DNA of 55,124 nucleotides. It comes from a virus. Made by a program: the position numbers and the translations under genes. Below, one piece after another: positions 1 to 55,124 of this stretch (positions within the stretch are counted from its first letter, which is position 1; each line of letters starts with the position of its first letter). The stretch covers positions 1 to 55,124 of IMG/VR virus record IMGVR_UViG_3300030104_000130. One strand, written 5' to 3'. A model generated the notes under the pieces. That model did no database searches, had not been told where the DNA came from, and saw only the letters and a list, made by a program, of their open reading frames with translations.

Positions 1-161
1 GCTGTACGTGCTAGTGATTCCATGTATTAAGTCTGTGCTAAGTTTTGTGTTCTTCCAATCTCTTGCCAAACACTACCGTTGTATCTAAAGCTAAAGATAT
101 CAGTCTTATTAGCTGTAGCAGTTACGGTAGGTGCTGTTGAAGCTGCAAACTCAAATACAGT
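1..161. repeat. Terminal direct repeat (assembly overlap), left copy
   Basis: Bases 1-161 match 54964-55124 at 159 of 161 positions; the differences are G78 versus A55041 and T123 versus C55086. The repeat begins inside the first codons of the 467-residue adhesin gene (its ATG complement at 21-23 equals 54984-54986) and runs into the fibre-tip gene at 27-503. Because the ends fall inside genes and join them perfectly, this is best read as the overlap of a circular or circularly permuted genome. A true terminal repeat of T7 size is less likely, since the copies differ and lie in coding sequence. Confidence 0.9.
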
Positions 162-503
162 ATTAAAAGCTACTGTACGAGCTGTACCGCCTTGTGCAAG
201 TTCTAAAGTTATAATAGCTCCTTCGACTGCATTACTAGGTGCAGCAAAGGTTGTATTTTCTGTAGTTACGTGAAAAGCATTAGCTGCTGCTGCTGCATCC
301 CAAGCTACTGAATTAGAACTTGAGGTTAAAGCTACCTGTGTAATACGTGCACTTGTTGTTGCAACCATTAACGGTGATGTAGCCGATGTAGCAATTGTTA
401 CAGCATTTTCGATCTTTGCTCCTGTAACTGCATCATCCGCAATTTTAGCTGTAGCAACTGCATCGTCTGCTAGAAGCTCACTTGGTATTTTAGTTGTTGC
501 CAT
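27..503 (-). CDS. Short tail-fibre tip-like protein, paralogue of the long fibre C-terminus
   Basis: This 158-residue protein opens with the TAKIADDAVTGAKIENAVT type motif that also occurs in the last fifth of the 1066-residue fibre (3028-6228). It ends with the same tail, Q-N-L-A-Q-T, after a matching SFRYNGSVWQE segment. It is therefore a free-standing copy of the distal fibre module, about 70% identical to it in DNA by eye over the final stretch. In transcription order it follows the DUF7483-like gene (521-1585) and precedes the second LamG/SPRY-like gene (53583-54986) across the genome junction. It is probably a structural adhesin part; function is inferred from paralogy only. The gene appears twice in the window because of the terminal overlap. 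Confidence 0.7.
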   Translation of the reverse strand: MATTKIPSELLADDAVATAKIADDAVTGAKIENAVTIATSATSPLMVATTSARITQVALTSSSNSVAWDAAAAANAFHVTTENTTFAAPSNAVEGAIITLELAQGGTARTVAFNTVFEFAASTAPTVTATANKTDIFSFRYNGSVWQEIGRTQNLAQT

Positions 504-520
504 GTTTTATATTTCTCCTA

Positions 521-1585
521 CTATCGGGCTGTACCCATAATTCCTGTTGATGTTACGAATGGATTTTCTGCAAATGCCATGTAGATGTATGTATGAGTAT
601 TTTGATTTACCCAACCAAAACTTGAACGCAGTTTAAAGCCATTGCTTAATATATCTAAGTTTGCATTTGCATTGTCATATTCTGCTGCACTTGAGTTTGG
701 ATGTAAGGCTTGGTCAGTTACATTAAATCCAGGTCTTTTGTTATCATACATCATCCAGTTATCACCACTATCACTTGATTTTTTAAAAAGTATAAAAGCA
801 GGTTTAAATCCTGTATACACAAACGGACCATCTGCATTTCCATTGCCGGTGTACTTGCCGAACTTACTGTAGCCTTGTTTTTCTGCGAAACAATAGACTA
901 CATAATCTTCAGTATTTGTATTAACATCACCCGAAGTGTTTTTTATACTAAAAACTGTAGATGTTGGAGATGTTGCATTCCAGTAACCAACTGAGTTACT
1001 TTGTGCCGATGTGTCGTTTAAATATAAGCTATAAGCATTAGATGTTAAATCTTTATGAAAAACAGTCCAGTTAGTTCCTGTTTGATCTCTGTTTTTAATT
1101 ATATACATCGCAGGAGCAACACCTAATCCATGCCCTATTGTTGCTGCTGTACCTGTTCCAGTATATTGAACAATGCTAAATCCAGCATCAGTATTGGCTT
1201 GTACTGTAGAGGTTATTGAGCCATTGCTGTTGGAAGCTGTCGTGCCACCATTGGCTTTCCATAACCAAGAACATTGAGCAGTGCTACTAGAGTTCATGGA
1301 ACTATCACCTGAACCTGCTGTAAAACCGTTAGAATCAAAAGAACTTAAATAATTTGCAAAAGTGCCTTCAGCAGCATTTGAGTTAGATGCTAAATATTTC
1401 GTTACGCCTCTACTACTATCAAATTGATGCCAACCATTTGTATCATTTTGTTCTTTATGCCACATAAAATCTGGTTGCATATCTGAGTTACCATCAAGAG
1501 TGATAGCATTTGTTCCACCATTACCAGTCCATTTTTTAACTTGAAAATGTGCTGATGGATCGTCTATTGCTGTGTACTTACCCAT
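521..1585 (-). CDS. DUF7483-like phage adhesin, copy 1
   Basis: This 354-residue protein belongs to a family common beside tail fibres of marine phages (recalled as DUF7483; the name should be confirmed). Visible hallmarks are the opening DDPSAHFQ, W-x-W-KANGGTT near residue 110, an IGHGLGVAPAMYIIK strand, and the closing MAFAENPF. A close paralogue lies at 52510-53583 and shares these marks in the same order. Its start ATG overlaps the stop of the upstream LamG/SPRY-like gene (TAATG at 1583-1587), so the two are translationally coupled. It is predicted to be a beta-rich surface protein on the tail; no enzyme motif is visible. Confidence 0.75.
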   Translation of the reverse strand: MGKYTAIDDPSAHFQVKKWTGNGGTNAITLDGNSDMQPDFMWHKEQNDTNGWHQFDSSRGVTKYLASNSNAAEGTFANYLSSFDSNGFTAGSGDSSMNSSSTAQCSWLWKANGGTTASNSNGSITSTVQANTDAGFSIVQYTGTGTAATIGHGLGVAPAMYIIKNRDQTGTNWTVFHKDLTSNAYSLYLNDTSAQSNSVGYWNATSPTSTVFSIKNTSGDVNTNTEDYVVYCFAEKQGYSKFGKYTGNGNADGPFVYTGFKPAFILFKKSSDSGDNWMMYDNKRPGFNVTDQALHPNSSAAEYDNANANLDILSNGFKLRSSFGWVNQNTHTYIYMAFAENPFVTSTGIMGTAR

Positions 1586-3021
1586 TAGGCTGTACCTCCA
1601 TATTCTGCTAAGTTTTTACCACATAATGCGTAGTACCCAGAAGGTGGTGCGTGTTCAAAAGTTCCGTAACCATTGGCATCTGATTGTGCTGAAGATATTG
1701 TTGCACCTGTATAACCCCCAAAATTTACTGTTTGGATACTGCCTTTAGTTTGAACAACAGGTATTGCAAAAATACCATCATCAGTCTGACTTCCCATGTT
1801 ATACAAAGATAAATTTGTTCCATTGGTAACTGCACTACCATCATAATAAAAACTTATTTGGTTATCATCTAAATTTAAAGCAATCCCAACAAACTTACCT
1901 GCTCCACTAGAGTCAACAGTTCCTAAACTACCCGTAATTGACCTGCTTCCACCATTCCATGCAACATAATTACCAGCATCCATTTGCCATACAGCAAGTG
2001 CATTTCCGTTAGTACTTGCTCCTACTTGAACATTATCATAATCTTGTTGAAATGTGTGAAAACCTACATAAATTCTTGCACCATATGTTGCTACTACTTC
2101 ATTGATATAATTTTCAAAATACCATTTACCTTTTGTTACTCCCATAGTTCCTGCATATGAAAGGTCTTGGTTGCCCCCACTTAATCCATATTGAGTTGCA
2201 CCATTTGTAGGTAATTGTACGCTGCTATTAAATCCTGTAAAAAGTGCATTAAGCGTACAAAAATTATTAGTAGGTGTGTCAGTTGATTGATCGGCTGCTG
2301 TTAAATTTACTTTAGTCCAATTAGTATCATCGCCTTTTGCATTTGCTCCTAAATCTGATGCAGTTTTAAAATCTAAGTATGCACTTTGACCGGGGTAACT
2401 ACCTGTGTATTCTTTGGGAATCCATATACCACTATCATCATCATATTCTCCAAACTCTGTGGGTGCTACTGCTAAACCATCTAAATAATTAAATTCTGCC
2501 ATATAACCACTAAAGCCATGATAAGTTGAATCATAAGAACCTATCCTTGCTAATGTGCCAGAATAGACTGCAGTTTCAAAATTTTGTGGTGGATATTGCC
2601 TAGATGCCCAATCTGTGATTTCTGCTCCATTTACATAAACTCTAAATCTATCTGCTTCTGTGCTTTGAGTTGTATCTACTTTCCAAACAATATGATACCA
2701 AGCTGATGTATCTCTAAACTGTTGTGTCGTTGTGCTTCTATATTGAGCAGTTTTACCTATATCTAACCACAGTTCATCTGATGACAAACCAAAACCAATT
2801 CTTACAGCTTCTGAATGAACTCCACCATCCCAAAGCTCTTGTGTACCTCCAAGCTTACTTCTTTTACACCAAAAACTTACTGTAAAAGTTTTATCGTTAG
2901 TGCCTGAAGCATTGGTTCTTGTAAAATACTCGTCATTAGCATCTTCAAATTTTACAGAGTTATCAATATCATACCCAGTCGAGACACTGCCACGATTCAT
3001 TGTGCGTTGTAAAAAAGCCAT
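1585..3021 (-). CDS. LamG/SPRY-like tail surface protein, copy 1
   Basis: This 478-residue protein starts MAFLQRTMNRGSVSTGYDI, a leader shared with its paralogue at 53583-54986. The N-terminal half (about 30-190) looks like a concanavalin/LamG jelly roll: KTFTVSFWCKRS, WYHIVWKVD, RFRVYVNG, GYMAEFNYLDG. The second half has a SPRY-like pattern, GKWYFENYI followed by VGIALNLDDNQISFYYDG. Such domains bind carbohydrate or protein ligands, so a role in receptor binding is inferred. It lies directly downstream of the long tail fibre (6-bp gap) and upstream of the DUF7483-like gene. C-terminal GYYALCGKNLAEYGG is conserved in the paralogue. Confidence 0.75.
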   Translation of the reverse strand: MAFLQRTMNRGSVSTGYDIDNSVKFEDANDEYFTRTNASGTNDKTFTVSFWCKRSKLGGTQELWDGGVHSEAVRIGFGLSSDELWLDIGKTAQYRSTTTQQFRDTSAWYHIVWKVDTTQSTEADRFRVYVNGAEITDWASRQYPPQNFETAVYSGTLARIGSYDSTYHGFSGYMAEFNYLDGLAVAPTEFGEYDDDSGIWIPKEYTGSYPGQSAYLDFKTASDLGANAKGDDTNWTKVNLTAADQSTDTPTNNFCTLNALFTGFNSSVQLPTNGATQYGLSGGNQDLSYAGTMGVTKGKWYFENYINEVVATYGARIYVGFHTFQQDYDNVQVGASTNGNALAVWQMDAGNYVAWNGGSRSITGSLGTVDSSGAGKFVGIALNLDDNQISFYYDGSAVTNGTNLSLYNMGSQTDDGIFAIPVVQTKGSIQTVNFGGYTGATISSAQSDANGYGTFEHAPPSGYYALCGKNLAEYGGTA

Positions 3022-3027
3022 ATAGTA

Positions 3028-6000
3028 TTAAGTTTGTGCTAAGTTCTGTACTCTTCCTACTTCTTGCCATACAGAGCCATTGTATCTGAATGAGAAGATA
3101 TCTGTTTTGTTAGCTGTTGCTGTAATTGTTGGTGCTGTACTTGCAGCAAATTCAAAAGCTGTATTCCATGCAACAGTTCTTGGAGTTCCTCCTTGAGCTA
3201 TTTCTATGGAAATAATAGCACCTTCAGTATTATTAGTTGGTGCTGAAATTGTAGTGTTTTCTGTTGTAAGATGAAAAGCATTTGATTTTGCAGCAGCATC
3301 CCAAGCTACAGCATTTGAACTAGATGTTAAAGCTTGTTGAGTTACATTAGCTGCAGCAGTTGCTGTAACAGCCGGAGCTGTTGCTGACGTTGCAAAAGTT
3401 ACAGCGTTTTCAATTTTAGCACCTGTAACTTGATCGTCTCCAATGTGTGCAGTATCAATACTACCATCAGTATAATGTTCACTATCAATTGCATCATCGG
3501 CTATTTTAGCACCAGTTACTGCATCAGCAGCTATTTTAGCAGTTGAAACTGAGTTATCACTTGGAGTTCCTATTGCGACTTCTTCAGCATTATAAGCTGT
3601 AATAACTCTACCATTTAAAGGAGCTTCAGATAATGTTAAAGTAGTTCCTGAAACACTATAACTGTTATGTGCTTGGAATACACCATCAATAAAGACCATT
3701 AAGTTATTTTCACTTGATGGAGCTGAAGACAATGTAAAGGCTGTAGTACTATCATCACCTGTAAAGATGTTAGTAGAAAAAGAACCACTTCCTCCTCCAA
3801 TGCTACCCCAAGCATCTGTATAACCTTCAAACTCTCCTGTAGTTGAGTTATATCTAAAATAACCTGCTGCCGGACTTCCCGGTCTTTGTGCTGTTGTACC
3901 TACTGGTATATGTATTGAGTCTGTATTAGAACCTAAGTCTAATGAAACATCCGGAGATGCATTACCAATACCTACACGATTGTTTGAGCTATCAACTTTT
4001 AGAGTTGATGTATCTACAGCAAGGTCTCCAGAAATTGTTAAACTTGATAAAGTTCCAACACTTGTAATATTTGTTTGAGCTGCTGTAGCTATTGTACCTG
4101 TTAAATTATTAACAATTAAATTACCAGCAGCATATCCTGTAGCACTAGTATTTACAGTTGTTGAAGGTACAGTTTGAGTATCACAGAATAATCTAAATGT
4201 ATTATCTGTAGAAGCATCATAATATAATCCAGCATACTTAGTAGTACTAGATTCTACATACTTACCATAAAAACCAAAGTCTGTAGTGTTTCCTGTATTC
4301 TCATCTGTTAAACCTGTAAAATTAGAATCACTAACAACTGAACCTGTTTGTGTAGTTGTACCAGTAACAGTTAGGTTTCCGGCTACACTTAAGTTATTTG
4401 CAATTGTAATATCATTAGCTAACTTGTCACCTGTAACTTGGTCGTCAGCAATATGAACTGTGTCAATTGCACCATCAGCTATTTGAGCTGAATCAATAGC
4501 ATCGTCTGCTATCATAGAATTTACAATGACATCAGAACCTATAACTAAATCTATTGTACCATCACCATCTTCGTATGTTGCTGCAATACCTGTTTCAGTA
4601 TTACTTGAAAACATAGCACCAACAGTGTCTTGTACAACTTCTGAAAGGTCTATATTTGCTGTACCATCAAAAGACACACCATGTATAGTTCTTGCAGTTT
4701 CTAAAGCTGTAGCAGTAGCTGCGTTACCTGTAGTACTTTGATTAAGTGTACCAACTGTTAAATCAATTGTACCATCACTATCTTCATATGTAACGGTAAT
4801 ACCTGACTCAGTGTTAGAACTAAACATAGCTCCAACAGTATCTTGAACAACTTCAGTTAAATCTATATTAGCTGTACCGTCAAATGATACTCCATGAATT
4901 GTACGTGCTGTTGCTAATGCTGTAGCTGTTGCCACATTACCAGTTGTTAAAGCTATAGTACCTGCAGTAGAAGGTAAAGTTACAGTTGGATTACCACTAA
5001 AACTAGCATGTGCAGGTGCTTGTAGTCTTAAATAGTGAGCATTATTTGATTCACAATAAAAATCTACATAAGACTGAGTACCACCATTTTTAATTTTAAT
5101 ACCGCCTTGTTGAATAACTACACCATTTGTAGAGCCACCTCCGACTCCAATAGAAGTAGTAATTTCTAATGATGCTGGTAAAACAAAGTCTAATGTATTA
5201 TCTGAATCATCATAAGTTACTGTAATGTTTGTTTCTGTGTTAGAGCTAACCATAGCTCCTACAGTATCACTAATTGTTTCTGCTAGTGTTGTACCGTTCA
5301 CTGTAATTGCATCAGCTTCTAAAGTACCATCAATGTCTACATCTCCTGAAATATCAAGTGTAGCTGCATCTAACTCACCACTAATAGTTATGTTTCTACC
5401 ACCAGTTATATCTTTGTTTGAATCTGTAACAATAGCTTTAGAAGCTTCTACAGTTCCTGCTGTTGAAACATCTACATAGTTAAGTTCTGTTGTAGTGGCT
5501 GTAACACCATCAAGTAAATTTAATTCTGTAGCTGTGCTTGTAACACCATCAAGAATATTTAATTCAGCAGCAGTAGATGTTACTCCGTCTAATATATTTA
5601 GTTCTGCTGCAGTTGATGTAATTGTTGTTCCATTAAAGTCTATTGCATCTAAGTAAGCTACACCATCAATATAAATATCTTTCCATTGTTGTGAAGAACT
5701 ACCTAAATCATAAGTATTATCATCATCAGGAATAATGTTAGAATCAACATCAGCACCAAATACTACGTTATCAGTAGCTGCATCACCCATAGTGATTGTA
5801 CCACCGTTAAAAGTTGTAGTACCAGTTACTGTAAGATTACCTCCAACTGCTACGTTCCCAGTTGTAGTAATAGAATCTATATACGCATCTTTAAAATATA
5901 ATGAGCTTGTACCTAAATCAACATCACTGTCTGTTATAGGAATAACTGCTCCGTCTTGTATTCTTATTTGTTGTACAGGACTACTAGAGACTTCTACATA

Positions 6001-6228
6001 AAATTCAATATGATTATTTGTAGTATCAATTAATACTTTATTGTTTGGAGAAGTTTCTCCTGCATCTCCAATTAATCCTATAACTGGACCTTCGGCTGTA
6101 GTGCCATCGTGTTTGTGTCCTGTTGAATTATGAAAAGCGTTTACGAGTTGGTTAAATTCATTATTGAATAACGCTGCAGTGATTGTATCACCGTCTGCAA
6201 ACGAACTCTGTCTAGTGTAACTTGCCAT
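3028..6228 (-). CDS. Long tail fibre protein
   Basis: At 1066 residues this is the principal tail fibre. The N-terminus contains the ITAALFNNEFNQL and HKHDGT motifs usual at the virion-proximal end of marine podovirus fibres. The shaft is highly repetitive. Around residues 205-260 there are three copies of an (A/T)ELN(I/L)LDGVT unit, and around 430-530 two near-identical copies of a segment containing RTIHGVSFDGTANIDL. Near residues 865-920 are repeated IADDAI/VTGAKI units, followed by the distal module that also exists separately as the gene at 27-503. The gene sits downstream of tail tube B and heads the adhesin cassette. Internal repeats make recombination-driven exchange plausible. Confidence 0.85.
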   Translation of the reverse strand: MASYTRQSSFADGDTITAALFNNEFNQLVNAFHNSTGHKHDGTTAEGPVIGLIGDAGETSPNNKVLIDTTNNHIEFYVEVSSSPVQQIRIQDGAVIPITDSDVDLGTSSLYFKDAYIDSITTTGNVAVGGNLTVTGTTTFNGGTITMGDAATDNVVFGADVDSNIIPDDDNTYDLGSSSQQWKDIYIDGVAYLDAIDFNGTTITSTAAELNILDGVTSTAAELNILDGVTSTATELNLLDGVTATTTELNYVDVSTAGTVEASKAIVTDSNKDITGGRNITISGELDAATLDISGDVDIDGTLEADAITVNGTTLAETISDTVGAMVSSNTETNITVTYDDSDNTLDFVLPASLEITTSIGVGGGSTNGVVIQQGGIKIKNGGTQSYVDFYCESNNAHYLRLQAPAHASFSGNPTVTLPSTAGTIALTTGNVATATALATARTIHGVSFDGTANIDLTEVVQDTVGAMFSSNTESGITVTYEDSDGTIDLTVGTLNQSTTGNAATATALETARTIHGVSFDGTANIDLSEVVQDTVGAMFSSNTETGIAATYEDGDGTIDLVIGSDVIVNSMIADDAIDSAQIADGAIDTVHIADDQVTGDKLANDITIANNLSVAGNLTVTGTTTQTGSVVSDSNFTGLTDENTGNTTDFGFYGKYVESSTTKYAGLYYDASTDNTFRLFCDTQTVPSTTVNTSATGYAAGNLIVNNLTGTIATAAQTNITSVGTLSSLTISGDLAVDTSTLKVDSSNNRVGIGNASPDVSLDLGSNTDSIHIPVGTTAQRPGSPAAGYFRYNSTTGEFEGYTDAWGSIGGGSGSFSTNIFTGDDSTTAFTLSSAPSSENNLMVFIDGVFQAHNSYSVSGTTLTLSEAPLNGRVITAYNAEEVAIGTPSDNSVSTAKIAADAVTGAKIADDAIDSEHYTDGSIDTAHIGDDQVTGAKIENAVTFATSATAPAVTATAAANVTQQALTSSSNAVAWDAAAKSNAFHLTTENTTISAPTNNTEGAIISIEIAQGGTPRTVAWNTAFEFAASTAPTITATANKTDIFSFRYNGSVWQEVGRVQNLAQT

Positions 6229-6234
6229 GTTTGT

Positions 6235-7830
6235 TTATCTCCTGCCTGAAGGTATAAAGTCTACGTAAAGACCATTAATTGTATAAGGTGGTTTTGTATC
6301 ATCACTTATAAATGTAAAATTATTACTGTGTCCACTGCCCTGTAGTGGCACTCTAATTAAAGGATTATTACCGCCACCAAATACTGTTGTAGCAAATATA
6401 CCATCTCCAAAGATAGCTGGTGGATTAATAACTCCTAAATTAAAAGGGTTAGGTGGTTGAGGTGTATCTGTATTACCATAATCAAATCTAACTTGAACAT
6501 CTGGTTCTACAACACCTTCAGCACTTGCAGATACTTTTACAAAGTGTAAAGTTTTTAAAGTACCTAAATCACCATAATCATAGTTTGGTGTAGCATATCT
6601 TGCTAAAATGGAAGAGCCATCAAAGTTATTACCTGTATCGTGATTATACACGTAACCTGTAGTAGAACCATGAAAATACTTTTCAACACCATTTTGATTA
6701 AACCCCGAGCCAATCTCAGTAACTTCTATTCCTCTTGTTTCTCCCCACTCAAATCCGTTGGGTCTTAATGTTCCTATAATACCTCTTTGTTGATTTCCAG
6801 ACACTGAAGTATCTGTATAAAATAATCTATATTGTGATTTCTCACGTATAACAACACTACTAATAATAAAACTATTAATGTTGTTGGCAAGGTCTGTAAG
6901 TAAAGGTTGGATAGCTTTACTAACTGTACCCAACTCAACGTCTCCAATCCTTGCAGTACCAGCGACTGTTCTCAGTCCATCTGGTGCTAAAAAGAGTAGG
7001 TCACCGCCTATCTCTTGAATACTATAACCACTTAAACATCCAATGTTTTTGGCTACAGGTATAACTACCGGTGTGCCATTTATATCTTGTAACTTAAATA
7101 TACTATTTTCACAAAATATAAACAGTTCATTACGGAAGCTTTTTAATCCTACTATCTGGTCTGATAAGGTTATAGAACCTGAACCAGTACCACTAAAGTC
7201 GGTGGGGTCTAAAAGTTTACTATAAAATACTGTGCTAAGATTATCTTCTACACCTGCAACAACTAAATGTTTATCGTGTATCTCACCATGTGTTGCAAAC
7301 TTAGTTCCTGTTACAGTAACTTCACCACCAAAGAATGTTCTTGTATTAATGTTAGCACCTGTACCTTCCATTCTAAAAAAGTAAGGCTTGTTAGCTCCAT
7401 CACAAATTACAAGCAATCCATAATCAAAGTCTGCTCCTTCAAATAAAGAAAAGCTAACTTGCCCTTGTGATGTACGTGTTAATGTACTTCTGCCTGTAAA
7501 GGCTGTGTGGTCATCACCACTACTTGCTACAGAACTTCTACTTACATTTAACCAATTGTTTCCATCTTGACTAAAAAATATTCCTGTTCCTGCACAGGCT
7601 ATAACACCATCAGCATAAGGTATAACTCCTAATACATTTGTTGTGCTACCTGTAACTTTAGCACTACCAAACTGACTAAAACCATTTATACGTCTATATC
7701 CACCTTCGATAGAGACTTCAAAGTTTCGCAGTTCTTGAGCAACTCCGGGACTTTTAAGTAAATCAATCGCATTAGAAGATTTAACTAAGCCACCAGAACA
7801 GGCTACTGTATAAGGTTGTGATGCTGCCAT
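6235..7830 (-). CDS. Tail tube protein B-like (nozzle)
   Basis: This 531-residue protein is placed exactly where T7-like phages carry gp12, between tail tube A and the fibre. It begins with CSGGLVKSSNAIDLLKSPG and a GGYRRINGF motif typical of marine podovirus nozzle proteins. It then shows recurring beta-strand blocks with VLGVIPYADG and LLVICDGANKPYFFR, suggesting a beta-propeller. Length is shorter than T7 gp12 (about 790). It would form the distal part of the short tail tube and carry the fibres. Identification rests on position and general pattern rather than on a diagnostic motif. Confidence 0.7.
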   Translation of the reverse strand: MAASQPYTVACSGGLVKSSNAIDLLKSPGVAQELRNFEVSIEGGYRRINGFSQFGSAKVTGSTTNVLGVIPYADGVIACAGTGIFFSQDGNNWLNVSRSSVASSGDDHTAFTGRSTLTRTSQGQVSFSLFEGADFDYGLLVICDGANKPYFFRMEGTGANINTRTFFGGEVTVTGTKFATHGEIHDKHLVVAGVEDNLSTVFYSKLLDPTDFSGTGSGSITLSDQIVGLKSFRNELFIFCENSIFKLQDINGTPVVIPVAKNIGCLSGYSIQEIGGDLLFLAPDGLRTVAGTARIGDVELGTVSKAIQPLLTDLANNINSFIISSVVIREKSQYRLFYTDTSVSGNQQRGIIGTLRPNGFEWGETRGIEVTEIGSGFNQNGVEKYFHGSTTGYVYNHDTGNNFDGSSILARYATPNYDYGDLGTLKTLHFVKVSASAEGVVEPDVQVRFDYGNTDTPQPPNPFNLGVINPPAIFGDGIFATTVFGGGNNPLIRVPLQGSGHSNNFTFISDDTKPPYTINGLYVDFIPSGRR

Positions 7831-7833
7831 ATA

Positions 7834-8601
7834 TTAAAAATATCTTCTATCGTCTGTCATAGTACGAGGAGTAGGATTAATCAAATTAGATTTCATACTT
7901 CTCAATGACTTTTTATAATCATCCATAGCAAAAGCTGCTTGTTGTGGAGATTCTTTAAACTGCCAAACATAATATCTTGTTTTAGCTGTTATGACATTCG
8001 TATATTGTTCTGGAAATACAACTGTATCTCCATGTGCTGTAAGTTTTGTTGGCTTATCAAAAGCATAAAAATGTACATTGTAAACTTTATCAGGGATTGG
8101 ACTCAATCCAAACTTTCTAGAATCAGGAGATTTAATTACAAATTTAGGTTCTCCAAAAGATTGTGACCCTGCATCATCTGCATTTTCACTATCTCTATAA
8201 TATCTTTTCCAGTCTGCTAAGTTTAAAAACATTAACCCTTTTGATATAAAGGGAGCTGATTCACCACTAACATTAATTGTAGTTAAATAAAAATCATCCC
8301 AGTCTATAGAACCAAAATCATCTTGAACGCTTGAGCTACTAGCTTTTAGTTCGTACCACCTAGTACCAGCTACTGTAGCTACTGTTACGTTTCCATAGAA
8401 GGGATCAGTTGCACCACTTTCACCTACTGCAAAAAATGGTAACTGTGGTTCTTCATTTGCTATATCAAATATAGATTTATTAATAGCATCCTTGACAAAC
8501 TGTTGAAGTCCTACAGCACTTGAAAAGTTTGCAGAAGTCAATGGTATTTCATTGAGTTCTCTTAGTACTTCATTAGTTAAATCAAGATATGTTGTTGCCA
8601 T
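7834..8601 (-). CDS. Tail tube protein A-like (head-to-tail adaptor)
   Basis: At 255 residues it fits the T7 gp11 class in size and position. The N-terminus, TYLDLTNEVLRELNE followed by a helical segment with AINKSIFDIANEEPQLPF, is the usual start of this family, in which a helical bundle docks on the portal. A later WQFKESPQQAAFA block and SLRSMKSNL near the end are also typical. The ATG overlaps the stop of the tiny upstream gene (TAATG at 8599-8603). It probably forms the ring joining portal and tail nozzle. Confidence 0.75.
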   Translation of the reverse strand: MATTYLDLTNEVLRELNEIPLTSANFSSAVGLQQFVKDAINKSIFDIANEEPQLPFFAVGESGATDPFYGNVTVATVAGTRWYELKASSSSVQDDFGSIDWDDFYLTTINVSGESAPFISKGLMFLNLADWKRYYRDSENADDAGSQSFGEPKFVIKSPDSRKFGLSPIPDKVYNVHFYAFDKPTKLTAHGDTVVFPEQYTNVITAKTRYYVWQFKESPQQAAFAMDDYKKSLRSMKSNLINPTPRTMTDDRRYF

Positions 8602-8777
8602 TATTTTCTGCCTTTAGCTTTTAGTTTTGCTTTTTTGCTTAAATCTTTAAAGTGAAAAAGTCTTTCACTTGTTTTACCATGAGTTAGTCCTGTATGTAAT
8701 TGTCCATTAGGCATTTTATGAGTATTGCCTGTCCATTTAGTTCCATCTCTTTTAAAATGTGGTACGCCTTTAGCCAT
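8601..8777 (-). CDS. Small basic phage protein, 58 residues
   Basis: A 58-residue reading frame begins MAKGVPHFKRDGTKWTG and ends in a run of Lys/Arg (AKLKAKGRK). It is strongly basic, with a histidine-containing middle (THKMPNG, HTGLTHGKT). Its stop overlaps the start of the tail adaptor gene and its start is 3 bp from the next tiny gene, so it is part of the late operon. Similar short basic proteins occur between coat and tail genes in marine podoviruses. Function unknown; a virion or DNA-binding role is possible. Confidence 0.65.
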   Translation of the reverse strand: MAKGVPHFKRDGTKWTGNTHKMPNGQLHTGLTHGKTSERLFHFKDLSKKAKLKAKGRK

Positions 8778-8779
8778 GA

Positions 8780-8929
8780 TTAATTAGGTTTTGCTGGTGT
8801 CATACCACCATCTCTGTACATCGTTCTACCCATATTAGCTGGTTTTCTTTTAGGCATTTTACCGTCCATCATTCCTTGACGTTTAGCTTTCCCACCTGTT
8901 CCCATTTTTTTCTTTTTAGGTCCGTACAT
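8780..8929 (-). CDS. Small Lys/Met/Gly-rich protein, 49 residues
   Basis: This frame starts MYGPKKKKMGTGGKAKRQ and continues with KMPKRKPANMGRT and a C-terminal RDGGMTPAKPN. It is very basic and has no membrane segment. A good ribosome site (AGGAGATAATT before ATG) lies in the end of the preceding gene, whose stop is 2 bp away. Function unknown. Its tight packing in the operon supports it as a real gene. Confidence 0.65.
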   Translation of the reverse strand: MYGPKKKKMGTGGKAKRQGMMDGKMPKRKPANMGRTMYRDGGMTPAKPN

Positions 8930-8931
8930 AA

Positions 8932-9090
8932 TTATCTCCTATCTTCTTTATTAAGTTCACGGTAATAGCTAGGCTTTAAACTTTCATTGTATCCTGCCAT
9001 TTCTCTACACTTCTGAACTTTTTCTTCAATAGAGTTATAGTTAGAAATGTTTCCACTTGGTTGTCTTTGATTTCCTTTTTGTTCTTCCAT
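8932..9090 (-). CDS. Small hydrophilic protein, 52 residues
   Basis: The 52-residue product begins MEEQKGNQRQPSGNIS and ends YYRELNKEDRR, with a central short helix containing EEKVQKCREMAGYNE. It is the first gene after the coat-protein terminator (9101-9130), and GGAAATAAA before the ATG gives a ribosome site. No family is recognised. Because the terminator precedes it, it and the following tail genes are expected at lower levels than the coat. Confidence 0.6.
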   Translation of the reverse strand: MEEQKGNQRQPSGNISNYNSIEEKVQKCREMAGYNESLKPSYYRELNKEDRR

Positions 9091-9100
9091 TTTATTTCCT

Positions 9101-9130
9101 ATAAAAGTGGAGGAGTCCGAAGACTCCCCC
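9101..9130 (-). terminator. Intrinsic terminator with UUCG tetraloop after the coat gene
   Basis: On the minus strand the RNA reads GGGGGAGUC-UUCG-GACUCCUCC, a nine-pair stem with one G-U pair and the extra-stable C(UUCG)G loop, followed by ACUUUUAU. Stem arms are 9122-9130 and 9109-9117. It lies 10 bp past the coat stop codon. The U-run is short, so partial termination or protection of the coat mRNA 3' end is likely rather than a complete stop, since the tail genes downstream have no promoter that I can see. Confidence 0.8.
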
Positions 9131-9140
9131 GAGTTTGGTA

Positions 9141-10112
9141 TTAGTCAATACCGTAGAAAGCACCTACAATTGCTTCGTCTCTTAGTACTTTCGCACCATA
9201 GACATGCAATCCTCTAACGATATCACCGAAAGAACTTGGGTCTCTTAAGACTTCAGTTGAGATGATAGTTTGAGCAGTAGCTGTAGATGAGATATGTCCA
9301 GCCAAACATTTACCAGCAGCATTAGATGTTGCAGCAATATTGTTTGATTTGTACATGTCAAATCCACGTAGTTTTCCACTTGATACTAAACCATTTCTAA
9401 TTGAACCTTGACCTGCGTTGAAGTCTACAGATAGCAATTTAGAAGATGATTGTCCTAAAACTTCGTAGAAGTCAGGACTTGCAACAAACCAACGACCTTC
9501 TTCAGGTACGTTCTGTTCGTCTAATAGTCTTGCCATTCTAGCCATAAGGTCTAGTGGGTCTGTTTCGCCAGACTGACCTAAGTCAGCAGCACCAGAACCA
9601 TCATATACTCCAGCACCTAAGTCTGTCGCACTGTCAGCACCTAACACGTGGTTGGGTGAAGAAGCAGACAAACCAGCAAACATGACAGCAAGAACAGCAG
9701 CATCATATGAATCTTTCAATGCATATGCAGCAGAGCTTGAAGCTACTTCTTTGAAGTTGACGTGTGACATTTTAGTCTCAATATCATCTACGATGAATTT
9801 GAAAGCTTTAGCACTGTCAACAACCAAAGTAAGTTCTTGGTCTGTTAGTTTAGTTGCAGTAGTATCGCTACCTCTTGTGTAATCTGACACAGAGATAACA
9901 GGTTCTTTGATAATCTTTACAGAGTCTCCAAAAGCAGAAATTTCACCAGTATAATCGGTGTTTGTAATAGCTTCTACAACCGAGGACTTTCTGAAAAAGT
10001 TTAAAACCTTTTTAGAATAAATCGAAGGTAAGAAGAAACTATTATTCTGTCCACTTACAGAGTTTGCAAAGTTAGCATCGGTATCAGTTGAGGGTTCAAA
10101 AAATTGAGCCAT
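9141..10112 (-). CDS. Major capsid protein
   Basis: This 323-residue protein has the features of an HK97-fold coat of podoviruses. These are an N-terminal helix region (SIYSKKVLNFFRKSSVVEAIT), a spine-like helix segment (NFKEVASSSAAYALKDSYDAAV), a central PLDLMARMARLLDEQNVPEEGRW motif just before a strand (FVASPDFYEVL), and a final VLRDEAIVGAFYG. The gene follows the scaffold gene, as usual, and is followed by a strong hairpin terminator, consistent with very high expression. Base composition is a little richer in G+C than the fibre genes, as often seen for coat genes. Confidence 0.9.
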   Translation of the reverse strand: MAQFFEPSTDTDANFANSVSGQNNSFFLPSIYSKKVLNFFRKSSVVEAITNTDYTGEISAFGDSVKIIKEPVISVSDYTRGSDTTATKLTDQELTLVVDSAKAFKFIVDDIETKMSHVNFKEVASSSAAYALKDSYDAAVLAVMFAGLSASSPNHVLGADSATDLGAGVYDGSGAADLGQSGETDPLDLMARMARLLDEQNVPEEGRWFVASPDFYEVLGQSSSKLLSVDFNAGQGSIRNGLVSSGKLRGFDMYKSNNIAATSNAAGKCLAGHISSTATAQTIISTEVLRDPSSFGDIVRGLHVYGAKVLRDEAIVGAFYGID

Positions 10113-10143
10113 TTGATATTCTCCTAAGTTTGTAAATTAATAG

Positions 10144-11010
10144 TTATGATTTTGCAATCCTGCCTTGTTGCATGGCTTCACTTATCTCGGCTTCATACCG
10201 ATCAAATTCATCCATAGACATTTTTGCAATCTCCTTCTCTGTCCAAACTTTCTGTTGCACTGGTTCAACTGTTGTTGTTTTAGTCGAGACCATATCAGCA
10301 GCAGACTTCTTGGACTTTTTAGAATTTGACTTCTTCGGTTCAACATCCATACCAATATCTTTCTTAAATAAATCTAAAGCTCTTGAAGCTAGATCAGCAT
10401 CGTCAGCATTGTTGTATACCCAATCTTGGATAGACTTAGGCTGCTCTTTTGCCCAACCATGAAAATCATCACTATTGCGAATATCTTCAAAATCAGGATG
10501 CTTATCCATCAATCGCTTTTCAGCATCTTTACGAACTAATTCTTGTTCACGTTGCTGTAGTCTTTCAAGTTTCTCTTTTAAGTCTTTAGATTTCTCTTCA
10601 GCCTGTAAGTGAGAAACAGTTTCTACAACTTCGTATACATCAGGATACTCTTCTCTAAACTTTTCAAGTTCCTCTGGAGATTTAGGAGCTACATAGTTAG
10701 GTCTGTTTTCAGCAGCCTTTTCTAATAACTCTTGTTCTCTAGACTTAAATTCGTTTAGTTTAGAGTCATAATGCTTTTTCAAGTCATCGTAACGTTTCTT
10801 GTAGTCTGGTCGCTTATAAGGTTCGTCTTTTGGAGTCTCCTCTTCAGCTACCTGTTCTACAGGTTCACTAGTTGTTGCTTCTTTCTTCTTAGCTTTTGGC
10901 TTCTCAAAAAAGAGTCCGTCAGCAGTATCAAAGTTTTCTTCAACATTTGTGTGCCATGATTTTTTCATATTGTAAGGATTGGCATTTTCCTCTTGTACTT
11001 CAGTAGTCAT
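10144..11010 (-). CDS. Capsid scaffolding protein
   Basis: The 288-residue product is dominated by Glu, Lys and Gln and predicted almost entirely helical, with a long coiled coil near residues 70-165 (KKHYDSKLNEFKSREQELL and following). A Ser/Lys stretch and a C-terminal helix (KEIAKMSMDEFDRYEAEI), the usual coat-binding end of scaffolds, follow. It sits immediately upstream of the coat gene. No protease motif is visible, so it probably exits or is degraded by other means. Assignment is by composition and position. Confidence 0.8.
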   Translation of the reverse strand: MTTEVQEENANPYNMKKSWHTNVEENFDTADGLFFEKPKAKKKEATTSEPVEQVAEEETPKDEPYKRPDYKKRYDDLKKHYDSKLNEFKSREQELLEKAAENRPNYVAPKSPEELEKFREEYPDVYEVVETVSHLQAEEKSKDLKEKLERLQQREQELVRKDAEKRLMDKHPDFEDIRNSDDFHGWAKEQPKSIQDWVYNNADDADLASRALDLFKKDIGMDVEPKKSNSKKSKKSAADMVSTKTTTVEPVQQKVWTEKEIAKMSMDEFDRYEAEISEAMQQGRIAKS

Positions 11011-11145
11011 ATTCTTCTCCTACGGGGGCTTCGTTTAACAAGGTAGCTGCTTGTGCACTGCAGGGCTTGTCTTGTAAAGGTAGCCTTTCGGTTTATAAAA
11101 TGATAGGGTGCTTATGACATAAGGTAGCCCTACCGTTAAGTTTGT
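11011..11145 (-). promoter_or_regulatory. Structured leader between head genes and scaffold/coat
   Basis: This 135-bp gap is long for this compact operon. On the minus strand the octamer GCTACCTT occurs three times (complement at 11040-11047, 11077-11084 and 11121-11128), each beside a short stem such as AAAGG-CUA-CCUUU. It could be an mRNA processing or stability element that raises scaffold and coat expression. No sigma-70 promoter is evident. Function is inferred from position. Confidence 0.4.
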
Positions 11146-11880
11146 TTAGCTTCTAACGTATTTTTTAGAAGGGTCTTGCATATCTCTTCGTAATGCAATA
11201 CTTATTTCTTTTTCTCCTGTATCCATTATAGGACGAGAAGAACTGTCAGTTGTTTGTTTTTCTACAATAATTTTCTGCGTAGCAGGTTCATCAGTAGATT
11301 CTACAACTACATTTTCTTCTTCTTCAGGTTCACCGCCAACCGCTAAACCTTGTCTTTCATCTGCTCTAGCTTCAGCATCTTTCATCATTGACATTAATTT
11401 GTCACTTCCGATTTCTTCTACAGCTTTTGCAGTAAAGACAAATTCTCCATCAGATAACCTTGCGGGTATACTGTCAGAGACTCCTGAACCCGGTCCTTCA
11501 ACAGGACCAGACCCAGCAAATTCTTGTGCAACGTCTATGACTTTATCAAATATCATTGATAGTCTATCGTTGCCTTGTAACGCATCCATTAGAAAATCTT
11601 CTTCTTCGCTATCTAATGCTTCGTCCAATATAAAATCTAAATATTCATCTTCCATTTCATCATCTGGAAGCATGTCTTCTTCTTGTTCTTCAGGCATTGA
11701 ATCTTTTTTCATTTCTTTTTTTGGTGCAATCATAATAGCTACACCGCCTTCTTCATAGCCCATACGTTCAACAACTTCAGGTGCAACTTTTTTTAAAGCT
11801 TCTAAACCTTCATTTGGCATTTCTACTTCAGTGCCATCTTTGTATTTAATTCTTATTTTGTCGTCTTGTAATAAACTCAT
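11146..11880 (-). CDS. Acidic head-assembly protein of unknown function
   Basis: The 244-residue protein is highly acidic, with Met/Glu/Asp runs between residues 55 and 95. A central motif SDSIPARLSDGEFVFTAKAV is widely shared by phage proteins found between portal and scaffold. The start ATG overlaps the stop of the nested 77-residue gene (ATGA, 11877-11880). Its place in the head module suggests a role in capsid assembly or as a packaged protein. No enzyme motif is seen. Confidence 0.65.
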   Translation of the reverse strand: MSLLQDDKIRIKYKDGTEVEMPNEGLEALKKVAPEVVERMGYEEGGVAIMIAPKKEMKKDSMPEEQEEDMLPDDEMEDEYLDFILDEALDSEEEDFLMDALQGNDRLSMIFDKVIDVAQEFAGSGPVEGPGSGVSDSIPARLSDGEFVFTAKAVEEIGSDKLMSMMKDAEARADERQGLAVGGEPEEEENVVVESTDEPATQKIIVEKQTTDSSSRPIMDTGEKEISIALRRDMQDPSKKYVRS

Positions 11881-12110
11881 GTTTCCTCTTTTCTATTGAT
11901 TGCTTCTTTAACCTGCTCCGGTAGCTGCTCTAAGCGTACCAGAGAATTGATCTTCCCCTGCAACCGGAACATTTCCGATTCCGATGTTGCCACCACCAGT
12001 GCCTGTAACTCCAAGGTCTTGAGGTTGTGCAGGTGTTCCTTGAAGGCTTCCCATACCAGTTGGTTGCCCGTTAGGGCTTTGAGCTTCAGGGCTAATTGTT
12101 TGTCCAGCAT
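11877..12110 (-). CDS. Small helical protein overlapping the portal gene end
   Basis: This 77-residue helical protein (MLDKQLALKLKALTGNQLV, later LQGKINSLVRLEQLPEQVKE) is read in a different frame from the portal over about 200 bp. Three things support it as real. AGGA lies seven bases before its ATG. Its stop overlaps the next gene's start by ATGA. Its amino acid pattern is that of short helical proteins found between portal and scaffold in marine phages. The overlapping portal end is low-complexity Gly/Pro/Gln sequence that could tolerate such sharing. Confidence 0.6.
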   Translation of the reverse strand: MLDKQLALKLKALTGNQLVWEAFKEHLHNLKTLELQALVVATSESEMFRLQGKINSLVRLEQLPEQVKEAINRKEET

Positions 12111-14109
12111 TTTGCATTCCTATAATTTGTGCCATAATTGCAGCTTCTTCAGGATCGTTGAGTATTTCATCAGGGTCTAAGTCTAAGCTGTAGGCAAGTT
12201 CACTTACAAGTTTAGAAATTTTAACAAATGGAGCTATAGCAGGATTTTGTGCAGTTTGTAAGAATGTAGTTAATCTTTGACTACGTACTTCTTTTTGCAT
12301 CAAGCTATTAGTTCCAGTAGCTTTAACTTCTAAATCACCATTGACATCTAACCCACCTTCAAAGAACTGCATGTTCCATTGGAAGAAAGCTTCTCCAAGA
12401 GGTCTTAATAAAAAGTCGTCAAGGTTTTTAACGACTGTTTTAATATTTAAACTTGATGCACCTAACAACATAGACATACCCGAAGCAGTCCGTGTCATAC
12501 TTTGTACACCTGTTTGTCCGTGTGAATAACTAGGAATACCTGTTTGTTCATCTGCAAGTTGTCTAAACTTGTCAAACATCATCATATTTTCAGGTGCTGT
12601 ATTAGGAAACTTCAAACCATGTATAGCTTGTCCGGGCATACCAGCTTGTCTTCTAAATATCTTACCCGGATATATTTCCATAGATTGTCCACCAACTAAC
12701 GCAGACTCATCTACATCAAACACCAAAGACCCAGCCATTGCTAGGTTATCTACAGCCATACGTGCATGACCATTCATAATTTGTTGGCTATCATCCATGT
12801 TTTCAGCTACACCAATACCAAAGAAGTTATAAGGATTTCTTTCGTATGGGAAAGCGTGGTAAGGTATTCTGTAAGGAGTAAATGGATTAATTACTGCTCT
12901 TAATACATTATCACCACATATCCACGCATTAATTTGAACTTCATCTAGATCATCAATATCATCTGCAAGTTCTATACCGACTTCACGTGCATACTCTGCA
13001 TCCATGATTCCCCAGTATTCAAGAACTTCAAAGTTTGTTTGATAGTCTTCATCAGCTCTTGCATCATCTTTTAAATGTGACTCAAAGCTTTTCTCTTCGT
13101 AGTTAGCTCCCATCTGTAAACAATTACGGATAGCATCCTCATCAAAGTAAGGCATGTTACGAAGTTGTCTAAGTTGAGATTTGTTTAGTTTGTGTCTATG
13201 GATAACATACTCACACTCTTCAATGCTAGTAGCTCCGGGGTCAGGATAAAAATCCCAACAACTAACAAACTCAATTCTAGGTACTCTAACTTCTAATGGA
13301 TTATAATTTCTTTCACCATCTTCACCAGTTTCCCACTTGTGAAGTTTTTTATTAAAATTAAATGGTCCTTTTACAATCCCTGTACCAAGTAAAGAAGATT
13401 CTAAAAGAGCATTTCTAATTTCTGATGAACCTTTAGATTCATCTATTTGATCATGAATAAGTTTTTCCATTCTCCTTGCAGCTTTTTGTGCTGGAGAAAT
13501 TTCTAAAGCTTGAGGGTTAGGACTTAAACCTTCGACTAATTGATCTTCTACTTGATCTTCTAAAGGTGTTTCAAATACTCCTTTGTTAAGTGTAGCTCCG
13601 GGTTTTAAAACTTTACCGTCACCTTCGTAACCAACATCATATGGGTTATCTATTCTATTACCAATATCGTCTGGTAATTCACCTCCACCCATAGGACTTT
13701 CTAATCCGGGTGCACCTGTTTGAGTATCTAAATGTGCGTTAGCTAATTCGCCTTCAGGTATTTTAGTTTCAGCAATACCAATTGGAAACTTACCTGTACC
13801 AAAGATTACATCAACAAGTTGACCAAAAGCAGCAAGTACTTTTGTTTTAGTAATCTTTACAAAAATACGAGACTTTTCTGAGTCTCTAAACTTAACAGAC
13901 TTGTTATAAAGTCCTCTGTAGTTTTCGTATGATTTAATCCAACGTAATTCATCTGAACGTCTAGCATCTTCAGATACAGTAAATCTTGATTTTATAATAC
14001 CAACAAGATTATTTTTTTGTTCTATTTCAAGAGCAAGTTCTTTACCAGCTTCACCTTCTACTTCTTCATAAAGATTATCAGCGTTTAAAAATGTATTTTC
14101 TTTTTCCAT
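11908..14109 (-). CDS. Portal protein
   Basis: The 733-residue protein lies directly after the large terminase (6-bp gap) and is of podovirus portal size. Useful marks are the N-terminal EDARRSDELRWIKSYENYRG, a central EFVSCWDFYPDPGA segment followed by IHRHKLNKSQLRQL, and the TGIPSYSHGQTG region near 530 with a following MSMLLGASS that corresponds to the channel-lining region of portals. The last 60 residues are Gly/Pro/Gln-rich and overlap the gene at 11877-12110. It forms the dodecameric ring for DNA entry and tail attachment. Confidence 0.88.
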   Translation of the reverse strand: MEKENTFLNADNLYEEVEGEAGKELALEIEQKNNLVGIIKSRFTVSEDARRSDELRWIKSYENYRGLYNKSVKFRDSEKSRIFVKITKTKVLAAFGQLVDVIFGTGKFPIGIAETKIPEGELANAHLDTQTGAPGLESPMGGGELPDDIGNRIDNPYDVGYEGDGKVLKPGATLNKGVFETPLEDQVEDQLVEGLSPNPQALEISPAQKAARRMEKLIHDQIDESKGSSEIRNALLESSLLGTGIVKGPFNFNKKLHKWETGEDGERNYNPLEVRVPRIEFVSCWDFYPDPGATSIEECEYVIHRHKLNKSQLRQLRNMPYFDEDAIRNCLQMGANYEEKSFESHLKDDARADEDYQTNFEVLEYWGIMDAEYAREVGIELADDIDDLDEVQINAWICGDNVLRAVINPFTPYRIPYHAFPYERNPYNFFGIGVAENMDDSQQIMNGHARMAVDNLAMAGSLVFDVDESALVGGQSMEIYPGKIFRRQAGMPGQAIHGLKFPNTAPENMMMFDKFRQLADEQTGIPSYSHGQTGVQSMTRTASGMSMLLGASSLNIKTVVKNLDDFLLRPLGEAFFQWNMQFFEGGLDVNGDLEVKATGTNSLMQKEVRSQRLTTFLQTAQNPAIAPFVKISKLVSELAYSLDLDPDEILNDPEEAAIMAQIIGMQNAGQTISPEAQSPNGQPTGMGSLQGTPAQPQDLGVTGTGGGNIGIGNVPVAGEDQFSGTLRAATGAG

Positions 14110-14115
14110 ATATTA

Positions 14116-15762
14116 CTAATAACCAAATGTAGAATCAGTAGGTCTGTATATATCCGACTTAATTCTAAGCATTCGTTGATGAGGATGGTCCATTCTTGGT
14201 CTACTCATAATCATGTATCTTAACGCATCATATGCGTGATCTGCAGCATGAGTATCCACATCCTCCGGATTACTCTTTGATAATGGTAGTCCTTGCAATT
14301 CTTTAATCAGATTTGGACAAGTATTAAAGATTTGCACCTTTGGTCTTCCAGTATCTCTATTAGGTCTTAAATACTCATGTATTTGTACCTTACCAGCTTG
14401 TCGATTCTTATCAGCTCTACGAAGTTTATGACCTTTTTGAATCAATAACTCACCTATGGTAGGACCAGTATAACCAGTCCTTGACCAAGCTGCTGTATCT
14501 AACACACCAGTTATGGATTTAATTTCTGACTCTTCCATTTGAGTCAAAGTGTCTCCTAGTGCTTCACCTGTAAGACCTTTTTTGTATAGTTCTCTATATA
14601 TAATGAGGGTCTTATCCTCGGGGTCTATTGCACCCCAGAGACAGCAACTTTCAGAAGCGTAACCATAGTCAATACCTTTTAACCTTTCCCACCATGACGG
14701 TAAGTCAAAGGGTGGTATTACATGTATGGACGTATCAAATTCTGCGAATGCTGCACCTTCTGAAATATCCCAGTTACCTTCCAACAACTGTTTACGTTGT
14801 ATGGCTGGTAAGGATTGCAACATCCTTTCGTATTCACCGTCTTCAGCAAGAAAAGGATTGTCCTGTAATCTTGCTGGTATAAACTTTCTTGTTAGACCGT
14901 CAGTACCACGAAAAGTTTTGTTTTCTTCTGCTGGTTCTACGTATCTTTTCTTTACCCATTGTGCTCCTACTCCACCCGGGTTAGCTGTACATCTTAAATA
15001 AGTTTTTAACTCAGGGTTGGTGGTTCTTAGCCTTGATGCTAAATAGTTCCATCCAAACTCTGTAGGTAAGTGAGTTATCTCATCAAAACCTATCCAACTG
15101 TACGCTTGTCCTTGGTAACGATATACATCTGCATCTCGTTCCAAAAACCCAAACTCTATCTTTGCTCCACTTGGGAACTGCCATAACTTTTCTACTTCTT
15201 TAAACTTAGCACCTTTAAAAGCTCTAGGATAAAGTTCTCGAGACTTATCTATAAGTTCTCTTAGTTCTGGCATAGACCTTCTAAGTATCAAAGCTCTGTG
15301 CTCTGAAATATGGCAGTAACGCAATGGGTCTATTAACATTGCAAAACTTTTACCACCACCTGCTGCTCCACCGTAAAGAACATCTTTTTCGGATGCAGCT
15401 AAGAAATCTGTTTGAGGTCCTTCGTTAGGCATAAATGCCACATGAGAACCTGTAGTATCTAAATGTTTTTGTATCGGGTCAGGAAGTGTTTTACTTTCTT
15501 CCTTAGTGATAACATTAGATGTTAAAACTTTTTCTTCTTTGTCAAGTTCTTTCTTGACTCTTGCTAAACTTCTTGTTAGCTTCTGAACTTTCTTTGACTT
15601 TTTAGTTAATTTATTTTTAGCTCTTATTGCTAATTGTAAATCTGAAAGCTCGGAATTCTTTGGTCTACCGGGTTTTTTTTTCGGAGTACCATCTTTCTTT
15701 AGTATATAGCTCCCATCAGGGTTTGTCAAGTAATTTTTAGGATTTTTTTCCCAATCTTCCAT
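14116..15762 (-). CDS. terL: Terminase large subunit
   Basis: The 548-residue packaging motor shows Walker A GGAAGGGKS at 131-139, Walker B SWIGFDEIT at about 222-230 (Asp227, Glu228), a coupling motif TANPGG near 259, and a nuclease domain starting at GIDYGYA (Asp365) with GVLDTAAW near 437 and DHAYDALRY near 520. The N-terminus carries an AT-hook-like KKPGRPK at about 29-35 and a basic helix before the ATPase. It cuts concatemers and pumps DNA through the portal. Its start overlaps the upstream 88-residue gene by 26 bp. Confidence 0.95.
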   Translation of the reverse strand: MEDWEKNPKNYLTNPDGSYILKKDGTPKKKPGRPKNSELSDLQLAIRAKNKLTKKSKKVQKLTRSLARVKKELDKEEKVLTSNVITKEESKTLPDPIQKHLDTTGSHVAFMPNEGPQTDFLAASEKDVLYGGAAGGGKSFAMLIDPLRYCHISEHRALILRRSMPELRELIDKSRELYPRAFKGAKFKEVEKLWQFPSGAKIEFGFLERDADVYRYQGQAYSWIGFDEITHLPTEFGWNYLASRLRTTNPELKTYLRCTANPGGVGAQWVKKRYVEPAEENKTFRGTDGLTRKFIPARLQDNPFLAEDGEYERMLQSLPAIQRKQLLEGNWDISEGAAFAEFDTSIHVIPPFDLPSWWERLKGIDYGYASESCCLWGAIDPEDKTLIIYRELYKKGLTGEALGDTLTQMEESEIKSITGVLDTAAWSRTGYTGPTIGELLIQKGHKLRRADKNRQAGKVQIHEYLRPNRDTGRPKVQIFNTCPNLIKELQGLPLSKSNPEDVDTHAADHAYDALRYMIMSRPRMDHPHQRMLRIKSDIYRPTDSTFGY

Positions 15763-16003
15763 ATGTCTTATCCACGTACTTTTTTAAACCGGGTCTTGAC
15801 ATGCCTTTACCTGTTTCAGCTTCTAGCCAATCAACACCTATTCCTAGGCTAATTTCTTGGTGAAAAACAGACTCAGCCACTTCCTTAAGCACAGCCAAGT
15901 CTGATTCCACGGGTTTTAGATAACCATCAAAGTTTTCATCAAGCTCATAACCAAAAGGTATGGTTGAAGAAGTTCTTTTGATATAGTTATCAGGGACAAA
16001 CAT
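15737..16003 (-). CDS. Small conserved protein upstream of terL, HTH-like
   Basis: The 88-residue protein begins MFVPDNYIKRTSSTIPFGYE and ends with SRPGLKKYVDKTYGRLGKK. The segment SLGIGVDWLEAETGKGMSR with the following LKKYV resembles a helix-turn-helix. Proteins with this start are frequent just before terL in marine phages. It may aid DNA recognition by the terminase, but the better small-subunit candidate is at 17520-17954. It overlaps terL by 26 bp, implying coupled translation. Confidence 0.65.
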   Translation of the reverse strand: MFVPDNYIKRTSSTIPFGYELDENFDGYLKPVESDLAVLKEVAESVFHQEISLGIGVDWLEAETGKGMSRPGLKKYVDKTYGRLGKKS

Positions 16004-16099
16004 TTAGATTATCCACATAATTATTAAAGCTGATATAAATCCTATACCACACATAACACCCCAGACTTGCATGTCTGTTAGGTCATTAGTTTCAATCAT
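16004..16099 (-). CDS. 31-residue single-span membrane peptide
   Basis: This very short frame encodes MIETNDLTDMQVWGVM followed by a hydrophobic segment with GIGFISALIIMWII at the C-terminus. It fits exactly between neighbours, with its stop adjoining the start of the 88-residue gene. A single membrane span with an outside N-terminal tail would resemble small holins or pinholins, but nothing proves that. The ribosome site is weak. Confidence 0.45.
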   Translation of the reverse strand: MIETNDLTDMQVWGVMCGIGFISALIIMWII

Positions 16100-16100
16100 A

Positions 16101-16214
16101 CTATTTACTTTTTTTTCTAGTAGTTCTTTTAACATTTGTTTTCCTCTTGGTTGTTTGTTTTTTTGGAGCTAGAAAGTTTTTTATTGCTTCTAACCATTTC
16201 TTAATCATTGTCAT
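16101..16214 (-). CDS. 37-residue very basic peptide
   Basis: AGGAG seven bases before the ATG at 16214 selects a start giving MTMIKKWLEAIKNFLAPKKQ followed by a Lys/Arg/Thr-rich tail (RTTRKKSK). A longer version beginning upstream has no ribosome site. The N-terminal half could form an amphipathic helix, so membrane or nucleic-acid contact is possible. Function unknown. It overlaps the preceding gene's end by 14 bp. Confidence 0.5.
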   Translation of the reverse strand: MTMIKKWLEAIKNFLAPKKQTTKRKTNVKRTTRKKSK

Positions 16215-16383
16215 TGTTATTCTCCTCGGTTTTCTTTTTACCGAATATTCGATCCCAGTTATCTCTATAGTCTTGTGTATAAAATCCTGGTCTAGGATTA
16301 GCACCTTTACTTCCGTGTGTATTTTTATAAATTGGTGATCTAAAAGTTACTGGCTTTTCGTCACTGCCTATTTGTTTACCCAT
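16201..16383 (-). CDS. Small hydrophilic protein, about 60 residues
   Basis: The chosen start (16383) overlaps the stop of the upstream lipoprotein gene (bases 16376-16383), which favours coupled translation. An upstream ATG at 16416 would add 11 residues. The product, MGKQIGSDEKPVTFRSPIY and on to RDNWDRIFGKKKTEE with an Asn/Asp tail, has no recognised domain. It belongs to the cluster of tiny genes between the two terminase subunits. Confidence 0.5.
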   Translation of the reverse strand: MGKQIGSDEKPVTFRSPIYKNTHGSKGANPRPGFYTQDYRDNWDRIFGKKKTEENNNDND

Positions 16384-16582
16384 ACTCTTTTTCGTCCATA
16401 CATTTTCGCCATTCATCTAAGATTATCTCTTCAGGATAAGGAGCATAATGAATGGCTTTACATTTTTCAAATTGTTTTCGCCACTCGTTAGGATCGTATC
16501 TATCGTTCCATTCTTTTTGTTTTACTTCAGGTGTATGCACACAACCTGTTAACAAACACAAGACTATTAACTTTTTTACCAT
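16376..16582 (-). CDS. Small predicted lipoprotein
   Basis: The 68-residue protein starts MVKKLIVLCLLTGCVHTPE: a charged start, a short hydrophobic core and the lipobox LLTGC at residues 11-15, giving Cys15 as the lipidated residue after cleavage. The mature part is short, charged and Trp-containing. A phage-encoded outer-membrane lipoprotein may be an outer spanin (Rz1 type) or a superinfection-exclusion factor. Its place among packaging genes rather than lysis genes is odd. Confidence 0.65.
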   Translation of the reverse strand: MVKKLIVLCLLTGCVHTPEVKQKEWNDRYDPNEWRKQFEKCKAIHYAPYPEEIILDEWRKCMDEKEYG

Positions 16583-17106
16583 TTAACTCTGTTAGCCCAA
16601 TAAGCTGCCGACATTTTGCCTTTGGCAATGTTCTTTCTGTGTCTAGCTTTAAAAGACTTTCTTTTCATTTTTGTTTTACGAGACTCTCCTGCTTTAGGTT
16701 TACCTGCAGTCTTAGCACCTTGTTGTCCAAATCGTATTGTTTTGATTTTTGTACCTTCTTTTGCAACAACAATATGTGACTTAGTAGGATGATTGGGAGT
16801 ACGCTTGGGTTTGTTGTAACCACTGACTCCTGCTCGTTTTAATCTGCTGTCAGCTTTACCACCTTTAGCCATTCTAAACTTAGCAGTTTTTTCTGCAATC
16901 TTTTTAGGTTGAGGTGAGTGTTGCTTACCGGCAGCTTTATCTGCTTTTTTCTTTGCTGATGTTCTTGAATATTCTTCTGAAGTTAAAGTTTCTCTAGCTT
17001 TCTTTGGTAAATATCTTTCACCTGTTTCGCTAGACTTTTTACCAGACTTAGTTCCCCAGTCTTGTTCACCCCATTTCTTTAGAGACTCTTGTGGTTTCTT
17101 TAACAT
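16576..17106 (-). CDS. Basic two-module protein (DUF5872-like N-terminal half)
   Basis: The 176-residue protein is extremely rich in Lys and Arg. Residues 1-80 carry SLKKWGEQDWGTKSGKKS, GERYLPKKAR and a KQHSPQPKKIAEKTAKF motif, recalled from the DUF5872 family of phages and giant viruses. Residues 95-176 form a second conserved module with KAGESRKTKMKRKSFKARH and the closing SAAYWANRVKW. It looks like a fusion of two small basic modules. A packaged DNA-binding role is plausible but unproven. Confidence 0.6.
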   Translation of the reverse strand: MLKKPQESLKKWGEQDWGTKSGKKSSETGERYLPKKARETLTSEEYSRTSAKKKADKAAGKQHSPQPKKIAEKTAKFRMAKGGKADSRLKRAGVSGYNKPKRTPNHPTKSHIVVAKEGTKIKTIRFGQQGAKTAGKPKAGESRKTKMKRKSFKARHRKNIAKGKMSAAYWANRVKW

Positions 17107-17333
17107 TACTTGTATCCTCCACCAGCTTTCTTGTAAGCCTTGGCTAGGGCTTGGGCTTTACGGGCAGACCATTGACCGGCTGCAGTACCGTGTGAAGCTT
17201 GTGATTTTATGCGTTGAAATATTCTTTTACGTAGTCCGGGCTTAGTATAGTTACCTGCTTCGTTGACTCGTGACTTAGACTTTTTCTTTTTAGCCTTACC
17301 ACCTTTTCTAAGTTGTAATCTTTCTAATAACAT
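17106..17333 (-). CDS. Small basic protein with GNYTKPGLRKR motif
   Basis: The 75-residue protein has a Lys-rich start followed by RVNEAGNYTKPGLRKRIFQR and GQWSARKAQALAKAYKKAGG, a motif set common in marine phage genomes and related in style to the neighbouring 176-residue protein. It is strongly basic and lacks Cys. Start and stop overlap both neighbours by one base. DNA binding or condensation is a guess from composition. Confidence 0.6.
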   Translation of the reverse strand: MLLERLQLRKGGKAKKKKSKSRVNEAGNYTKPGLRKRIFQRIKSQASHGTAAGQWSARKAQALAKAYKKAGGGYK

Positions 17334-17539
17334 TAGTGTACTATCCTGTCGTCTTCTTTGGGTAAAGTGTTTAAATGTTTTTCTGCTTCATCATCAATGT
17401 ATATACTATCTAGCTCACCCACAACTATTAAATGATTTTGAGCTGCTGCTAATTCAGCTTGTTCAAAAGATGAAGCAATAATGTTTGGACCAGCAAAGGT
17501 TGTCCCATAGGCTTCGATCTCAGTCAGAAATATCTTCAT
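17333..17539 (-). CDS. Small protein, 68 residues, unknown
   Basis: The ATG at 17539 follows GGAG three bases upstream and gives MKIFLTEIEAYGTTFAGPNI. The rest (FEQAELAAAQNHLIVVGELD) has the look of short phage proteins that bear a strand-helix-strand core. It overlaps the end of terS by 20 bp. An in-frame ATG five codons upstream is less well placed. No function is recognised. Confidence 0.55.
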   Translation of the reverse strand: MKIFLTEIEAYGTTFAGPNIIASSFEQAELAAAQNHLIVVGELDSIYIDDEAEKHLNTLPKEDDRIVH

Positions 17540-17954
17540 ATTCTCCATCTTCAATATCTAGTGGGGCTTTATCCGGCATTAAAAAAATACCACCTGCATT
17601 CATGTTATGTGTTACATCGACTTTATCTACTTTAGTAACACCTACTCTATCTAAAAGAGTCTGTGCTGCTGTAAGCTTATTGTTTGCTTGGATAATAGGT
17701 TTCTTAGAATCCATAATCTCTACAAGCTTAAAAGCTGCTTTAGGTGCTGAGTTTGCTAAAATCTCTTGAGTTATTTCTAGTATCTCAGACTTTAAAGTCT
17801 TTACAACATGATGGTGGTGGCTTTTGTACCCTGCAAGTTCTGCAGCCTTTTTAGCATCACCTTGACAATCAATTAGATGCTCAAGAAAAGACTCTTGTTT
17901 GGGTGTTAGCTCACGTTTTGTTTGGGCACTGTCAATGCTTGGTAATATAGCCAT
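17520..17954 (-). CDS. terS: Terminase small subunit
   Basis: The 144-residue protein has the classic pattern RELTPKQESFLEHLIDCQGD followed by AKKAAELAGY, the DNA-binding helix-turn-helix of small terminases. A helical central region (TLKSEILEITQEILANSAPK) and an acidic C-terminus (DIEDGEYEDISD) for contact with TerL follow. The start at 17954 is chosen because it precedes the motif by about 15 residues and sits seven bases after a perfect -10 box. An open frame runs upstream to 18116 but crosses that promoter. It is the first late gene. Confidence 0.85.
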   Translation of the reverse strand: MAILPSIDSAQTKRELTPKQESFLEHLIDCQGDAKKAAELAGYKSHHHHVVKTLKSEILEITQEILANSAPKAAFKLVEIMDSKKPIIQANNKLTAAQTLLDRVGVTKVDKVDVTHNMNAGGIFLMPDKAPLDIEDGEYEDISD

Positions 17955-17961
17955 GTTCTTT

Positions 17962-17990
17962 ATTATAGCTGCACCTGAGAAATTTGTCAA
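17962..17990 (-). promoter_or_regulatory. Late sigma-70 promoter PL
   Basis: Minus-strand TTGACA (17990-17985), a 17-bp spacer and TATAAT (17967-17962) form a perfect sigma-70 promoter. Upstream is a T/A-rich TTTAAAAGC segment like that before the early promoters. Transcription should start near 17955-17956, essentially at the terS ATG (17954), so the mRNA would be leaderless or nearly so. It is the only convincing promoter seen for the late arm. Confidence 0.85.
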
Positions 17991-18016
17991 GCTTTTAAAG
18001 TTTTTTTCTTTAAGAC

Positions 18017-18045
18017 TTGACAAAAGTGAATTGAGGATGTATAAT
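18017..18045 (+). promoter_or_regulatory. Divergent sigma-70 promoter PR
   Basis: TTGACA at 18017-18022 and TATAAT at 18040-18045 are separated by 17 bp, a perfect consensus. It faces away from PL with 26 bp of T-rich DNA between the two -35 boxes, so the pair could share regulators. Its transcript would begin near 18052 and run through about 900 bases without a gene before reaching 18998. Confidence 0.8.
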
Positions 18046-18873
18046 AACTTTAGTGCCCCCCGGGTTAAAGCATACCTCAGAGCTCCCTGCTCACATGCTA
18101 AAACAACCTCAATCACCCTTCAACTTATCCTCAAAATAATACCTGTGTACTATAAAGATTTTAAAGTCTTTATGTCTCGGGTTGTAAACTAGATATAGAG
18201 TTATCTGGTTAATGGGGTATTTGCTGTAAAATGTATAATCATGCTATAGATATATAGGTATAGGGCTATGGTCTCCTGCCTACCCTTAGAGTTAAGCCCT
18301 ACCAAAACTAACAGCATAGGTGCATTGCAATGTAATCCTAAAACTACAAAGGCTTAAAAGATTATCATTAGTTTCCTAAGTTTAAGTAAAGCAATAGCAA
18401 CCTTGAAGTCTTTGGAGAGTCTTTACTAGAATCAAATCTTTGGCTTGAACTTAGGAAACTTATTAGATTTATAAGTCCACATAATCATCAATGGCTTCAT
18501 TGTTGCCTTTCCAATCCACCTTATCCCTCAGGTTTTCCTAAACTTCCAAGTCAATGCAATGCACTGCGAAAAGTTACAAAGCACTCCCAAGTCACACTCT
18601 GTCAAAGGTTAATATCAACGTCTTCCCCACAACATACTCCCTTTAGTTTAAGAGCATGGAGTGCTAAAGTGTCTAGAATGTTTAGCCCTCTATCAGCTTA
18701 AAGTCCTCGTATTACGGTTAGCGTATCCCTACAACATAAAAATCTCATAGCTGTTGCAAATCTCTTAAATAAACAGGTCGATCCATAAAAACTAACACAA
18801 ACTCTAATAGTTTCAGCTATCTGTAAAGTCTTTAAAATCTACAAGATACTCCTTTTTAACTGGTTTACGAATA
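18046..18873 (+). ncRNA. Candidate large structured noncoding RNA or control region
   Basis: No believable gene lies here on either strand, yet several pairings exceed what short AT-rich stretches usually give. They are 18069-18073 with 18095-18099 enclosing 18080-18083 with 18089-18092; 18261-18267 with 18295-18301 (7 of 7); 18371-18386 with 18444-18459 (15 of 16); 18320-18332 with 18552-18564 (12 of 13), enclosing the previous one; and 18580-18587 with 18658-18665 (8 of 8). Their nesting from one promoter (PR) suggests a long folded RNA. No Rfam class can be assigned by eye. Confidence 0.45.
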
Positions 18874-18967
18874 CATAAAGATTTCAAAGTATCAAGGAGT
18901 ATTAAAAATTTATCCGAAGCCAAGTAAATTTTGAATACTTAAGAGACCTTGACACTTCAAAATCTTT
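18154..18967. repeat. Four copies of an AAAGATTTTAAAG motif
   Basis: The motif occurs at 18154-18166 (+), 18830-18840 (-, partial), 18877-18889 (+, one change) and 18955-18967 (-, one change). The first is part of a near-palindrome at 18153-18172 (two mismatches in 20). The last lies inside the spacer of the promoter at 18949-18977. Spacing is irregular. The motif could be an operator for a regulator or part of RNA stems. Confidence 0.45.
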
Positions 18968-18997
18968 ATGACTTAATGGTATTTTAAGGAGTATCTT
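18843..18997 (+). repeat. Nested inverted repeats sequestering a promoter and ribosome site
   Basis: Three arms nest. The outer one pairs 18843-18854 with 18986-18997 (12 of 12) and contains the AAGGAG ribosome site of the next gene. The middle one pairs 18874-18897 with 18947-18970 (21 of 24). The inner one pairs 18898-18911 with 18926-18939 (13 of 14), with a 14-base loop. A transcript from PR would fold into a long hairpin hiding the ribosome site, whereas one starting at the local promoter (near 18984) would lack the left arms and be free for translation. Confidence 0.75.
18949..18977 (+). promoter_or_regulatory. Probable sigma-70 promoter P0
   Basis: TTGACA at 18949-18954 and CTTAAT at 18972-18977 (four of six matches) are spaced by 17 bp, ahead of the first early gene. 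The start point would be near 18984, leaving a leader of about 14 bases with AAGGAG. The promoter lies in the right arm of the nested inverted repeat. Confidence 0.55.
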
Positions 18998-19180
18998 ATG
19001 ATTTTAATAGACTTTACAAACAACGAAACTATTGAGTTTCCATCAGTTCTTATGGCTCAAATGTTCATTAGAGATTTGACATCTATGGACATTTATGTCG
19101 CAGGAATCCACTGCAGTAATGCAGAGGACTTTAAACCGCTAGAAGACTACATTCTAGCACTTTACCAATCCATAAACTAA
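18998..19180 (+). CDS. First early gene, 60-residue unknown protein
   Basis: AAGGAG six bases before the ATG supports this start. The product MILIDFTNNETIEFPSVLMA and so on is a small mixed alpha/beta protein with acidic character and no recognised domain. As the first gene after the divergent control region it is a candidate for immediate-early host takeover, by position only. It is 12 bp upstream of the next gene and probably co-transcribed with it up to the terminator at 19469. Confidence 0.65.
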   Translation: MILIDFTNNETIEFPSVLMAQMFIRDLTSMDIYVAGIHCSNAEDFKPLEDYILALYQSIN

Positions 19181-19192
19181 AAGGAGTACATT

Positions 19193-19462
19193 ATGGAAAA
19201 TACGTTTGATATTAACAGCTTTGACAAAGAGCAACTTAGCAGTCCAGCAACTTTTAAGCAGTGCAGAGCATTGTCTTACAAGTTTGCAAAAACTGGAGAT
19301 AAAATGAACTGGAAAGTCCACAAGCAAGTCCAAGGTTGCTTATATGGACTAGCCAAAGATAATAAGTTTTCTTTTAAACAAGCCAATGATTTGTTTTCAA
19401 AGAAGACTCTTCCAAAGAAATATAAAGATGCTATTGCTTTATATTTAAAAGAAAACTCTTAA
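19193..19462 (+). CDS. Early 89-residue protein, unknown
   Basis: AAAGGAG precedes the ATG. The product is basic, with 16 or so Lys, and contains SSPATFKQCRALSYKFAKT followed by a Trp-containing helix and FSFKQANDLFSKKTLPKKY, a small helical protein. Similar short proteins occur at the head of early regions in marine podoviruses, without known function. An intrinsic terminator follows seven bases after the stop codon, ending the first early unit. Confidence 0.65.
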   Translation: MENTFDINSFDKEQLSSPATFKQCRALSYKFAKTGDKMNWKVHKQVQGCLYGLAKDNKFSFKQANDLFSKKTLPKKYKDAIALYLKENS

Positions 19463-19468
19463 TCTTTT

Positions 19469-19507
19469 AAGCCTTTGTAATTTAAAACATTGCAAAGGCT
19501 TTTTTTA
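19469..19507 (+). terminator. Intrinsic terminator of the first early unit
   Basis: Arms AAGCCTTTG (19469-19477) and CAAAGGCTT (19493-19501) form a nine-pair stem around a 15-base loop, followed by a run of seven T (19500-19506). This is a standard rho-independent terminator for the unit 18998-19462. Confidence 0.85.
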
Positions 19508-19522
19508 ACTGTTAGTTTTGGT

Positions 19523-19626
19523 AAACTTCTGATCGCTTAAGATTCCTGGTGCATATGTCTTCTTAGCTCTAAGAATCACTAATTCATACCTGAAGCACCA
19601 GTGTTTTAAAAAGCGATCAGAAGTTT
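19523..19626. repeat. Sixteen-base perfect inverted repeat with nested stems
   Basis: AAACTTCTGATCGCTT (19523-19538) is exactly complementary to 19611-19626. Inside, CTGGTGC (19546-19552) pairs perfectly with 19595-19601, and TCTTA (19561-19565) with TAAGA (19570-19574). The whole forms a 104-base rod with internal loops. Five T follow on the plus strand. It may be a small RNA, a strong terminator working in both directions, or a cruciform in the origin region. Confidence 0.75.
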
Positions 19627-19762
19627 TTAACAGGCTTAACTCTAAGATTTTATAATTACCTCGAAGACTCGGTAGCTTTTTATCTTTGCATACGACCATA
19701 GCAAAGAATTAAGTTTAAATAATTTTAAATTTAATTAGCTTTCGAGTTTAAAGTTTAAAATT

Positions 19763-19978
19763 GGGCAGGAAGTTGAGGGATTTTTTATATAGGGGCAGGA
19801 AGTTGAGGGAAATGTTGCACAAATGTTTCTAAATTGTCACATAAAATTCACAAAATGTTTCTAAATTGTCACATAAATGACACAAAAGACACAAAAAAAA
19901 TACAATAATTTTTAAATATTTTAAAATTGTATTTAATTTTATAATTATTTTTAATATTAATTTTTAAGTTTTATATGC
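19763..19978. other. Candidate replication origin: paired direct repeats plus AT-rich stretch
   Basis: An 18-bp repeat GGGCAGGAAGTTGAGGGA lies at 19763-19780 and 19793-19810 (30-bp period). It is followed by an exact 25-bp repeat beginning AAATGTTTCTAAATTGTCAC at 19821-19845 and 19853-19877 (32-bp period). About 90 bp of almost pure A+T (19885-19978) come next. Iteron-like repeats at near three-turn spacing beside an easily melted region are typical of origins. No initiator gene is recognised, and strand switch in gene direction lies 1 kb away. Confidence 0.5.
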
Positions 19979-20007
19979 TTGACATCTGCTGATCTTGTCG
20001 CTATAAT
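19979..20007 (+). promoter_or_regulatory. Early sigma-70 promoter P1
   Basis: TTGACA 19979-19984, 17-bp spacer, TATAAT 20002-20007. It shares the upstream block TTTAAGTTTTATATGC with P2 and P3. The spacer starts TCTGC as in P2. It drives the gene at 20050. Confidence 0.9.
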
Positions 20008-20049
20008 ACACCCCGACACAGCAACCATGCTTTATTTTAGGAGATAGAT

Positions 20050-20274
20050 ATGGAAAAACCAAAACTTAAAAAGTTTAACAGTAATGAAAAAGCTTTACGC
20101 TATATCAGAGAGTTAGGCTTTAGTTTAAAAGATCGTCATTGTTTTAAAGAAGACAGATCGTATTTATACACCAAGAAGTTTTCAAAACAACAGGTGTATC
20201 TAAGATCAACGTTCGATTATCTAAACGATAACACTATAGAAATGGGGACTGTATGGACAGTACAACAATTTTAA
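20050..20274 (+). CDS. Early 74-residue protein, unknown
   Basis: AGGAGATAGAT before the ATG is a strong ribosome site. The basic product, MEKPKLKKFNSNEKALRYIR followed by LGFSLKDRHCFKEDRSYLY, resembles the small early proteins that share an N-terminal RYIRELGF-like helix. No function is recognised. It has its own promoter (P1), and its stop codon lies inside the conserved block of promoter P2. Confidence 0.65.
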   Translation: MEKPKLKKFNSNEKALRYIRELGFSLKDRHCFKEDRSYLYTKKFSKQQVYLRSTFDYLNDNTIEMGTVWTVQQF

Positions 20275-20285
20275 GCTTTATACGC

Positions 20286-20314
20286 TTGACATCTGCCGAA
20301 GATGTCGGTATAAT
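20286..20314 (+). promoter_or_regulatory. Early sigma-70 promoter P2
   Basis: TTGACA 20286-20291, 17-bp spacer, TATAAT 20309-20314. The -35 and spacer contain the dyad GACATC-N7-GATGTC (20288-20306), a possible operator. A leader hairpin GCTTG/CAAGC (20321-20338) follows the start point. Confidence 0.9.
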
Positions 20315-20370
20315 TATCGGGCTTGGCAGGGTTCAAGCATTTAAAAATTCATAAACTTAAAGGAGATATT

Positions 20371-20667
20371 ATGAAAGAAGGGCATTTAATAAATAAAATC
20401 AACAGGTTAATTCCTATTGCAAACGCAACACCTATGTCAGAATTCTATGATGATGACAGCACAGGTATTTGGATTAGAGGTAGTGAGTATTCATACAAAG
20501 GAACGCTATCTTATGAAAGATTATTATATGAGCACTACCTAGCATATGAAGAAGGTTGTTCAGAAGATGATTGTGTACACCCAGACCTATTAAAAATAAT
20601 AGAAGATGCAGGGTGGTTTTATGAACCTTATGATGCAGGTACACTCATGTTGTACCCTAATTATTAA
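20371..20667 (+). CDS. Early 98-residue acidic protein, unknown
   Basis: The ATG at 20371 is preceded by AAGGAGATATT. An upstream TTG in frame has no ribosome site and lies inside the promoter leader. The acidic product begins MKEGHLINKINRLIPIANAT and contains EFYDDDSTGIWIRGSEYSYK and EEGCSEDDCVHPDLLKIIED. No domain is recognised. It is expressed from P2, followed after 17 bases by a 39-residue acidic gene. Confidence 0.65.
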   Translation: MKEGHLINKINRLIPIANATPMSEFYDDDSTGIWIRGSEYSYKGTLSYERLLYEHYLAYEEGCSEDDCVHPDLLKIIEDAGWFYEPYDAGTLMLYPNY

Positions 20668-20684
20668 TTTTACAGGAGAAACTT

Positions 20685-20804
20685 ATGGAAGAACGAGATC
20701 ACTTTGATATGATAGAGTTTATAGAGTCTATCATTGAGCCACAAGAAGCTGTTAAAGAAGCTGACGATAGTATCGAAGACGACATCGAGCCTATTAGTTT
20801 TTAA
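20685..20804 (+). CDS. 39-residue acidic peptide
   Basis: AGGAGAAACTT precedes this ATG, a good ribosome site. The peptide begins MEERDHFDMIEFIESIIEP and ends DDIEPISF; about one third of its residues are Asp or Glu and it should form a single helix. Very short acidic early peptides in phages sometimes inhibit host proteins such as RNA polymerase or nucleases, which is only a suggestion here. Its stop lies in the conserved block of promoter P3. Confidence 0.6.
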   Translation: MEERDHFDMIEFIESIIEPQEAVKEADDSIEDDIEPISF

Positions 20805-20815
20805 GTTTTATATGC

Positions 20816-20844
20816 TTGACAGCGTGGCAAGATCGGGGTATAAT
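20816..20844 (+). promoter_or_regulatory. Early sigma-70 promoter P3
   Basis: TTGACA 20816-20821, 17-bp spacer, TATAAT 20839-20844, with the upstream block TTTTAAGTTTTATATGC identical to P1. The -10 is flanked by GGGG and CCCC (20835-20838 and 20848-20851). Confidence 0.9.
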
Positions 20845-20850
20845 TATCCC

Positions 20851-21089
20851 CACAGAACGAACGGACATTATGTAAAAGAGTCCTTAAAATTATAAGGAAT
20901 TAAATAATATGACATAATGTCAAGGGAACATAGAGAAACACCAGCGTAAGATTATACAAAATAACCTGCATGTACTCTCCCGACTTAGACATTCGCTATA
21001 GATTTGTCTTTGAAAATCCTCTTTGTTAGTTTCGAGCAGTAGTAAACTAACACCTTTATTAACCTTAATAAACTATGGAGATAGTAAAT
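20851..21089 (+). promoter_or_regulatory. Structured 5' leader downstream of P3
   Basis: This 240-base leader has a perfect 10-bp stem (GACATTATGT 20864-20873 with 20912-20921) that encloses TCCTTA (20881-20886) pairing with TAAGGA (20893-20898). Further on is a perfect 8-bp hairpin GTTAGTTT/AAACTAAC (21025-21032 with 21044-21051). No known riboswitch is recognised. It may stabilise the mRNA or attenuate transcription. Confidence 0.5.
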
Positions 21090-21515
21090 ATGTCAAAATT
21101 GATATACAGCAGAAATGGTAGTGCAACTACCGAAAGCATTGATAATGCTTCACCTACAGTCCGAGCAATATGGAATAAAGCACATAGATTTGGTGCTAAT
21201 ATTGTAAGGGTTAGAGCAGAGAAGAATAGATTTGGTGCTGACACAGGTCGTACTTTTAATTCTTTTCATCATGGAAAAGTGTCAGTCTACAAGCAAAAAG
21301 ACCAAGTACATCAAGATGATGCCTTATACTTTGCTAGAAAGATACCTCTTACCAAAGCAAACAAGGGTATGCAAATTCTTGAGATACATACTAACATAGA
21401 TGTTCAAGATACTCTTGATACTATTGGAGGTATTAAATATTATTCAGAGACTTCTTTCTTTGAAAGACTTTGGAATCGTATTAGATATGGTACTCCCATG
21501 TCAATCACTTCCTAG
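21090..21515 (+). CDS. Early 141-residue basic protein, unknown
   Basis: GGAGAT seven bases upstream selects the ATG at 21090 rather than the one at 21075, which overlaps the ribosome site. The product starts MSKLIYSRNGSATTESIDNA and contains VRAIWNKAHRFGANIVRVRA and FERLWNRIRYG. It is basic, with no recognised domain. It is the first gene of the P3 unit, set apart from neighbours by long structured gaps. Confidence 0.65.
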   Translation: MSKLIYSRNGSATTESIDNASPTVRAIWNKAHRFGANIVRVRAEKNRFGADTGRTFNSFHHGKVSVYKQKDQVHQDDALYFARKIPLTKANKGMQILEIHTNIDVQDTLDTIGGIKYYSETSFFERLWNRIRYGTPMSITS

Positions 21516-21687
21516 TTTGTGTAAGGAAAAACTAGGTGGTTTGGTAGTCTTCCAAATATACAAAGACTACCGAAGTAGCGTAACATACTAATAGCTACTC
21601 AAAAATATATAAAGGTAGGTGGTTTGCTAGTAGTCCATGCCAAAAAAACTAGCACTATTTTAACGCTATTATTTATGGAGATATATT
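21516..21687 (+). repeat. Hairpin-rich gap with AGGTGGTTTG repeats
   Basis: AGGTGGTTTGgTAGT and AGGTGGTTTGcTAGT recur near 21534 and 21616. The first leads into a perfect 9-bp hairpin GGTAGTCTT/AAGACTACC (21543-21551 with 21563-21571), the second into TGCTAGT/ACTAGCA (21625-21631 with 21648-21654). The same TGCTAG/CTAGCA stem returns at 22263-22284 before the next gene but one. No poly-T follows, so these look like mRNA processing or translation elements. Confidence 0.5.
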
Positions 21688-22137
21688 ATGGCACAGATGA
21701 GAGTAAAAGACCAAGACCTAGTTGTAGAACAGGTTGTAAGTAAAATTGAAGCTACTGAACTTGAAAAGCTCAATGCTAGAAAAGATGTTCAAACAGTTCT
21801 AGCTGATGCTGAAGCAAGGATTGAAGTAATTTCAAGACTTGTGGAACAATACAATGAACTTGAAGAAACTATCAAAGCTGAAAAGAAAGAACTAGAAACT
21901 ATAGTTAAAGCTTTTCAAAAAGCTAATGATTTTTCAGCAAAATACGGAAGCACTACTCAAGGCATTAAGTTGACTGATGGATATAGTTGTAATACAATTC
22001 CATCATGTGAAACTGTATGGGACATGGGTTGGCGAACAAAGGGTGAAGTATCTACTAAACTCAGACTTCAAACTATGGGTGGAGACTTTGATGTTTACAA
22101 ACTCATTGAGGAGTTGACAGCAGAGTTTAGTTCGTAG
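21688..22137 (+). CDS. Coiled-coil protein, 149 residues
   Basis: GGAGATATATT precedes the ATG. Residues 10-85 are a long Glu/Lys heptad region (for example LVEQYNELEETIKAEKKELE), followed by a compact C-terminal part with GYSCNTIPSCETVWDMGWRT. Function unknown. It is flanked by two leaders containing the same CTAGCA hairpin, suggesting shared post-transcriptional control. The 169-bp gap after it (22138-22306) has no gene, only that hairpin. Confidence 0.6.
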   Translation: MAQMRVKDQDLVVEQVVSKIEATELEKLNARKDVQTVLADAEARIEVISRLVEQYNELEETIKAEKKELETIVKAFQKANDFSAKYGSTTQGIKLTDGYSCNTIPSCETVWDMGWRTKGEVSTKLRLQTMGGDFDVYKLIEELTAEFSS

Positions 22138-22306
22138 TATAATAATTTTGTAGTTAGGAGTGAGCCTTTGTAAAAACCTTTCTGTATCAATTCGGTTGGC
22201 TTGAAGAGGTTAAGGCTAAAAGTAAATAAGAACTAAACCACCATGCACTAACTACAAACAGTTGCTAGACCTGTAAAACTAGCACTTAATTTTATAGGAG
22301 ATAGAT

Positions 22307-22522
22307 ATGGAATTTACATTACAGGGTGAAGATCAAATGTTAGGTGCAAGGCTTTTAACTATGAGAGCAGGATTGCAGTTAGAACTTAAAGGATTACGAA
22401 TGACACGAGGTCGTAGCTGTTATGCTTTAATTAAAGAAGAGACAGGCTTGAAAGGTAGTAAGCAAAAGGTTTACGATCAGTTTGAAGTTATGTTAAAAGA
22501 AGCAGGGATACTGCAGGAGTAG
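22307..22522 (+). CDS. Small protein, 71 residues, unknown
   Basis: AGGAGATAGAT before the ATG is the same strong site as at 20050. The product MEFTLQGEDQMLGARLLTMR, then RMTRGRSCYALIKEETGLKG, is a compact helical protein of a type frequent in marine phages, without known function. It leads a string of closely packed genes that runs to 27225. Confidence 0.6.
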   Translation: MEFTLQGEDQMLGARLLTMRAGLQLELKGLRMTRGRSCYALIKEETGLKGSKQKVYDQFEVMLKEAGILQE

Positions 22523-22529
22523 AAATATA

Positions 22530-22775
22530 ATGCAAACTATATATCAAATTGTTGAGGAAGTATGTGCAAGAGACTTTCCAATCCTTACAAGACTATCTGA
22601 AACACAACAGAAAAAATTTATAGATATCATCTATGAAGATGTATTAGCAGGAGATAATCCTACTGAGATTGCAGAGCATAAACTTTATGATTACATTGAA
22701 GAGTTTATTGCAAAAGCTATTAGTGTTTCTATTGATGATGTCGTTGATTTTTATGAGGATAATACTAATGCCTAA
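22530..22775 (+). CDS. Small acidic helical protein, 81 residues
   Basis: It follows the previous gene by 7 bp; GGAG lies upstream. The product MQTIYQIVEEVCARDFPILT continues with a strongly acidic helical region and ends DDVVDFYEDNTNA. No domain is recognised. Its end overlaps the next ATG by 8 bp. Confidence 0.6.
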   Translation: MQTIYQIVEEVCARDFPILTRLSETQQKKFIDIIYEDVLAGDNPTEIAEHKLYDYIEEFIAKAISVSIDDVVDFYEDNTNA

Positions 22776-22917
22776 ATATAAATATGTTGTATGGGTTGGT
22801 GGTTGTGATAATTACTATACTGAATACGAGAGAGCCAAAGAACATTATGATGAATGGATTGAGCAAGGATATGATGATGTTCATTTATTAAAACTAGAGG
22901 AGAAAGCTAATGCCTAA
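22768..22917 (+). CDS. Small Tyr-rich protein, 49 residues
   Basis: The ATG at 22768 follows GAGGATAATACTA and yields MPKYKYVVWVGGCDNYYTEY, then an acidic helix. The VVWVGG-x-DNYYTEYERAKE pattern, with a Glu/Asp-rich end, is typical of short phage proteins of unknown role. An upstream ATG in the same frame lies inside the previous gene and has no ribosome site. Overlaps both neighbours. Confidence 0.6.
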   Translation: MPKYKYVVWVGGCDNYYTEYERAKEHYDEWIEQGYDDVHLLKLEEKANA

Positions 22918-23635
22918 ATATAATTTGCTATCAAGTGGTAGCACCAAGATTGAAAAGAGCAACAAGCTATCTGACGAATGGTTTAGTCGGATAATTTATT
23001 TAGCACCTGATGATTTAGCAGATGGCAAGAGAACTTTATGTCCATATGCAAAAGTTGCCAAGTGTAGTGAAGCCTGTTTGAACACAGCAGGTATGGGTAA
23101 ATTCTCTAATGTTCAGCAGTCAAGAATTAGAAAATCTCTACTGTTCTTAAACGACCAACAGGAGTTCATGAGACAGCTTGTAGAGGACGCAAATAAATTC
23201 TTGAAGGAGTGTGATAGGTTGGGTAAAAAACCTGCCCTACGGCTTAATGGTACAAGTGATATTCAGTGGGAAAATATTGAGGTTGATGGGTACAAAAATA
23301 TATTTGAAATGTACCCACAGATACAGTTTTATGACTATACAAAAATCCCTACAAGGAAGGTAGAGCACATACCTAATTATCATTTGACTTGGAGTTATTC
23401 CGAAGCTAATGATAAGTATGCTACTCTGTTCGACAAAGTATCGAACAATATAGCAGTAGTCTTTCGTGATGCTCTACCTAAGATGTTCAAGGGTTTGAAA
23501 GTAATTGATGGAGACGAACACGACATGAGATTCTTAGATGAAACTCAAGTGGTGGTTGGACTTATCGAAAAGGGTGAAGCCAAGAAGGATACTTCAGGCT
23601 TTGTAATTGATTTAATAAATGCGAGGGCAATATAA
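22910..23635 (+). CDS. GP88-like Cys-motif protein
   Basis: The 241-residue protein carries a Cys cluster RTLCPYAKVAKCSEACLNTA (about 41-60), followed by FSNVQQSRIRKSLLF and, further on, PALRLNGTSDIQWE and HLTWSYSEAND. This order fits the phage family first described as mycobacteriophage gp88, also listed under DUF7227; the assignment is from memory of the pattern. The three closely spaced cysteines may bind a metal or an iron-sulfur cluster. No enzymatic activity is known. AGGAG precedes the ATG. Confidence 0.6.
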   Translation: MPKYNLLSSGSTKIEKSNKLSDEWFSRIIYLAPDDLADGKRTLCPYAKVAKCSEACLNTAGMGKFSNVQQSRIRKSLLFLNDQQEFMRQLVEDANKFLKECDRLGKKPALRLNGTSDIQWENIEVDGYKNIFEMYPQIQFYDYTKIPTRKVEHIPNYHLTWSYSEANDKYATLFDKVSNNIAVVFRDALPKMFKGLKVIDGDEHDMRFLDETQVVVGLIEKGEAKKDTSGFVIDLINARAI

Positions 23636-23911
23636 ATGAACTTAACAAATGAAATAAGACTACACGATAGTCTAAAAAACTTAACAGATACTATGGTTGA
23701 AGAAGTTTCTGATACTGTATGTGAAAATGTAGATGATAAGCTGTGTGATTTTGAAGCTAAAGTAGATGATTTAGAAAGCATAGTTGACAATCAATCATCT
23801 GAAATTGCTGAGTTAGAAAACACTCTCTCTTATCTTGAGGGTACAGTAGAAGATTTAACAAGCAGACTAGATGAACTAGAAGCTAAACTAGAGGAACTAA
23901 ACAATGAATGA
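23636..23911 (+). CDS. Coiled-coil protein, 91 residues
   Basis: It follows the GP88-like gene directly. The sequence is acidic and heptad-patterned throughout (for example LEGTVEDLTSRLDELEAKLE), with two Cys near residues 29 and 37. It should form a rod-like dimer. Function unknown; the stop overlaps the next start by 8 bp. Confidence 0.6.
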   Translation: MNLTNEIRLHDSLKNLTDTMVEEVSDTVCENVDDKLCDFEAKVDDLESIVDNQSSEIAELENTLSYLEGTVEDLTSRLDELEAKLEELNNE

Positions 23912-24209
23912 ATACTATAACAAAGAAGACTCTGATAAAAGAGTAGAAGACTTTAAAAAAGCTGTTAACATTATGGAAAAAGCAATATCAAAAGCATTCT
24001 TTAATGGCTATGGTTTAATGTTTAAGTACCACAAGATTGAAACAGGTGAGCATCAACAACGAATGCTATTGACTGTATCAGATATTAAATACAACTCTGA
24101 TGATGAGATATTAGTAGGTGGTTGTATCAATACTGATGGGGATTACAGACAATTCTTCATGGAAAACATGATGTCTGTTAAACCTTTTAAGTATGTGTCT
24201 ATTGACTAA
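23904..24209 (+). CDS. Protein of 101 residues, unknown
   Basis: GAGGAACTAAACA precedes the ATG. An N-terminal charged helix (KEDSDKRVEDFKKAVNIMEK) leads into strands MLLTVSDIKYNSDDEILVGG and ending VKPFKYVSID. No family is recognised. It is part of the tightly packed accessory string. Confidence 0.55.
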   Translation: MNEYYNKEDSDKRVEDFKKAVNIMEKAISKAFFNGYGLMFKYHKIETGEHQQRMLLTVSDIKYNSDDEILVGGCINTDGDYRQFFMENMMSVKPFKYVSID

Positions 24210-24220
24210 AGGAAATTTTT

Positions 24221-24475
24221 ATGATACAATACAACAAGATTAAGGTGTCAGCTAAAGTAAAAGCTAAACATACAATATCAGATTATCTGATGAAGGTGTT
24301 TGATGGGTTGAAACATAATCCATTAGACTTTATAGAGGATTGGGAAACCATGACAACAAAAGAACAAGAAGCAGTAATAGATCAAGTCAGCTTGTTTGAG
24401 GACAGGATACACAAACTGCTTGGAGTTAAATTTAAGGAGATAATAAGTGCGAGTAATTTTAATAAATCCATTTGA
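24221..24475 (+). CDS. Protein of 84 residues, unknown
   Basis: AAAGGAAATTTTT precedes the ATG. The helical product contains TISDYLMKVFDGLKHNPLD and FIEDWETMTTKEQEAVIDQV. No domain is recognised. Its last 29 bp overlap the GTG start of the DUF3846-like gene, and the ribosome site of that gene lies inside it. Confidence 0.55.
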   Translation: MIQYNKIKVSAKVKAKHTISDYLMKVFDGLKHNPLDFIEDWETMTTKEQEAVIDQVSLFEDRIHKLLGVKFKEIISASNFNKSI

Positions 24476-24800
24476 CGAGACAGTCAAAGAAGCAGTATAT
24501 GGTGGGGACTATAGAGAAATCTATGACCTCATTGAGTGTAGAACCTTTACAGTTCAGATGATTGATGAAAACAATGATTTGTTTTTAGATGATGAAGGAC
24601 TGTTGGTTGAGGGTGAGCAAAGATATTTTGAATACAAAGGTCTTGGAACTTTTGCAGGTAAAGGATTGATCATGGCTCATGATGATGCAGGAGATTCAAT
24701 AGCTACAACTCTTGACCTCATGGAAGTATCATCAATAATAGAGTTCAAGCCCGAAGGCTACAGTCAAGAACCATACATGGAGTTCAAAGCTTGGCAATAA
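24447..24800 (+). CDS. DUF3846-like protein
   Basis: A GTG start preceded by AAGGAGATAATAA gives RVILINPFDETVKEAVYGGD, the signature start of DUF3846, followed by a Cys-containing IYDLIECRTFTV, an FLDDEGLLVEG loop and AGKGLIMAHDDAGDS. The 117-residue length fits the family, which is common in phages and plasmids and has no known biochemical role. It overlaps both neighbours. Confidence 0.75.
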   Translation: MRVILINPFDETVKEAVYGGDYREIYDLIECRTFTVQMIDENNDLFLDDEGLLVEGEQRYFEYKGLGTFAGKGLIMAHDDAGDSIATTLDLMEVSSIIEFKPEGYSQEPYMEFKAWQ

Positions 24801-25087
24801 ACAGTAAACAATTAAAGAAACTTCGTAAGCTAGTCAAACCTTTACAGGTTGAGTGGCTTCAATCTATATTGCCCGAAGATCAAGGCAAGGCAATTACTGT
24901 GGATAATGTTGAGGAACTAATGCCTGATCAAACTCATGCCTTCGGTAATCGTCAAATGCATTTATCTTTTATGTCTGACAAGTGGATTATGAAAATATTA
25001 AAAGCTAATCCACATATTACAACATACAAAGAACTTGAAAAAGTAAATGAACAACAACAACATAAATATTTAGATAGGAGATTTTAA
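24791..25087 (+). CDS. Protein of 98 residues, unknown
   Basis: A TTG start is chosen because GGAG lies eight bases upstream and no ATG occurs early. The basic N-terminus (KQLKKLRKLVKPLQVEWLQS) is followed by QTHAFGNRQMHLSFMSDKW and a helical end. Function unknown; the start overlaps the preceding gene by 10 bp and the stop overlaps the next start by one base. Confidence 0.5.
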   Translation: MAINSKQLKKLRKLVKPLQVEWLQSILPEDQGKAITVDNVEELMPDQTHAFGNRQMHLSFMSDKWIMKILKANPHITTYKELEKVNEQQQHKYLDRRF

Positions 25088-25338
25088 TGGAAGAATATTT
25101 AGTAGATGTTTTGTTTGCTGGTAAGAAAGAACAGCTTAAAACTTTTAGTGCTTCACCTTTAGAAGCATTAGATAGTATGATAAACTTTGAAGATGTTGAA
25201 GCTGTATATAAAATTACTAGACAAACAGATAAAAAAAACTGGTCTTTTGACAATAAACACCTCACAAGATTGAGGGAGTTGAGGGGCTTAATAAATAACG
25301 AAGGTGCTATCCTTCAAGAGTTGAGGAGGTCTCATTAA
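25087..25338 (+). CDS. Protein of 83 residues, unknown
   Basis: AGGAGATTTTA overlaps the previous stop. The product MEEYLVDVLFAGKKEQLKTF with ASPLEALDSMINFEDVEAVY resembles small strand-helix-strand phage proteins; its C-terminus is a charged helix. No function is recognised. Confidence 0.55.
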   Translation: MEEYLVDVLFAGKKEQLKTFSASPLEALDSMINFEDVEAVYKITRQTDKKNWSFDNKHLTRLRELRGLINNEGAILQELRRSH

Positions 25339-25341
25339 TTA

Positions 25342-25554
25342 ATGGAAATTATATTAGTAGTGGTGGTTGGTGTATCTTTAATTGCTATGACAGGATTGTA
25401 TATGTATCTTGTTGACAAAGATAAGATAGAACCTTATATACCACCAAGAGTACAGCGTGGAAACTTTTGGGATGCAGAGACCAAGAAGTTTTACAAATGG
25501 GATGAGTTGATGAAACTTAAAAAGTTGAGGGAAAAAAATGACACAGTACAGTGA
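25342..25554 (+). CDS. Small membrane protein, 70 residues
   Basis: Residues 3-23 (IILVVVVGVSLIAMTGLYMY) form one clear membrane span; the rest is a charged cytoplasmic tail with RVQRGNFWDAETKKFYKW. GAGG upstream gives the ribosome site. It could alter the host envelope early in infection, but nothing in the sequence says how. Confidence 0.6.
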   Translation: MEIILVVVVGVSLIAMTGLYMYLVDKDKIEPYIPPRVQRGNFWDAETKKFYKWDELMKLKKLREKNDTVQ

Positions 25555-25744
25555 ACAAGTAGAAAAACAAAAAGAGTTTCTTGAAATGGAAAAAAAAGCC
25601 AAATCTATTACAGCTATTGACACGAGGTTCAAGGATGGGTTATGGTATAAACAAACTGTTGACTATGCAGATGGTCGAAGGGTGACAGAGTACAGAGACA
25701 AACGTAAATCAAAAGTAGTGGAGAATAGATATGGGTTGGACTAA
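25538..25744 (+). CDS. Small basic protein, 68 residues
   Basis: TTGAGGGAAAAAA precedes the ATG, inside the preceding gene's end. The product is helical at the start (YSEQVEKQKEFLEMEKKAK) and has a strand-rich middle (GLWYKQTVDYADGRRVTEYR). No family recognised. Its end contains the start of the next membrane protein gene. Confidence 0.55.
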   Translation: MTQYSEQVEKQKEFLEMEKKAKSITAIDTRFKDGLWYKQTVDYADGRRVTEYRDKRKSKVVENRYGLD

Positions 25745-25868
25745 ACACTTAATTTATGTAGTTATTATAATACTATTACAGTTAATAAACTTTCATGCAG
25801 TTGGTTATACCAAACACAAGTCAGACTGGTGTGATGGGTTTTACAAACAATATGTTGAGGAGTTATAA
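25731..25868 (+). CDS. Small membrane or secreted peptide, 45 residues
   Basis: GGAGAATAGAT before the ATG supports the start. A hydrophobic segment YVVIIILLQLINFHAVG (about 9-25) is followed by a 20-residue hydrophilic tail with one Cys (SDWCDGFYKQYVEEL). It may be a signal peptide with a short mature part or a single-span anchor. Second of two consecutive membrane genes in this string. Confidence 0.5.
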   Translation: MGWTKHLIYVVIIILLQLINFHAVGYTKHKSDWCDGFYKQYVEEL

Positions 25869-26017
25869 TGGCGAAGACGTGGAATAAATCTGCTCATGTA
25901 TCTGCTACACAAGGCAGAGGTAAGAAGACAAGTCAAGGTAGAGGTAATGTTGGCACATCTACCATGAATAAGAATAAGAAAGCCAACTTAAAAAAATATC
26001 GAGGGCAAGGTAAATGA
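25868..26017 (+). CDS. Small basic Gly/Lys-rich protein, 49 residues
   Basis: TTGAGGAGTTATA precedes an ATG that overlaps the previous stop by one base. The product MAKTWNKSAHVSATQGRGKK has GRG repeats and ends LKKYRGQGK. Strongly basic and probably disordered; nucleic-acid binding is possible. Short proteins of this type recur in marine phages. Confidence 0.55.
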   Translation: MAKTWNKSAHVSATQGRGKKTSQGRGNVGTSTMNKNKKANLKKYRGQGK

Positions 26018-26127
26018 TTGAGATAGATAAAGAATGGCAAGATGCATTACAACAAGCAGCCGAAGAGGGTTGGGAAGAAGAAGCATTGGCAAGTAGAGCA
26101 CAACAAATATATAATGGAGAAGTCTAA
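26014..26127 (+). CDS. 37-residue acidic helical peptide
   Basis: The ATG overlaps the previous stop (ATGA). The peptide begins MIEIDKEWQDALQQAAEEGW and is strongly acidic, predicted as a single helix. GAGGGCAAGG upstream can serve as ribosome site. Function unknown. Confidence 0.5.
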   Translation: MIEIDKEWQDALQQAAEEGWEEEALASRAQQIYNGEV

Positions 26128-26315
26128 TGAAAGAGAAGATGATAACAATTAAAGTTCCAGAGTCTAGACTTAAATGGATTAAGGAAGAATACAAACTAGC
26201 CAAGTGGGGAGTCAATGGTTTATTTGAGTATGGTGGTATGGATATCAAAGAAGCACATGCACTAGCAGATATTCTTTGTCATGTTAATGAAGTGTTTCAG
26301 ATTGAGGATGAGTAA
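26127..26315 (+). CDS. Small helical protein, 62 residues
   Basis: GGAG lies before the ATG, which overlaps the previous stop (TAATG). The product begins MKEKMITIKVPESRLKWIKE and contains WGVNGLFEYGGMDIKEAHAL. No recognised family; the stop is directly followed by the next ATG. Confidence 0.55.
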   Translation: MKEKMITIKVPESRLKWIKEEYKLAKWGVNGLFEYGGMDIKEAHALADILCHVNEVFQIEDE

Positions 26316-26510
26316 ATGACAGTACAAGATTTAATAGATAATCTAAACACTATCACTGACAAAACTTTAAATGTTCGTGTGTTAGAAAACAATCCTAATA
26401 ACTCTGATTATAATTTAGAAAATTATTGGGTAGATAAAATTGATGTAGCTAACACAGGACAAAGTGGATACGAACTACAAGGTGAAGTTGTTTTAGTTGG
26501 AGAAGCTTAA
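26316..26510 (+). CDS. Small acidic protein, 64 residues
   Basis: It abuts the preceding gene. MTVQDLIDNLNTITDKTLNV and a C-terminal strand segment ELQGEVVLVGEA give a compact alpha/beta look seen in many phage accessory proteins. No function is recognised. Stop overlaps the next ATG. Confidence 0.55.
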   Translation: MTVQDLIDNLNTITDKTLNVRVLENNPNNSDYNLENYWVDKIDVANTGQSGYELQGEVVLVGEA

Positions 26511-27007
26511 TGAACATATTTTATTTTGATGAGTGTCCTATTATATCAGCAGAAGCACAGCCAGATAAAATGCTAGTCAAGATGCCACTAGAAACAGCAC
26601 AGATGTTATGCACAGCACACCGAGAACTAGATGGTGATGAGTACGCAGATGCTAATGGACTTTACAAACGTGCCTACTGGAATCACCCATGTACTATATG
26701 GGCTAGAGAATCTAGCTCTAACTACTCATGGTTGTATCGACACTTCCTAGCACTAGGTTTGGAGTATGAGTATAGGTATGGTAGGAAACATGCAAGTGTT
26801 GTCAAGCTAGAAGAACCATTGAGTAAGATGCCTGACAACATTACACATACAAGTCTTACACCACTAGCACAGGCTATGCCTGAGGAGTATAAGAATGAGG
26901 ATGCTATTGTTGCTTATCGTGATTACTGCATTAACGAAAAACACTATGCCAAATGGGAACGAGGTAGAACTAAGCCTATATGGTGGACAACACAGGAGGT
27001 TGCATGA
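26510..27007 (+). CDS. Conserved phage protein, possibly pyrimidine-dimer glycosylase-like
   Basis: The 165-residue protein opens MNIFYFDECPIISAEAQPDK and continues LVKMPLETAQMLCTAHREL, ANGLYKRAYWNHPCTIWARE, FLALGLEYEYRYGR and MPEEYK. This is a widespread marine phage family, sometimes annotated as related to T4 endonuclease V type pyrimidine-dimer glycosylases. In typical members a Cys-Asp-Lys-His motif follows the opening; here the corresponding place reads QPDKMLVKM, without His. DNA repair is thus possible but weakly supported. Confidence 0.6.
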   Translation: MNIFYFDECPIISAEAQPDKMLVKMPLETAQMLCTAHRELDGDEYADANGLYKRAYWNHPCTIWARESSSNYSWLYRHFLALGLEYEYRYGRKHASVVKLEEPLSKMPDNITHTSLTPLAQAMPEEYKNEDAIVAYRDYCINEKHYAKWERGRTKPIWWTTQEVA

Positions 27008-27225
27008 ATTATATATACGAAAGAATGATGGCTGAAGGAGAGACAGCTATCTTTGATAAGGATGATCTACGTAAGTTTGAAAGTTATGTAGCTGATCATT
27101 ACACAGAATTCTATGAGGGTAAAGCTTCTTATGAAGTAAAGAAAGATGGTGATAAGTTTTTAGTTACTTTATTTGAAAACCCTGTGATAAGTATGGAAGA
27201 AATATTGCTTGACATTCAAGACTAA
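27004..27225 (+). CDS. Small acidic protein, 73 residues
   Basis: AGGAGG directly upstream selects the ATG at 27004, which overlaps the preceding stop (ATGA). The product begins MNYIYERMMAEGETAIFDKD and ends ISMEEILLDIQD. No domain recognised. It is the last gene of the packed accessory string, and its 3' end contains promoter P4. Confidence 0.55.
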   Translation: MNYIYERMMAEGETAIFDKDDLRKFESYVADHYTEFYEGKASYEVKKDGDKFLVTLFENPVISMEEILLDIQD

Positions 27226-27237
27226 TTCTGTTATACT
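27209..27237 (+). promoter_or_regulatory. Sigma-70 promoter P4 for the replication genes
   Basis: TTGACA 27209-27214, 17-bp spacer, TATACT 27232-27237 (five of six). It overlaps the end of the preceding gene and would start transcripts near 27244, ahead of SSB, primase-helicase and polymerase. It lacks the TTTTAAG block of P1 to P3. Confidence 0.75.
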
Positions 27238-27247
27238 TTGTATCACA

Positions 27248-27367
27248 ATGAGCAACCAAACATATCAAGCCCTCTATCTCCAATTGAACAGATGGTTTGG
27301 TGCAGTTAATGCTGTGGCTTCTAGGGTAGCTACTCACAACCCTTCCAACTTCACAACAACGCTATAA
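27248..27367 (+). CDS. Possible 39-residue leader peptide
   Basis: An ATG only four bases after the predicted P4 start point opens a 39-codon frame, MSNQTYQALYLQLNRWFGAV and so on, ending just before the SSB ribosome site. There is no ribosome site before it, so translation would need a near-leaderless start. It may be a small host-directed peptide or a leader, or simply untranslated leader RNA. Confidence 0.35.
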   Translation: MSNQTYQALYLQLNRWFGAVNAVASRVATHNPSNFTTTL

Positions 27368-27381
27368 AGGAGGAAACGCAT

Positions 27382-27798
27382 ATGGCAATATTAGAAGGAA
27401 CAGCGTATTGGGCTAGTATAACGACACCTAATACGACATTTGAACCCGTGTACACAGTCAACCTAGTAGTTGATGATGAGACTGCAAATGACTTTGCATC
27501 TCGTGGACACAAAGTAAAGCAGATGGATGAAGGTCCAGCTTTAATTATCAAACGAAAAGTAAATGGTCCTAACGGAATGGTTAGACCTGCACCTCGTTTG
27601 ATGAACACTGATAAGCAGGAAGTCACAACTGCTGTTGGTAATGGATCAAAAATTAAAGTCCAGTACAACGAATATAGTGGCGAAGGTAAGTTTGGTCCTT
27701 ATCAAGGATTAGATTTACAGGCAGTAATGATTACCGATCTTGTGCCTTACAAGAATGGTGATGGTGATGAGTTCTTATCCGATGGAGAGGAATTCTAA
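27382..27798 (+). CDS. ssb: Single-stranded DNA-binding protein, T7 gp2.5-like
   Basis: The 138-residue protein has an OB-fold look, with strands GTAYWASITTP, YTVNLVVDDETAN and ALIIKRKV, and SKIKVQYNEYSGEGKFGPYQ before the last strand. It ends in a strongly acidic tail with terminal Phe (DGEEF), the hallmark of gp2.5 type SSBs that dock on polymerase and helicase. AAGGAGG precedes the ATG. It lies directly before the primase-helicase and polymerase genes and would protect single strands at the fork. Confidence 0.8.
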   Translation: MAILEGTAYWASITTPNTTFEPVYTVNLVVDDETANDFASRGHKVKQMDEGPALIIKRKVNGPNGMVRPAPRLMNTDKQEVTTAVGNGSKIKVQYNEYSGEGKFGPYQGLDLQAVMITDLVPYKNGDGDEFLSDGEEF

Positions 27799-28040
27799 TG
27801 ATTATTACTATCAACAATGATGATGGTACTACCAACTTTGATGTCAATAATATTAGTGACGATGCTGTAAAGCAAGAAGCAACTGTTATTGTGCAGAAGG
27901 TTGGTAACCTACAGGTTGTCATTGAAGCCTTAGACTTTGCTAGTCGTACTCACAGAGCTAACTTAGAAGAGTTACTCAAGGGTAGAGACGAAGCTATAGT
28001 CGAACCAGCCGAAGAGACTGATAAAGAATCTTCAAAATAA
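27798..28040 (+). CDS. Small acidic protein after SSB, 80 residues
   Basis: The ATG overlaps the SSB stop by one base, so the two are coupled. The product starts MIITINNDDGTTNFDVNNIS and has a helix EATVIVQKVGNLQVVIEALD and an acidic tail. No family is recognised; a role with SSB in replication is inferred from the coupling. A hairpin follows. Confidence 0.55.
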   Translation: MIITINNDDGTTNFDVNNISDDAVKQEATVIVQKVGNLQVVIEALDFASRTHRANLEELLKGRDEAIVEPAEETDKESSK

Positions 28041-28047
28041 ATAACTC

Positions 28048-28069
28048 GGCTAGGTGTAAAAGCCTAGCC
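28048..28069 (+). terminator. Hairpin before the primase-helicase gene
   Basis: GGCTAGG (28048-28054) pairs perfectly with CCTAGCC (28063-28069) around an eight-base loop. Only ACATTTCT follows, so it is a weak terminator or an mRNA-processing stem that sets the ratio of SSB to primase-helicase. Confidence 0.5.
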
Positions 28070-28089
28070 ACATTTCTAAAGGAGATAGA

Positions 28090-29751
28090 ATGCAAGAACA
28101 AAGTAAATTCGTACGACACAAATTACCCTGCCCATCATGTGGTGGCTCTGACCCTGTGTCTATGAACGAGGACAAGTCTGCTCATTGCTTTAGCTGTGAG
28201 ACACACTTCCCTAATTATATTGATGCTTGTGATGGTAAAATTATGGACACAAATCCTAAACCTAAAGTAAGTAATACTTTTCTTAACACATATACTGGTA
28301 GCTTTGGTGCTCTTACAGACAGATGTATTTCTGAAGACACAGCTAAGAAGTATGGAGTAAGAAGAGTAGTAAGTACAGATAATAAAGTATCTCAACATAT
28401 ATATCCATTCTTCAATGGTAACGAAGTGGTTGGGACTAAGACACGTTTTGTAGACAACAAGAACTTTGCATTTGCAGGTACATATGAAGGCACTGGTTTA
28501 TTTGGGGAACAGTTGTTCCGAAATACTGGTGGTAAATACTTGACAATTGTCGAAGGTGAGTGTGATGCTATGGCTGCTTATGAATTGATGCAGTCAAAGT
28601 GGGCATGTGTCTCGTTAAAGCGTGGTGCATCAGGTGCTGTTAAAGATATACGAGAAAGCATTGAGTTTGTTGAATCATTTGAGAACGTAGTATTATGTTT
28701 TGATAATGACAAGGCAGGTAAAGAAGCAGCTAGAAAAGTTGCTCGTATATTAAAACCCGGCAAGGCTAAGATAGTTACACTACCTACAGGATGTAAAGAT
28801 GCTAACGATATGCTTAGACAAAAGAAGTTTCAAGACTTCATGTCTGCATGGTGGGAAGCTAGAACTTACACACCATCAGGTATTATGGACTTGTCTGCTA
28901 AAAAGTCTGAGTGGTTACACCGAGAGACTAAGGAGAGCATTGCTTATCCTTGGGAAGGTCTTAACAAGAAACTATTTGGTATGCGTAAAGGTGAGCTAGT
29001 AACTCTTACAGGTGGTACAGGACTAGGTAAGTCTAGTGTGACTCGTGAGCTAGAACACTGGCTGATCAAGAACACCGAAGACAACGTGGGTATCGTAGCT
29101 CTTGAAGAAAACTGGTTACGAACTGCTGATGGTATTATATCTATTGAAGCTAATGATCGAGTGTATCTTAACGAGAGACGAGAACAGTATAGTGAAGAAC
29201 AACTAACTAATCTATTTGATAAAGTCATACCCAAAGGTCGTGTATTTATTCATGCCCATCTTGGAGTCACAGATATTGATGAAGTATTTTCTAAGCTACG
29301 TTATATTATTGTGGGCTGTGAATGTAAGTGGGTGGTTGTAGATCATCTACATATGCTAGTCAATGTCATGGGTGAAGGTGATGAACGTAGAGGTATTGAT
29401 TCACTGATGAATAGATTACGTAGTCTTGTTGAAGAAACAGGAGTAGGTATGATACTTGTATCTCATTTACGTAGAGCATCAGGTGATAAAGGACATGAGC
29501 AAGGGATTGAAGTATCTCTTTCACACCTCAAAGGTTCAGCAGGTATAGCACAACTATCTGATTGTGTGATTGCATTAGAACGTAATCAACAAGCAGAGAA
29601 TCAAGACGAAGCTAACACTACGAAGGTACGTGTACTTAAATCAAGATACACAGGTGATACTGGATTAGCCTGTAGCTTACGATACAACAACGAAACCGGC
29701 AGACTGTTTGAATTAACAGAGGAGGAAACATTTGACAACACAGAATTCTAA
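28090..29751 (+). CDS. DNA primase-helicase, T7 gp4-like
   Basis: The 553-residue protein combines three parts. An N-terminal zinc finger has Cys14, Cys17, Cys33 and Cys36. The TOPRIM primase core has IVEGECDAMA (Glu155) and CFDNDKAGKEAA (Asp205, Asp207). The RecA-like ring helicase has Walker A GGTGLGKS at 308-315, then VGIVALEENW, KWVVVDHLHML (Walker B) and a following LVSHLRRASG. It unwinds DNA and lays primers for the polymerase at 29732. AAAGGAGATAGA precedes the ATG; its end overlaps the polymerase start. Confidence 0.95.
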   Translation: MQEQSKFVRHKLPCPSCGGSDPVSMNEDKSAHCFSCETHFPNYIDACDGKIMDTNPKPKVSNTFLNTYTGSFGALTDRCISEDTAKKYGVRRVVSTDNKVSQHIYPFFNGNEVVGTKTRFVDNKNFAFAGTYEGTGLFGEQLFRNTGGKYLTIVEGECDAMAAYELMQSKWACVSLKRGASGAVKDIRESIEFVESFENVVLCFDNDKAGKEAARKVARILKPGKAKIVTLPTGCKDANDMLRQKKFQDFMSAWWEARTYTPSGIMDLSAKKSEWLHRETKESIAYPWEGLNKKLFGMRKGELVTLTGGTGLGKSSVTRELEHWLIKNTEDNVGIVALEENWLRTADGIISIEANDRVYLNERREQYSEEQLTNLFDKVIPKGRVFIHAHLGVTDIDEVFSKLRYIIVGCECKWVVVDHLHMLVNVMGEGDERRGIDSLMNRLRSLVEETGVGMILVSHLRRASGDKGHEQGIEVSLSHLKGSAGIAQLSDCVIALERNQQAENQDEANTTKVRVLKSRYTGDTGLACSLRYNNETGRLFELTEEETFDNTEF

Positions 29752-31477
29752 AATTATATTTGACATAGAATGCGATGGTCTAAAACCAACTAAACTACAT
29801 TGTATTGTAGCAAAAGAATTAGGTGGTCAGGTACATGAGTTTCCACCCAACAGACTTGCAGAAGGTTTAGCCTTTCTTAGTACTGCCGATACATTAATCG
29901 GACACAACATCTTACGCTTTGATTTAGATGTTATTAAAAAATTAACTGGTGTAGATTTATATACTAAAAATATTGAAGATACTCTTGTTATGTCTAGGTT
30001 GTTTAAACCTATTAGAGAAAATGGACATAGTTTAAAAACATGGGGATATCGTGTAAACTTTACAAAACAAGAACAACCTCTTAACTTTGATGAGTACACA
30101 CCACAAATGCTAGAGTATTGTGTGAATGATGTAAAACTTAATGAGTTAGTTTACTATAGATTACTTCAAGAAAAAACTGGATTTAGTCAACAATCAATTG
30201 ATCTTGAACATAGGGTTGCTCAAATAATATCTGATCAAGAAAATAATGGCTTTAAGTTTGATGAAAGAAAAGCTACGATATTACTTGCTGATCTTCAAGC
30301 TAAGATGTATGAAGTAACCAGTGAAGTACAAACCACATTTAAACCTAAAATGACTGATGTAAAATTAGTTACACCTAAAATTAAAAAAGATGGTGGATTA
30401 TCTAAATCAGGTTTGACTGCTGAAGAATATGAAAGATTAATTAAAAGTGGTGATCGTAAACCATTTATGAGACAAGAACTAAAACCTTTTAATCTTGGTA
30501 GTCGTAAACAGATCGGTGAATATTTAGTAGAATTTGGTTGGAAACCAAAAAGATTTACTGCAACTGGTCAAGCTATTGTAGACGAAGGTACGCTTAAAAA
30601 GATTACTCACATACACGAAGCTAAACTGATTGCAGACTTCTTGTTGTATCAAAAGCGTATAGCTCAAATACAATCATGGTTAGATGCACTCGAAGATGAT
30701 GGTAGAGTACATGGTTCAGTCATTCCTAACGGAACTATTACTGGTCGTATGTCTCACAACCATCCAAACATGGCTCAGATACCAGCAGTATACAGTCCTT
30801 TTGGTAAAGATTGTAGAGCTTGTTGGACCGTAGATGAAGGTAATGTTTTACTTGGAGTGGATGCTTCAGGACTAGAACTTAGAATGTTAGCACACTATAT
30901 GAACGATAAGGAGTACATACATGAAGTGGTCAACGGAGACATACACACAACTAATCAAAAACTTGCAGGACTTGAATCAAGAGATACAGCAAAGACTTTC
31001 ATCTATGCCCTCGTATACGGAGCAGGAGATGAAAAGATTGGGAGTGTGGTTGGAGGATCAAGAAAGCAGGGTAAAGAACTTAAAGAACGCTTTCTTAGTA
31101 ATCTCCCCACATTTAAAACTCTTAAGGAAAAAGTACAAGGAGCTGCAAGGAGAGGATATTTAATGGGAATAGATGGTCGTAAGATTTATATACGACATGA
31201 ACACGCTGCATTAAATAGTTTACTACAAGGTGGTGGTGCTATTGTAATGAAGAAAGCATTAGCTATACTTGCAAATAGATTAGAGTTAAGCAGTACAGCA
31301 TTTAAGTTTGTTGCTAATATTCATGATGAATGGCAAATAGAAGTTGCTGAATGTAGAGCTAATAAAGTCGGACAACTTGCAGTACAAAGTATTATTGATG
31401 CAGGAGAACATTTTAATATGAGATGTCCTCTTGATGGTGAATATAAAATAGGAGGAGATTGGAGTGAAACACACTAA
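29732..31477 (+). CDS. polA: DNA polymerase A family, with 3'-5' exonuclease
   Basis: A TTG start is chosen because AGGAGGA lies five bases upstream and ExoI begins at residue 11. Exonuclease residues are Asp11 and Glu13, Asn59 and Asp64, and Tyr129 and Asp133. Polymerase motif A is LGVDASGLELRMLAH (Asp377), motif B RDTAKTFIYALVYGAG (417-432, Lys421) and motif C HDE at 531-533. The residue equivalent to E. coli Pol I Phe762 is Tyr425, a state associated with virulent phages. At 581 residues it is compact: neither a T7-type thioredoxin loop nor a DnaJ-like Cys insert is seen. Confidence 0.95.
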   Translation: MTTQNSKIIFDIECDGLKPTKLHCIVAKELGGQVHEFPPNRLAEGLAFLSTADTLIGHNILRFDLDVIKKLTGVDLYTKNIEDTLVMSRLFKPIRENGHSLKTWGYRVNFTKQEQPLNFDEYTPQMLEYCVNDVKLNELVYYRLLQEKTGFSQQSIDLEHRVAQIISDQENNGFKFDERKATILLADLQAKMYEVTSEVQTTFKPKMTDVKLVTPKIKKDGGLSKSGLTAEEYERLIKSGDRKPFMRQELKPFNLGSRKQIGEYLVEFGWKPKRFTATGQAIVDEGTLKKITHIHEAKLIADFLLYQKRIAQIQSWLDALEDDGRVHGSVIPNGTITGRMSHNHPNMAQIPAVYSPFGKDCRACWTVDEGNVLLGVDASGLELRMLAHYMNDKEYIHEVVNGDIHTTNQKLAGLESRDTAKTFIYALVYGAGDEKIGSVVGGSRKQGKELKERFLSNLPTFKTLKEKVQGAARRGYLMGIDGRKIYIRHEHAALNSLLQGGGAIVMKKALAILANRLELSSTAFKFVANIHDEWQIEVAECRANKVGQLAVQSIIDAGEHFNMRCPLDGEYKIGGDWSETH

Positions 31478-31778
31478 AGAACATTCAACAAATAGAAAGG
31501 GAGACCTTGCAGAATATTATGCTGTAACTTGGTTATGGGATAATGGATACGAAGTATTTAAAAATTGTGGGTGTGATGGATTTATTGACTTGGTTGTCAG
31601 AGACCCTAAAGGAAAAATTACACTTGTAGATGTTAAGAGTGCTCGTAAAGATAATCGAAAAGAAAATTGCTGGACATCTAGAACTACAAGAACAAAAGAA
31701 CAAATAAAAGCAGACGTAAAATATCTTTTGTTTATGCCTGAAACAAGAAAATTAAGGTGGGTAAATCATGACAAATAA
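31464..31778 (+). CDS. PD-(D/E)XK nuclease, small
   Basis: A GTG start follows GGAGG. The 104-residue protein has the fold signature of small restriction-like or Holliday-resolvase-like nucleases: a helix with Glu17 (RKGDLAEYYAVTWLWDNGYE), Asp42 in GFIDLVV and the pair Asp56-x-Lys58 in TLVDVKSA. Three to four aromatic and Cys residues near 35-37 are extra. It overlaps the polymerase and the following exonuclease genes, so it acts in replication, recombination or host DNA breakdown. The exact substrate is unknown. Confidence 0.7.
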   Translation: MKHTKEHSTNRKGDLAEYYAVTWLWDNGYEVFKNCGCDGFIDLVVRDPKGKITLVDVKSARKDNRKENCWTSRTTRTKEQIKADVKYLLFMPETRKLRWVNHDK

Positions 31779-32574
31779 AAAAGAACTTGACAACTTGGTG
31801 ACGGACAACTATAATAAGTTTAAGTCTGAATCAGGACACTGGTATACCCAAGAAGGTGAGCCTATGTACACTATCATAGGTGCTAATGGTAAAGAAAGAA
31901 ACACTACACTTCGAGATGCAAAGTCTTTAGGCTTAGTTCCGTCTGTTACAACCATCATGGGTATTGTAGCTAAACCATCTTTAGAAACTTGGAAACAAAA
32001 ACAATTACTGAATTCTTTTCTAAAATTAAAAAGAGGAGAAGACGAAACTGTTGAGTCTTTTTATTACAGATGTCAAACAGATTCTAAACAAGTAGGTATT
32101 CAAGCTGCCCAGCAAGGGACAAAAATACATGGTATGATTGAGAAAGGATTTTTAGGTAAGTCTAAAAGCAAACCTTACAAAGCAATCAAGAAATACTTGG
32201 ATGAAACTTTTCCTAATGAAGAGTGGATAGCAGAAGATTCTTTCTGTGCTGATGAGGGTTATGGTGGTAAGATAGACTTGTATTCTAAGTCAGGAATATT
32301 CATAGATTTTAAAACAAAAGATAACTTAAAAGGAAAAGAACCATCTAGATTAGTTTTTGATGAACATGGAATGCAGTTGTCAGCTTATGCTCAAGGTTGT
32401 GGCTTCGATGATGTTGAACGAGTATCTATTTTTGTAGACAGAAAAGATACCGGTCTTATTGTTCCGTTTATTTGGGACAAAGAATCACACACTAAACACT
32501 TAGGAATGTTTAATGCTATGCTAACTTATTGGAAGTTAGTCAAGAACTATGACTCATCTAGGCTTGTATTATAA
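31768..32574 (+). CDS. PD-(D/E)XK exonuclease, probable T7 gp6 functional analogue
   Basis: The 268-residue protein shows the RecB/lambda-exonuclease order: a helix with GTKIHGMIE (His121), Asp170 in YGGKIDLYS, and Asp180-x-Lys182 in IFIDFKTK, followed by a glutamine helix GMQLSAYAQG. This is typical of phage exonucleases that process DNA ends during recombination and degrade host DNA. Its Cys residues do not form the Cas4/AddB iron-sulfur pattern. It sits between two other nuclease genes. Confidence 0.8.
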   Translation: MTNKKELDNLVTDNYNKFKSESGHWYTQEGEPMYTIIGANGKERNTTLRDAKSLGLVPSVTTIMGIVAKPSLETWKQKQLLNSFLKLKRGEDETVESFYYRCQTDSKQVGIQAAQQGTKIHGMIEKGFLGKSKSKPYKAIKKYLDETFPNEEWIAEDSFCADEGYGGKIDLYSKSGIFIDFKTKDNLKGKEPSRLVFDEHGMQLSAYAQGCGFDDVERVSIFVDRKDTGLIVPFIWDKESHTKHLGMFNAMLTYWKLVKNYDSSRLVL

Positions 32575-33023
32575 TGGTAGGATTTAGAAAACCTCGTAAA
32601 CCAAGACCTAAAAAAACAGGTGTTCCTAAAGGCTACGATAGTTTATGGGAAGTTAAACTACACGAGACAGTTCTAAAAGATTGGAAACATCATTGGGAAC
32701 TGTTTGACTACATTGTTAAACATAAATATGAGCCGGACTTTGTTAAAGTAATTAATGGTCAAACTATATTATTAGAAGCAAAAGGAAGGTTTTGGGATTA
32801 TGCTGAGTACAGTAAATATATTTGGATAAGAGAAGCTTTATCAGAACAAGTAGGAGAGTTTGAATTAGTATTTTTATTTCAAAAACCTTTTGCACCTATG
32901 CCCGGAGCAAAGGTAAGAAAAGATGGAACAAAAAGAACCCATGCTGAGTGGGCTGAAACAAATAATTTTAGATGGTATCGTGAAGAAACTTTACCGAAGG
33001 AGTGGAGAACAGATGGATTATAA
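32574..33023 (+). CDS. Endonuclease I, T7 gp3-like junction resolvase
   Basis: After a basic tail (GFRKPRKPRPKKTGVPKG) come the catalytic residues of the family: Glu26 in GYDSLWEVKL, Asp55 in YEPDFV, and Glu68-x-Lys70 in LLEAKG, then YIWIREAL and LVFLFQKPF. This matches T7 endonuclease I residues Glu20, Asp55, Glu65 and Lys67. It cleaves four-way junctions and replication branches before packaging. Length 149 equals T7 gp3. The ATG overlaps the exonuclease stop (TAATG). Confidence 0.88.
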   Translation: MVGFRKPRKPRPKKTGVPKGYDSLWEVKLHETVLKDWKHHWELFDYIVKHKYEPDFVKVINGQTILLEAKGRFWDYAEYSKYIWIREALSEQVGEFELVFLFQKPFAPMPGAKVRKDGTKRTHAEWAETNNFRWYREETLPKEWRTDGL

Positions 33024-33285
33024 ATTTAATGAACGTAGACATATAATTGAACTAAAAGAATACATTGATGGTACATATGGTGAGCATTATGCTTCTGATA
33101 AGTATCAGGCTACTGATGTAATCATTGACTCAGGTCATGGTGAAGGTTTTTGTATGGGTAATATTTTAAAATATGCAAAAAGGTATGGTAATAAAGAAGG
33201 AAAGAACAGAAAAGACTTGCTAAAAATATTACATTATGCTATAATAATGCTTGACATTCATGATAAGGAGTCACAGAATGGTTGA
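33013..33285 (+). CDS. DUF3310 protein
   Basis: The ATG at 33013, eight bases after GAAGGAG, gives a 90-residue product; an upstream start in the same frame has no ribosome site. The C-terminal half has the DUF3310 pattern, GFCMGNILKYAKRYGNKEGK followed by DLLKILHYAIIMLD. Family members are frequent in phages near nucleotide-metabolism genes and are sometimes called nucleotide kinase-like, without proof. Overlaps both neighbours. Confidence 0.75.
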   Translation: MDYKFNERRHIIELKEYIDGTYGEHYASDKYQATDVIIDSGHGEGFCMGNILKYAKRYGNKEGKNRKDLLKILHYAIIMLDIHDKESQNG

Positions 33286-35173
33286 TGATAAAGTAGGTAT
33301 CAAGGAATATCTTGGTATAAAAATTAATTACAGTAATGAAAAACTATTAGATAAGTTTAGCCTTGACACACTCAAGGATAGATACTTATGGGAGAATGAA
33401 ACACATGCACAAGAAGCCTTCGCAAGAGCATCAGTCTTCGCAGCTACATATAAAGGTCACACAGACTTTGAATTGGCTCAAAGGCTTTATCACTACAGTT
33501 CCAATTTGTGGTTCATGTTTAGCACTCCTATACTTAGTAACGGGGGAACAAGTCGTGGGCTTCCTATTAGCTGTTTCCTTAATTATGTACCTGATAGCAG
33601 GAATGGTTTATCAGATCACTATGATGAAAATATATGGTTGGCATCTTCGGGTGGAGGTATTGGTGGATATTGGGGTGACGTTAGGAGTAACGGTATATCT
33701 ACTACTCACGGGAGTCGTTCTACTGGTTCAATTCCTTTCATTCATGTCGTAGACTCACAGATGTTAGCATTCAATCAAGGCACTACAAGACGTGGTTCTT
33801 ATGCTGCATATATGGACATATCTCATCCGGAGATTGAAGAGTTTATTAACATGCGTAAAGAATCAGGTGGAGATATTAATCGTAAGAATCTTAATCTTCA
33901 CAACGGTATTAACATTACCAATGAGTTCTTGAAAGCTGTTGAAGAAGATGCAGACTTTAGATTGATTGACCCTAAGACTAACGAGCCTACTAAAATTGTA
34001 AATGCTCGAGACTTATGGTGGCAGATTATCAATGCAAGAGCAGAGACAGGTGAGCCTTACATGATCAACATAGATACATGTAATGAAGCTTTACCTAAAG
34101 AACAAAAAGATTTAGGATTAGAAATTAAACAGAGCAACCTATGTTCTGAAATTACTTTACCTACTAACGAAGAACGAACAGCAGTGTGTTGTTTGTCTTC
34201 TGTAAACTTAGAATACTTTGATGATTGGAGTGAGAACCCTTTGTTCATTGAAGACTTAATAACTATGTTGGACAATGTACTTCAACATTATATAGATCAT
34301 GCAGTAGACACAGACAGTCTAGGAGAATACAATGCAAATTTTAAAAGGTTTCAAAAACACATTAAGCCGGGTAAAGAAGGGTTTCTTAAATCTGCCTACT
34401 CAGCATATAGAGAAAGGTCGTTGGGTCTTGGTGCGATGGGTTTCCACTCTTACCTCCAGTCTAGAAGTATTCCATTTGAAGGCATCTTTGCTACGGGGTT
34501 TAATTACAAAGCATTTAAACACATTAAGAGACATTCGCTTAGAGCAACTGAAAGACTTGCTGACGAACGTGGTGAGTCACCTGATATCAGTGGTAGTGGT
34601 AAGCGTAATGCTCATCTACTCGCTGTTGCTCCTAACGCTTCTTCTAGCATCATATGTGGTGGGACATCTCCTTCGATTGAGCCATACAGGGCTAACGTTT
34701 ATACGCACAAGACTCTCTCAGGTTCGTTCCAAGTTAAGAACAAATACTTAGAAGAGGTTTTAAATAACAAAGGATTAAAAAAAGATGAACTAACAGCACT
34801 ATGGAAAGACATTGCAGGTCATGATGGTTCGGTACAGCACTTAGATATTCTTACAGATGATGAAAAAGAAATATTTAAAACTGCTACTGAAATAGATCAG
34901 ATATGGATTATTGAACATGCAGCTAAAAGACAAGAGTTTATTTGTCAAGCACAATCAGTTAATCTTTTCTTTACACTCCCAAAAGCTACAGAGCCACAAG
35001 AAGTACACGATGAGTATATGCAGTATGTTAATGATGTGCACTGGTATGGTATGAACAAACTTAAATCTTTATATTACTTTAGAACTAATGCTGCTCGTAA
35101 TGCAGAGAATGTAAATACTAAAGTACAACGTATAAAATTAGACGATGCTGAATGTATCGCATGTGAGGGATAG
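33278..35173 (+). CDS. nrdA: Ribonucleotide reductase class I, alpha subunit
   Basis: AAGGAG eight bases before the ATG at 33278 decides the start, giving 631 residues. An upstream TTG at 33251 has no site. There is no N-terminal ATP cone, so allosteric activity control is probably absent. Active-site residues are Cys99 in GLPISCFLN, Asn287-x-Cys289-x-Glu291 and a Cys pair at 304-305. A Tyr-Tyr pair near 602 carries the radical, and the C-terminal CIAC is the thioredoxin/glutaredoxin-reducible pair. It makes deoxynucleotides together with NrdB (35702-36682). Confidence 0.93.
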   Translation: MVDDKVGIKEYLGIKINYSNEKLLDKFSLDTLKDRYLWENETHAQEAFARASVFAATYKGHTDFELAQRLYHYSSNLWFMFSTPILSNGGTSRGLPISCFLNYVPDSRNGLSDHYDENIWLASSGGGIGGYWGDVRSNGISTTHGSRSTGSIPFIHVVDSQMLAFNQGTTRRGSYAAYMDISHPEIEEFINMRKESGGDINRKNLNLHNGINITNEFLKAVEEDADFRLIDPKTNEPTKIVNARDLWWQIINARAETGEPYMINIDTCNEALPKEQKDLGLEIKQSNLCSEITLPTNEERTAVCCLSSVNLEYFDDWSENPLFIEDLITMLDNVLQHYIDHAVDTDSLGEYNANFKRFQKHIKPGKEGFLKSAYSAYRERSLGLGAMGFHSYLQSRSIPFEGIFATGFNYKAFKHIKRHSLRATERLADERGESPDISGSGKRNAHLLAVAPNASSSIICGGTSPSIEPYRANVYTHKTLSGSFQVKNKYLEEVLNNKGLKKDELTALWKDIAGHDGSVQHLDILTDDEKEIFKTATEIDQIWIIEHAAKRQEFICQAQSVNLFFTLPKATEPQEVHDEYMQYVNDVHWYGMNKLKSLYYFRTNAARNAENVNTKVQRIKLDDAECIACEG

Positions 35174-35174
35174 T

Positions 35175-35330
35175 ATGGGTTGTTGGCACTGTGGAACAGA
35201 ATTAATATGGGGTGGAGATCACGACATAGAAGATGAGAACGATGAATACATGATAGTAACCAATCTTAGTTGCCCAAACTGTAATAGTTATATAGAAGTT
35301 TATTACCCAAAAGAAAAGGACAAAGAATGA
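35175..35330 (+). CDS. Zinc-ribbon protein, 51 residues
   Basis: The ATG at 35175 (two bases after the nrdA stop) gives MGCWHCGTELIWGGDHDIED, with Cys3-x2-Cys6 and, after an acidic loop, SCPNCNSYIEVYY with a second Cys-x2-Cys. It is a typical small zinc ribbon. Proteins like this are often found beside phage nrd genes; a role with RNR is possible but unknown. The stop overlaps the next ATG. Confidence 0.65.
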   Translation: MGCWHCGTELIWGGDHDIEDENDEYMIVTNLSCPNCNSYIEVYYPKEKDKE

Positions 35331-35506
35331 AACAATCAGAATTTAAATATATATTCAGACCTGAATTTGAAGGCTTTACAATTAGAATGTGGTTAGATTA
35401 TTGTGATGAACACAGAGACCCATTCTCAAAAACAAAAGATTACGCAGGATACGTAATTGAAAATTTAAAATATTTAGTTAAGAGATTTAACAAGGAGAAA
35501 AAATGA
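35327..35506 (+). CDS. Protein of 59 residues, unknown
   Basis: The ATG overlaps the zinc-ribbon stop (ATGA) and is preceded by AAAAGGACAAAGA. The product starts MKQSEFKYIFRPEFEGFTIR, with MWLDYCDEHRDPFSKTKDYA and a basic helical end. No domain is recognised. It is too well packed between its neighbours to be chance. Confidence 0.6.
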   Translation: MKQSEFKYIFRPEFEGFTIRMWLDYCDEHRDPFSKTKDYAGYVIENLKYLVKRFNKEKK

Positions 35507-35700
35507 GTTGTTTATTATACCAAGCTTTAGAAATAAAATATCAAGCAGAAAAAGCAGAAGCAAAAGCTAATCTTGAAGTATACTTTCAAAACAAAGTAGG
35601 TGTTGCAGAACACCCTAATGTTATTGAATCTATGGATAAACTTATAGAGCAATACGCAAACGCTGACGAAAAATTAAAAACATTACAAGAGGAATTTTAA
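35503..35700 (+). CDS. Helical protein of 65 residues
   Basis: AAGGAGAAAAA precedes the ATG. The product begins MSCLLYQALEIKYQAEKAEA and is helical throughout with a short turn near AEHPN, like a two-helix coiled coil. The gene abuts nrdB (one base). Function unknown; a role with RNR assembly cannot be judged. Confidence 0.55.
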   Translation: MSCLLYQALEIKYQAEKAEAKANLEVYFQNKVGVAEHPNVIESMDKLIEQYANADEKLKTLQEEF

Positions 35701-35701
35701 C

Positions 35702-36682
35702 ATGAGTTTATTAGATACAAGAGATTACTACAAACCTTTTGACAACCCGTGGATGTTTGACTACTATGTGTTACAAAATCAAATGCATTGGATGCCGGAG
35801 TCAGTACCATTACACACAGATGTAAAAGACTGGCAAGAGTTAGACTCTAAAGAAAAGAATTTACTTACTCAAATTTTTAGATTGTTTACTCAATCTGATG
35901 TAGATGTTGGTGCAGGTTATATTGATAGATACATGCGTATCTTTAGAAAGCCTGAAGCTAGAATGATGATGGGGTCTTTTGCTAACATGGAGTCTATTCA
36001 TCAACACGCTTACAGCTTGTTACTTGATACTGTTGGTATGCCTGAGATAGAGTACAAAGCTTTTGCAGAGTACGAAGAGATGGCAGATAAACATGAGTAT
36101 GTTCGTAAACTTAAAACAACTAAGTCTGATAAGAAAAGTATTGCAAAAACTTTAGCAGTCTATTCAGCTTTTACAGAAGGACTACAGTTGTTTAGTAGCT
36201 TTGCAATCTTATTAAACTTTCCAAGGTTTGGTAAAATGAAAGGTATGGGACAGATTGTTACCTATTCTATACGTGATGAGTCTATGCACGTTGAAGCTAT
36301 GACTAAACTATTTAGAGAGTTTATTCAAGAAAACTTAGATATCTGGACAGATGATTTTAAAGCAGAACTTTATGATATATGTCGAACAATGGTAGTATTA
36401 GAAGATAAGTTCTTAGACTTAGTGTTTGATATGGGAGACCTCGAAGGTCTTACCAAGAAAGATATGTATGCTTACAATAGATACATAGCTGACAGAAGAT
36501 TACTCCAGCTTGGTCTTAAAACAAACTATGACCAACGAGAGAATCCGTTAGAATGGTTGGATGAAGTGATGGGTGTTGAACATCAGAACTTCTTTGAAGG
36601 TCGTGCTACTTCTTATATGAAAGCAGGACTACGTGGTAGACAGGATAAAGTAAATTTTGCAAGGATTGGTGATGAGAACTAA
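35702..36682 (+). CDS. nrdB: Ribonucleotide reductase class I, beta subunit
   Basis: The 326-residue protein has all diiron ligands in family spacing: Asp66, Glu97, His100, Glu159, Glu193 and His196 (for example in FANMESIHQHAY and RDESMH). Tyr104, four residues after His100, corresponds to the radical Tyr122 of E. coli, so this is a tyrosyl-radical (class Ia-like) enzyme. The gene is separated from nrdA by three small genes. Its need for iron is of interest given the IscU gene nearby on the other strand. Confidence 0.93.
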   Translation: MSLLDTRDYYKPFDNPWMFDYYVLQNQMHWMPESVPLHTDVKDWQELDSKEKNLLTQIFRLFTQSDVDVGAGYIDRYMRIFRKPEARMMMGSFANMESIHQHAYSLLLDTVGMPEIEYKAFAEYEEMADKHEYVRKLKTTKSDKKSIAKTLAVYSAFTEGLQLFSSFAILLNFPRFGKMKGMGQIVTYSIRDESMHVEAMTKLFREFIQENLDIWTDDFKAELYDICRTMVVLEDKFLDLVFDMGDLEGLTKKDMYAYNRYIADRRLLQLGLKTNYDQRENPLEWLDEVMGVEHQNFFEGRATSYMKAGLRGRQDKVNFARIGDEN

Positions 36683-36902
36683 ACGCACCGAAGCAAAGCT
36701 TGTAGGTTACAATTTGTTTTACGACTTGACAGGTAAGCTGGTCACCGAAAGAACCAGCACAGATATAAAAGAACTTAAAAAGTTTTTTACACCTGAAGAA
36801 TATAATACCCTATCTACTGTAGTTAGAGAGATTACAGCTAAATTAGATAAGATTCACAACGAAGTTGAAGCTCATTTAAACGCTAGGATATTAAAAGATT
36901 AA
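36672..36902 (+). CDS. Small basic protein after nrdB, 76 residues
   Basis: AAGGATTGGTG before the ATG at 36672 fits a start overlapping the nrdB end by 11 bp; a TTG five codons upstream is less likely. The product MRTKRTEAKLVGYNLFYDLT with FTPEEYNTLSTVVREITAKL is helical at the end. Function unknown. Its stop codon overlaps that of the convergent gene at 36899. Confidence 0.6.
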   Translation: MRTKRTEAKLVGYNLFYDLTGKLVTERTSTDIKELKKFFTPEEYNTLSTVVREITAKLDKIHNEVEAHLNARILKD

Positions 36903-37267
36903 CCAGCTAAAGGATTCTTATTTTCTTCCTTAAATATTTTAATATCAGTCTTAACACTTTCGATATCAGCTTTCATAGCTGACATATCAGACTTGATGGC
37001 TTCGACTTTGTTAGACTGATTATCAATCTTAATTAAAATAGTTTCATCAATCGTCTTGTTCATGTAAGACACAGAAGTTTCTAACGCTTCTATTCTTTTT
37101 TCAATCTCACCTAAACCATCATCAGTTTCTTTAGCTTGTTGAGCTTTTGATTCTAAGTTCTCAATCCTATTGACATAGGTTGCACCAGTATATCCAAACC
37201 CTGCAAGAGTTCCAATGATACCCATCAACGCAATAAACTGTGTTGTTTTATTTTGTAACCAATCCAT
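36899..37267 (-). CDS. Membrane-anchored coiled-coil protein, 122 residues
   Basis: An N-terminal membrane span (FIALMGIIGTLAGFGYTGAT, about 12-31) is followed by a long heptad coiled coil (about 33-115). One-span plus coiled-coil architecture fits an inner-membrane spanin (Rz-like), a fusion or anchoring protein. Being last in the late arm beside IscU, its role is unclear. GGAGAATAAT precedes the ATG. Confidence 0.6.
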   Translation of the reverse strand: MDWLQNKTTQFIALMGIIGTLAGFGYTGATYVNRIENLESKAQQAKETDDGLGEIEKRIEALETSVSYMNKTIDETILIKIDNQSNKVEAIKSDMSAMKADIESVKTDIKIFKEENKNPLAG

Positions 37268-37278
37268 ATTATTCTCCG

Positions 37279-37680
37279 TTATTTACTTTGCCAATCCTCA
37301 ATGGCTTTTTTTATACTTTCTTCTGCTAACACACTACAATGTAATTTTATAGGTGGTAACTCTAATGAATCTGCTATGTCTTTATCTTTAATTGCCATAG
37401 CTTCTTCAATTGTTTTGCCCTTTAACATATCAACAAACATTGTGCTTGATGCTATTGCTGATCCACAGCCATAAGTTTTAAACTTAACATCATCAATGAT
37501 ATGTCTGTTGCCCTGCAACTTACATTTAATTTGTAATTTCATTACATCTCCACATGCAGGAGCACCTACAAGACCAGTGCCAACATTTAAATCTTTAGGG
37601 TCAAATCTACCTACTGAATATTTATCAGGATTATTTAAAACTCCTTCAAACCTATCTACAACTTTACTTGAGTATGCCAT
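37279..37680 (-). CDS. iscU: IscU-type iron-sulfur cluster scaffold
   Basis: The 133-residue protein is a clear IscU: MAYSSKVVDRFEG, a six-to-eight residue insert, then NVGTGLVGAPACGDVMKLQI (Cys43, Asp45), FKTYGCGSAIASST (Cys72), the HscA-binding LPPIK at 108-112 and LHCSVLAEESIKKAI (His114, Cys115). All three cluster-ligand cysteines and the modulating Asp are kept, so it should be functional. IscU builds [2Fe-2S] clusters with host IscS and hands them on via HscA/HscB. No partner gene is present. Upstream stop and this ATG overlap (TAATG). Confidence 0.93.
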   Translation of the reverse strand: MAYSSKVVDRFEGVLNNPDKYSVGRFDPKDLNVGTGLVGAPACGDVMKLQIKCKLQGNRHIIDDVKFKTYGCGSAIASSTMFVDMLKGKTIEEAMAIKDKDIADSLELPPIKLHCSVLAEESIKKAIEDWQSK

Positions 37681-37880
37681 TAAAATACCTTTGAATTTAC
37701 ATAAAAAACTAATAACATTAAACCAAAAACTACAACTTGTACCACAGACATAATAGCTACAATATTCATTTGTCTATCTGCCCACCAGTTTAGTTCAGTT
37801 TCTTGCCACTTTAAAAACTCTTCAGGCGATGCTTCATTTGGTTTGTTTAATAATAAACTTTGTTGTTGTGGTATTTTCAT
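37680..37880 (-). CDS. Small membrane protein, 66 residues
   Basis: The N-terminal 37 residues are hydrophilic, with SPEEFLKWQETELNWWADRQ. They are followed by one membrane span (NIVAIMSVVQVVVFGLMLLV) and a short end. A Trp-rich juxtamembrane segment suggests interface binding. The gene is coupled to iscU by TAATG, so its product may share a pathway with it. No family is recognised. Confidence 0.6.
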   Translation of the reverse strand: MKIPQQQSLLLNKPNEASPEEFLKWQETELNWWADRQMNIVAIMSVVQVVVFGLMLLVFYVNSKVF

Positions 37881-37881
37881 T

Positions 37882-39858
37882 TTATAATGGTGGCTGCATT
37901 TTTCTCATTTCAACTAAGGTATCTAAACTTTGTCCTGCCATTTGATAAAAACCTTCGATGTTATCTGACAACATATTGTTAGCATATATATCTGTAGACT
38001 CATACCACATATCTTGATCGGGTAATGTAACTAATCTATAATTATTAAAGTTAGGAACAAACCCCATGTAAGCTATGATAGTATTCTCTGACCCATACTC
38101 TCCTGTCTCTTCTTGTTTAGCCTGTACATCTTCTTGTGCATCTTGTAAGTTTTGAGCTATAACATTAGCCACAGTTTGTTCAGCTTCGGTAGCTGATGCA
38201 TCATTAGATACTGAAACATCTATTTGACTTTGTAAAGTTTGAGTAGGTGTTGTACCCACAGCAACACTTGTTGTCTCAACTGATTCAACTTCAACACTTG
38301 TTGAGTTTGTAGAGTCTGTGACATTTGTACTCATGCTTAATACTTGATTGTTTTGTGCAGTAGAAGATGCAAATTGTTCAGATATACTAGGAGAGTTACT
38401 AATACTTACACCGCCACCAGAATTAGATGATGATACGCTAGAAGCTCCTGTCGTGCCACCTGTAGCATGTATAGAGTTTCCTGATGTAGTTCCACTAACA
38501 CTAGCCTTAGCTGTGCTTAGAGTGGACGAGACGACACGTAACGCTGTTTCTTTGCTAATCGAGCTTTCACTTTCTGAAACTTCAGCAACTAGTTCTTCTT
38601 CTATCTCTTCCTCTATAACCTCATCTTCTTCTTCAACAAGTTCTTCAATGAGTTCTTCCTCCGGCTCCTCTGCATACGCAAGTTCTTCTTCCACAATTGT
38701 CTCTTCCTCAAACCATTCCTCCACTTCTTCAATAAATGTTTCTTGAAATACAAATTCTTCAATCATTAAATCTTCAATGGGTACAAAGACTTCTTCATCT
38801 CTTATAAATGGTAGAGGTTCTATAAATTCTTCTAGTGGTTGTAGCTGTTCAAATATTATCATTTCTTCAAACACAAACTCTGGTTCTTCAAACAGCTCGT
38901 ACTCAGGTTCAAAGATATATTCTTCAAATATTTCTGGCTCTTCAAAAGTGTCATACAAAGTGTCATACTCTTCATAACCAAAGTCAAACATTTCTTCTTC
39001 ATATCCGTAGTCAAAATATTCTTCTTCTTGATAGTAACCTATATCTTCTTCTTGTCTGTAGCCTTGACAGAAAGGTCCATACTGGGGGTCTAGATCACAC
39101 TGTAAATCATCATACGCATCCCAATATCCTGCACAGCTTACATCATTCAAAGGATTACTACAGTCAATAGTTTCACTTGTACCATATAATGAACCACCAT
39201 TTTCTAGTAAAGTATTTGCTGCAGTATTATTCCAATCAGTACTCACACACGAGCTAGTATTAGTTGTACCTGTATTACATTCATCGTGAAACAAGTATTG
39301 ATAGTAAGTATCTGAATCTTTTTGTTGACCTATTAATACATCGTGTTGTATAATATCTAATGCACCATATCTAAAATCAAATGTAGAGTTTGTCCAAAGT
39401 ATAACTTCAAAACTGTTATCAGTATTACTACGATTGTACTCTCGCATATTATACCAACCAAAAACTGTTTTATCACTAAAGTTTTTAGCTAACATCTTAG
39501 ACTGATTATCTCTAATTAGGTCAGTCCAAAATGGAAACAGTGTATAGTTGTATTGTGGAAGTGGGTCAGGTGTATAATCACCACAGTAATTATTATAGTT
39601 TACGTTACCTGTACCTAACCCAAAATGCAGACAGCCATTCGTAGCCATACGAGCAGATGTAAATTGTTGGTCGTAAAAGTTAAACGTAAAATCTAAATTA
39701 AAAGCAGACGAAAGCTGATCGTCTCCTGAGTTTAGACTGGTGGTGTTTGATTCGTTTGTAAGGTCTATTAAAGGTTGATTACCTTCAGGTATGTATTCAC
39801 TAAATACATTAAGACTTAATAGACACGCTACTGCGTAGCATAAAATTCTTTTTTGCAT
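37882..39858 (-). CDS. Secreted NIDO-like protein with long Glu-rich segment
   Basis: The 658-residue protein has a signal peptide (MQKRILCYAVACLLSLNVFS). Residues 45-190 form a nidogen-like beta domain: MATNGCLHFG, LFPFWTDLIR, VFGWYNMREY, SFEVILWTNSTFDFRYGALD. A Cys-containing linker follows, then about 170 residues made mostly of Glu with Tyr/Phe (271-440), then a Ser/Thr/Gly-rich region and a folded end (IIAYMGFVPNFNNYRLVTLP). It is rare for a phage to encode such a large exported protein. It may decorate the cell surface or virion; function unknown. Confidence 0.6.
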   Translation of the reverse strand: MQKRILCYAVACLLSLNVFSEYIPEGNQPLIDLTNESNTTSLNSGDDQLSSAFNLDFTFNFYDQQFTSARMATNGCLHFGLGTGNVNYNNYCGDYTPDPLPQYNYTLFPFWTDLIRDNQSKMLAKNFSDKTVFGWYNMREYNRSNTDNSFEVILWTNSTFDFRYGALDIIQHDVLIGQQKDSDTYYQYLFHDECNTGTTNTSSCVSTDWNNTAANTLLENGGSLYGTSETIDCSNPLNDVSCAGYWDAYDDLQCDLDPQYGPFCQGYRQEEDIGYYQEEEYFDYGYEEEMFDFGYEEYDTLYDTFEEPEIFEEYIFEPEYELFEEPEFVFEEMIIFEQLQPLEEFIEPLPFIRDEEVFVPIEDLMIEEFVFQETFIEEVEEWFEEETIVEEELAYAEEPEEELIEELVEEEDEVIEEEIEEELVAEVSESESSISKETALRVVSSTLSTAKASVSGTTSGNSIHATGGTTGASSVSSSNSGGGVSISNSPSISEQFASSTAQNNQVLSMSTNVTDSTNSTSVEVESVETTSVAVGTTPTQTLQSQIDVSVSNDASATEAEQTVANVIAQNLQDAQEDVQAKQEETGEYGSENTIIAYMGFVPNFNNYRLVTLPDQDMWYESTDIYANNMLSDNIEGFYQMAGQSLDTLVEMRKMQPPL

Positions 39859-40919
39859 TGCCTTTTAGTTTTAGTTTTTCTTGTATATATAACTTTAACC
39901 GCCCCAACAACATCTTTGTTAATCTTATCTCTGTTAGGGTTTCTATCGTGTGTGCATTGCTGTATAAAAAGTTTCTCTTGCTCTTTAGCATCGGGTCTTT
40001 TAGATTTGTTTTCTGCCCAAGCAACTGTAGCTTCTTTACCTATCTTACCTTGGTAAGGGCAAGGAGTACCAGCCATTTCCATAGCTTTAAATACTCTTGG
40101 GTCTTGACAAAGTATAGATACTGAAGCGACTTTCATACCGGTATCATAGAGATACTTGGAAAGTTTTAAGCGTTCACAGTTCTCGTCAGTCACAGTTGCT
40201 CCTGTAGAGAACCCAAATACTTGCCCTTGAAACGCACCAGAACGACCTACCGTACATAAGTCTTGTGAATAAGACATTATAGATGGGGCAATAGCAGAAG
40301 CAGGAGGTGCCTTGCTTTTGACATTCTGATTAATTGTTTGGGTAGAGTTAGACTCATTAATATTTCTGTTCGTATTATCAGATGTAGTGTTATTATTATT
40401 GTTGTTAGTATTTTCAGTAGTAACATTAGAGTCTGATGTAGATTGATTAATGTTTGTGTTAGTATTTGTATTAGTATTATTACTTGTAGAATTACTTGTA
40501 TTGTTTACATTTTGATTTACTGTAGAATTTACAGTAGAGTTTGATGTAGACGTAGAAGTATTTATATTTGTATTAGTATTATTATTGTTATTAGTATTCG
40601 TAGAGGTAGAGGTATTAATGTTATTATTGGTTGATGTATTAACATTAGTATTATTATTGGTAGAAGTATTAGTGTTTGTATTTACATTAGTATTACTATT
40701 AGTATTAGTATTAGTGTTAGTATTATTATTAGTATTATTATTAGTATTAGTATTCGTAGTTACTGTAGTATTAATAGTAGTCAAACCATTGTCTTCACAA
40801 TACTGTGTACCTGAAGTACAGTCTCCTGTTTGGTCGGCACTTACACTAAATGAAAGTAAAAACAAACCTATTAAAATTAACGGTCCAAAAAATCCTCTAT
40901 TTATATCCCCTCTTGACAC
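39828..40919 (-). CDS. Secreted protein with Asn/Thr repeat region
   Basis: A GTG start at 40919, eight bases after AGGAG, gives 363 residues with a signal peptide (MSRGDINRGFFGPLILIGLF then LLSFSVSA). After a short Cys-containing start, residues 45-195 are almost only Asn, Thr and Ser (TNTNTNNNT-type). A globular C-terminal domain follows, with SYSQDLCTVGRSGAFQGQVF, ENCERLKLSKYLYDTGMKVA, SILCQDPRVFKAMEMAGTPC and a basic end. It overlaps the NIDO-like gene by 31 bp, so both are made together. The C-terminal domain resembles proteins seen next to holin genes in marine phages. Confidence 0.65.
   Translation of the reverse strand: MSRGDINRGFFGPLILIGLFLLSFSVSADQTGDCTSGTQYCEDNGLTTINTTVTTNTNTNNNTNNNTNTNTNTNSNTNVNTNTNTSTNNNTNVNTSTNNNINTSTSTNTNNNNNTNTNINTSTSTSNSTVNSTVNQNVNNTSNSTSNNTNTNTNTNINQSTSDSNVTTENTNNNNNNTTSDNTNRNINESNSTQTINQNVKSKAPPASAIAPSIMSYSQDLCTVGRSGAFQGQVFGFSTGATVTDENCERLKLSKYLYDTGMKVASVSILCQDPRVFKAMEMAGTPCPYQGKIGKEATVAWAENKSKRPDAKEQEKLFIQQCTHDRNPNRDKINKDVVGAVKVIYTRKTKTKRQCKKEFYATQ
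40330..40785. repeat. Low-complexity DNA coding for the Asn/Thr tract
   Basis: Plus strand is built from irregular TTAGTA / GTATTATTA units over about 450 bp, the complement of AAT/ACT codons. Such DNA is prone to slippage, so tract length probably varies between relatives. Unusual in base content compared with both flanks. Confidence 0.8.
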
Positions 40920-40920
40920 T

Positions 40921-41295
40921 TTATTTATCTCCTCCCGGTTTTTTAGATGTGCTAGTATAAAGACCAAACCATGCAGCTCCTGCACCTACAACAACAGATA
41001 TTAAACCTGATTGTTCCATTGTAGGATTGTCTAGTCCCATAAACCAAAATGTTGTATAATATAATAAATACATGTAGACACCTAAAAATGCTCTAGGTAT
41101 TATTCTCCAACTGTCTACAGCTTGTGCTACAAATATTAATTTTTGATAAGGGTTATCATTTTTAGTATCTTCTAACTCTCTTATCCTATCTTTTAATTCT
41201 GACTTTTCTTGTAACAAAGCCATGAATTTATTAAGGTCTATCTCAACCTCGTTCCTGTCCATGTCGCCACTAAAGCCACCCATATTGTTTTGCAT
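40921..41295 (-). CDS. Holin-like membrane protein
   Basis: The 124-residue protein has a charged helical N-terminus (DLNKFMALLQEKSELKDRIR), an amphipathic segment and two membrane spans (IIPRAFLGVYMYLLYYTTFW and SGLISVVVGAGAAWFGLY), ending in STSKKPGGDK. Size, topology and place at the end of the virion genes suit a class II holin. No endolysin gene adjoins it. The exported Asn/Thr-rich gene starts two bases after its stop. Confidence 0.6.
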   Translation of the reverse strand: MQNNMGGFSGDMDRNEVEIDLNKFMALLQEKSELKDRIRELEDTKNDNPYQKLIFVAQAVDSWRIIPRAFLGVYMYLLYYTTFWFMGLDNPTMEQSGLISVVVGAGAAWFGLYTSTSKKPGGDK

Positions 41296-41304
41296 AATAT
41301 CCTC

Positions 41305-41736
41305 TTACTTTTTAACTAAGCTACCACCAAAATACATACCGATAATAGCTGATACAAGGTTTGTATCTAATTGTGTTATTACCAAGCCTTGAAAAGTTAT
41401 CCATTCAAATATCTCTCTATCATCTGAGAAGAATAAAAAGCCCGGTTGAAATAGTGTGTATCCTACTGTTACATCTACATCTGGATAGTAAACAGCTACC
41501 AGTTTAGGTAGTATAACAATTGCAAAAACAGATGATAGTGCAATTATACGTCTGGTCCACTGGAATCCTTTGTCTTGTACGTTACGTGCAGACTCTACAG
41601 CTTTAAGTTGAAACTCACCTCTTGTAATCAACATCTTTTGCTCATCTTGTTTAGCCTTCATACGTTGAGACCATAGACTTAACACACTACTAAGAAGTGT
41701 TGAGCCAAGCATTGTTATAATTTCAAAAGGGAACAT
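41305..41736 (-). CDS. Membrane protein of 143 residues
   Basis: An N-terminal hydrophobic stretch (FEIITMLGSTLLSSVLSLWS), a charged helix, a second span (IIALSSVFAIVILPKLVAVY) and a C-terminal hydrophobic part ending in IIGMYFGGSLVKK are visible. This protein type, with the MYFGGS ending, is common in marine phages near internal virion genes; function unknown, possibly lysis related. Confidence 0.6.
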   Translation of the reverse strand: MFPFEIITMLGSTLLSSVLSLWSQRMKAKQDEQKMLITRGEFQLKAVESARNVQDKGFQWTRRIIALSSVFAIVILPKLVAVYYPDVDVTVGYTLFQPGFLFFSDDREIFEWITFQGLVITQLDTNLVSAIIGMYFGGSLVKK

Positions 41737-41737
41737 A

Positions 41738-41974
41738 TTATTTATCCAGTGTTAAAGTTGTTTCAAGTAAATCGTTTATAGAATCTAATAAATACTCTGG
41801 TACATCTTTACCAAGTATATCATCTTCGTTGTATGCAACCATGTAAGACTCTATAAGGTCTTCATACAATGGTCTAAAATCTTCTCGCTTTATCCAAGGC
41901 TCGTTACAAATTGTACGAGCTTTACAATCTATACGATAAGCTTTGTCTAATTGTTTCTCTGTGTAAAGTAGCAT
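41738..41974 (-). CDS. Protein of 78 residues, unknown
   Basis: The ATG overlaps the stop of the giant virion gene by one base. The product contains TEKQLDKAYRIDCKARTICN and PLYEDLIESYMVAYNEDDIL, acidic and helical. No domain recognised, but the opening resembles short proteins found between internal virion and holin genes in related phages. Confidence 0.55.
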   Translation of the reverse strand: MLLYTEKQLDKAYRIDCKARTICNEPWIKREDFRPLYEDLIESYMVAYNEDDILGKDVPEYLLDSINDLLETTLTLDK

Positions 41975-44900
41975 TAGTCAATTATATTTAATAATTTATT
42001 TGTTGTTTCAATTCTTCTGTCTAAATGTGGCTCACTTGGTTTTTCATATTTTTCTGAAAATTGAATTGCTACTTCATCTGGTGTGCCTTCTTTAAAAATC
42101 CTTTGAAGTTCTTGTCTATCATCTGTATTAAATCCCATTGCTTCCTCATTGCCTTTTAAAACTTCGTGCATAAATTGAATTTGAGATTCCGGTGTATCAT
42201 TTAATTTATTTTTATCTCGCCAATCATCATAATATTTTTTTTGAAAATCAAATTGGAATAAACCATATCCATTACCATTACGTTGTTTAGTTGTATGATC
42301 GTAAGTATACGCTGTTTCAACACCTATGTTGCCTAAGATTCCAGCCCTAGCATTTTTAGAATAGCCTAATTTTTTTAGATAATTATTTATTTTTTGTATT
42401 CGTGCTTGAGATTCATTACCACCATTATTAAATCCTAACCTATTCATTTGTTCTGCATAACTCATACCACCCAAATCATCGCTTTCTCTGTCTTTTGGGT
42501 CTTTCTTTACAAACGATACAGGGTATTCGTCTTGAACTTCTCCACCTTCATCAAAAGGTCTGCGTAATTTTTCAAATTCTGTTCGTCTTACAATGTTAGG
42601 TTCATCACTTAATTCTTCTAAATGAATACCATATTCCGTATCATTAACTACTGGAATAATCAATCTATTATAAACATTAATAAATTCTCTAGCAGGAGTA
42701 GGTTTTAATACAGACACTACAGCACCCTCATAATCACTAGCTTCTAAATTTTTACTAACTTTCATAGGAACTTTTGTTAAAGAGTCTACCTGTGATAAAA
42801 TAGGAGATAGATTTACAATTGGACTTTTACTACCAGAACCAGTCCAGTATTGAAAAGTTCTTAAAAATTTCTCAGCTCTCCAATCCGCAGCTCCAGATAA
42901 GTTTACAGCTTCAGCCCACCATTTTTCACTAAATCTATCTGGTGCGTTTTTTTCATAATACTCTTGAGCTGGACTTGCCATAATTTGTAACTCTCTTATA
43001 CCACCATAAATAGCTGTACTACCTAAAAGTTTAATAGCAAGTTTCATGTCTCCGTCTTCAACTCTTCTAATTAACGTGTTCATCTGAACTGATTTTGCTT
43101 GTGCCCAAGATAAAAATAATCCCATAGATTTAACATAAGGATTTTTACTTTGGTTAAATAACATTCTATTTCCTGCTGTTGGAACTAGAACATCCCTATT
43201 CATTGTTTTGTTTCCAGCCTTAACCAAAATACTTTGACCAATAGAATCATCAAAAGCATCAGTAATCGTATCAAACTTATTAAGATAAGTTAGTTCTTTT
43301 TTAGTTAATCCTTTGGAGTTCAATTGATTTGCTACAGCTTTTGAAACTTTTTTACTTGTAGCATATCTTTTTGCTAATTTAAAACCATCCTCAATACCTG
43401 TGTTAAATGCCCATCTTGCAGCAGCATCGGTAAGTGGTATCATACCATTATATCTAAAAAATTTTTGTGTTGCATCTACAACACCTTGTTCAAAGTTTGT
43501 TGTTGGATGATTACCAGATGCTAATAACGCATCTATTTCTTTAGATTTCATAGAGGTTCGATCAGTAGCAATACCAAGTTTTCTAGCAAAATCTCTATCT
43601 CCTCTCCATCTTGCAAGTAATGCTGTAGAAGCTGACCCAATACTAGAGTTTGTAAATGGTTGGACTAAATCTCCAAGCTGCGAAATAACAGCACGAGGTA
43701 AGAAAGTTGTATTGGCTAAAAATGTAAGTAATGCCATAGAATTTTTAGACATATCTGACACAGGGCTTGTTGCTCCGTGTACTCCAAAGTAAGCATTCGT
43801 AGAATCAATAATTAATTTTCGTTTTTCTTTATATGCTTTTTCACTTATTTTTCCTAGCTCTTTTTGCTTGTATAAATCTTGGAAAAATACTTTCATTCGG
43901 TCACCACGCTGCCCAAACTTACGTGCAAATTCTACACCCCGGGTTGTATTACTTACCCATTTATCTAAAACTTGAACCAAGTTTGTTTCTAAATAAGGTT
44001 CTAATATCTTAATAGCTTTTGGGTCTTTAAAAAATCTTTCTCTTTCAAAGTTTTTAAGATATGGAACTCCTTTAAAAATTGGCTGTGCTCCTTCTATATC
44101 AAACAAAGTTTTTTGAGACTGACCAGTCATATTTTCATAAATTTCTTCTACTTGTGCGTTTAGTTTATTACCTTTTAATTTAGGCTTTTCTACTTTTAAA
44201 GCTTGGCGAATTGCTTTTTTAAATCCTGTGGGATTTGACATAATTTCTCTACTATAAATTTGTGGTAATCCATAGTTAGCAATTTGTTCAAAATCAATTC
44301 CAGCTTGTTTGGCATATTTAACAACATCAGCTTTAAACACTTCAACATTTGCTACAAGTTGTCTAACATTTTTAATATTTTCGGGAGTTAAATTAAATTC
44401 TTTAATTAAATTTTTCTCTGTATCTAATTGTCTTACAATTTTAAAAGCTGCATTCATTTCATTTTCGTTTGCATTTTTTAAAACTTTTGCAATTCTACCA
44501 GAGAACCAAACATTAAAAGAATCTGTTGCTTGTTCTGCACTTATAATTGATTTTTTTCTTCCGTCTAAAACAGTAAATAATGTTCTAGCAAAAGTTTCAT
44601 TTGGTCCACCATGTGCAATGTTTCTAGTTGTTATATTACCGGATGTCCAAACTTTTAAAAAGTTATGAAGCCCAACCGCAGCAGAATTATTTAAAAATCC
44701 AAATGCTTTTTCTTTAGAATCTTTTGTTAAGTATGGAGTTTTTTCAATCATTCTACTCATTCCACCTAACGCTAAACCAGCAGCCATAAAAGAATATTGT
44801 GAAGTATTATCATCTTCGTCACCAACAAACGTACCAATACTATAACCTAAACCACCACCAAACAATGGTCGAACAAATCCATCCATAATGTTAAGTAACA

Positions 44901-46239
44901 TGCTTTCACTTATAGGAATATTGTTTTGTCTAAGACCTTTTAGAGTAGATTCAACTAATTCAACTTGACCATCTGCCATTTGTCTCATTAAATTTGGTAA
45001 CTTATTTTTAAGAAAATCAGTTGCTTCTTTATCTTTCTTTTTAAGATTTGAAAATTTTTGTGCAGATATACCAGCTAACCTATATTGTTCTGCTTTACTT
45101 ACTTTGGTTCCTTTTACAACAACATCAAGTTGGGACATAACTCTATAACCATCTTCATCTACAACGTCAGCTAATAATTTTTTAGCGTTATTAAAATTAT
45201 CTACGTCAATTTGATATTTTTTAACAATTTGATTTAGATAAGTAGAACTTTCAAGTTGTTTTAAAAGTGGTGCAACATCGGCACTAATTTCAGGAACAAC
45301 AGAAGCAAGCTGTTCAACTTCTTCATTTGTTAATTTTGGAGCCTGTGTATCTTTTGCAGAACTTTGTACAATAACATCTTCTCCAGAATCATCAACTTTA
45401 CCAAGATTTATATTTTTATCTTTTGGACCATACATCTTATTAGCAAGTACAGTACCTCCTAATGTTGACAGACCACCCAAACCTGCAGCAAAAAATACAT
45501 TGCTTGGACTAACTTCTCCGTGATTTGCATATTCATATATAGATATGTCTACAGCACCAATTCCAGCACCTATTCCCGTTGCTCCAGCTTTACCAACTTT
45601 TGCAATCTTTGCCCAAGGAATTAAAAATGTTAGAGGGTCTACTAGTGCAGTTGATACACTACCAGCTATAACTTCTGCATCCCTACTAAACTTTGTAAAG
45701 TCTTTACCATACTTTGTTTTCATTAAATTATAAACTTTATCAACTCTTTCTTTAGCTAAATCTTCTACATTTTGTTGATAACTTTTATTATTACTTAACG
45801 TTAATCCACCAGCCTTAATTAATCTAAAAATATTACCAGCAGTCCATGTTTCTAAACGTGTACCTAATTCAAATTTTTCTGCAGATGTTGGTTCAATCGA
45901 AGTAGGTGTTGTATTATCAATAACAATCCTATCATCATCATATGTATTAATAGCGATAGATTTTTTAAAGGCAGCATAAATTCGATTGACATCTTGAATT
46001 TGCTGCTCTTTTGTTTGAGGTATAATTTCTGGAGAAAGAGGTTCTTCTTTTACTGAGACTGTAGGAATAGTTGCTTCTTCTTCAATAGATTCAATAGGAG
46101 TTTCTTGAACATCTTGTTGCATTTGTTCAAGTTTTTCTTTTTCTAATCGTCTACGTCTTTCTTCTTCTGTTTCAAAAACATCAGGGTCTTTAGACGTAAC
46201 CGTTTGTTTAAATATATCATATATTCGATTAGATTCCAT
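41974..46239 (-). CDS. Giant internal virion protein with C-terminal lysozyme-like domain
   Basis: The largest protein here (1421 residues) begins with a charged, disordered segment, then a long helical body with two glycine-rich hydrophobic stretches (about 190-270). The last 145 residues form a phage tail-lysozyme-like domain: INNYLKKLGYSKNARAGILG, NIGVETAY with the likely catalytic Glu, then NGYGLFQFD and VAIQFSEKYEKP. This matches the role of T7 gp16, a peptidoglycan-cutting ejection protein, though with the lytic domain at the opposite end. It is injected to make a channel through the envelope. Confidence 0.8.
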   Translation of the reverse strand: MESNRIYDIFKQTVTSKDPDVFETEEERRRRLEKEKLEQMQQDVQETPIESIEEEATIPTVSVKEEPLSPEIIPQTKEQQIQDVNRIYAAFKKSIAINTYDDDRIVIDNTTPTSIEPTSAEKFELGTRLETWTAGNIFRLIKAGGLTLSNNKSYQQNVEDLAKERVDKVYNLMKTKYGKDFTKFSRDAEVIAGSVSTALVDPLTFLIPWAKIAKVGKAGATGIGAGIGAVDISIYEYANHGEVSPSNVFFAAGLGGLSTLGGTVLANKMYGPKDKNINLGKVDDSGEDVIVQSSAKDTQAPKLTNEEVEQLASVVPEISADVAPLLKQLESSTYLNQIVKKYQIDVDNFNNAKKLLADVVDEDGYRVMSQLDVVVKGTKVSKAEQYRLAGISAQKFSNLKKKDKEATDFLKNKLPNLMRQMADGQVELVESTLKGLRQNNIPISESMLLNIMDGFVRPLFGGGLGYSIGTFVGDEDDNTSQYSFMAAGLALGGMSRMIEKTPYLTKDSKEKAFGFLNNSAAVGLHNFLKVWTSGNITTRNIAHGGPNETFARTLFTVLDGRKKSIISAEQATDSFNVWFSGRIAKVLKNANENEMNAAFKIVRQLDTEKNLIKEFNLTPENIKNVRQLVANVEVFKADVVKYAKQAGIDFEQIANYGLPQIYSREIMSNPTGFKKAIRQALKVEKPKLKGNKLNAQVEEIYENMTGQSQKTLFDIEGAQPIFKGVPYLKNFERERFFKDPKAIKILEPYLETNLVQVLDKWVSNTTRGVEFARKFGQRGDRMKVFFQDLYKQKELGKISEKAYKEKRKLIIDSTNAYFGVHGATSPVSDMSKNSMALLTFLANTTFLPRAVISQLGDLVQPFTNSSIGSASTALLARWRGDRDFARKLGIATDRTSMKSKEIDALLASGNHPTTNFEQGVVDATQKFFRYNGMIPLTDAAARWAFNTGIEDGFKLAKRYATSKKVSKAVANQLNSKGLTKKELTYLNKFDTITDAFDDSIGQSILVKAGNKTMNRDVLVPTAGNRMLFNQSKNPYVKSMGLFLSWAQAKSVQMNTLIRRVEDGDMKLAIKLLGSTAIYGGIRELQIMASPAQEYYEKNAPDRFSEKWWAEAVNLSGAADWRAEKFLRTFQYWTGSGSKSPIVNLSPILSQVDSLTKVPMKVSKNLEASDYEGAVVSVLKPTPAREFINVYNRLIIPVVNDTEYGIHLEELSDEPNIVRRTEFEKLRRPFDEGGEVQDEYPVSFVKKDPKDRESDDLGGMSYAEQMNRLGFNNGGNESQARIQKINNYLKKLGYSKNARAGILGNIGVETAYTYDHTTKQRNGNGYGLFQFDFQKKYYDDWRDKNKLNDTPESQIQFMHEVLKGNEEAMGFNTDDRQELQRIFKEGTPDEVAIQFSEKYEKPSEPHLDRRIETTNKLLNIID

Positions 46240-46248
46240 AGAGAAGTC

Positions 46249-48045
46249 CTAAGATTGTAAAGTTATAAATTCTTCTAATAAATCTGTAATATTAGGAAGT
46301 TTAGCAAGTTTTGTAGTTTTGATATCTCTTTCTTTTAAAAATTCTCTAAACATTTTACTTCGTGTAATTCCAGAAATTCCTAATGCTCGGTTAATATTTC
46401 CATCTTCTTCAATATAACTCAAGGCATTTTCAGCTCGTTTCACACTTCTTTCTTTTTGAGATTCTTTATCCATTCCTAGTAAACTAGGTATAGATGGCAT
46501 TTCTTTAATAGGTTCTCCACGTGCATTATAAAGACCGGACATTATTGGATCTTTTTTCTTTTCTTCTAAAGATTTTCTTAGTTCATTAAGTTTTAAATCT
46601 AACTCTTTATTTTTAGACCCACCATATGTTTCTTGGGCACGAATAATAAAATCTAATTTATCTTTAACTGTTGCTTTTTTATCAGCTATAGCTTGATTAA
46701 TACCCTGAAGAATTTCTTCGTCTGATGCATCACTTGGGAATAAATCTTTATTTGGTATATCGTTATCTGCTTTATCTACAGCGTTTTTAAATTCATCATA
46801 TTTAAAATGAAATTCTTGGATAGGCTTGTTATGCCTATCATACTGATCTGTATCTCTCATAACAAATAACCCCCTTTCACCAAAGCTACTTAGTGCTTCT
46901 TGAGTAGATACTTGTATATTTTTATCTATTGCAGATTTTGATGCTTCAATTCTTGTTGCTTCATAAGCCAAAGCACTCATAAAGTTTTCTTTGTTACTTG
47001 GACCAGTTGTACCATTAGTTTGTTTTGTAGGTGCATAACTTAACATATTTGCTATATCATATAGAGGAATCCCACCTTTGTCATCATCCGGAATATCTAA
47101 ACTAGGTAATCTATCTTTCCAATTTTTTCCATATTGAGATTTAAGAATATCTTTCTGTGTAGTGCTGTTTGGATTTATATCTATCATACTTACAATATAT
47201 GAATCAATAGCTTTATTACGAGTAAAGTCAGGTTGTTTATCTTTAAATATTGCTTGAATTTCTGGTGGCTGTTTATACAATGGAGTTACACCAGACTCGT
47301 CTTTAATTAATTCAACACCTGTGTTAGTTCGTTGCACACTTTCTAAGTATGCAGCTAATCTAGTCATAGCTTCAGACTCTTCAACACCTCTAGGAATTAA
47401 TACTGTTCTACCACCAAGCTCTGCTTCAACAAGTTGTCCGGTTTTACCTTGCATATATGCCATCATAGCACCGCCAGTTTTTGATGTTCTCGCTAAAGTT
47501 TTTTGAGTATCAACAATAATTTTTTGTAATTGTGGTGGTAGCTTTTTAACATCTTTTACATCTGATAAATTAAATGATTTTAAATCAATGCCTAAATTTC
47601 CAGCTTTATATTGTGGTAAATATTGTAAATATAATTTATTTTTTTCTTGGTCAGCTTCGTATTTTTTCTCTACCAAAGAGTCTAAATATTTAGAATATTC
47701 AATTGTATCCGTAGGAGCTTTATATTCTTGACTTGCTTTTAATTTAGCATCTTCTTGTAATCTTAAAGCAGTTTTATAATCTTGTGTATTATATTTTGTA
47801 AGTAACTTATCCCTCTCTGAAAAATATTGGTTAGCTTCATTTAAGTTTCCAGCAACGTTTTGAATAACAGGCATTAAACTATTATTAAATTCCTGCATTC
47901 TAGATGCTGCTTTTTTTCTTAAATAATAATTTTTAGCTTTTAATCCTAGTAATAGTCCTGTAAAAGCATAAGCCTTTTTCTTTTCTTTTTTACTTTTTTT
48001 ACGTGCTTGAGCTAATAGTGATTCGCCTAGTTGTTCAATTGCCAT
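46249..48045 (-). CDS. Internal virion protein, 598 residues
   Basis: A basic helical start (LLAQARKKSKKEKKKAYAFT) is followed by a long charged helical protein without membrane span. Its position between the 1421-residue protein and other core genes corresponds to T7 gp15, an ejected core component. Lys and Glu are abundant, Cys absent or nearly so. Assignment is positional. Confidence 0.6.
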   Translation of the reverse strand: MAIEQLGESLLAQARKKSKKEKKKAYAFTGLLLGLKAKNYYLRKKAASRMQEFNNSLMPVIQNVAGNLNEANQYFSERDKLLTKYNTQDYKTALRLQEDAKLKASQEYKAPTDTIEYSKYLDSLVEKKYEADQEKNKLYLQYLPQYKAGNLGIDLKSFNLSDVKDVKKLPPQLQKIIVDTQKTLARTSKTGGAMMAYMQGKTGQLVEAELGGRTVLIPRGVEESEAMTRLAAYLESVQRTNTGVELIKDESGVTPLYKQPPEIQAIFKDKQPDFTRNKAIDSYIVSMIDINPNSTTQKDILKSQYGKNWKDRLPSLDIPDDDKGGIPLYDIANMLSYAPTKQTNGTTGPSNKENFMSALAYEATRIEASKSAIDKNIQVSTQEALSSFGERGLFVMRDTDQYDRHNKPIQEFHFKYDEFKNAVDKADNDIPNKDLFPSDASDEEILQGINQAIADKKATVKDKLDFIIRAQETYGGSKNKELDLKLNELRKSLEEKKKDPIMSGLYNARGEPIKEMPSIPSLLGMDKESQKERSVKRAENALSYIEEDGNINRALGISGITRSKMFREFLKERDIKTTKLAKLPNITDLLEEFITLQS

Positions 48046-48644
48046 TATAATTCTCTCTTAGTTAATAATCCTTGTTCGGGTTGTGCTAGTAAACTTTCTG
48101 GAACTTCTACTTCTTTAATTTGTTCCATAATATCTGACGGTAAAACTCCTGAAGGTATTTGTCCTTTTGTAGGCTCTTTAATTTTTTCCTTTGCAGTTTC
48201 CATAACTTTTTCCATCGCTGACAATTGCTCTTCATCATCATCAAAATCTTCTTCTTCTTCACCTCTATAAATTGTATAATCAAGTACACCAGCTCTTTCA
48301 ACCAATGCCATGATTAAATACATAGTAGGCTCAATTAATAACATCATTAAATCTGGATTCCAGCTACCTTCTTGAAATCCAGAATATAAAATAAACTGCG
48401 TAATATCAGAAATAGGAGTACCTCTTCTTGCCATTTCAACAATACCACTATAAGATTCAGGTTCAGTCATATCAATAAACAAAGCATCAATAGCTGGTTG
48501 AAGTTCTGTAAACTGTGGCGGTTGCTCCCAAGGATAAGGATTATCTGGATTGTTTGTTAATGATTGACCGGGAATAGGTCTTTGCATACTTCCCAAAAAG
48601 TTTAATCCTTCTTGATCGTAATTTTTATAATTTTTTTCTATCAT
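48045..48644 (-). CDS. Acidic protein of the virion core region, 199 residues
   Basis: The product has a Pro-rich start (QRPIPGQSLTNNPDNPYPWE), a hydrophobic helix near LLIEPTMYLIMALVERAGVL, and an acidic run (GEEEEDFDDDEEQL), ending with a C-terminal linker. Coupled to the downstream 598-residue gene by a one-base overlap. It may be a core or chaperone-like protein; function unknown. Confidence 0.55.
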   Translation of the reverse strand: MIEKNYKNYDQEGLNFLGSMQRPIPGQSLTNNPDNPYPWEQPPQFTELQPAIDALFIDMTEPESYSGIVEMARRGTPISDITQFILYSGFQEGSWNPDLMMLLIEPTMYLIMALVERAGVLDYTIYRGEEEEDFDDDEEQLSAMEKVMETAKEKIKEPTKGQIPSGVLPSDIMEQIKEVEVPESLLAQPEQGLLTKREL

Positions 48645-48647
48645 TAT

Positions 48648-49508
48648 TTAATTCCTGTTAATACCTTGAGTAAACCAAGCGTTCCATTCATTACCACGAT
48701 ACGTTGTTTCTGCTCCTTGTAAAATTGCTGCTGGTGTATTATAATAAAGACCATTAGAATTATATATGTTTTCCTCTTTATTTATTCTTGAAGGCTCTGA
48801 TATGTTACTAAAATCTGCAACATAAGGAGATGAATAACCATATTCATTTTCATCTCTATCAAACAGATAGTCTATACCTGCACTTGTAATTTTTTCTGCA
48901 ATTTTTGTAGGTGCTTCAGTTATTTCTGTTTTTAATTTATCAGGTATCTCTTTTGCAGCATCTACAGCAGTTTCAAAAAATGTTTTATTTTCAGCTTCTT
49001 TTTTTACTGTATCTTTTACTACTTCTGTAGGAACATCTTTAGTAGAAATAACTTCGGTTTTTGGCACGTCTTGTGTAATATTCATTGGATCTTTTTCAAC
49101 ATTACCTTTTATCCAATCTCCAAAGTCTCCAATTTTTTCACCTACATAATCAAATGCACCATTAATAGCACCACTAACAGTATTGTAAGCTCCTTTAATT
49201 CCATTAGCTGCCATTTGAATGCCTTGAAAAGTATAACCTACAGCCTTTTGAAATATGTTTGCACCGGGTCCTGTTAATCCTGCAATAGTAGAACTAAATG
49301 CACTACCTGTTAAGTAACTAAATGTAGACCCAATTGCCCAAGGCATAATAAAGCCTAACGCAAGTTGACCAACAATACCAAGTTTTTGAAAAGGTTTTGC
49401 AATTTTACCAATAACTTTACCTACTTTTTTGGCAATCTTTTTAATACCCCTTCCTACTTTTTTTACAATCTTTTTAAAAGATTTTCCTATTTTACTTAAT
49501 ATTCCCAT
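48648..49508 (-). CDS. Virion protein with Lys-rich amphipathic start, 286 residues
   Basis: Residues 1-42 repeat the pattern KIGKSFKKIVKKVGRGIKKI, an amphipathic cationic helix resembling antimicrobial peptides. Hydrophobic, Gly-rich segments follow (LGIVGQLALGFIMPWAIGST and on to 100), then a helical Lys/Glu part. Such proteins near internal virion genes probably insert into membranes during DNA ejection, like T7 gp14. Position and pattern only. Confidence 0.6.
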   Translation of the reverse strand: MGILSKIGKSFKKIVKKVGRGIKKIAKKVGKVIGKIAKPFQKLGIVGQLALGFIMPWAIGSTFSYLTGSAFSSTIAGLTGPGANIFQKAVGYTFQGIQMAANGIKGAYNTVSGAINGAFDYVGEKIGDFGDWIKGNVEKDPMNITQDVPKTEVISTKDVPTEVVKDTVKKEAENKTFFETAVDAAKEIPDKLKTEITEAPTKIAEKITSAGIDYLFDRDENEYGYSSPYVADFSNISEPSRINKEENIYNSNGLYYNTPAAILQGAETTYRGNEWNAWFTQGINRN

Positions 49509-49519
49509 ATAATCTCCAA

Positions 49520-51604
49520 TTAACCTTTACCAAACATAGTATTCCATATCTGTGACACATTTGTCATTGTTGCACCCCAGTCTTTTGCTGACTCTCCTTC
49601 ATTAGCGAGAGCCTGTGCATATAGTTGAGCTTTTCTATTTTCTTCATTTTCATAAGCTCTAAAATCATAATCAGCTTGATCTCTCAATTCTTGCCATAAA
49701 AATGCCTGTGCTTGTGCAGATAAATTAAATGCATTCTGTGCGTTCTGCATAGATACTTGATTTGCAGCAGCAGTGTTAATAGTATTAGCTTGTCTTCGCC
49801 ATGCTAAGTTTGCTTGTTCAACTGCTTGTGCATTAGCTACATTAAACTTTTCTCTATCAAACTCTACCTGAGAATTAAATTGATTTATTTGATTAACCAT
49901 TGCAGCATTAGCCTTTTCTAAATCTGCTTCAACTTGAAACTCTAACGCTTGTCTAGCATTAATTTGTTGTGTGTTAAACTGCGACATAGCGTTAGCTTGT
50001 TGTGTATTAAACTGTTCGACTTGAGTTGCTAGGCTTGTCATAAACTGCTGTGTTTGATTCTCACTAGCAGCATTAAATTGTCTTGCAGCATTTTGTGAAG
50101 ACTGATTACTTAATAAAGTTTGTTGAGCTTGTTGAGCTTTTAATATATTAGCTTGTTGCTCATTATTAAGATTTGTTAAATCCATTTGTAAAAAAGACCT
50201 TGCATTATTTATTTGTGCTTGTTGATTAAAATCTGCTTCAGCTAAATTAGCCTGTGACATAAGCATAGCATTTTGTATAGTGCTTTGTTGTGTCATATTG
50301 GCTTCCGTAATTCCTACAGTTTGTAAAAATTTACTGTTAGATAACGCTATTTGTTGGTCAGCACTAAACTGAGCCATGTCTAATTGAAAAACTTTACCAG
50401 CGTTATCAAGTGCTGTTTGTTGTCTAAACTGAGCATTTTGTATTTCAGCTTGAGCTTCAATAGCTTTCTGTTGTCCTACACTTTGCTGAATTGCTTGTGC
50501 ATTAGCTTGTGCTAAAGGAACAGCAGATTGAATAATAGCATTGAGCAAAGCATCTCTACCCACTGTTGAAGCTTCCATACCACGTTGTGCTAATAATTTT
50601 TCTACACTAGCAACAGCAGGTCTAGCCCAAACAGGTATCTCACCTTCTTCAATACCACTTAGTAAACTGTCTAACTGATTAGATACTAAAGCTTCTTCAG
50701 GTAGACCAGCGATAACTCCACGTTCAGCTTCTGTTAAATCCATCAACCTAGCTTCTAGGTCTTCAGGGTCGTTACCTAATATAGCTATATCTTCAGCACT
50801 AACACCAGCGTTAGCTAACTGTTTCTTAGCCCTTGTAACACGTGCTAGAGTAGTACCTGCTACTTGAGCAGCTTCTGCCATAGCATTAGGACTCATAGTT
50901 CCTATAACTCTTTCAGTTAATGCACCGGGAATAATTTCTACTTCAGCAGCTTCAATAGGAGCCACACGTTCTACTTCTGCAGCTTCTGCTAATGCTTCAG
51001 GTCTTACCTCACCTTCTGCAACATCTACTTCTGGAGCTTCTGTAATTTGAGCTGCTTCCATTTGTGCAGCAGTAAGTGGTTCAGGAGCAGACACTGCTGG
51101 TGCAGCTTCTGCAGTTACAGCTTCTGGAGCTGTTGGCATATCAGCAGTTTCAGCTACTAAATCTTCTCGAGGTGCTACTTCTTTAGCTACACCCATCTCA
51201 CCTACTTCTACTTGTTGAGGTGCTTGAACTTGAGGAACACCTGTCATGTCTCCAGCAGCTAATTGTTCTGCTCTTCTTTTAGGATTTGTAATTCTTGTTT
51301 TAACAGGTTTTGGTTTATCTACTGGTTTAGTTTCTAAAAGACCTCCAGAAACAGAACCTGCTCCACCCATTCCCGGATCGGGTCTGTCTACGGATACAGT
51401 TTTAACCACGTCTCCAGTGCCACCACCATTAATGTCAGGTCTATCAACTAAATCATTTCTAGTATTTTGACGTTCTTGTTCTTCACGAAGTCTTTCTAAT
51501 TCTTCTATTTGAGGAACACCACCAATTTGTTTTGCAACTCTACCACCTTGACGATAGTCTTCTCTTTTACTAGAACTTCTTTTTCTATCTTTTCTTTTTG
51601 ACAT
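49520..51604 (-). CDS. Ala/Gln-rich internal virion protein, 694 residues
   Basis: A basic start (MSKRKDRKRSSSKREDYRQG), a Pro/Ala/Glu-rich middle (about 100-240), and from about 330 onward a long helical region rich in Gln, Asn and Ala with recurring short blocks (FNTQQANAMSQFNTQQINAR style) and few charged residues. This composition is usual for ejection or tail-length proteins of marine podoviruses. It is the first gene of the internal virion block in the direction of transcription. Confidence 0.6.
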   Translation of the reverse strand: MSKRKDRKRSSSKREDYRQGGRVAKQIGGVPQIEELERLREEQERQNTRNDLVDRPDINGGGTGDVVKTVSVDRPDPGMGGAGSVSGGLLETKPVDKPKPVKTRITNPKRRAEQLAAGDMTGVPQVQAPQQVEVGEMGVAKEVAPREDLVAETADMPTAPEAVTAEAAPAVSAPEPLTAAQMEAAQITEAPEVDVAEGEVRPEALAEAAEVERVAPIEAAEVEIIPGALTERVIGTMSPNAMAEAAQVAGTTLARVTRAKKQLANAGVSAEDIAILGNDPEDLEARLMDLTEAERGVIAGLPEEALVSNQLDSLLSGIEEGEIPVWARPAVASVEKLLAQRGMEASTVGRDALLNAIIQSAVPLAQANAQAIQQSVGQQKAIEAQAEIQNAQFRQQTALDNAGKVFQLDMAQFSADQQIALSNSKFLQTVGITEANMTQQSTIQNAMLMSQANLAEADFNQQAQINNARSFLQMDLTNLNNEQQANILKAQQAQQTLLSNQSSQNAARQFNAASENQTQQFMTSLATQVEQFNTQQANAMSQFNTQQINARQALEFQVEADLEKANAAMVNQINQFNSQVEFDREKFNVANAQAVEQANLAWRRQANTINTAAANQVSMQNAQNAFNLSAQAQAFLWQELRDQADYDFRAYENEENRKAQLYAQALANEGESAKDWGATMTNVSQIWNTMFGKG

Positions 51605-51626
51605 TATTATTTCCTATATACCTATT

Positions 51627-51872
51627 TTACTTAACTTCAAACAGTTTGTCAAGCTTTTCACTGATTTTATCCATCCTATCCATGATGGCATTCATATCAT
51701 CTCTTAATTCATTCTTAGTAACATACTCTTTCGCAATCTCTTCACGTGTCTTATTTAAAAGTATGTCTTGTCTTTTTAACTCTGCTGCGTTTTGTCTAAT
51801 CTGAAACCAGATAGGAGCAAGTACCAAAGTTATAAGAACATTCCAAACAATGTAAGGTGATACCATTTCCAT
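51627..51872 (-). CDS. Small membrane coiled-coil protein, 81 residues
   Basis: An N-terminal span (PYIVWNVLITLVLAPIWFQI) is followed by a charged helix (ELRDDMNAIMDRMDKISEKL). Proteins of this form occur widely in marine phages beside tail genes; similar ones act as holins or spanins. Its architecture repeats that of the 122-residue protein at 36899. Confidence 0.6.
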   Translation of the reverse strand: MEMVSPYIVWNVLITLVLAPIWFQIRQNAAELKRQDILLNKTREEIAKEYVTKNELRDDMNAIMDRMDKISEKLDKLFEVK

Positions 51873-51873
51873 G

Positions 51874-52473
51874 TTATTCTACTGTTGGTAATTCGCCAAG
51901 AGGTCTGACGGGTGGTGTTGCATCGTTGTATACATACAAAGCTGCTAAAGCATCTACGTCTGCAGCATTTGTAATCTGTGTACACATAGCGTTAGCCTTA
52001 GTTCTTACTGCAGCTCTTTTAGTTGTAATAGAACTAGGTACTGCTGTACCGCCTTCTGCAGCTCTAACAACCATCCAGTCTGTAGGTGCTAACATATTAC
52101 CAGCTTGTGCGTTGATAGTATCTATATGACCTTGACGAATACCCGGTTGCTTAACTTCACCTTCAGTACCAAGACCATCTGTTTCGTCTTGTGCTGTAAA
52201 GAGTACATCATCCATTGGTTTAGCTGTAGCTGTACCATAACTTGCAGTGACTGTGCCACTTGCGAAGTTAAACGATTGATTAGTATTTACATAATACTTT
52301 TCATCTTTAAGATTTGTATTGTCAAAAACGACACTATAAATCCCCAATGCTTCTAGTTCAGAAGCTGACCAAAGCATAAATATATTAGCAGGATAATTAA
52401 CATCTCCCACTACTATAGCTTTGGGTCTTGTGTAAATTTGGGTTACACTTCCCGATTCTACTAATGCCCACAT
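51874..52473 (-). CDS. Tail-fibre associated protein, 199 residues
   Basis: The beta-rich first part (MWALVESGSVTQIYTRPKAI, later ASELEALGIYSVVFDNTNLK) and the helical end with SSITTKRAAVRTKANAMCTQ resemble phage fibre tip or assembly proteins of DUF4376 style. It stands at the downstream end of the second adhesin set. It is probably structural; no enzyme motif seen. Confidence 0.6.
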   Translation of the reverse strand: MWALVESGSVTQIYTRPKAIVVGDVNYPANIFMLWSASELEALGIYSVVFDNTNLKDEKYYVNTNQSFNFASGTVTASYGTATAKPMDDVLFTAQDETDGLGTEGEVKQPGIRQGHIDTINAQAGNMLAPTDWMVVRAAEGGTAVPSSITTKRAAVRTKANAMCTQITNAADVDALAALYVYNDATPPVRPLGELPTVE

Positions 52474-52509
52474 AATTTTTCTCCTATAATAAAGTGGTTA
52501 GTTAAATGT

Positions 52510-53583
52510 TTAACGTGCTGTACACGGGACACCGGTTGATGTCGTAAAAGGATTTTCTGCAAATGCCATATAGATGTATGATGCACCTGATGCGTTAGCA
52601 GAAGCTGCTGTGCTTCTAAACTTAAAACCATTGCTTAATAAATCTACATTATCTCCTGCACTTCCTTCAGCAGAAGAAGCATTTGGTTTAATTCTTGGTA
52701 TAGCTCCATTTACACCTCTTTTTGTATCTACTAGTCTCCAATCTCCAGTTGTGCTTGTTATTTTCCACAAAAGAAAAGCAGGTTTAAATCCTGTATAAAC
52801 AAACGAACCATTTGCATTTCCATTACCGACATACTTGCCAAACTTGCTGTAGCCTTGTTTTTGTGCAAAGACGTAGGCTACATATGTGCTACCTGAACCC
52901 CCAATAGTTGCATCACCTGCTATTCTCATTACATTACTATTTGCAGGTGAAGAACCCCAAAAATTATTATATGTTGATGTTGCTCCCGTGCTTTGTAAAA
53001 TTAAATAATCGCTTGTGCCACCTAAGATGCTAGAGTCATTAAAACCCACCGCCCAAGAGCCTGTACCACTTCTTCTTTTTATAATCCACATATCAGGTGC
53101 TACGCCTAAATTATGTCCTAGTGTTTCACCTCCACCTGTTCCTGTGTAAGTAATAATATTAAAACCAGCAGTACTATTAGATTGCACTGTAGTATTTATA
53201 GAACCATCTGTATTTGAAGCTGTCGTACCACCATTGGCTTTCCAACTCCAACTAACCATGCTTGTTCCACTGCCTTGAAAGCCTGAATCTCCAACACCAT
53301 CTAATGTAAAACCATCAGAATCAAAATCCATCCTGTAATTAGTATATGTGCTTTCAGCAGCAGTTGAATTAGAAACTAAATGTTGGTCATTGTTTGATGT
53401 TCCACCTCTTGAAGTGTCTTTTAATATATGGCTATATCCAACATCTCGTCTTTTTGACCACACAAAATCAGGTTGCATATCTGAGTTACCATCAAAAGTA
53501 ACTGCATTTCCTGCTGTCGCATTACCAGTCCAAAGAGCAGTCTGAAAATGTGCTGATGGATCGTCTATATTTGTATAAGCCAT
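52510..53583 (-). CDS. DUF7483-like phage adhesin, copy 2
   Basis: The 357-residue paralogue of the protein at 521-1585 shares DDPSAHFQ near the start, SWSWKANGGTTASNTDGSIN, GHNLGVAPDMWIIKRRSGTG, KQGYSKFGKYVGNGNANGSF and MAFAENPF at the end. Variation is greatest around residues 160-230, as expected for receptor-contact loops. It follows copy 2 of the LamG/SPRY-like gene with a one-base overlap. Confidence 0.75.
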   Translation of the reverse strand: MAYTNIDDPSAHFQTALWTGNATAGNAVTFDGNSDMQPDFVWSKRRDVGYSHILKDTSRGGTSNNDQHLVSNSTAAESTYTNYRMDFDSDGFTLDGVGDSGFQGSGTSMVSWSWKANGGTTASNTDGSINTTVQSNSTAGFNIITYTGTGGGETLGHNLGVAPDMWIIKRRSGTGSWAVGFNDSSILGGTSDYLILQSTGATSTYNNFWGSSPANSNVMRIAGDATIGGSGSTYVAYVFAQKQGYSKFGKYVGNGNANGSFVYTGFKPAFLLWKITSTTGDWRLVDTKRGVNGAIPRIKPNASSAEGSAGDNVDLLSNGFKFRSTAASANASGASYIYMAFAENPFTTSTGVPCTAR

Positions 53584-54986
53584 TATCCGTACTCCGCTAA
53601 ATTTTTAGTGCATAAGGCGTAGTAGCCTGTAGGTGGTGCATACTCGAATGTTCCATATCCGTTAGCATCACTTGCTGCACTTGATGGTGTGTTTGTTGTA
53701 TAGCCACCTATATTAAATGGATATTCTTGATTTGGAGCATAAGTTGCGGTTGCAAAAATATATTCTTTATCTAAAATTGAGAACCCATTAGTGCCATTAG
53801 CAGGATCAGCACTATTTACATAAGTGCCATTTACTGAAACATAACACTTGTTATTATCCATGTCTAAAGCAAAGCCAACTATATCATCTGTTGATAAACC
53901 GCCACTTACATAATTAGTATATCCAGTGTGGTAAAACAAATTACCATCAGAGAATTGAAAACCTATTGTGCCATCAGTTCCTTGTCCTAAATACGAAGCA
54001 CTATTAGTAGCTCCTATAATTGCATCTACTGGAGAAGCACCTATCATACAATTTTTTTGAGCTATTACTTTAGCTTCGTAATACCATTTACCATTATTAA
54101 CCGCTTGTGTGGCATGTGCTGTTATCCATTGAGTATTAACATTTCTTTTTATAACTGTTCCACCTTCTTTTGTAGTAACTGAATCGTTTGTTCCATTAAA
54201 AAATGTTCCATCACTAAGCCAAGTACAAAAATTATTAGTAGGTGTGTCAGTCGCTTGATCTGCGGCTGTGAGGTTTGTTTCTGCAAAGTCATTGCCATTA
54301 CCACTTTCATCATCACCTAAGTCTGAAGCATCTGCAAAATCTAAATAGAAGCCATTAGTTCCATAAGAGCCTGAATATTCTTTAGGAATCCAAATACCAG
54401 TATCACTATCAAACTCACCAAAACTATCAGAGGTTAATGCAGAGCCATCAACTGAATGAACTTCTGCCATGTAGCCACAAGACTGAAAAGTGGTTGAACC
54501 ATTTTGTCCACCTATTGATTGTGCAACAGTATTATTCCAATGTGTGCTATCACCACTGTCCATATTTTGATAAGTATTTAATTGATAATCTGTCTCTCTT
54601 ACACCATTGACATAAAACCTACCTCTATCTGCGGCAGTTCCATTGGTTGCATCACATACAACTACAAAATGATAAAAGGCGGCAGTATCCCTAAATACTC
54701 TATTGGTGGCTAAAAAGAAGTTTGTACCAGCACCACGATAGTTTATATACATTTTATCGTCATTCCCTAAATACATATAAGTATCTGAGGAGCCAAATAA
54801 CATTTGATATATGCCAAGTTCTGTAAACTTAAACCACATACTTACAGTCCAAGTTTGTCTATTACCAGCAGAGCTAGGTGTTCTTAAAAGTTCTTCTTGA
54901 TTGTCTGCTTCAAACTTACATGAAAAATCAATATCATATCCTGTAGATATGCTACCTCTATTGGCTGTACGTGCTAGTGATTCCAT
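53583..54986 (-). CDS. LamG/SPRY-like tail surface protein, copy 2
   Basis: The 467-residue paralogue of the protein at 1585-3021 shares the leader (ANRGSISTGYDIDFSCKFE), jelly-roll strands RQTWTVSMWFKF, YHFVVVCD, GRFYVNGVRETD and GYMAEVHSVDG, the GIWIPKEYSGSYG joint, the SPRY-like GKWYYEAKV and VGFALDMDNNKCYVSVNG, and the closing GYYALCTKNLAEYG. Its first seven codons are repeated at 1-23. Second receptor-binding candidate of this type. Confidence 0.75.
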   Translation of the reverse strand: MESLARTANRGSISTGYDIDFSCKFEADNQEELLRTPSSAGNRQTWTVSMWFKFTELGIYQMLFGSSDTYMYLGNDDKMYINYRGAGTNFFLATNRVFRDTAAFYHFVVVCDATNGTAADRGRFYVNGVRETDYQLNTYQNMDSGDSTHWNNTVAQSIGGQNGSTTFQSCGYMAEVHSVDGSALTSDSFGEFDSDTGIWIPKEYSGSYGTNGFYLDFADASDLGDDESGNGNDFAETNLTAADQATDTPTNNFCTWLSDGTFFNGTNDSVTTKEGGTVIKRNVNTQWITAHATQAVNNGKWYYEAKVIAQKNCMIGASPVDAIIGATNSASYLGQGTDGTIGFQFSDGNLFYHTGYTNYVSGGLSTDDIVGFALDMDNNKCYVSVNGTYVNSADPANGTNGFSILDKEYIFATATYAPNQEYPFNIGGYTTNTPSSAASDANGYGTFEYAPPTGYYALCTKNLAEYG

Positions 54987-55124
54987 GTATTAAGTCTGTG
55001 CTAAGTTTTGTGTTCTTCCAATCTCTTGCCAAACACTACCATTGTATCTAAAGCTAAAGATATCAGTCTTATTAGCTGTAGCAGTCACGGTAGGTGCTGT
55101 TGAAGCTGCAAACTCAAATACAGT
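54964..55124. repeat. Terminal direct repeat (assembly overlap), right copy
   Basis: Same sequence as 1-161 with A55041 for G78 and C55086 for T123. Both changes fall in the fibre-tip gene. See the left copy. Confidence 0.9.
54990..55124 (-). CDS. Fibre-tip protein gene, truncated by the window end
   Basis: This is the 3' end of the gene at 27-503 repeated at the right end, covering about 44 codons up to the shared C-terminal QNLAQT. It is cut by the end of the sequence, not by mutation. On the circular genome it is one gene, lying between the two adhesin sets. Confidence 0.85.
   Translation of the reverse strand, partial: TVFEFAASTAPTVTATANKTDIFSFRYNGSVWQEIGRTQNLAQT

Follow-up and report, generated by a model that had tools for sequence, protein, structure and literature searches.

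The window, by which we mean the whole 55,124-bp stretch of an uncultured virus record from a marine-type phage, contains a two-gene early operon preceded by an antisense copy of its own genes that has co-evolved with them. The upstream arm of this fold-back, U (positions 18300–18906, plus strand), is non-coding, and the downstream arm, S (18939–19523, plus strand), runs from the fold-back axis to just beyond an intrinsic terminator and holds genes A and B, both of their ribosome-binding sites and the terminator itself. This architecture and the co-evolution of the two arms are firm. Because U and S stay complementary, the predicted transcript would fold back on itself along an imperfect duplex of ~500–550 bp, which would hide the translation signals of genes A and B. 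Judged from the sequences compared here, we give roughly even odds (about 0.5) to the reading that this is a self-silencing ("latched") operon mRNA, in which the antisense leader would silence its own genes.

The large terminase of the window is nearest to those of pelagiphages HTVC115P, HTVC103P and HTVC104P (65–66% identity, with 85% of the query covered); HMO-2011-type phages are more distant relatives by the same protein. Two divergent sigma70-type promoters, both perfect (TTGACA-17-TATAAT), split the leftward small-terminase and structural genes from the rightward early genes; PL (17962–17990, minus strand) points toward the former, and PR (18017–18045, plus strand) would drive the fold-back transcript. 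Among 23 representatives, chosen to be below 93% identity in S, PR is perfect or has one mismatch, with a 17-nt spacer, in every case and lies at −827 to −1073 relative to the gene A start, and the divergent promoter is perfect or near-perfect in 22 (it was not found in L062). No internal promoter is conserved in this set, promoter-like sites near the axis being only sporadic. A sequence-only reading of this DNA had noticed the perfect promoter and a gene-free region behind it, and both observations hold, with about 950 bp after PR lacking any credible gene. A hidden gene was considered and rejected; there is no consistent open reading frame, U carries indels and has no reading frame for A or B, and tblastn of A and B on the opposite strand gave no match in any locus. 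A tRNA search of the region found none. The unit ends at the intrinsic terminator (19471–19506, plus strand), in which GCCTTTG..CAAAGGC is followed by a T run. Right after it, at 19525–19627, is a long hairpin (AAACTTCTGATCGCTT..AAGCGATCAGAAGTTT) that has no counterpart in the window's U arm and looks inserted. Farther downstream two more perfect TTGACA-17-TATAAT promoters, at about 19979–20008 and 20286–20315, carry related palindromes in their spacers (GACATCTGCTGATCTTGTC and GACATCTGCCGAAGATGTC) that are possibly operators for one regulator. Elsewhere in the genome, positions 37279–37680 (minus strand) encode an IscU/NifU-like protein, as judged by eye from the translation.

A BLAST search of the window against itself finds 18341–18970 as an inverted match to 18874–19483 (E = 2e-73, 71% identity); the arm limits given above come from a gapped alignment, and within the gene part U and S are identical at 80% of aligned positions. 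The plus-strand U segment 18627–18650 (inverted repeat I4) has 83% complementarity to 19173–19196, where gene B has its ribosome-binding site and start, and segment 18822–18854 (I2) has 82% complementarity to 18986–19018, where those of gene A lie. For the plus strand of the U-S stretch in the window the predicted folding energy is −426 kcal/mol (mononucleotide shuffles, −243 ± 11), and 439 of the 454 predicted pairs join U to S; plus-strand RNA is far below its shuffles in all eight genomes folded. Counted from the gene A start, mean pairing stays at ~0.6–0.8 between the axis and about +495, spanning both ribosome-binding sites and both genes without being concentrated at the former; it declines over the terminator's 3' half and is ~0 beyond +540.

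This long-range pairing changes how the region is to be read. The nested local pairs that had been noticed in it are real (18320–18332/18552–18564 and 18367–18386/18444–18463), but they are not evidence for a self-contained structured RNA, because 18300–18872 folded alone is no better than shuffles (z = −1.0; 12 of 100 shuffles equally good); the main pairing partner of U is S, which lies mostly outside the interval then considered. The idea of a giant phage RNA survives in part, in that the predicted promoter-to-terminator transcript is large, conserved, structured and of no Rfam class, and fails in that this RNA is neither self-contained nor wholly non-coding: one side of the duplex consists of two protein-coding genes, of which the other, non-coding side is an inverted copy. 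That no known RNA class could be recognised agrees with an Rfam search of the window, which gave no match at the gathering score. A lax search of 17950–19700 (up to E = 5) returned eight below-threshold matches only, with no GOLLD or ROOL among them, and these eight, which include plant and animal miRNA models, were taken as chance likenesses to long hairpins.

Gene B is encoded by 63 IMG/VR contigs, to which a profile search added a few; these contigs are metagenomic and partly interrelated. The U arm is present in all 67 that have enough sequence to be testable (61/61 and 6/6), with scores of at least 94 versus at most 26 for shuffles, and arms that are ~80% alike in 67 contigs rule out an assembly artefact. 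In 23 of 23 representatives U finds its best match in the S of its own genome, and own matches exceed swapped matches in all 253 pairwise comparisons, the swapped match being near noise at 65–70% S identity. The alignments used for counting pairs maximise U-S matches within each genome and thereby raise the absolute match level; the own-versus-swapped difference is not inflated, because the same alignment procedure served for swapped pairs. Across 156 pairs of close relatives S differs at 3901 sites, and at 2019 of these both genomes retain the U-S match; the odds ratio for U differing where S differs, relative to sites where S is the same, is 17.7, a description given with no P value because the pairs are not independent. 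The match is 0.82 in register and 0.23–0.29 when slid by 1–6 positions. Covariation among relatives had been put forward as the check on any structure here, and the long U-S pairing does covary. U itself is 0.70–0.99 identical between close relatives, which indicates that it is inherited with substitutions, not remade. A simple or decayed pseudogene is ruled out by the match kept in every testable contig and by the uniform preference for the own arm. In the most divergent members an extra palindrome of ~110 bp (77% identity) lies within U (L062:3028–3135 and L063:5329–5436). Cultured phages gave no gene B by tblastn and no DNA match, bacterial genomes gave no relative of gene B, and the fetched parts of HTVC115P, HTVC103P, HTVC104P, HTVC033P, HMO-2011, CRP-235, CRP-3 and ctYwJ313 contain neither the long fold-back nor the leader described next.

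Between PR and U lies a conserved leader of ~170 nt (18143–18314, plus strand; covariance model R1) with three predicted hairpins, of the types TTAACTAG..CTGGTTAA, CTATAGATATATAG and GTGGTCTCCTGCCAC. It has 47 invariant columns in 19 sequences and changes on both sides in 4 of 21 pairs, R1 scores 126 bits in the window, and the window's copy folded alone is no better than shuffles (z = −0.4); its predicted structure rests mainly on sequence conservation. It is absent from Rfam and from the eight named relatives checked, and is a second, apparently undescribed, conserved RNA element, one that marks a swappable early cassette (see below). The other conserved part is the apical domain at the fold-back axis (18872–18972, plus strand), which is a single long hairpin in the window; most relatives have a predicted three-way junction instead, and in an eight-sequence alignment four pairs have changed on both sides. 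RNAalifold found no structure in the full apical set A3, probably due to loop-length variation, and a subset gave the junction. A 17-mer from the apical loop was tried as a probe for other systems, and its extra matches were the same family or unrelated sequence. The apical loop motif of several relatives (for example L036 and L042), CCTCGAAGACTCGG, also occurs downstream of the window's unit at 19659–19672, where 0.01 occurrences with up to 2 mismatches are expected by chance.

Whether complementarity is maintained at the level of RNA or of DNA bears directly on the self-silencing reading. Selection on RNA thermodynamics alone would predict an excess of G-U pairs or favoured changes to G-U, and neither is observed: 177 G-U pairs are found where 178 are expected, and U shows no preference for substitutions that would turn a pair into G-U, A>G being the slowest class. 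The minus-strand RNA folds equally well or better in seven of eight genomes. The lack of G-U enrichment leaves room for a DNA-level or a neutral origin, and in the latter the locus would be an old inverted duplication, made by snap-back replication, whose functionless arms owe their continued likeness to template switching or gene conversion. Such a neutral quasi-palindrome would also suit the fairly even identity along the arm, the near-random spacing of mismatches and the weak clustering of covarying sites (Stouffer z 2.3, 11 pairs), the last of which suits copying of several bases at a time by template switching, a process known to create and maintain hairpins (PMC8794818). It is nevertheless unlikely, given that, in a compact genome, all 67 contigs retain U at almost its full length, that the limits of the arms coincide with the leader and the terminator, that the apical and leader sequences are conserved, and that U is inherited with substitutions. 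The match of the limits to the promoter-terminator unit and the conserved leader and apex are what would favour the RNA level. Since the evidence on RNA and that on copying differ, we treat renewal and retention of complementarity apart; it is probably renewed by DNA template switching and probably retained because of function. Retrons and diversity-generating retroelements carry a reverse transcriptase next to their repeats; the neighbouring proteins scanned include no such enzyme, and U-S mismatches are not restricted to one template base. Two other candidate signals were set aside: an A·C excess seen in some genomes, as a mark of the strand under selection, is mostly explained by base composition, and RNase III avoidance through regularly spaced mismatches was not seen.

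A search with the leader finds further contigs at the same locus, with small terminases 76–100% identical, in which other small genes, A' and B', replace A and B. Homology between A/B and A'/B' was not detected (hhalign E 0.2, shallow alignments), so their likeness is only an analogy. Fold-backs in these other cassettes are short, with roughly 64–117 matched bases, and lie in the 5' UTR or reach the start of A' (L173, L174, L175, L184, L186, L188, L192, L195, L196, L199 and L204); three contigs (L172, L185 and L190) have the leader and no clear fold-back. The long fold-back therefore travels with the A/B cassette, and relatives at this locus include some with no fold-back, some with a short 5' hairpin and some in which the full operon is covered. 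The short apical hairpin, we infer, is probably the older form. In L172, L173, L184, L186, L190 and L195 the small terminase is 85–100% identical to that of the window and a different gene pair stands behind the leader.

These exchanges bear on the possibility that the quasi-palindrome acts as DNA, as a replication origin, a packaging site or a recombination hotspot. It adjoins the small-terminase gene, either strand pairs equally well, and the locus swaps cassettes among phages with nearly identical small terminases, all of which would suit such an element. Yet L172, whose small terminase is 100% identical to the window's over 144 amino acids, has no clear fold-back, a result that speaks against the replication or partition region suggested earlier, and in L173 and L184 the same small terminase goes with a short one. 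The fold-back is thus not essential for replication or packaging, and with arms that fit a promoter-to-terminator unit we consider a DNA-level element very unlikely.

Genes A (18998–19180, plus strand) and B (19193–19462, plus strand) encode 60 and 89 amino acids, respectively. Divergence at the three codon positions is 0.35/0.26/0.45 for A and 0.32/0.25/0.51 for B, by which both look like real proteins. A is predicted to have a small alpha/beta fold (pLDDT 92) and B to be helical (pLDDT 87); neither could be assigned to a Pfam or PHROG family, and among solved structures no relative was found by fold for either protein or by sequence for B. Gene B opens with eight nearly invariant residues (MENTFDIN; 19193–19216) and shows low synonymous change in codons 1–5 (0.16), which suggests an extra constraint there.

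Under the self-silencing reading, transcription of the unit, folding of this kind in vivo and silencing are all inferred, and the course of events, including what opens the duplex, might be as follows. From PR one transcript would be made, comprising the leader, ~600 nt of antisense U, the apical junction, the two-gene S and the terminator. As S leaves the polymerase it would meet U, made just earlier in the same molecule, and the two would zip into the ~500–550-bp duplex with both ribosome-binding sites buried. A and B would be made only if ribosomes load before the zip closes; alternatively, a factor on the leader or the apical junction may hold the duplex open. Spare U RNA could silence the same operon in trans, and complementarity would be kept by purifying selection, aided by template switching in DNA replication. 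Besides the absent G-U excess, the minus-strand folding and the weak clustering of covarying sites, two observations speak against this reading: pairing shows no peak at the ribosome-binding sites, and L172, L185 and L190 carry the leader with no clear fold-back. U could instead act mainly in trans, as an early antisense RNA that silences A and B of a superinfecting sibling, or the duplex could act as a decoy that draws in RNase III or a sensor of dsRNA. That U matches only its own lineage and stands behind PR in a swappable early cassette would suit this, but the phage's own operon would be silenced too, no separate promoter-terminator unit for U is seen, and long perfect helices are neither avoided nor enriched; we regard a role mainly in trans as distinctly unlikely. 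Returning to the self-silencing operon, we tentatively suggest, with somewhat less than even confidence, that it exemplifies a new class of regulatory element in phages, in which a self-complementary operon under a full-length antisense leader is self-silencing and lineage-specific, possibly silences siblings in trans and is renewed by DNA template switching.

No bacterial or phage operon is known to us in which the genes follow a leader that is their full-length, co-evolving antisense, and none with such an antisense leader was found in the open-access literature. If the RNA folds as predicted, its silencing design would resemble eukaryotic hairpin RNAs and need no RNAi proteins, and the dozens of diverged versions are a natural data set on the origin and growth of long hairpins and on the persistence of their complementarity. 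GOLLD and ROOL are giant phage-associated RNAs, and like them this is a very large conserved RNA in a phage-like genome, the 5' half of the unit being non-coding; it differs in that the duplex partner is two coding genes and in having no Rfam match, and U alone folds about as well as shuffles. In type I toxin-antitoxin systems an antisense RNA transcribed from a separate promoter, whether on the opposite strand or at another site, acts on the mRNA of a small hydrophobic toxin. As in hok, long-range pairing may silence an mRNA for small proteins, and U is by its covarying complementarity a putative antisense to such an mRNA; here, however, the pairing is much longer, extending over whole genes, and the antisense is imperfect and shares with the genes its strand, its promoter PR and its predicted transcript. 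A and B show no toxin similarity, having predicted compact alpha/beta and helical folds and no Pfam match. Eukaryotic hairpin-RNA (hpRNA) loci arise from inverted duplications, and both an inverted duplication and a promoter sequence are present here, so that an inverted gene copy would likewise give a long self-complementary RNA specific to the gene; the differences are that this is a phage, for which we know of no RNAi machinery, and that arm and target form one operon. Template-switch-maintained RNA hairpins (PMC8794818) offer a plausible mutational source for the co-changes, although those are stems of RNA genes and these are ~550-bp arms over a protein-coding operon. Nematomorpha mitochondria carry coding palindromes with perfect repeats of up to 284 bp (PMC6649704); there both arms are coding, whereas here one arm is non-coding and the two are ~80% alike, and in both cases long inverted repeats overlap protein-coding sequence and have been retained.
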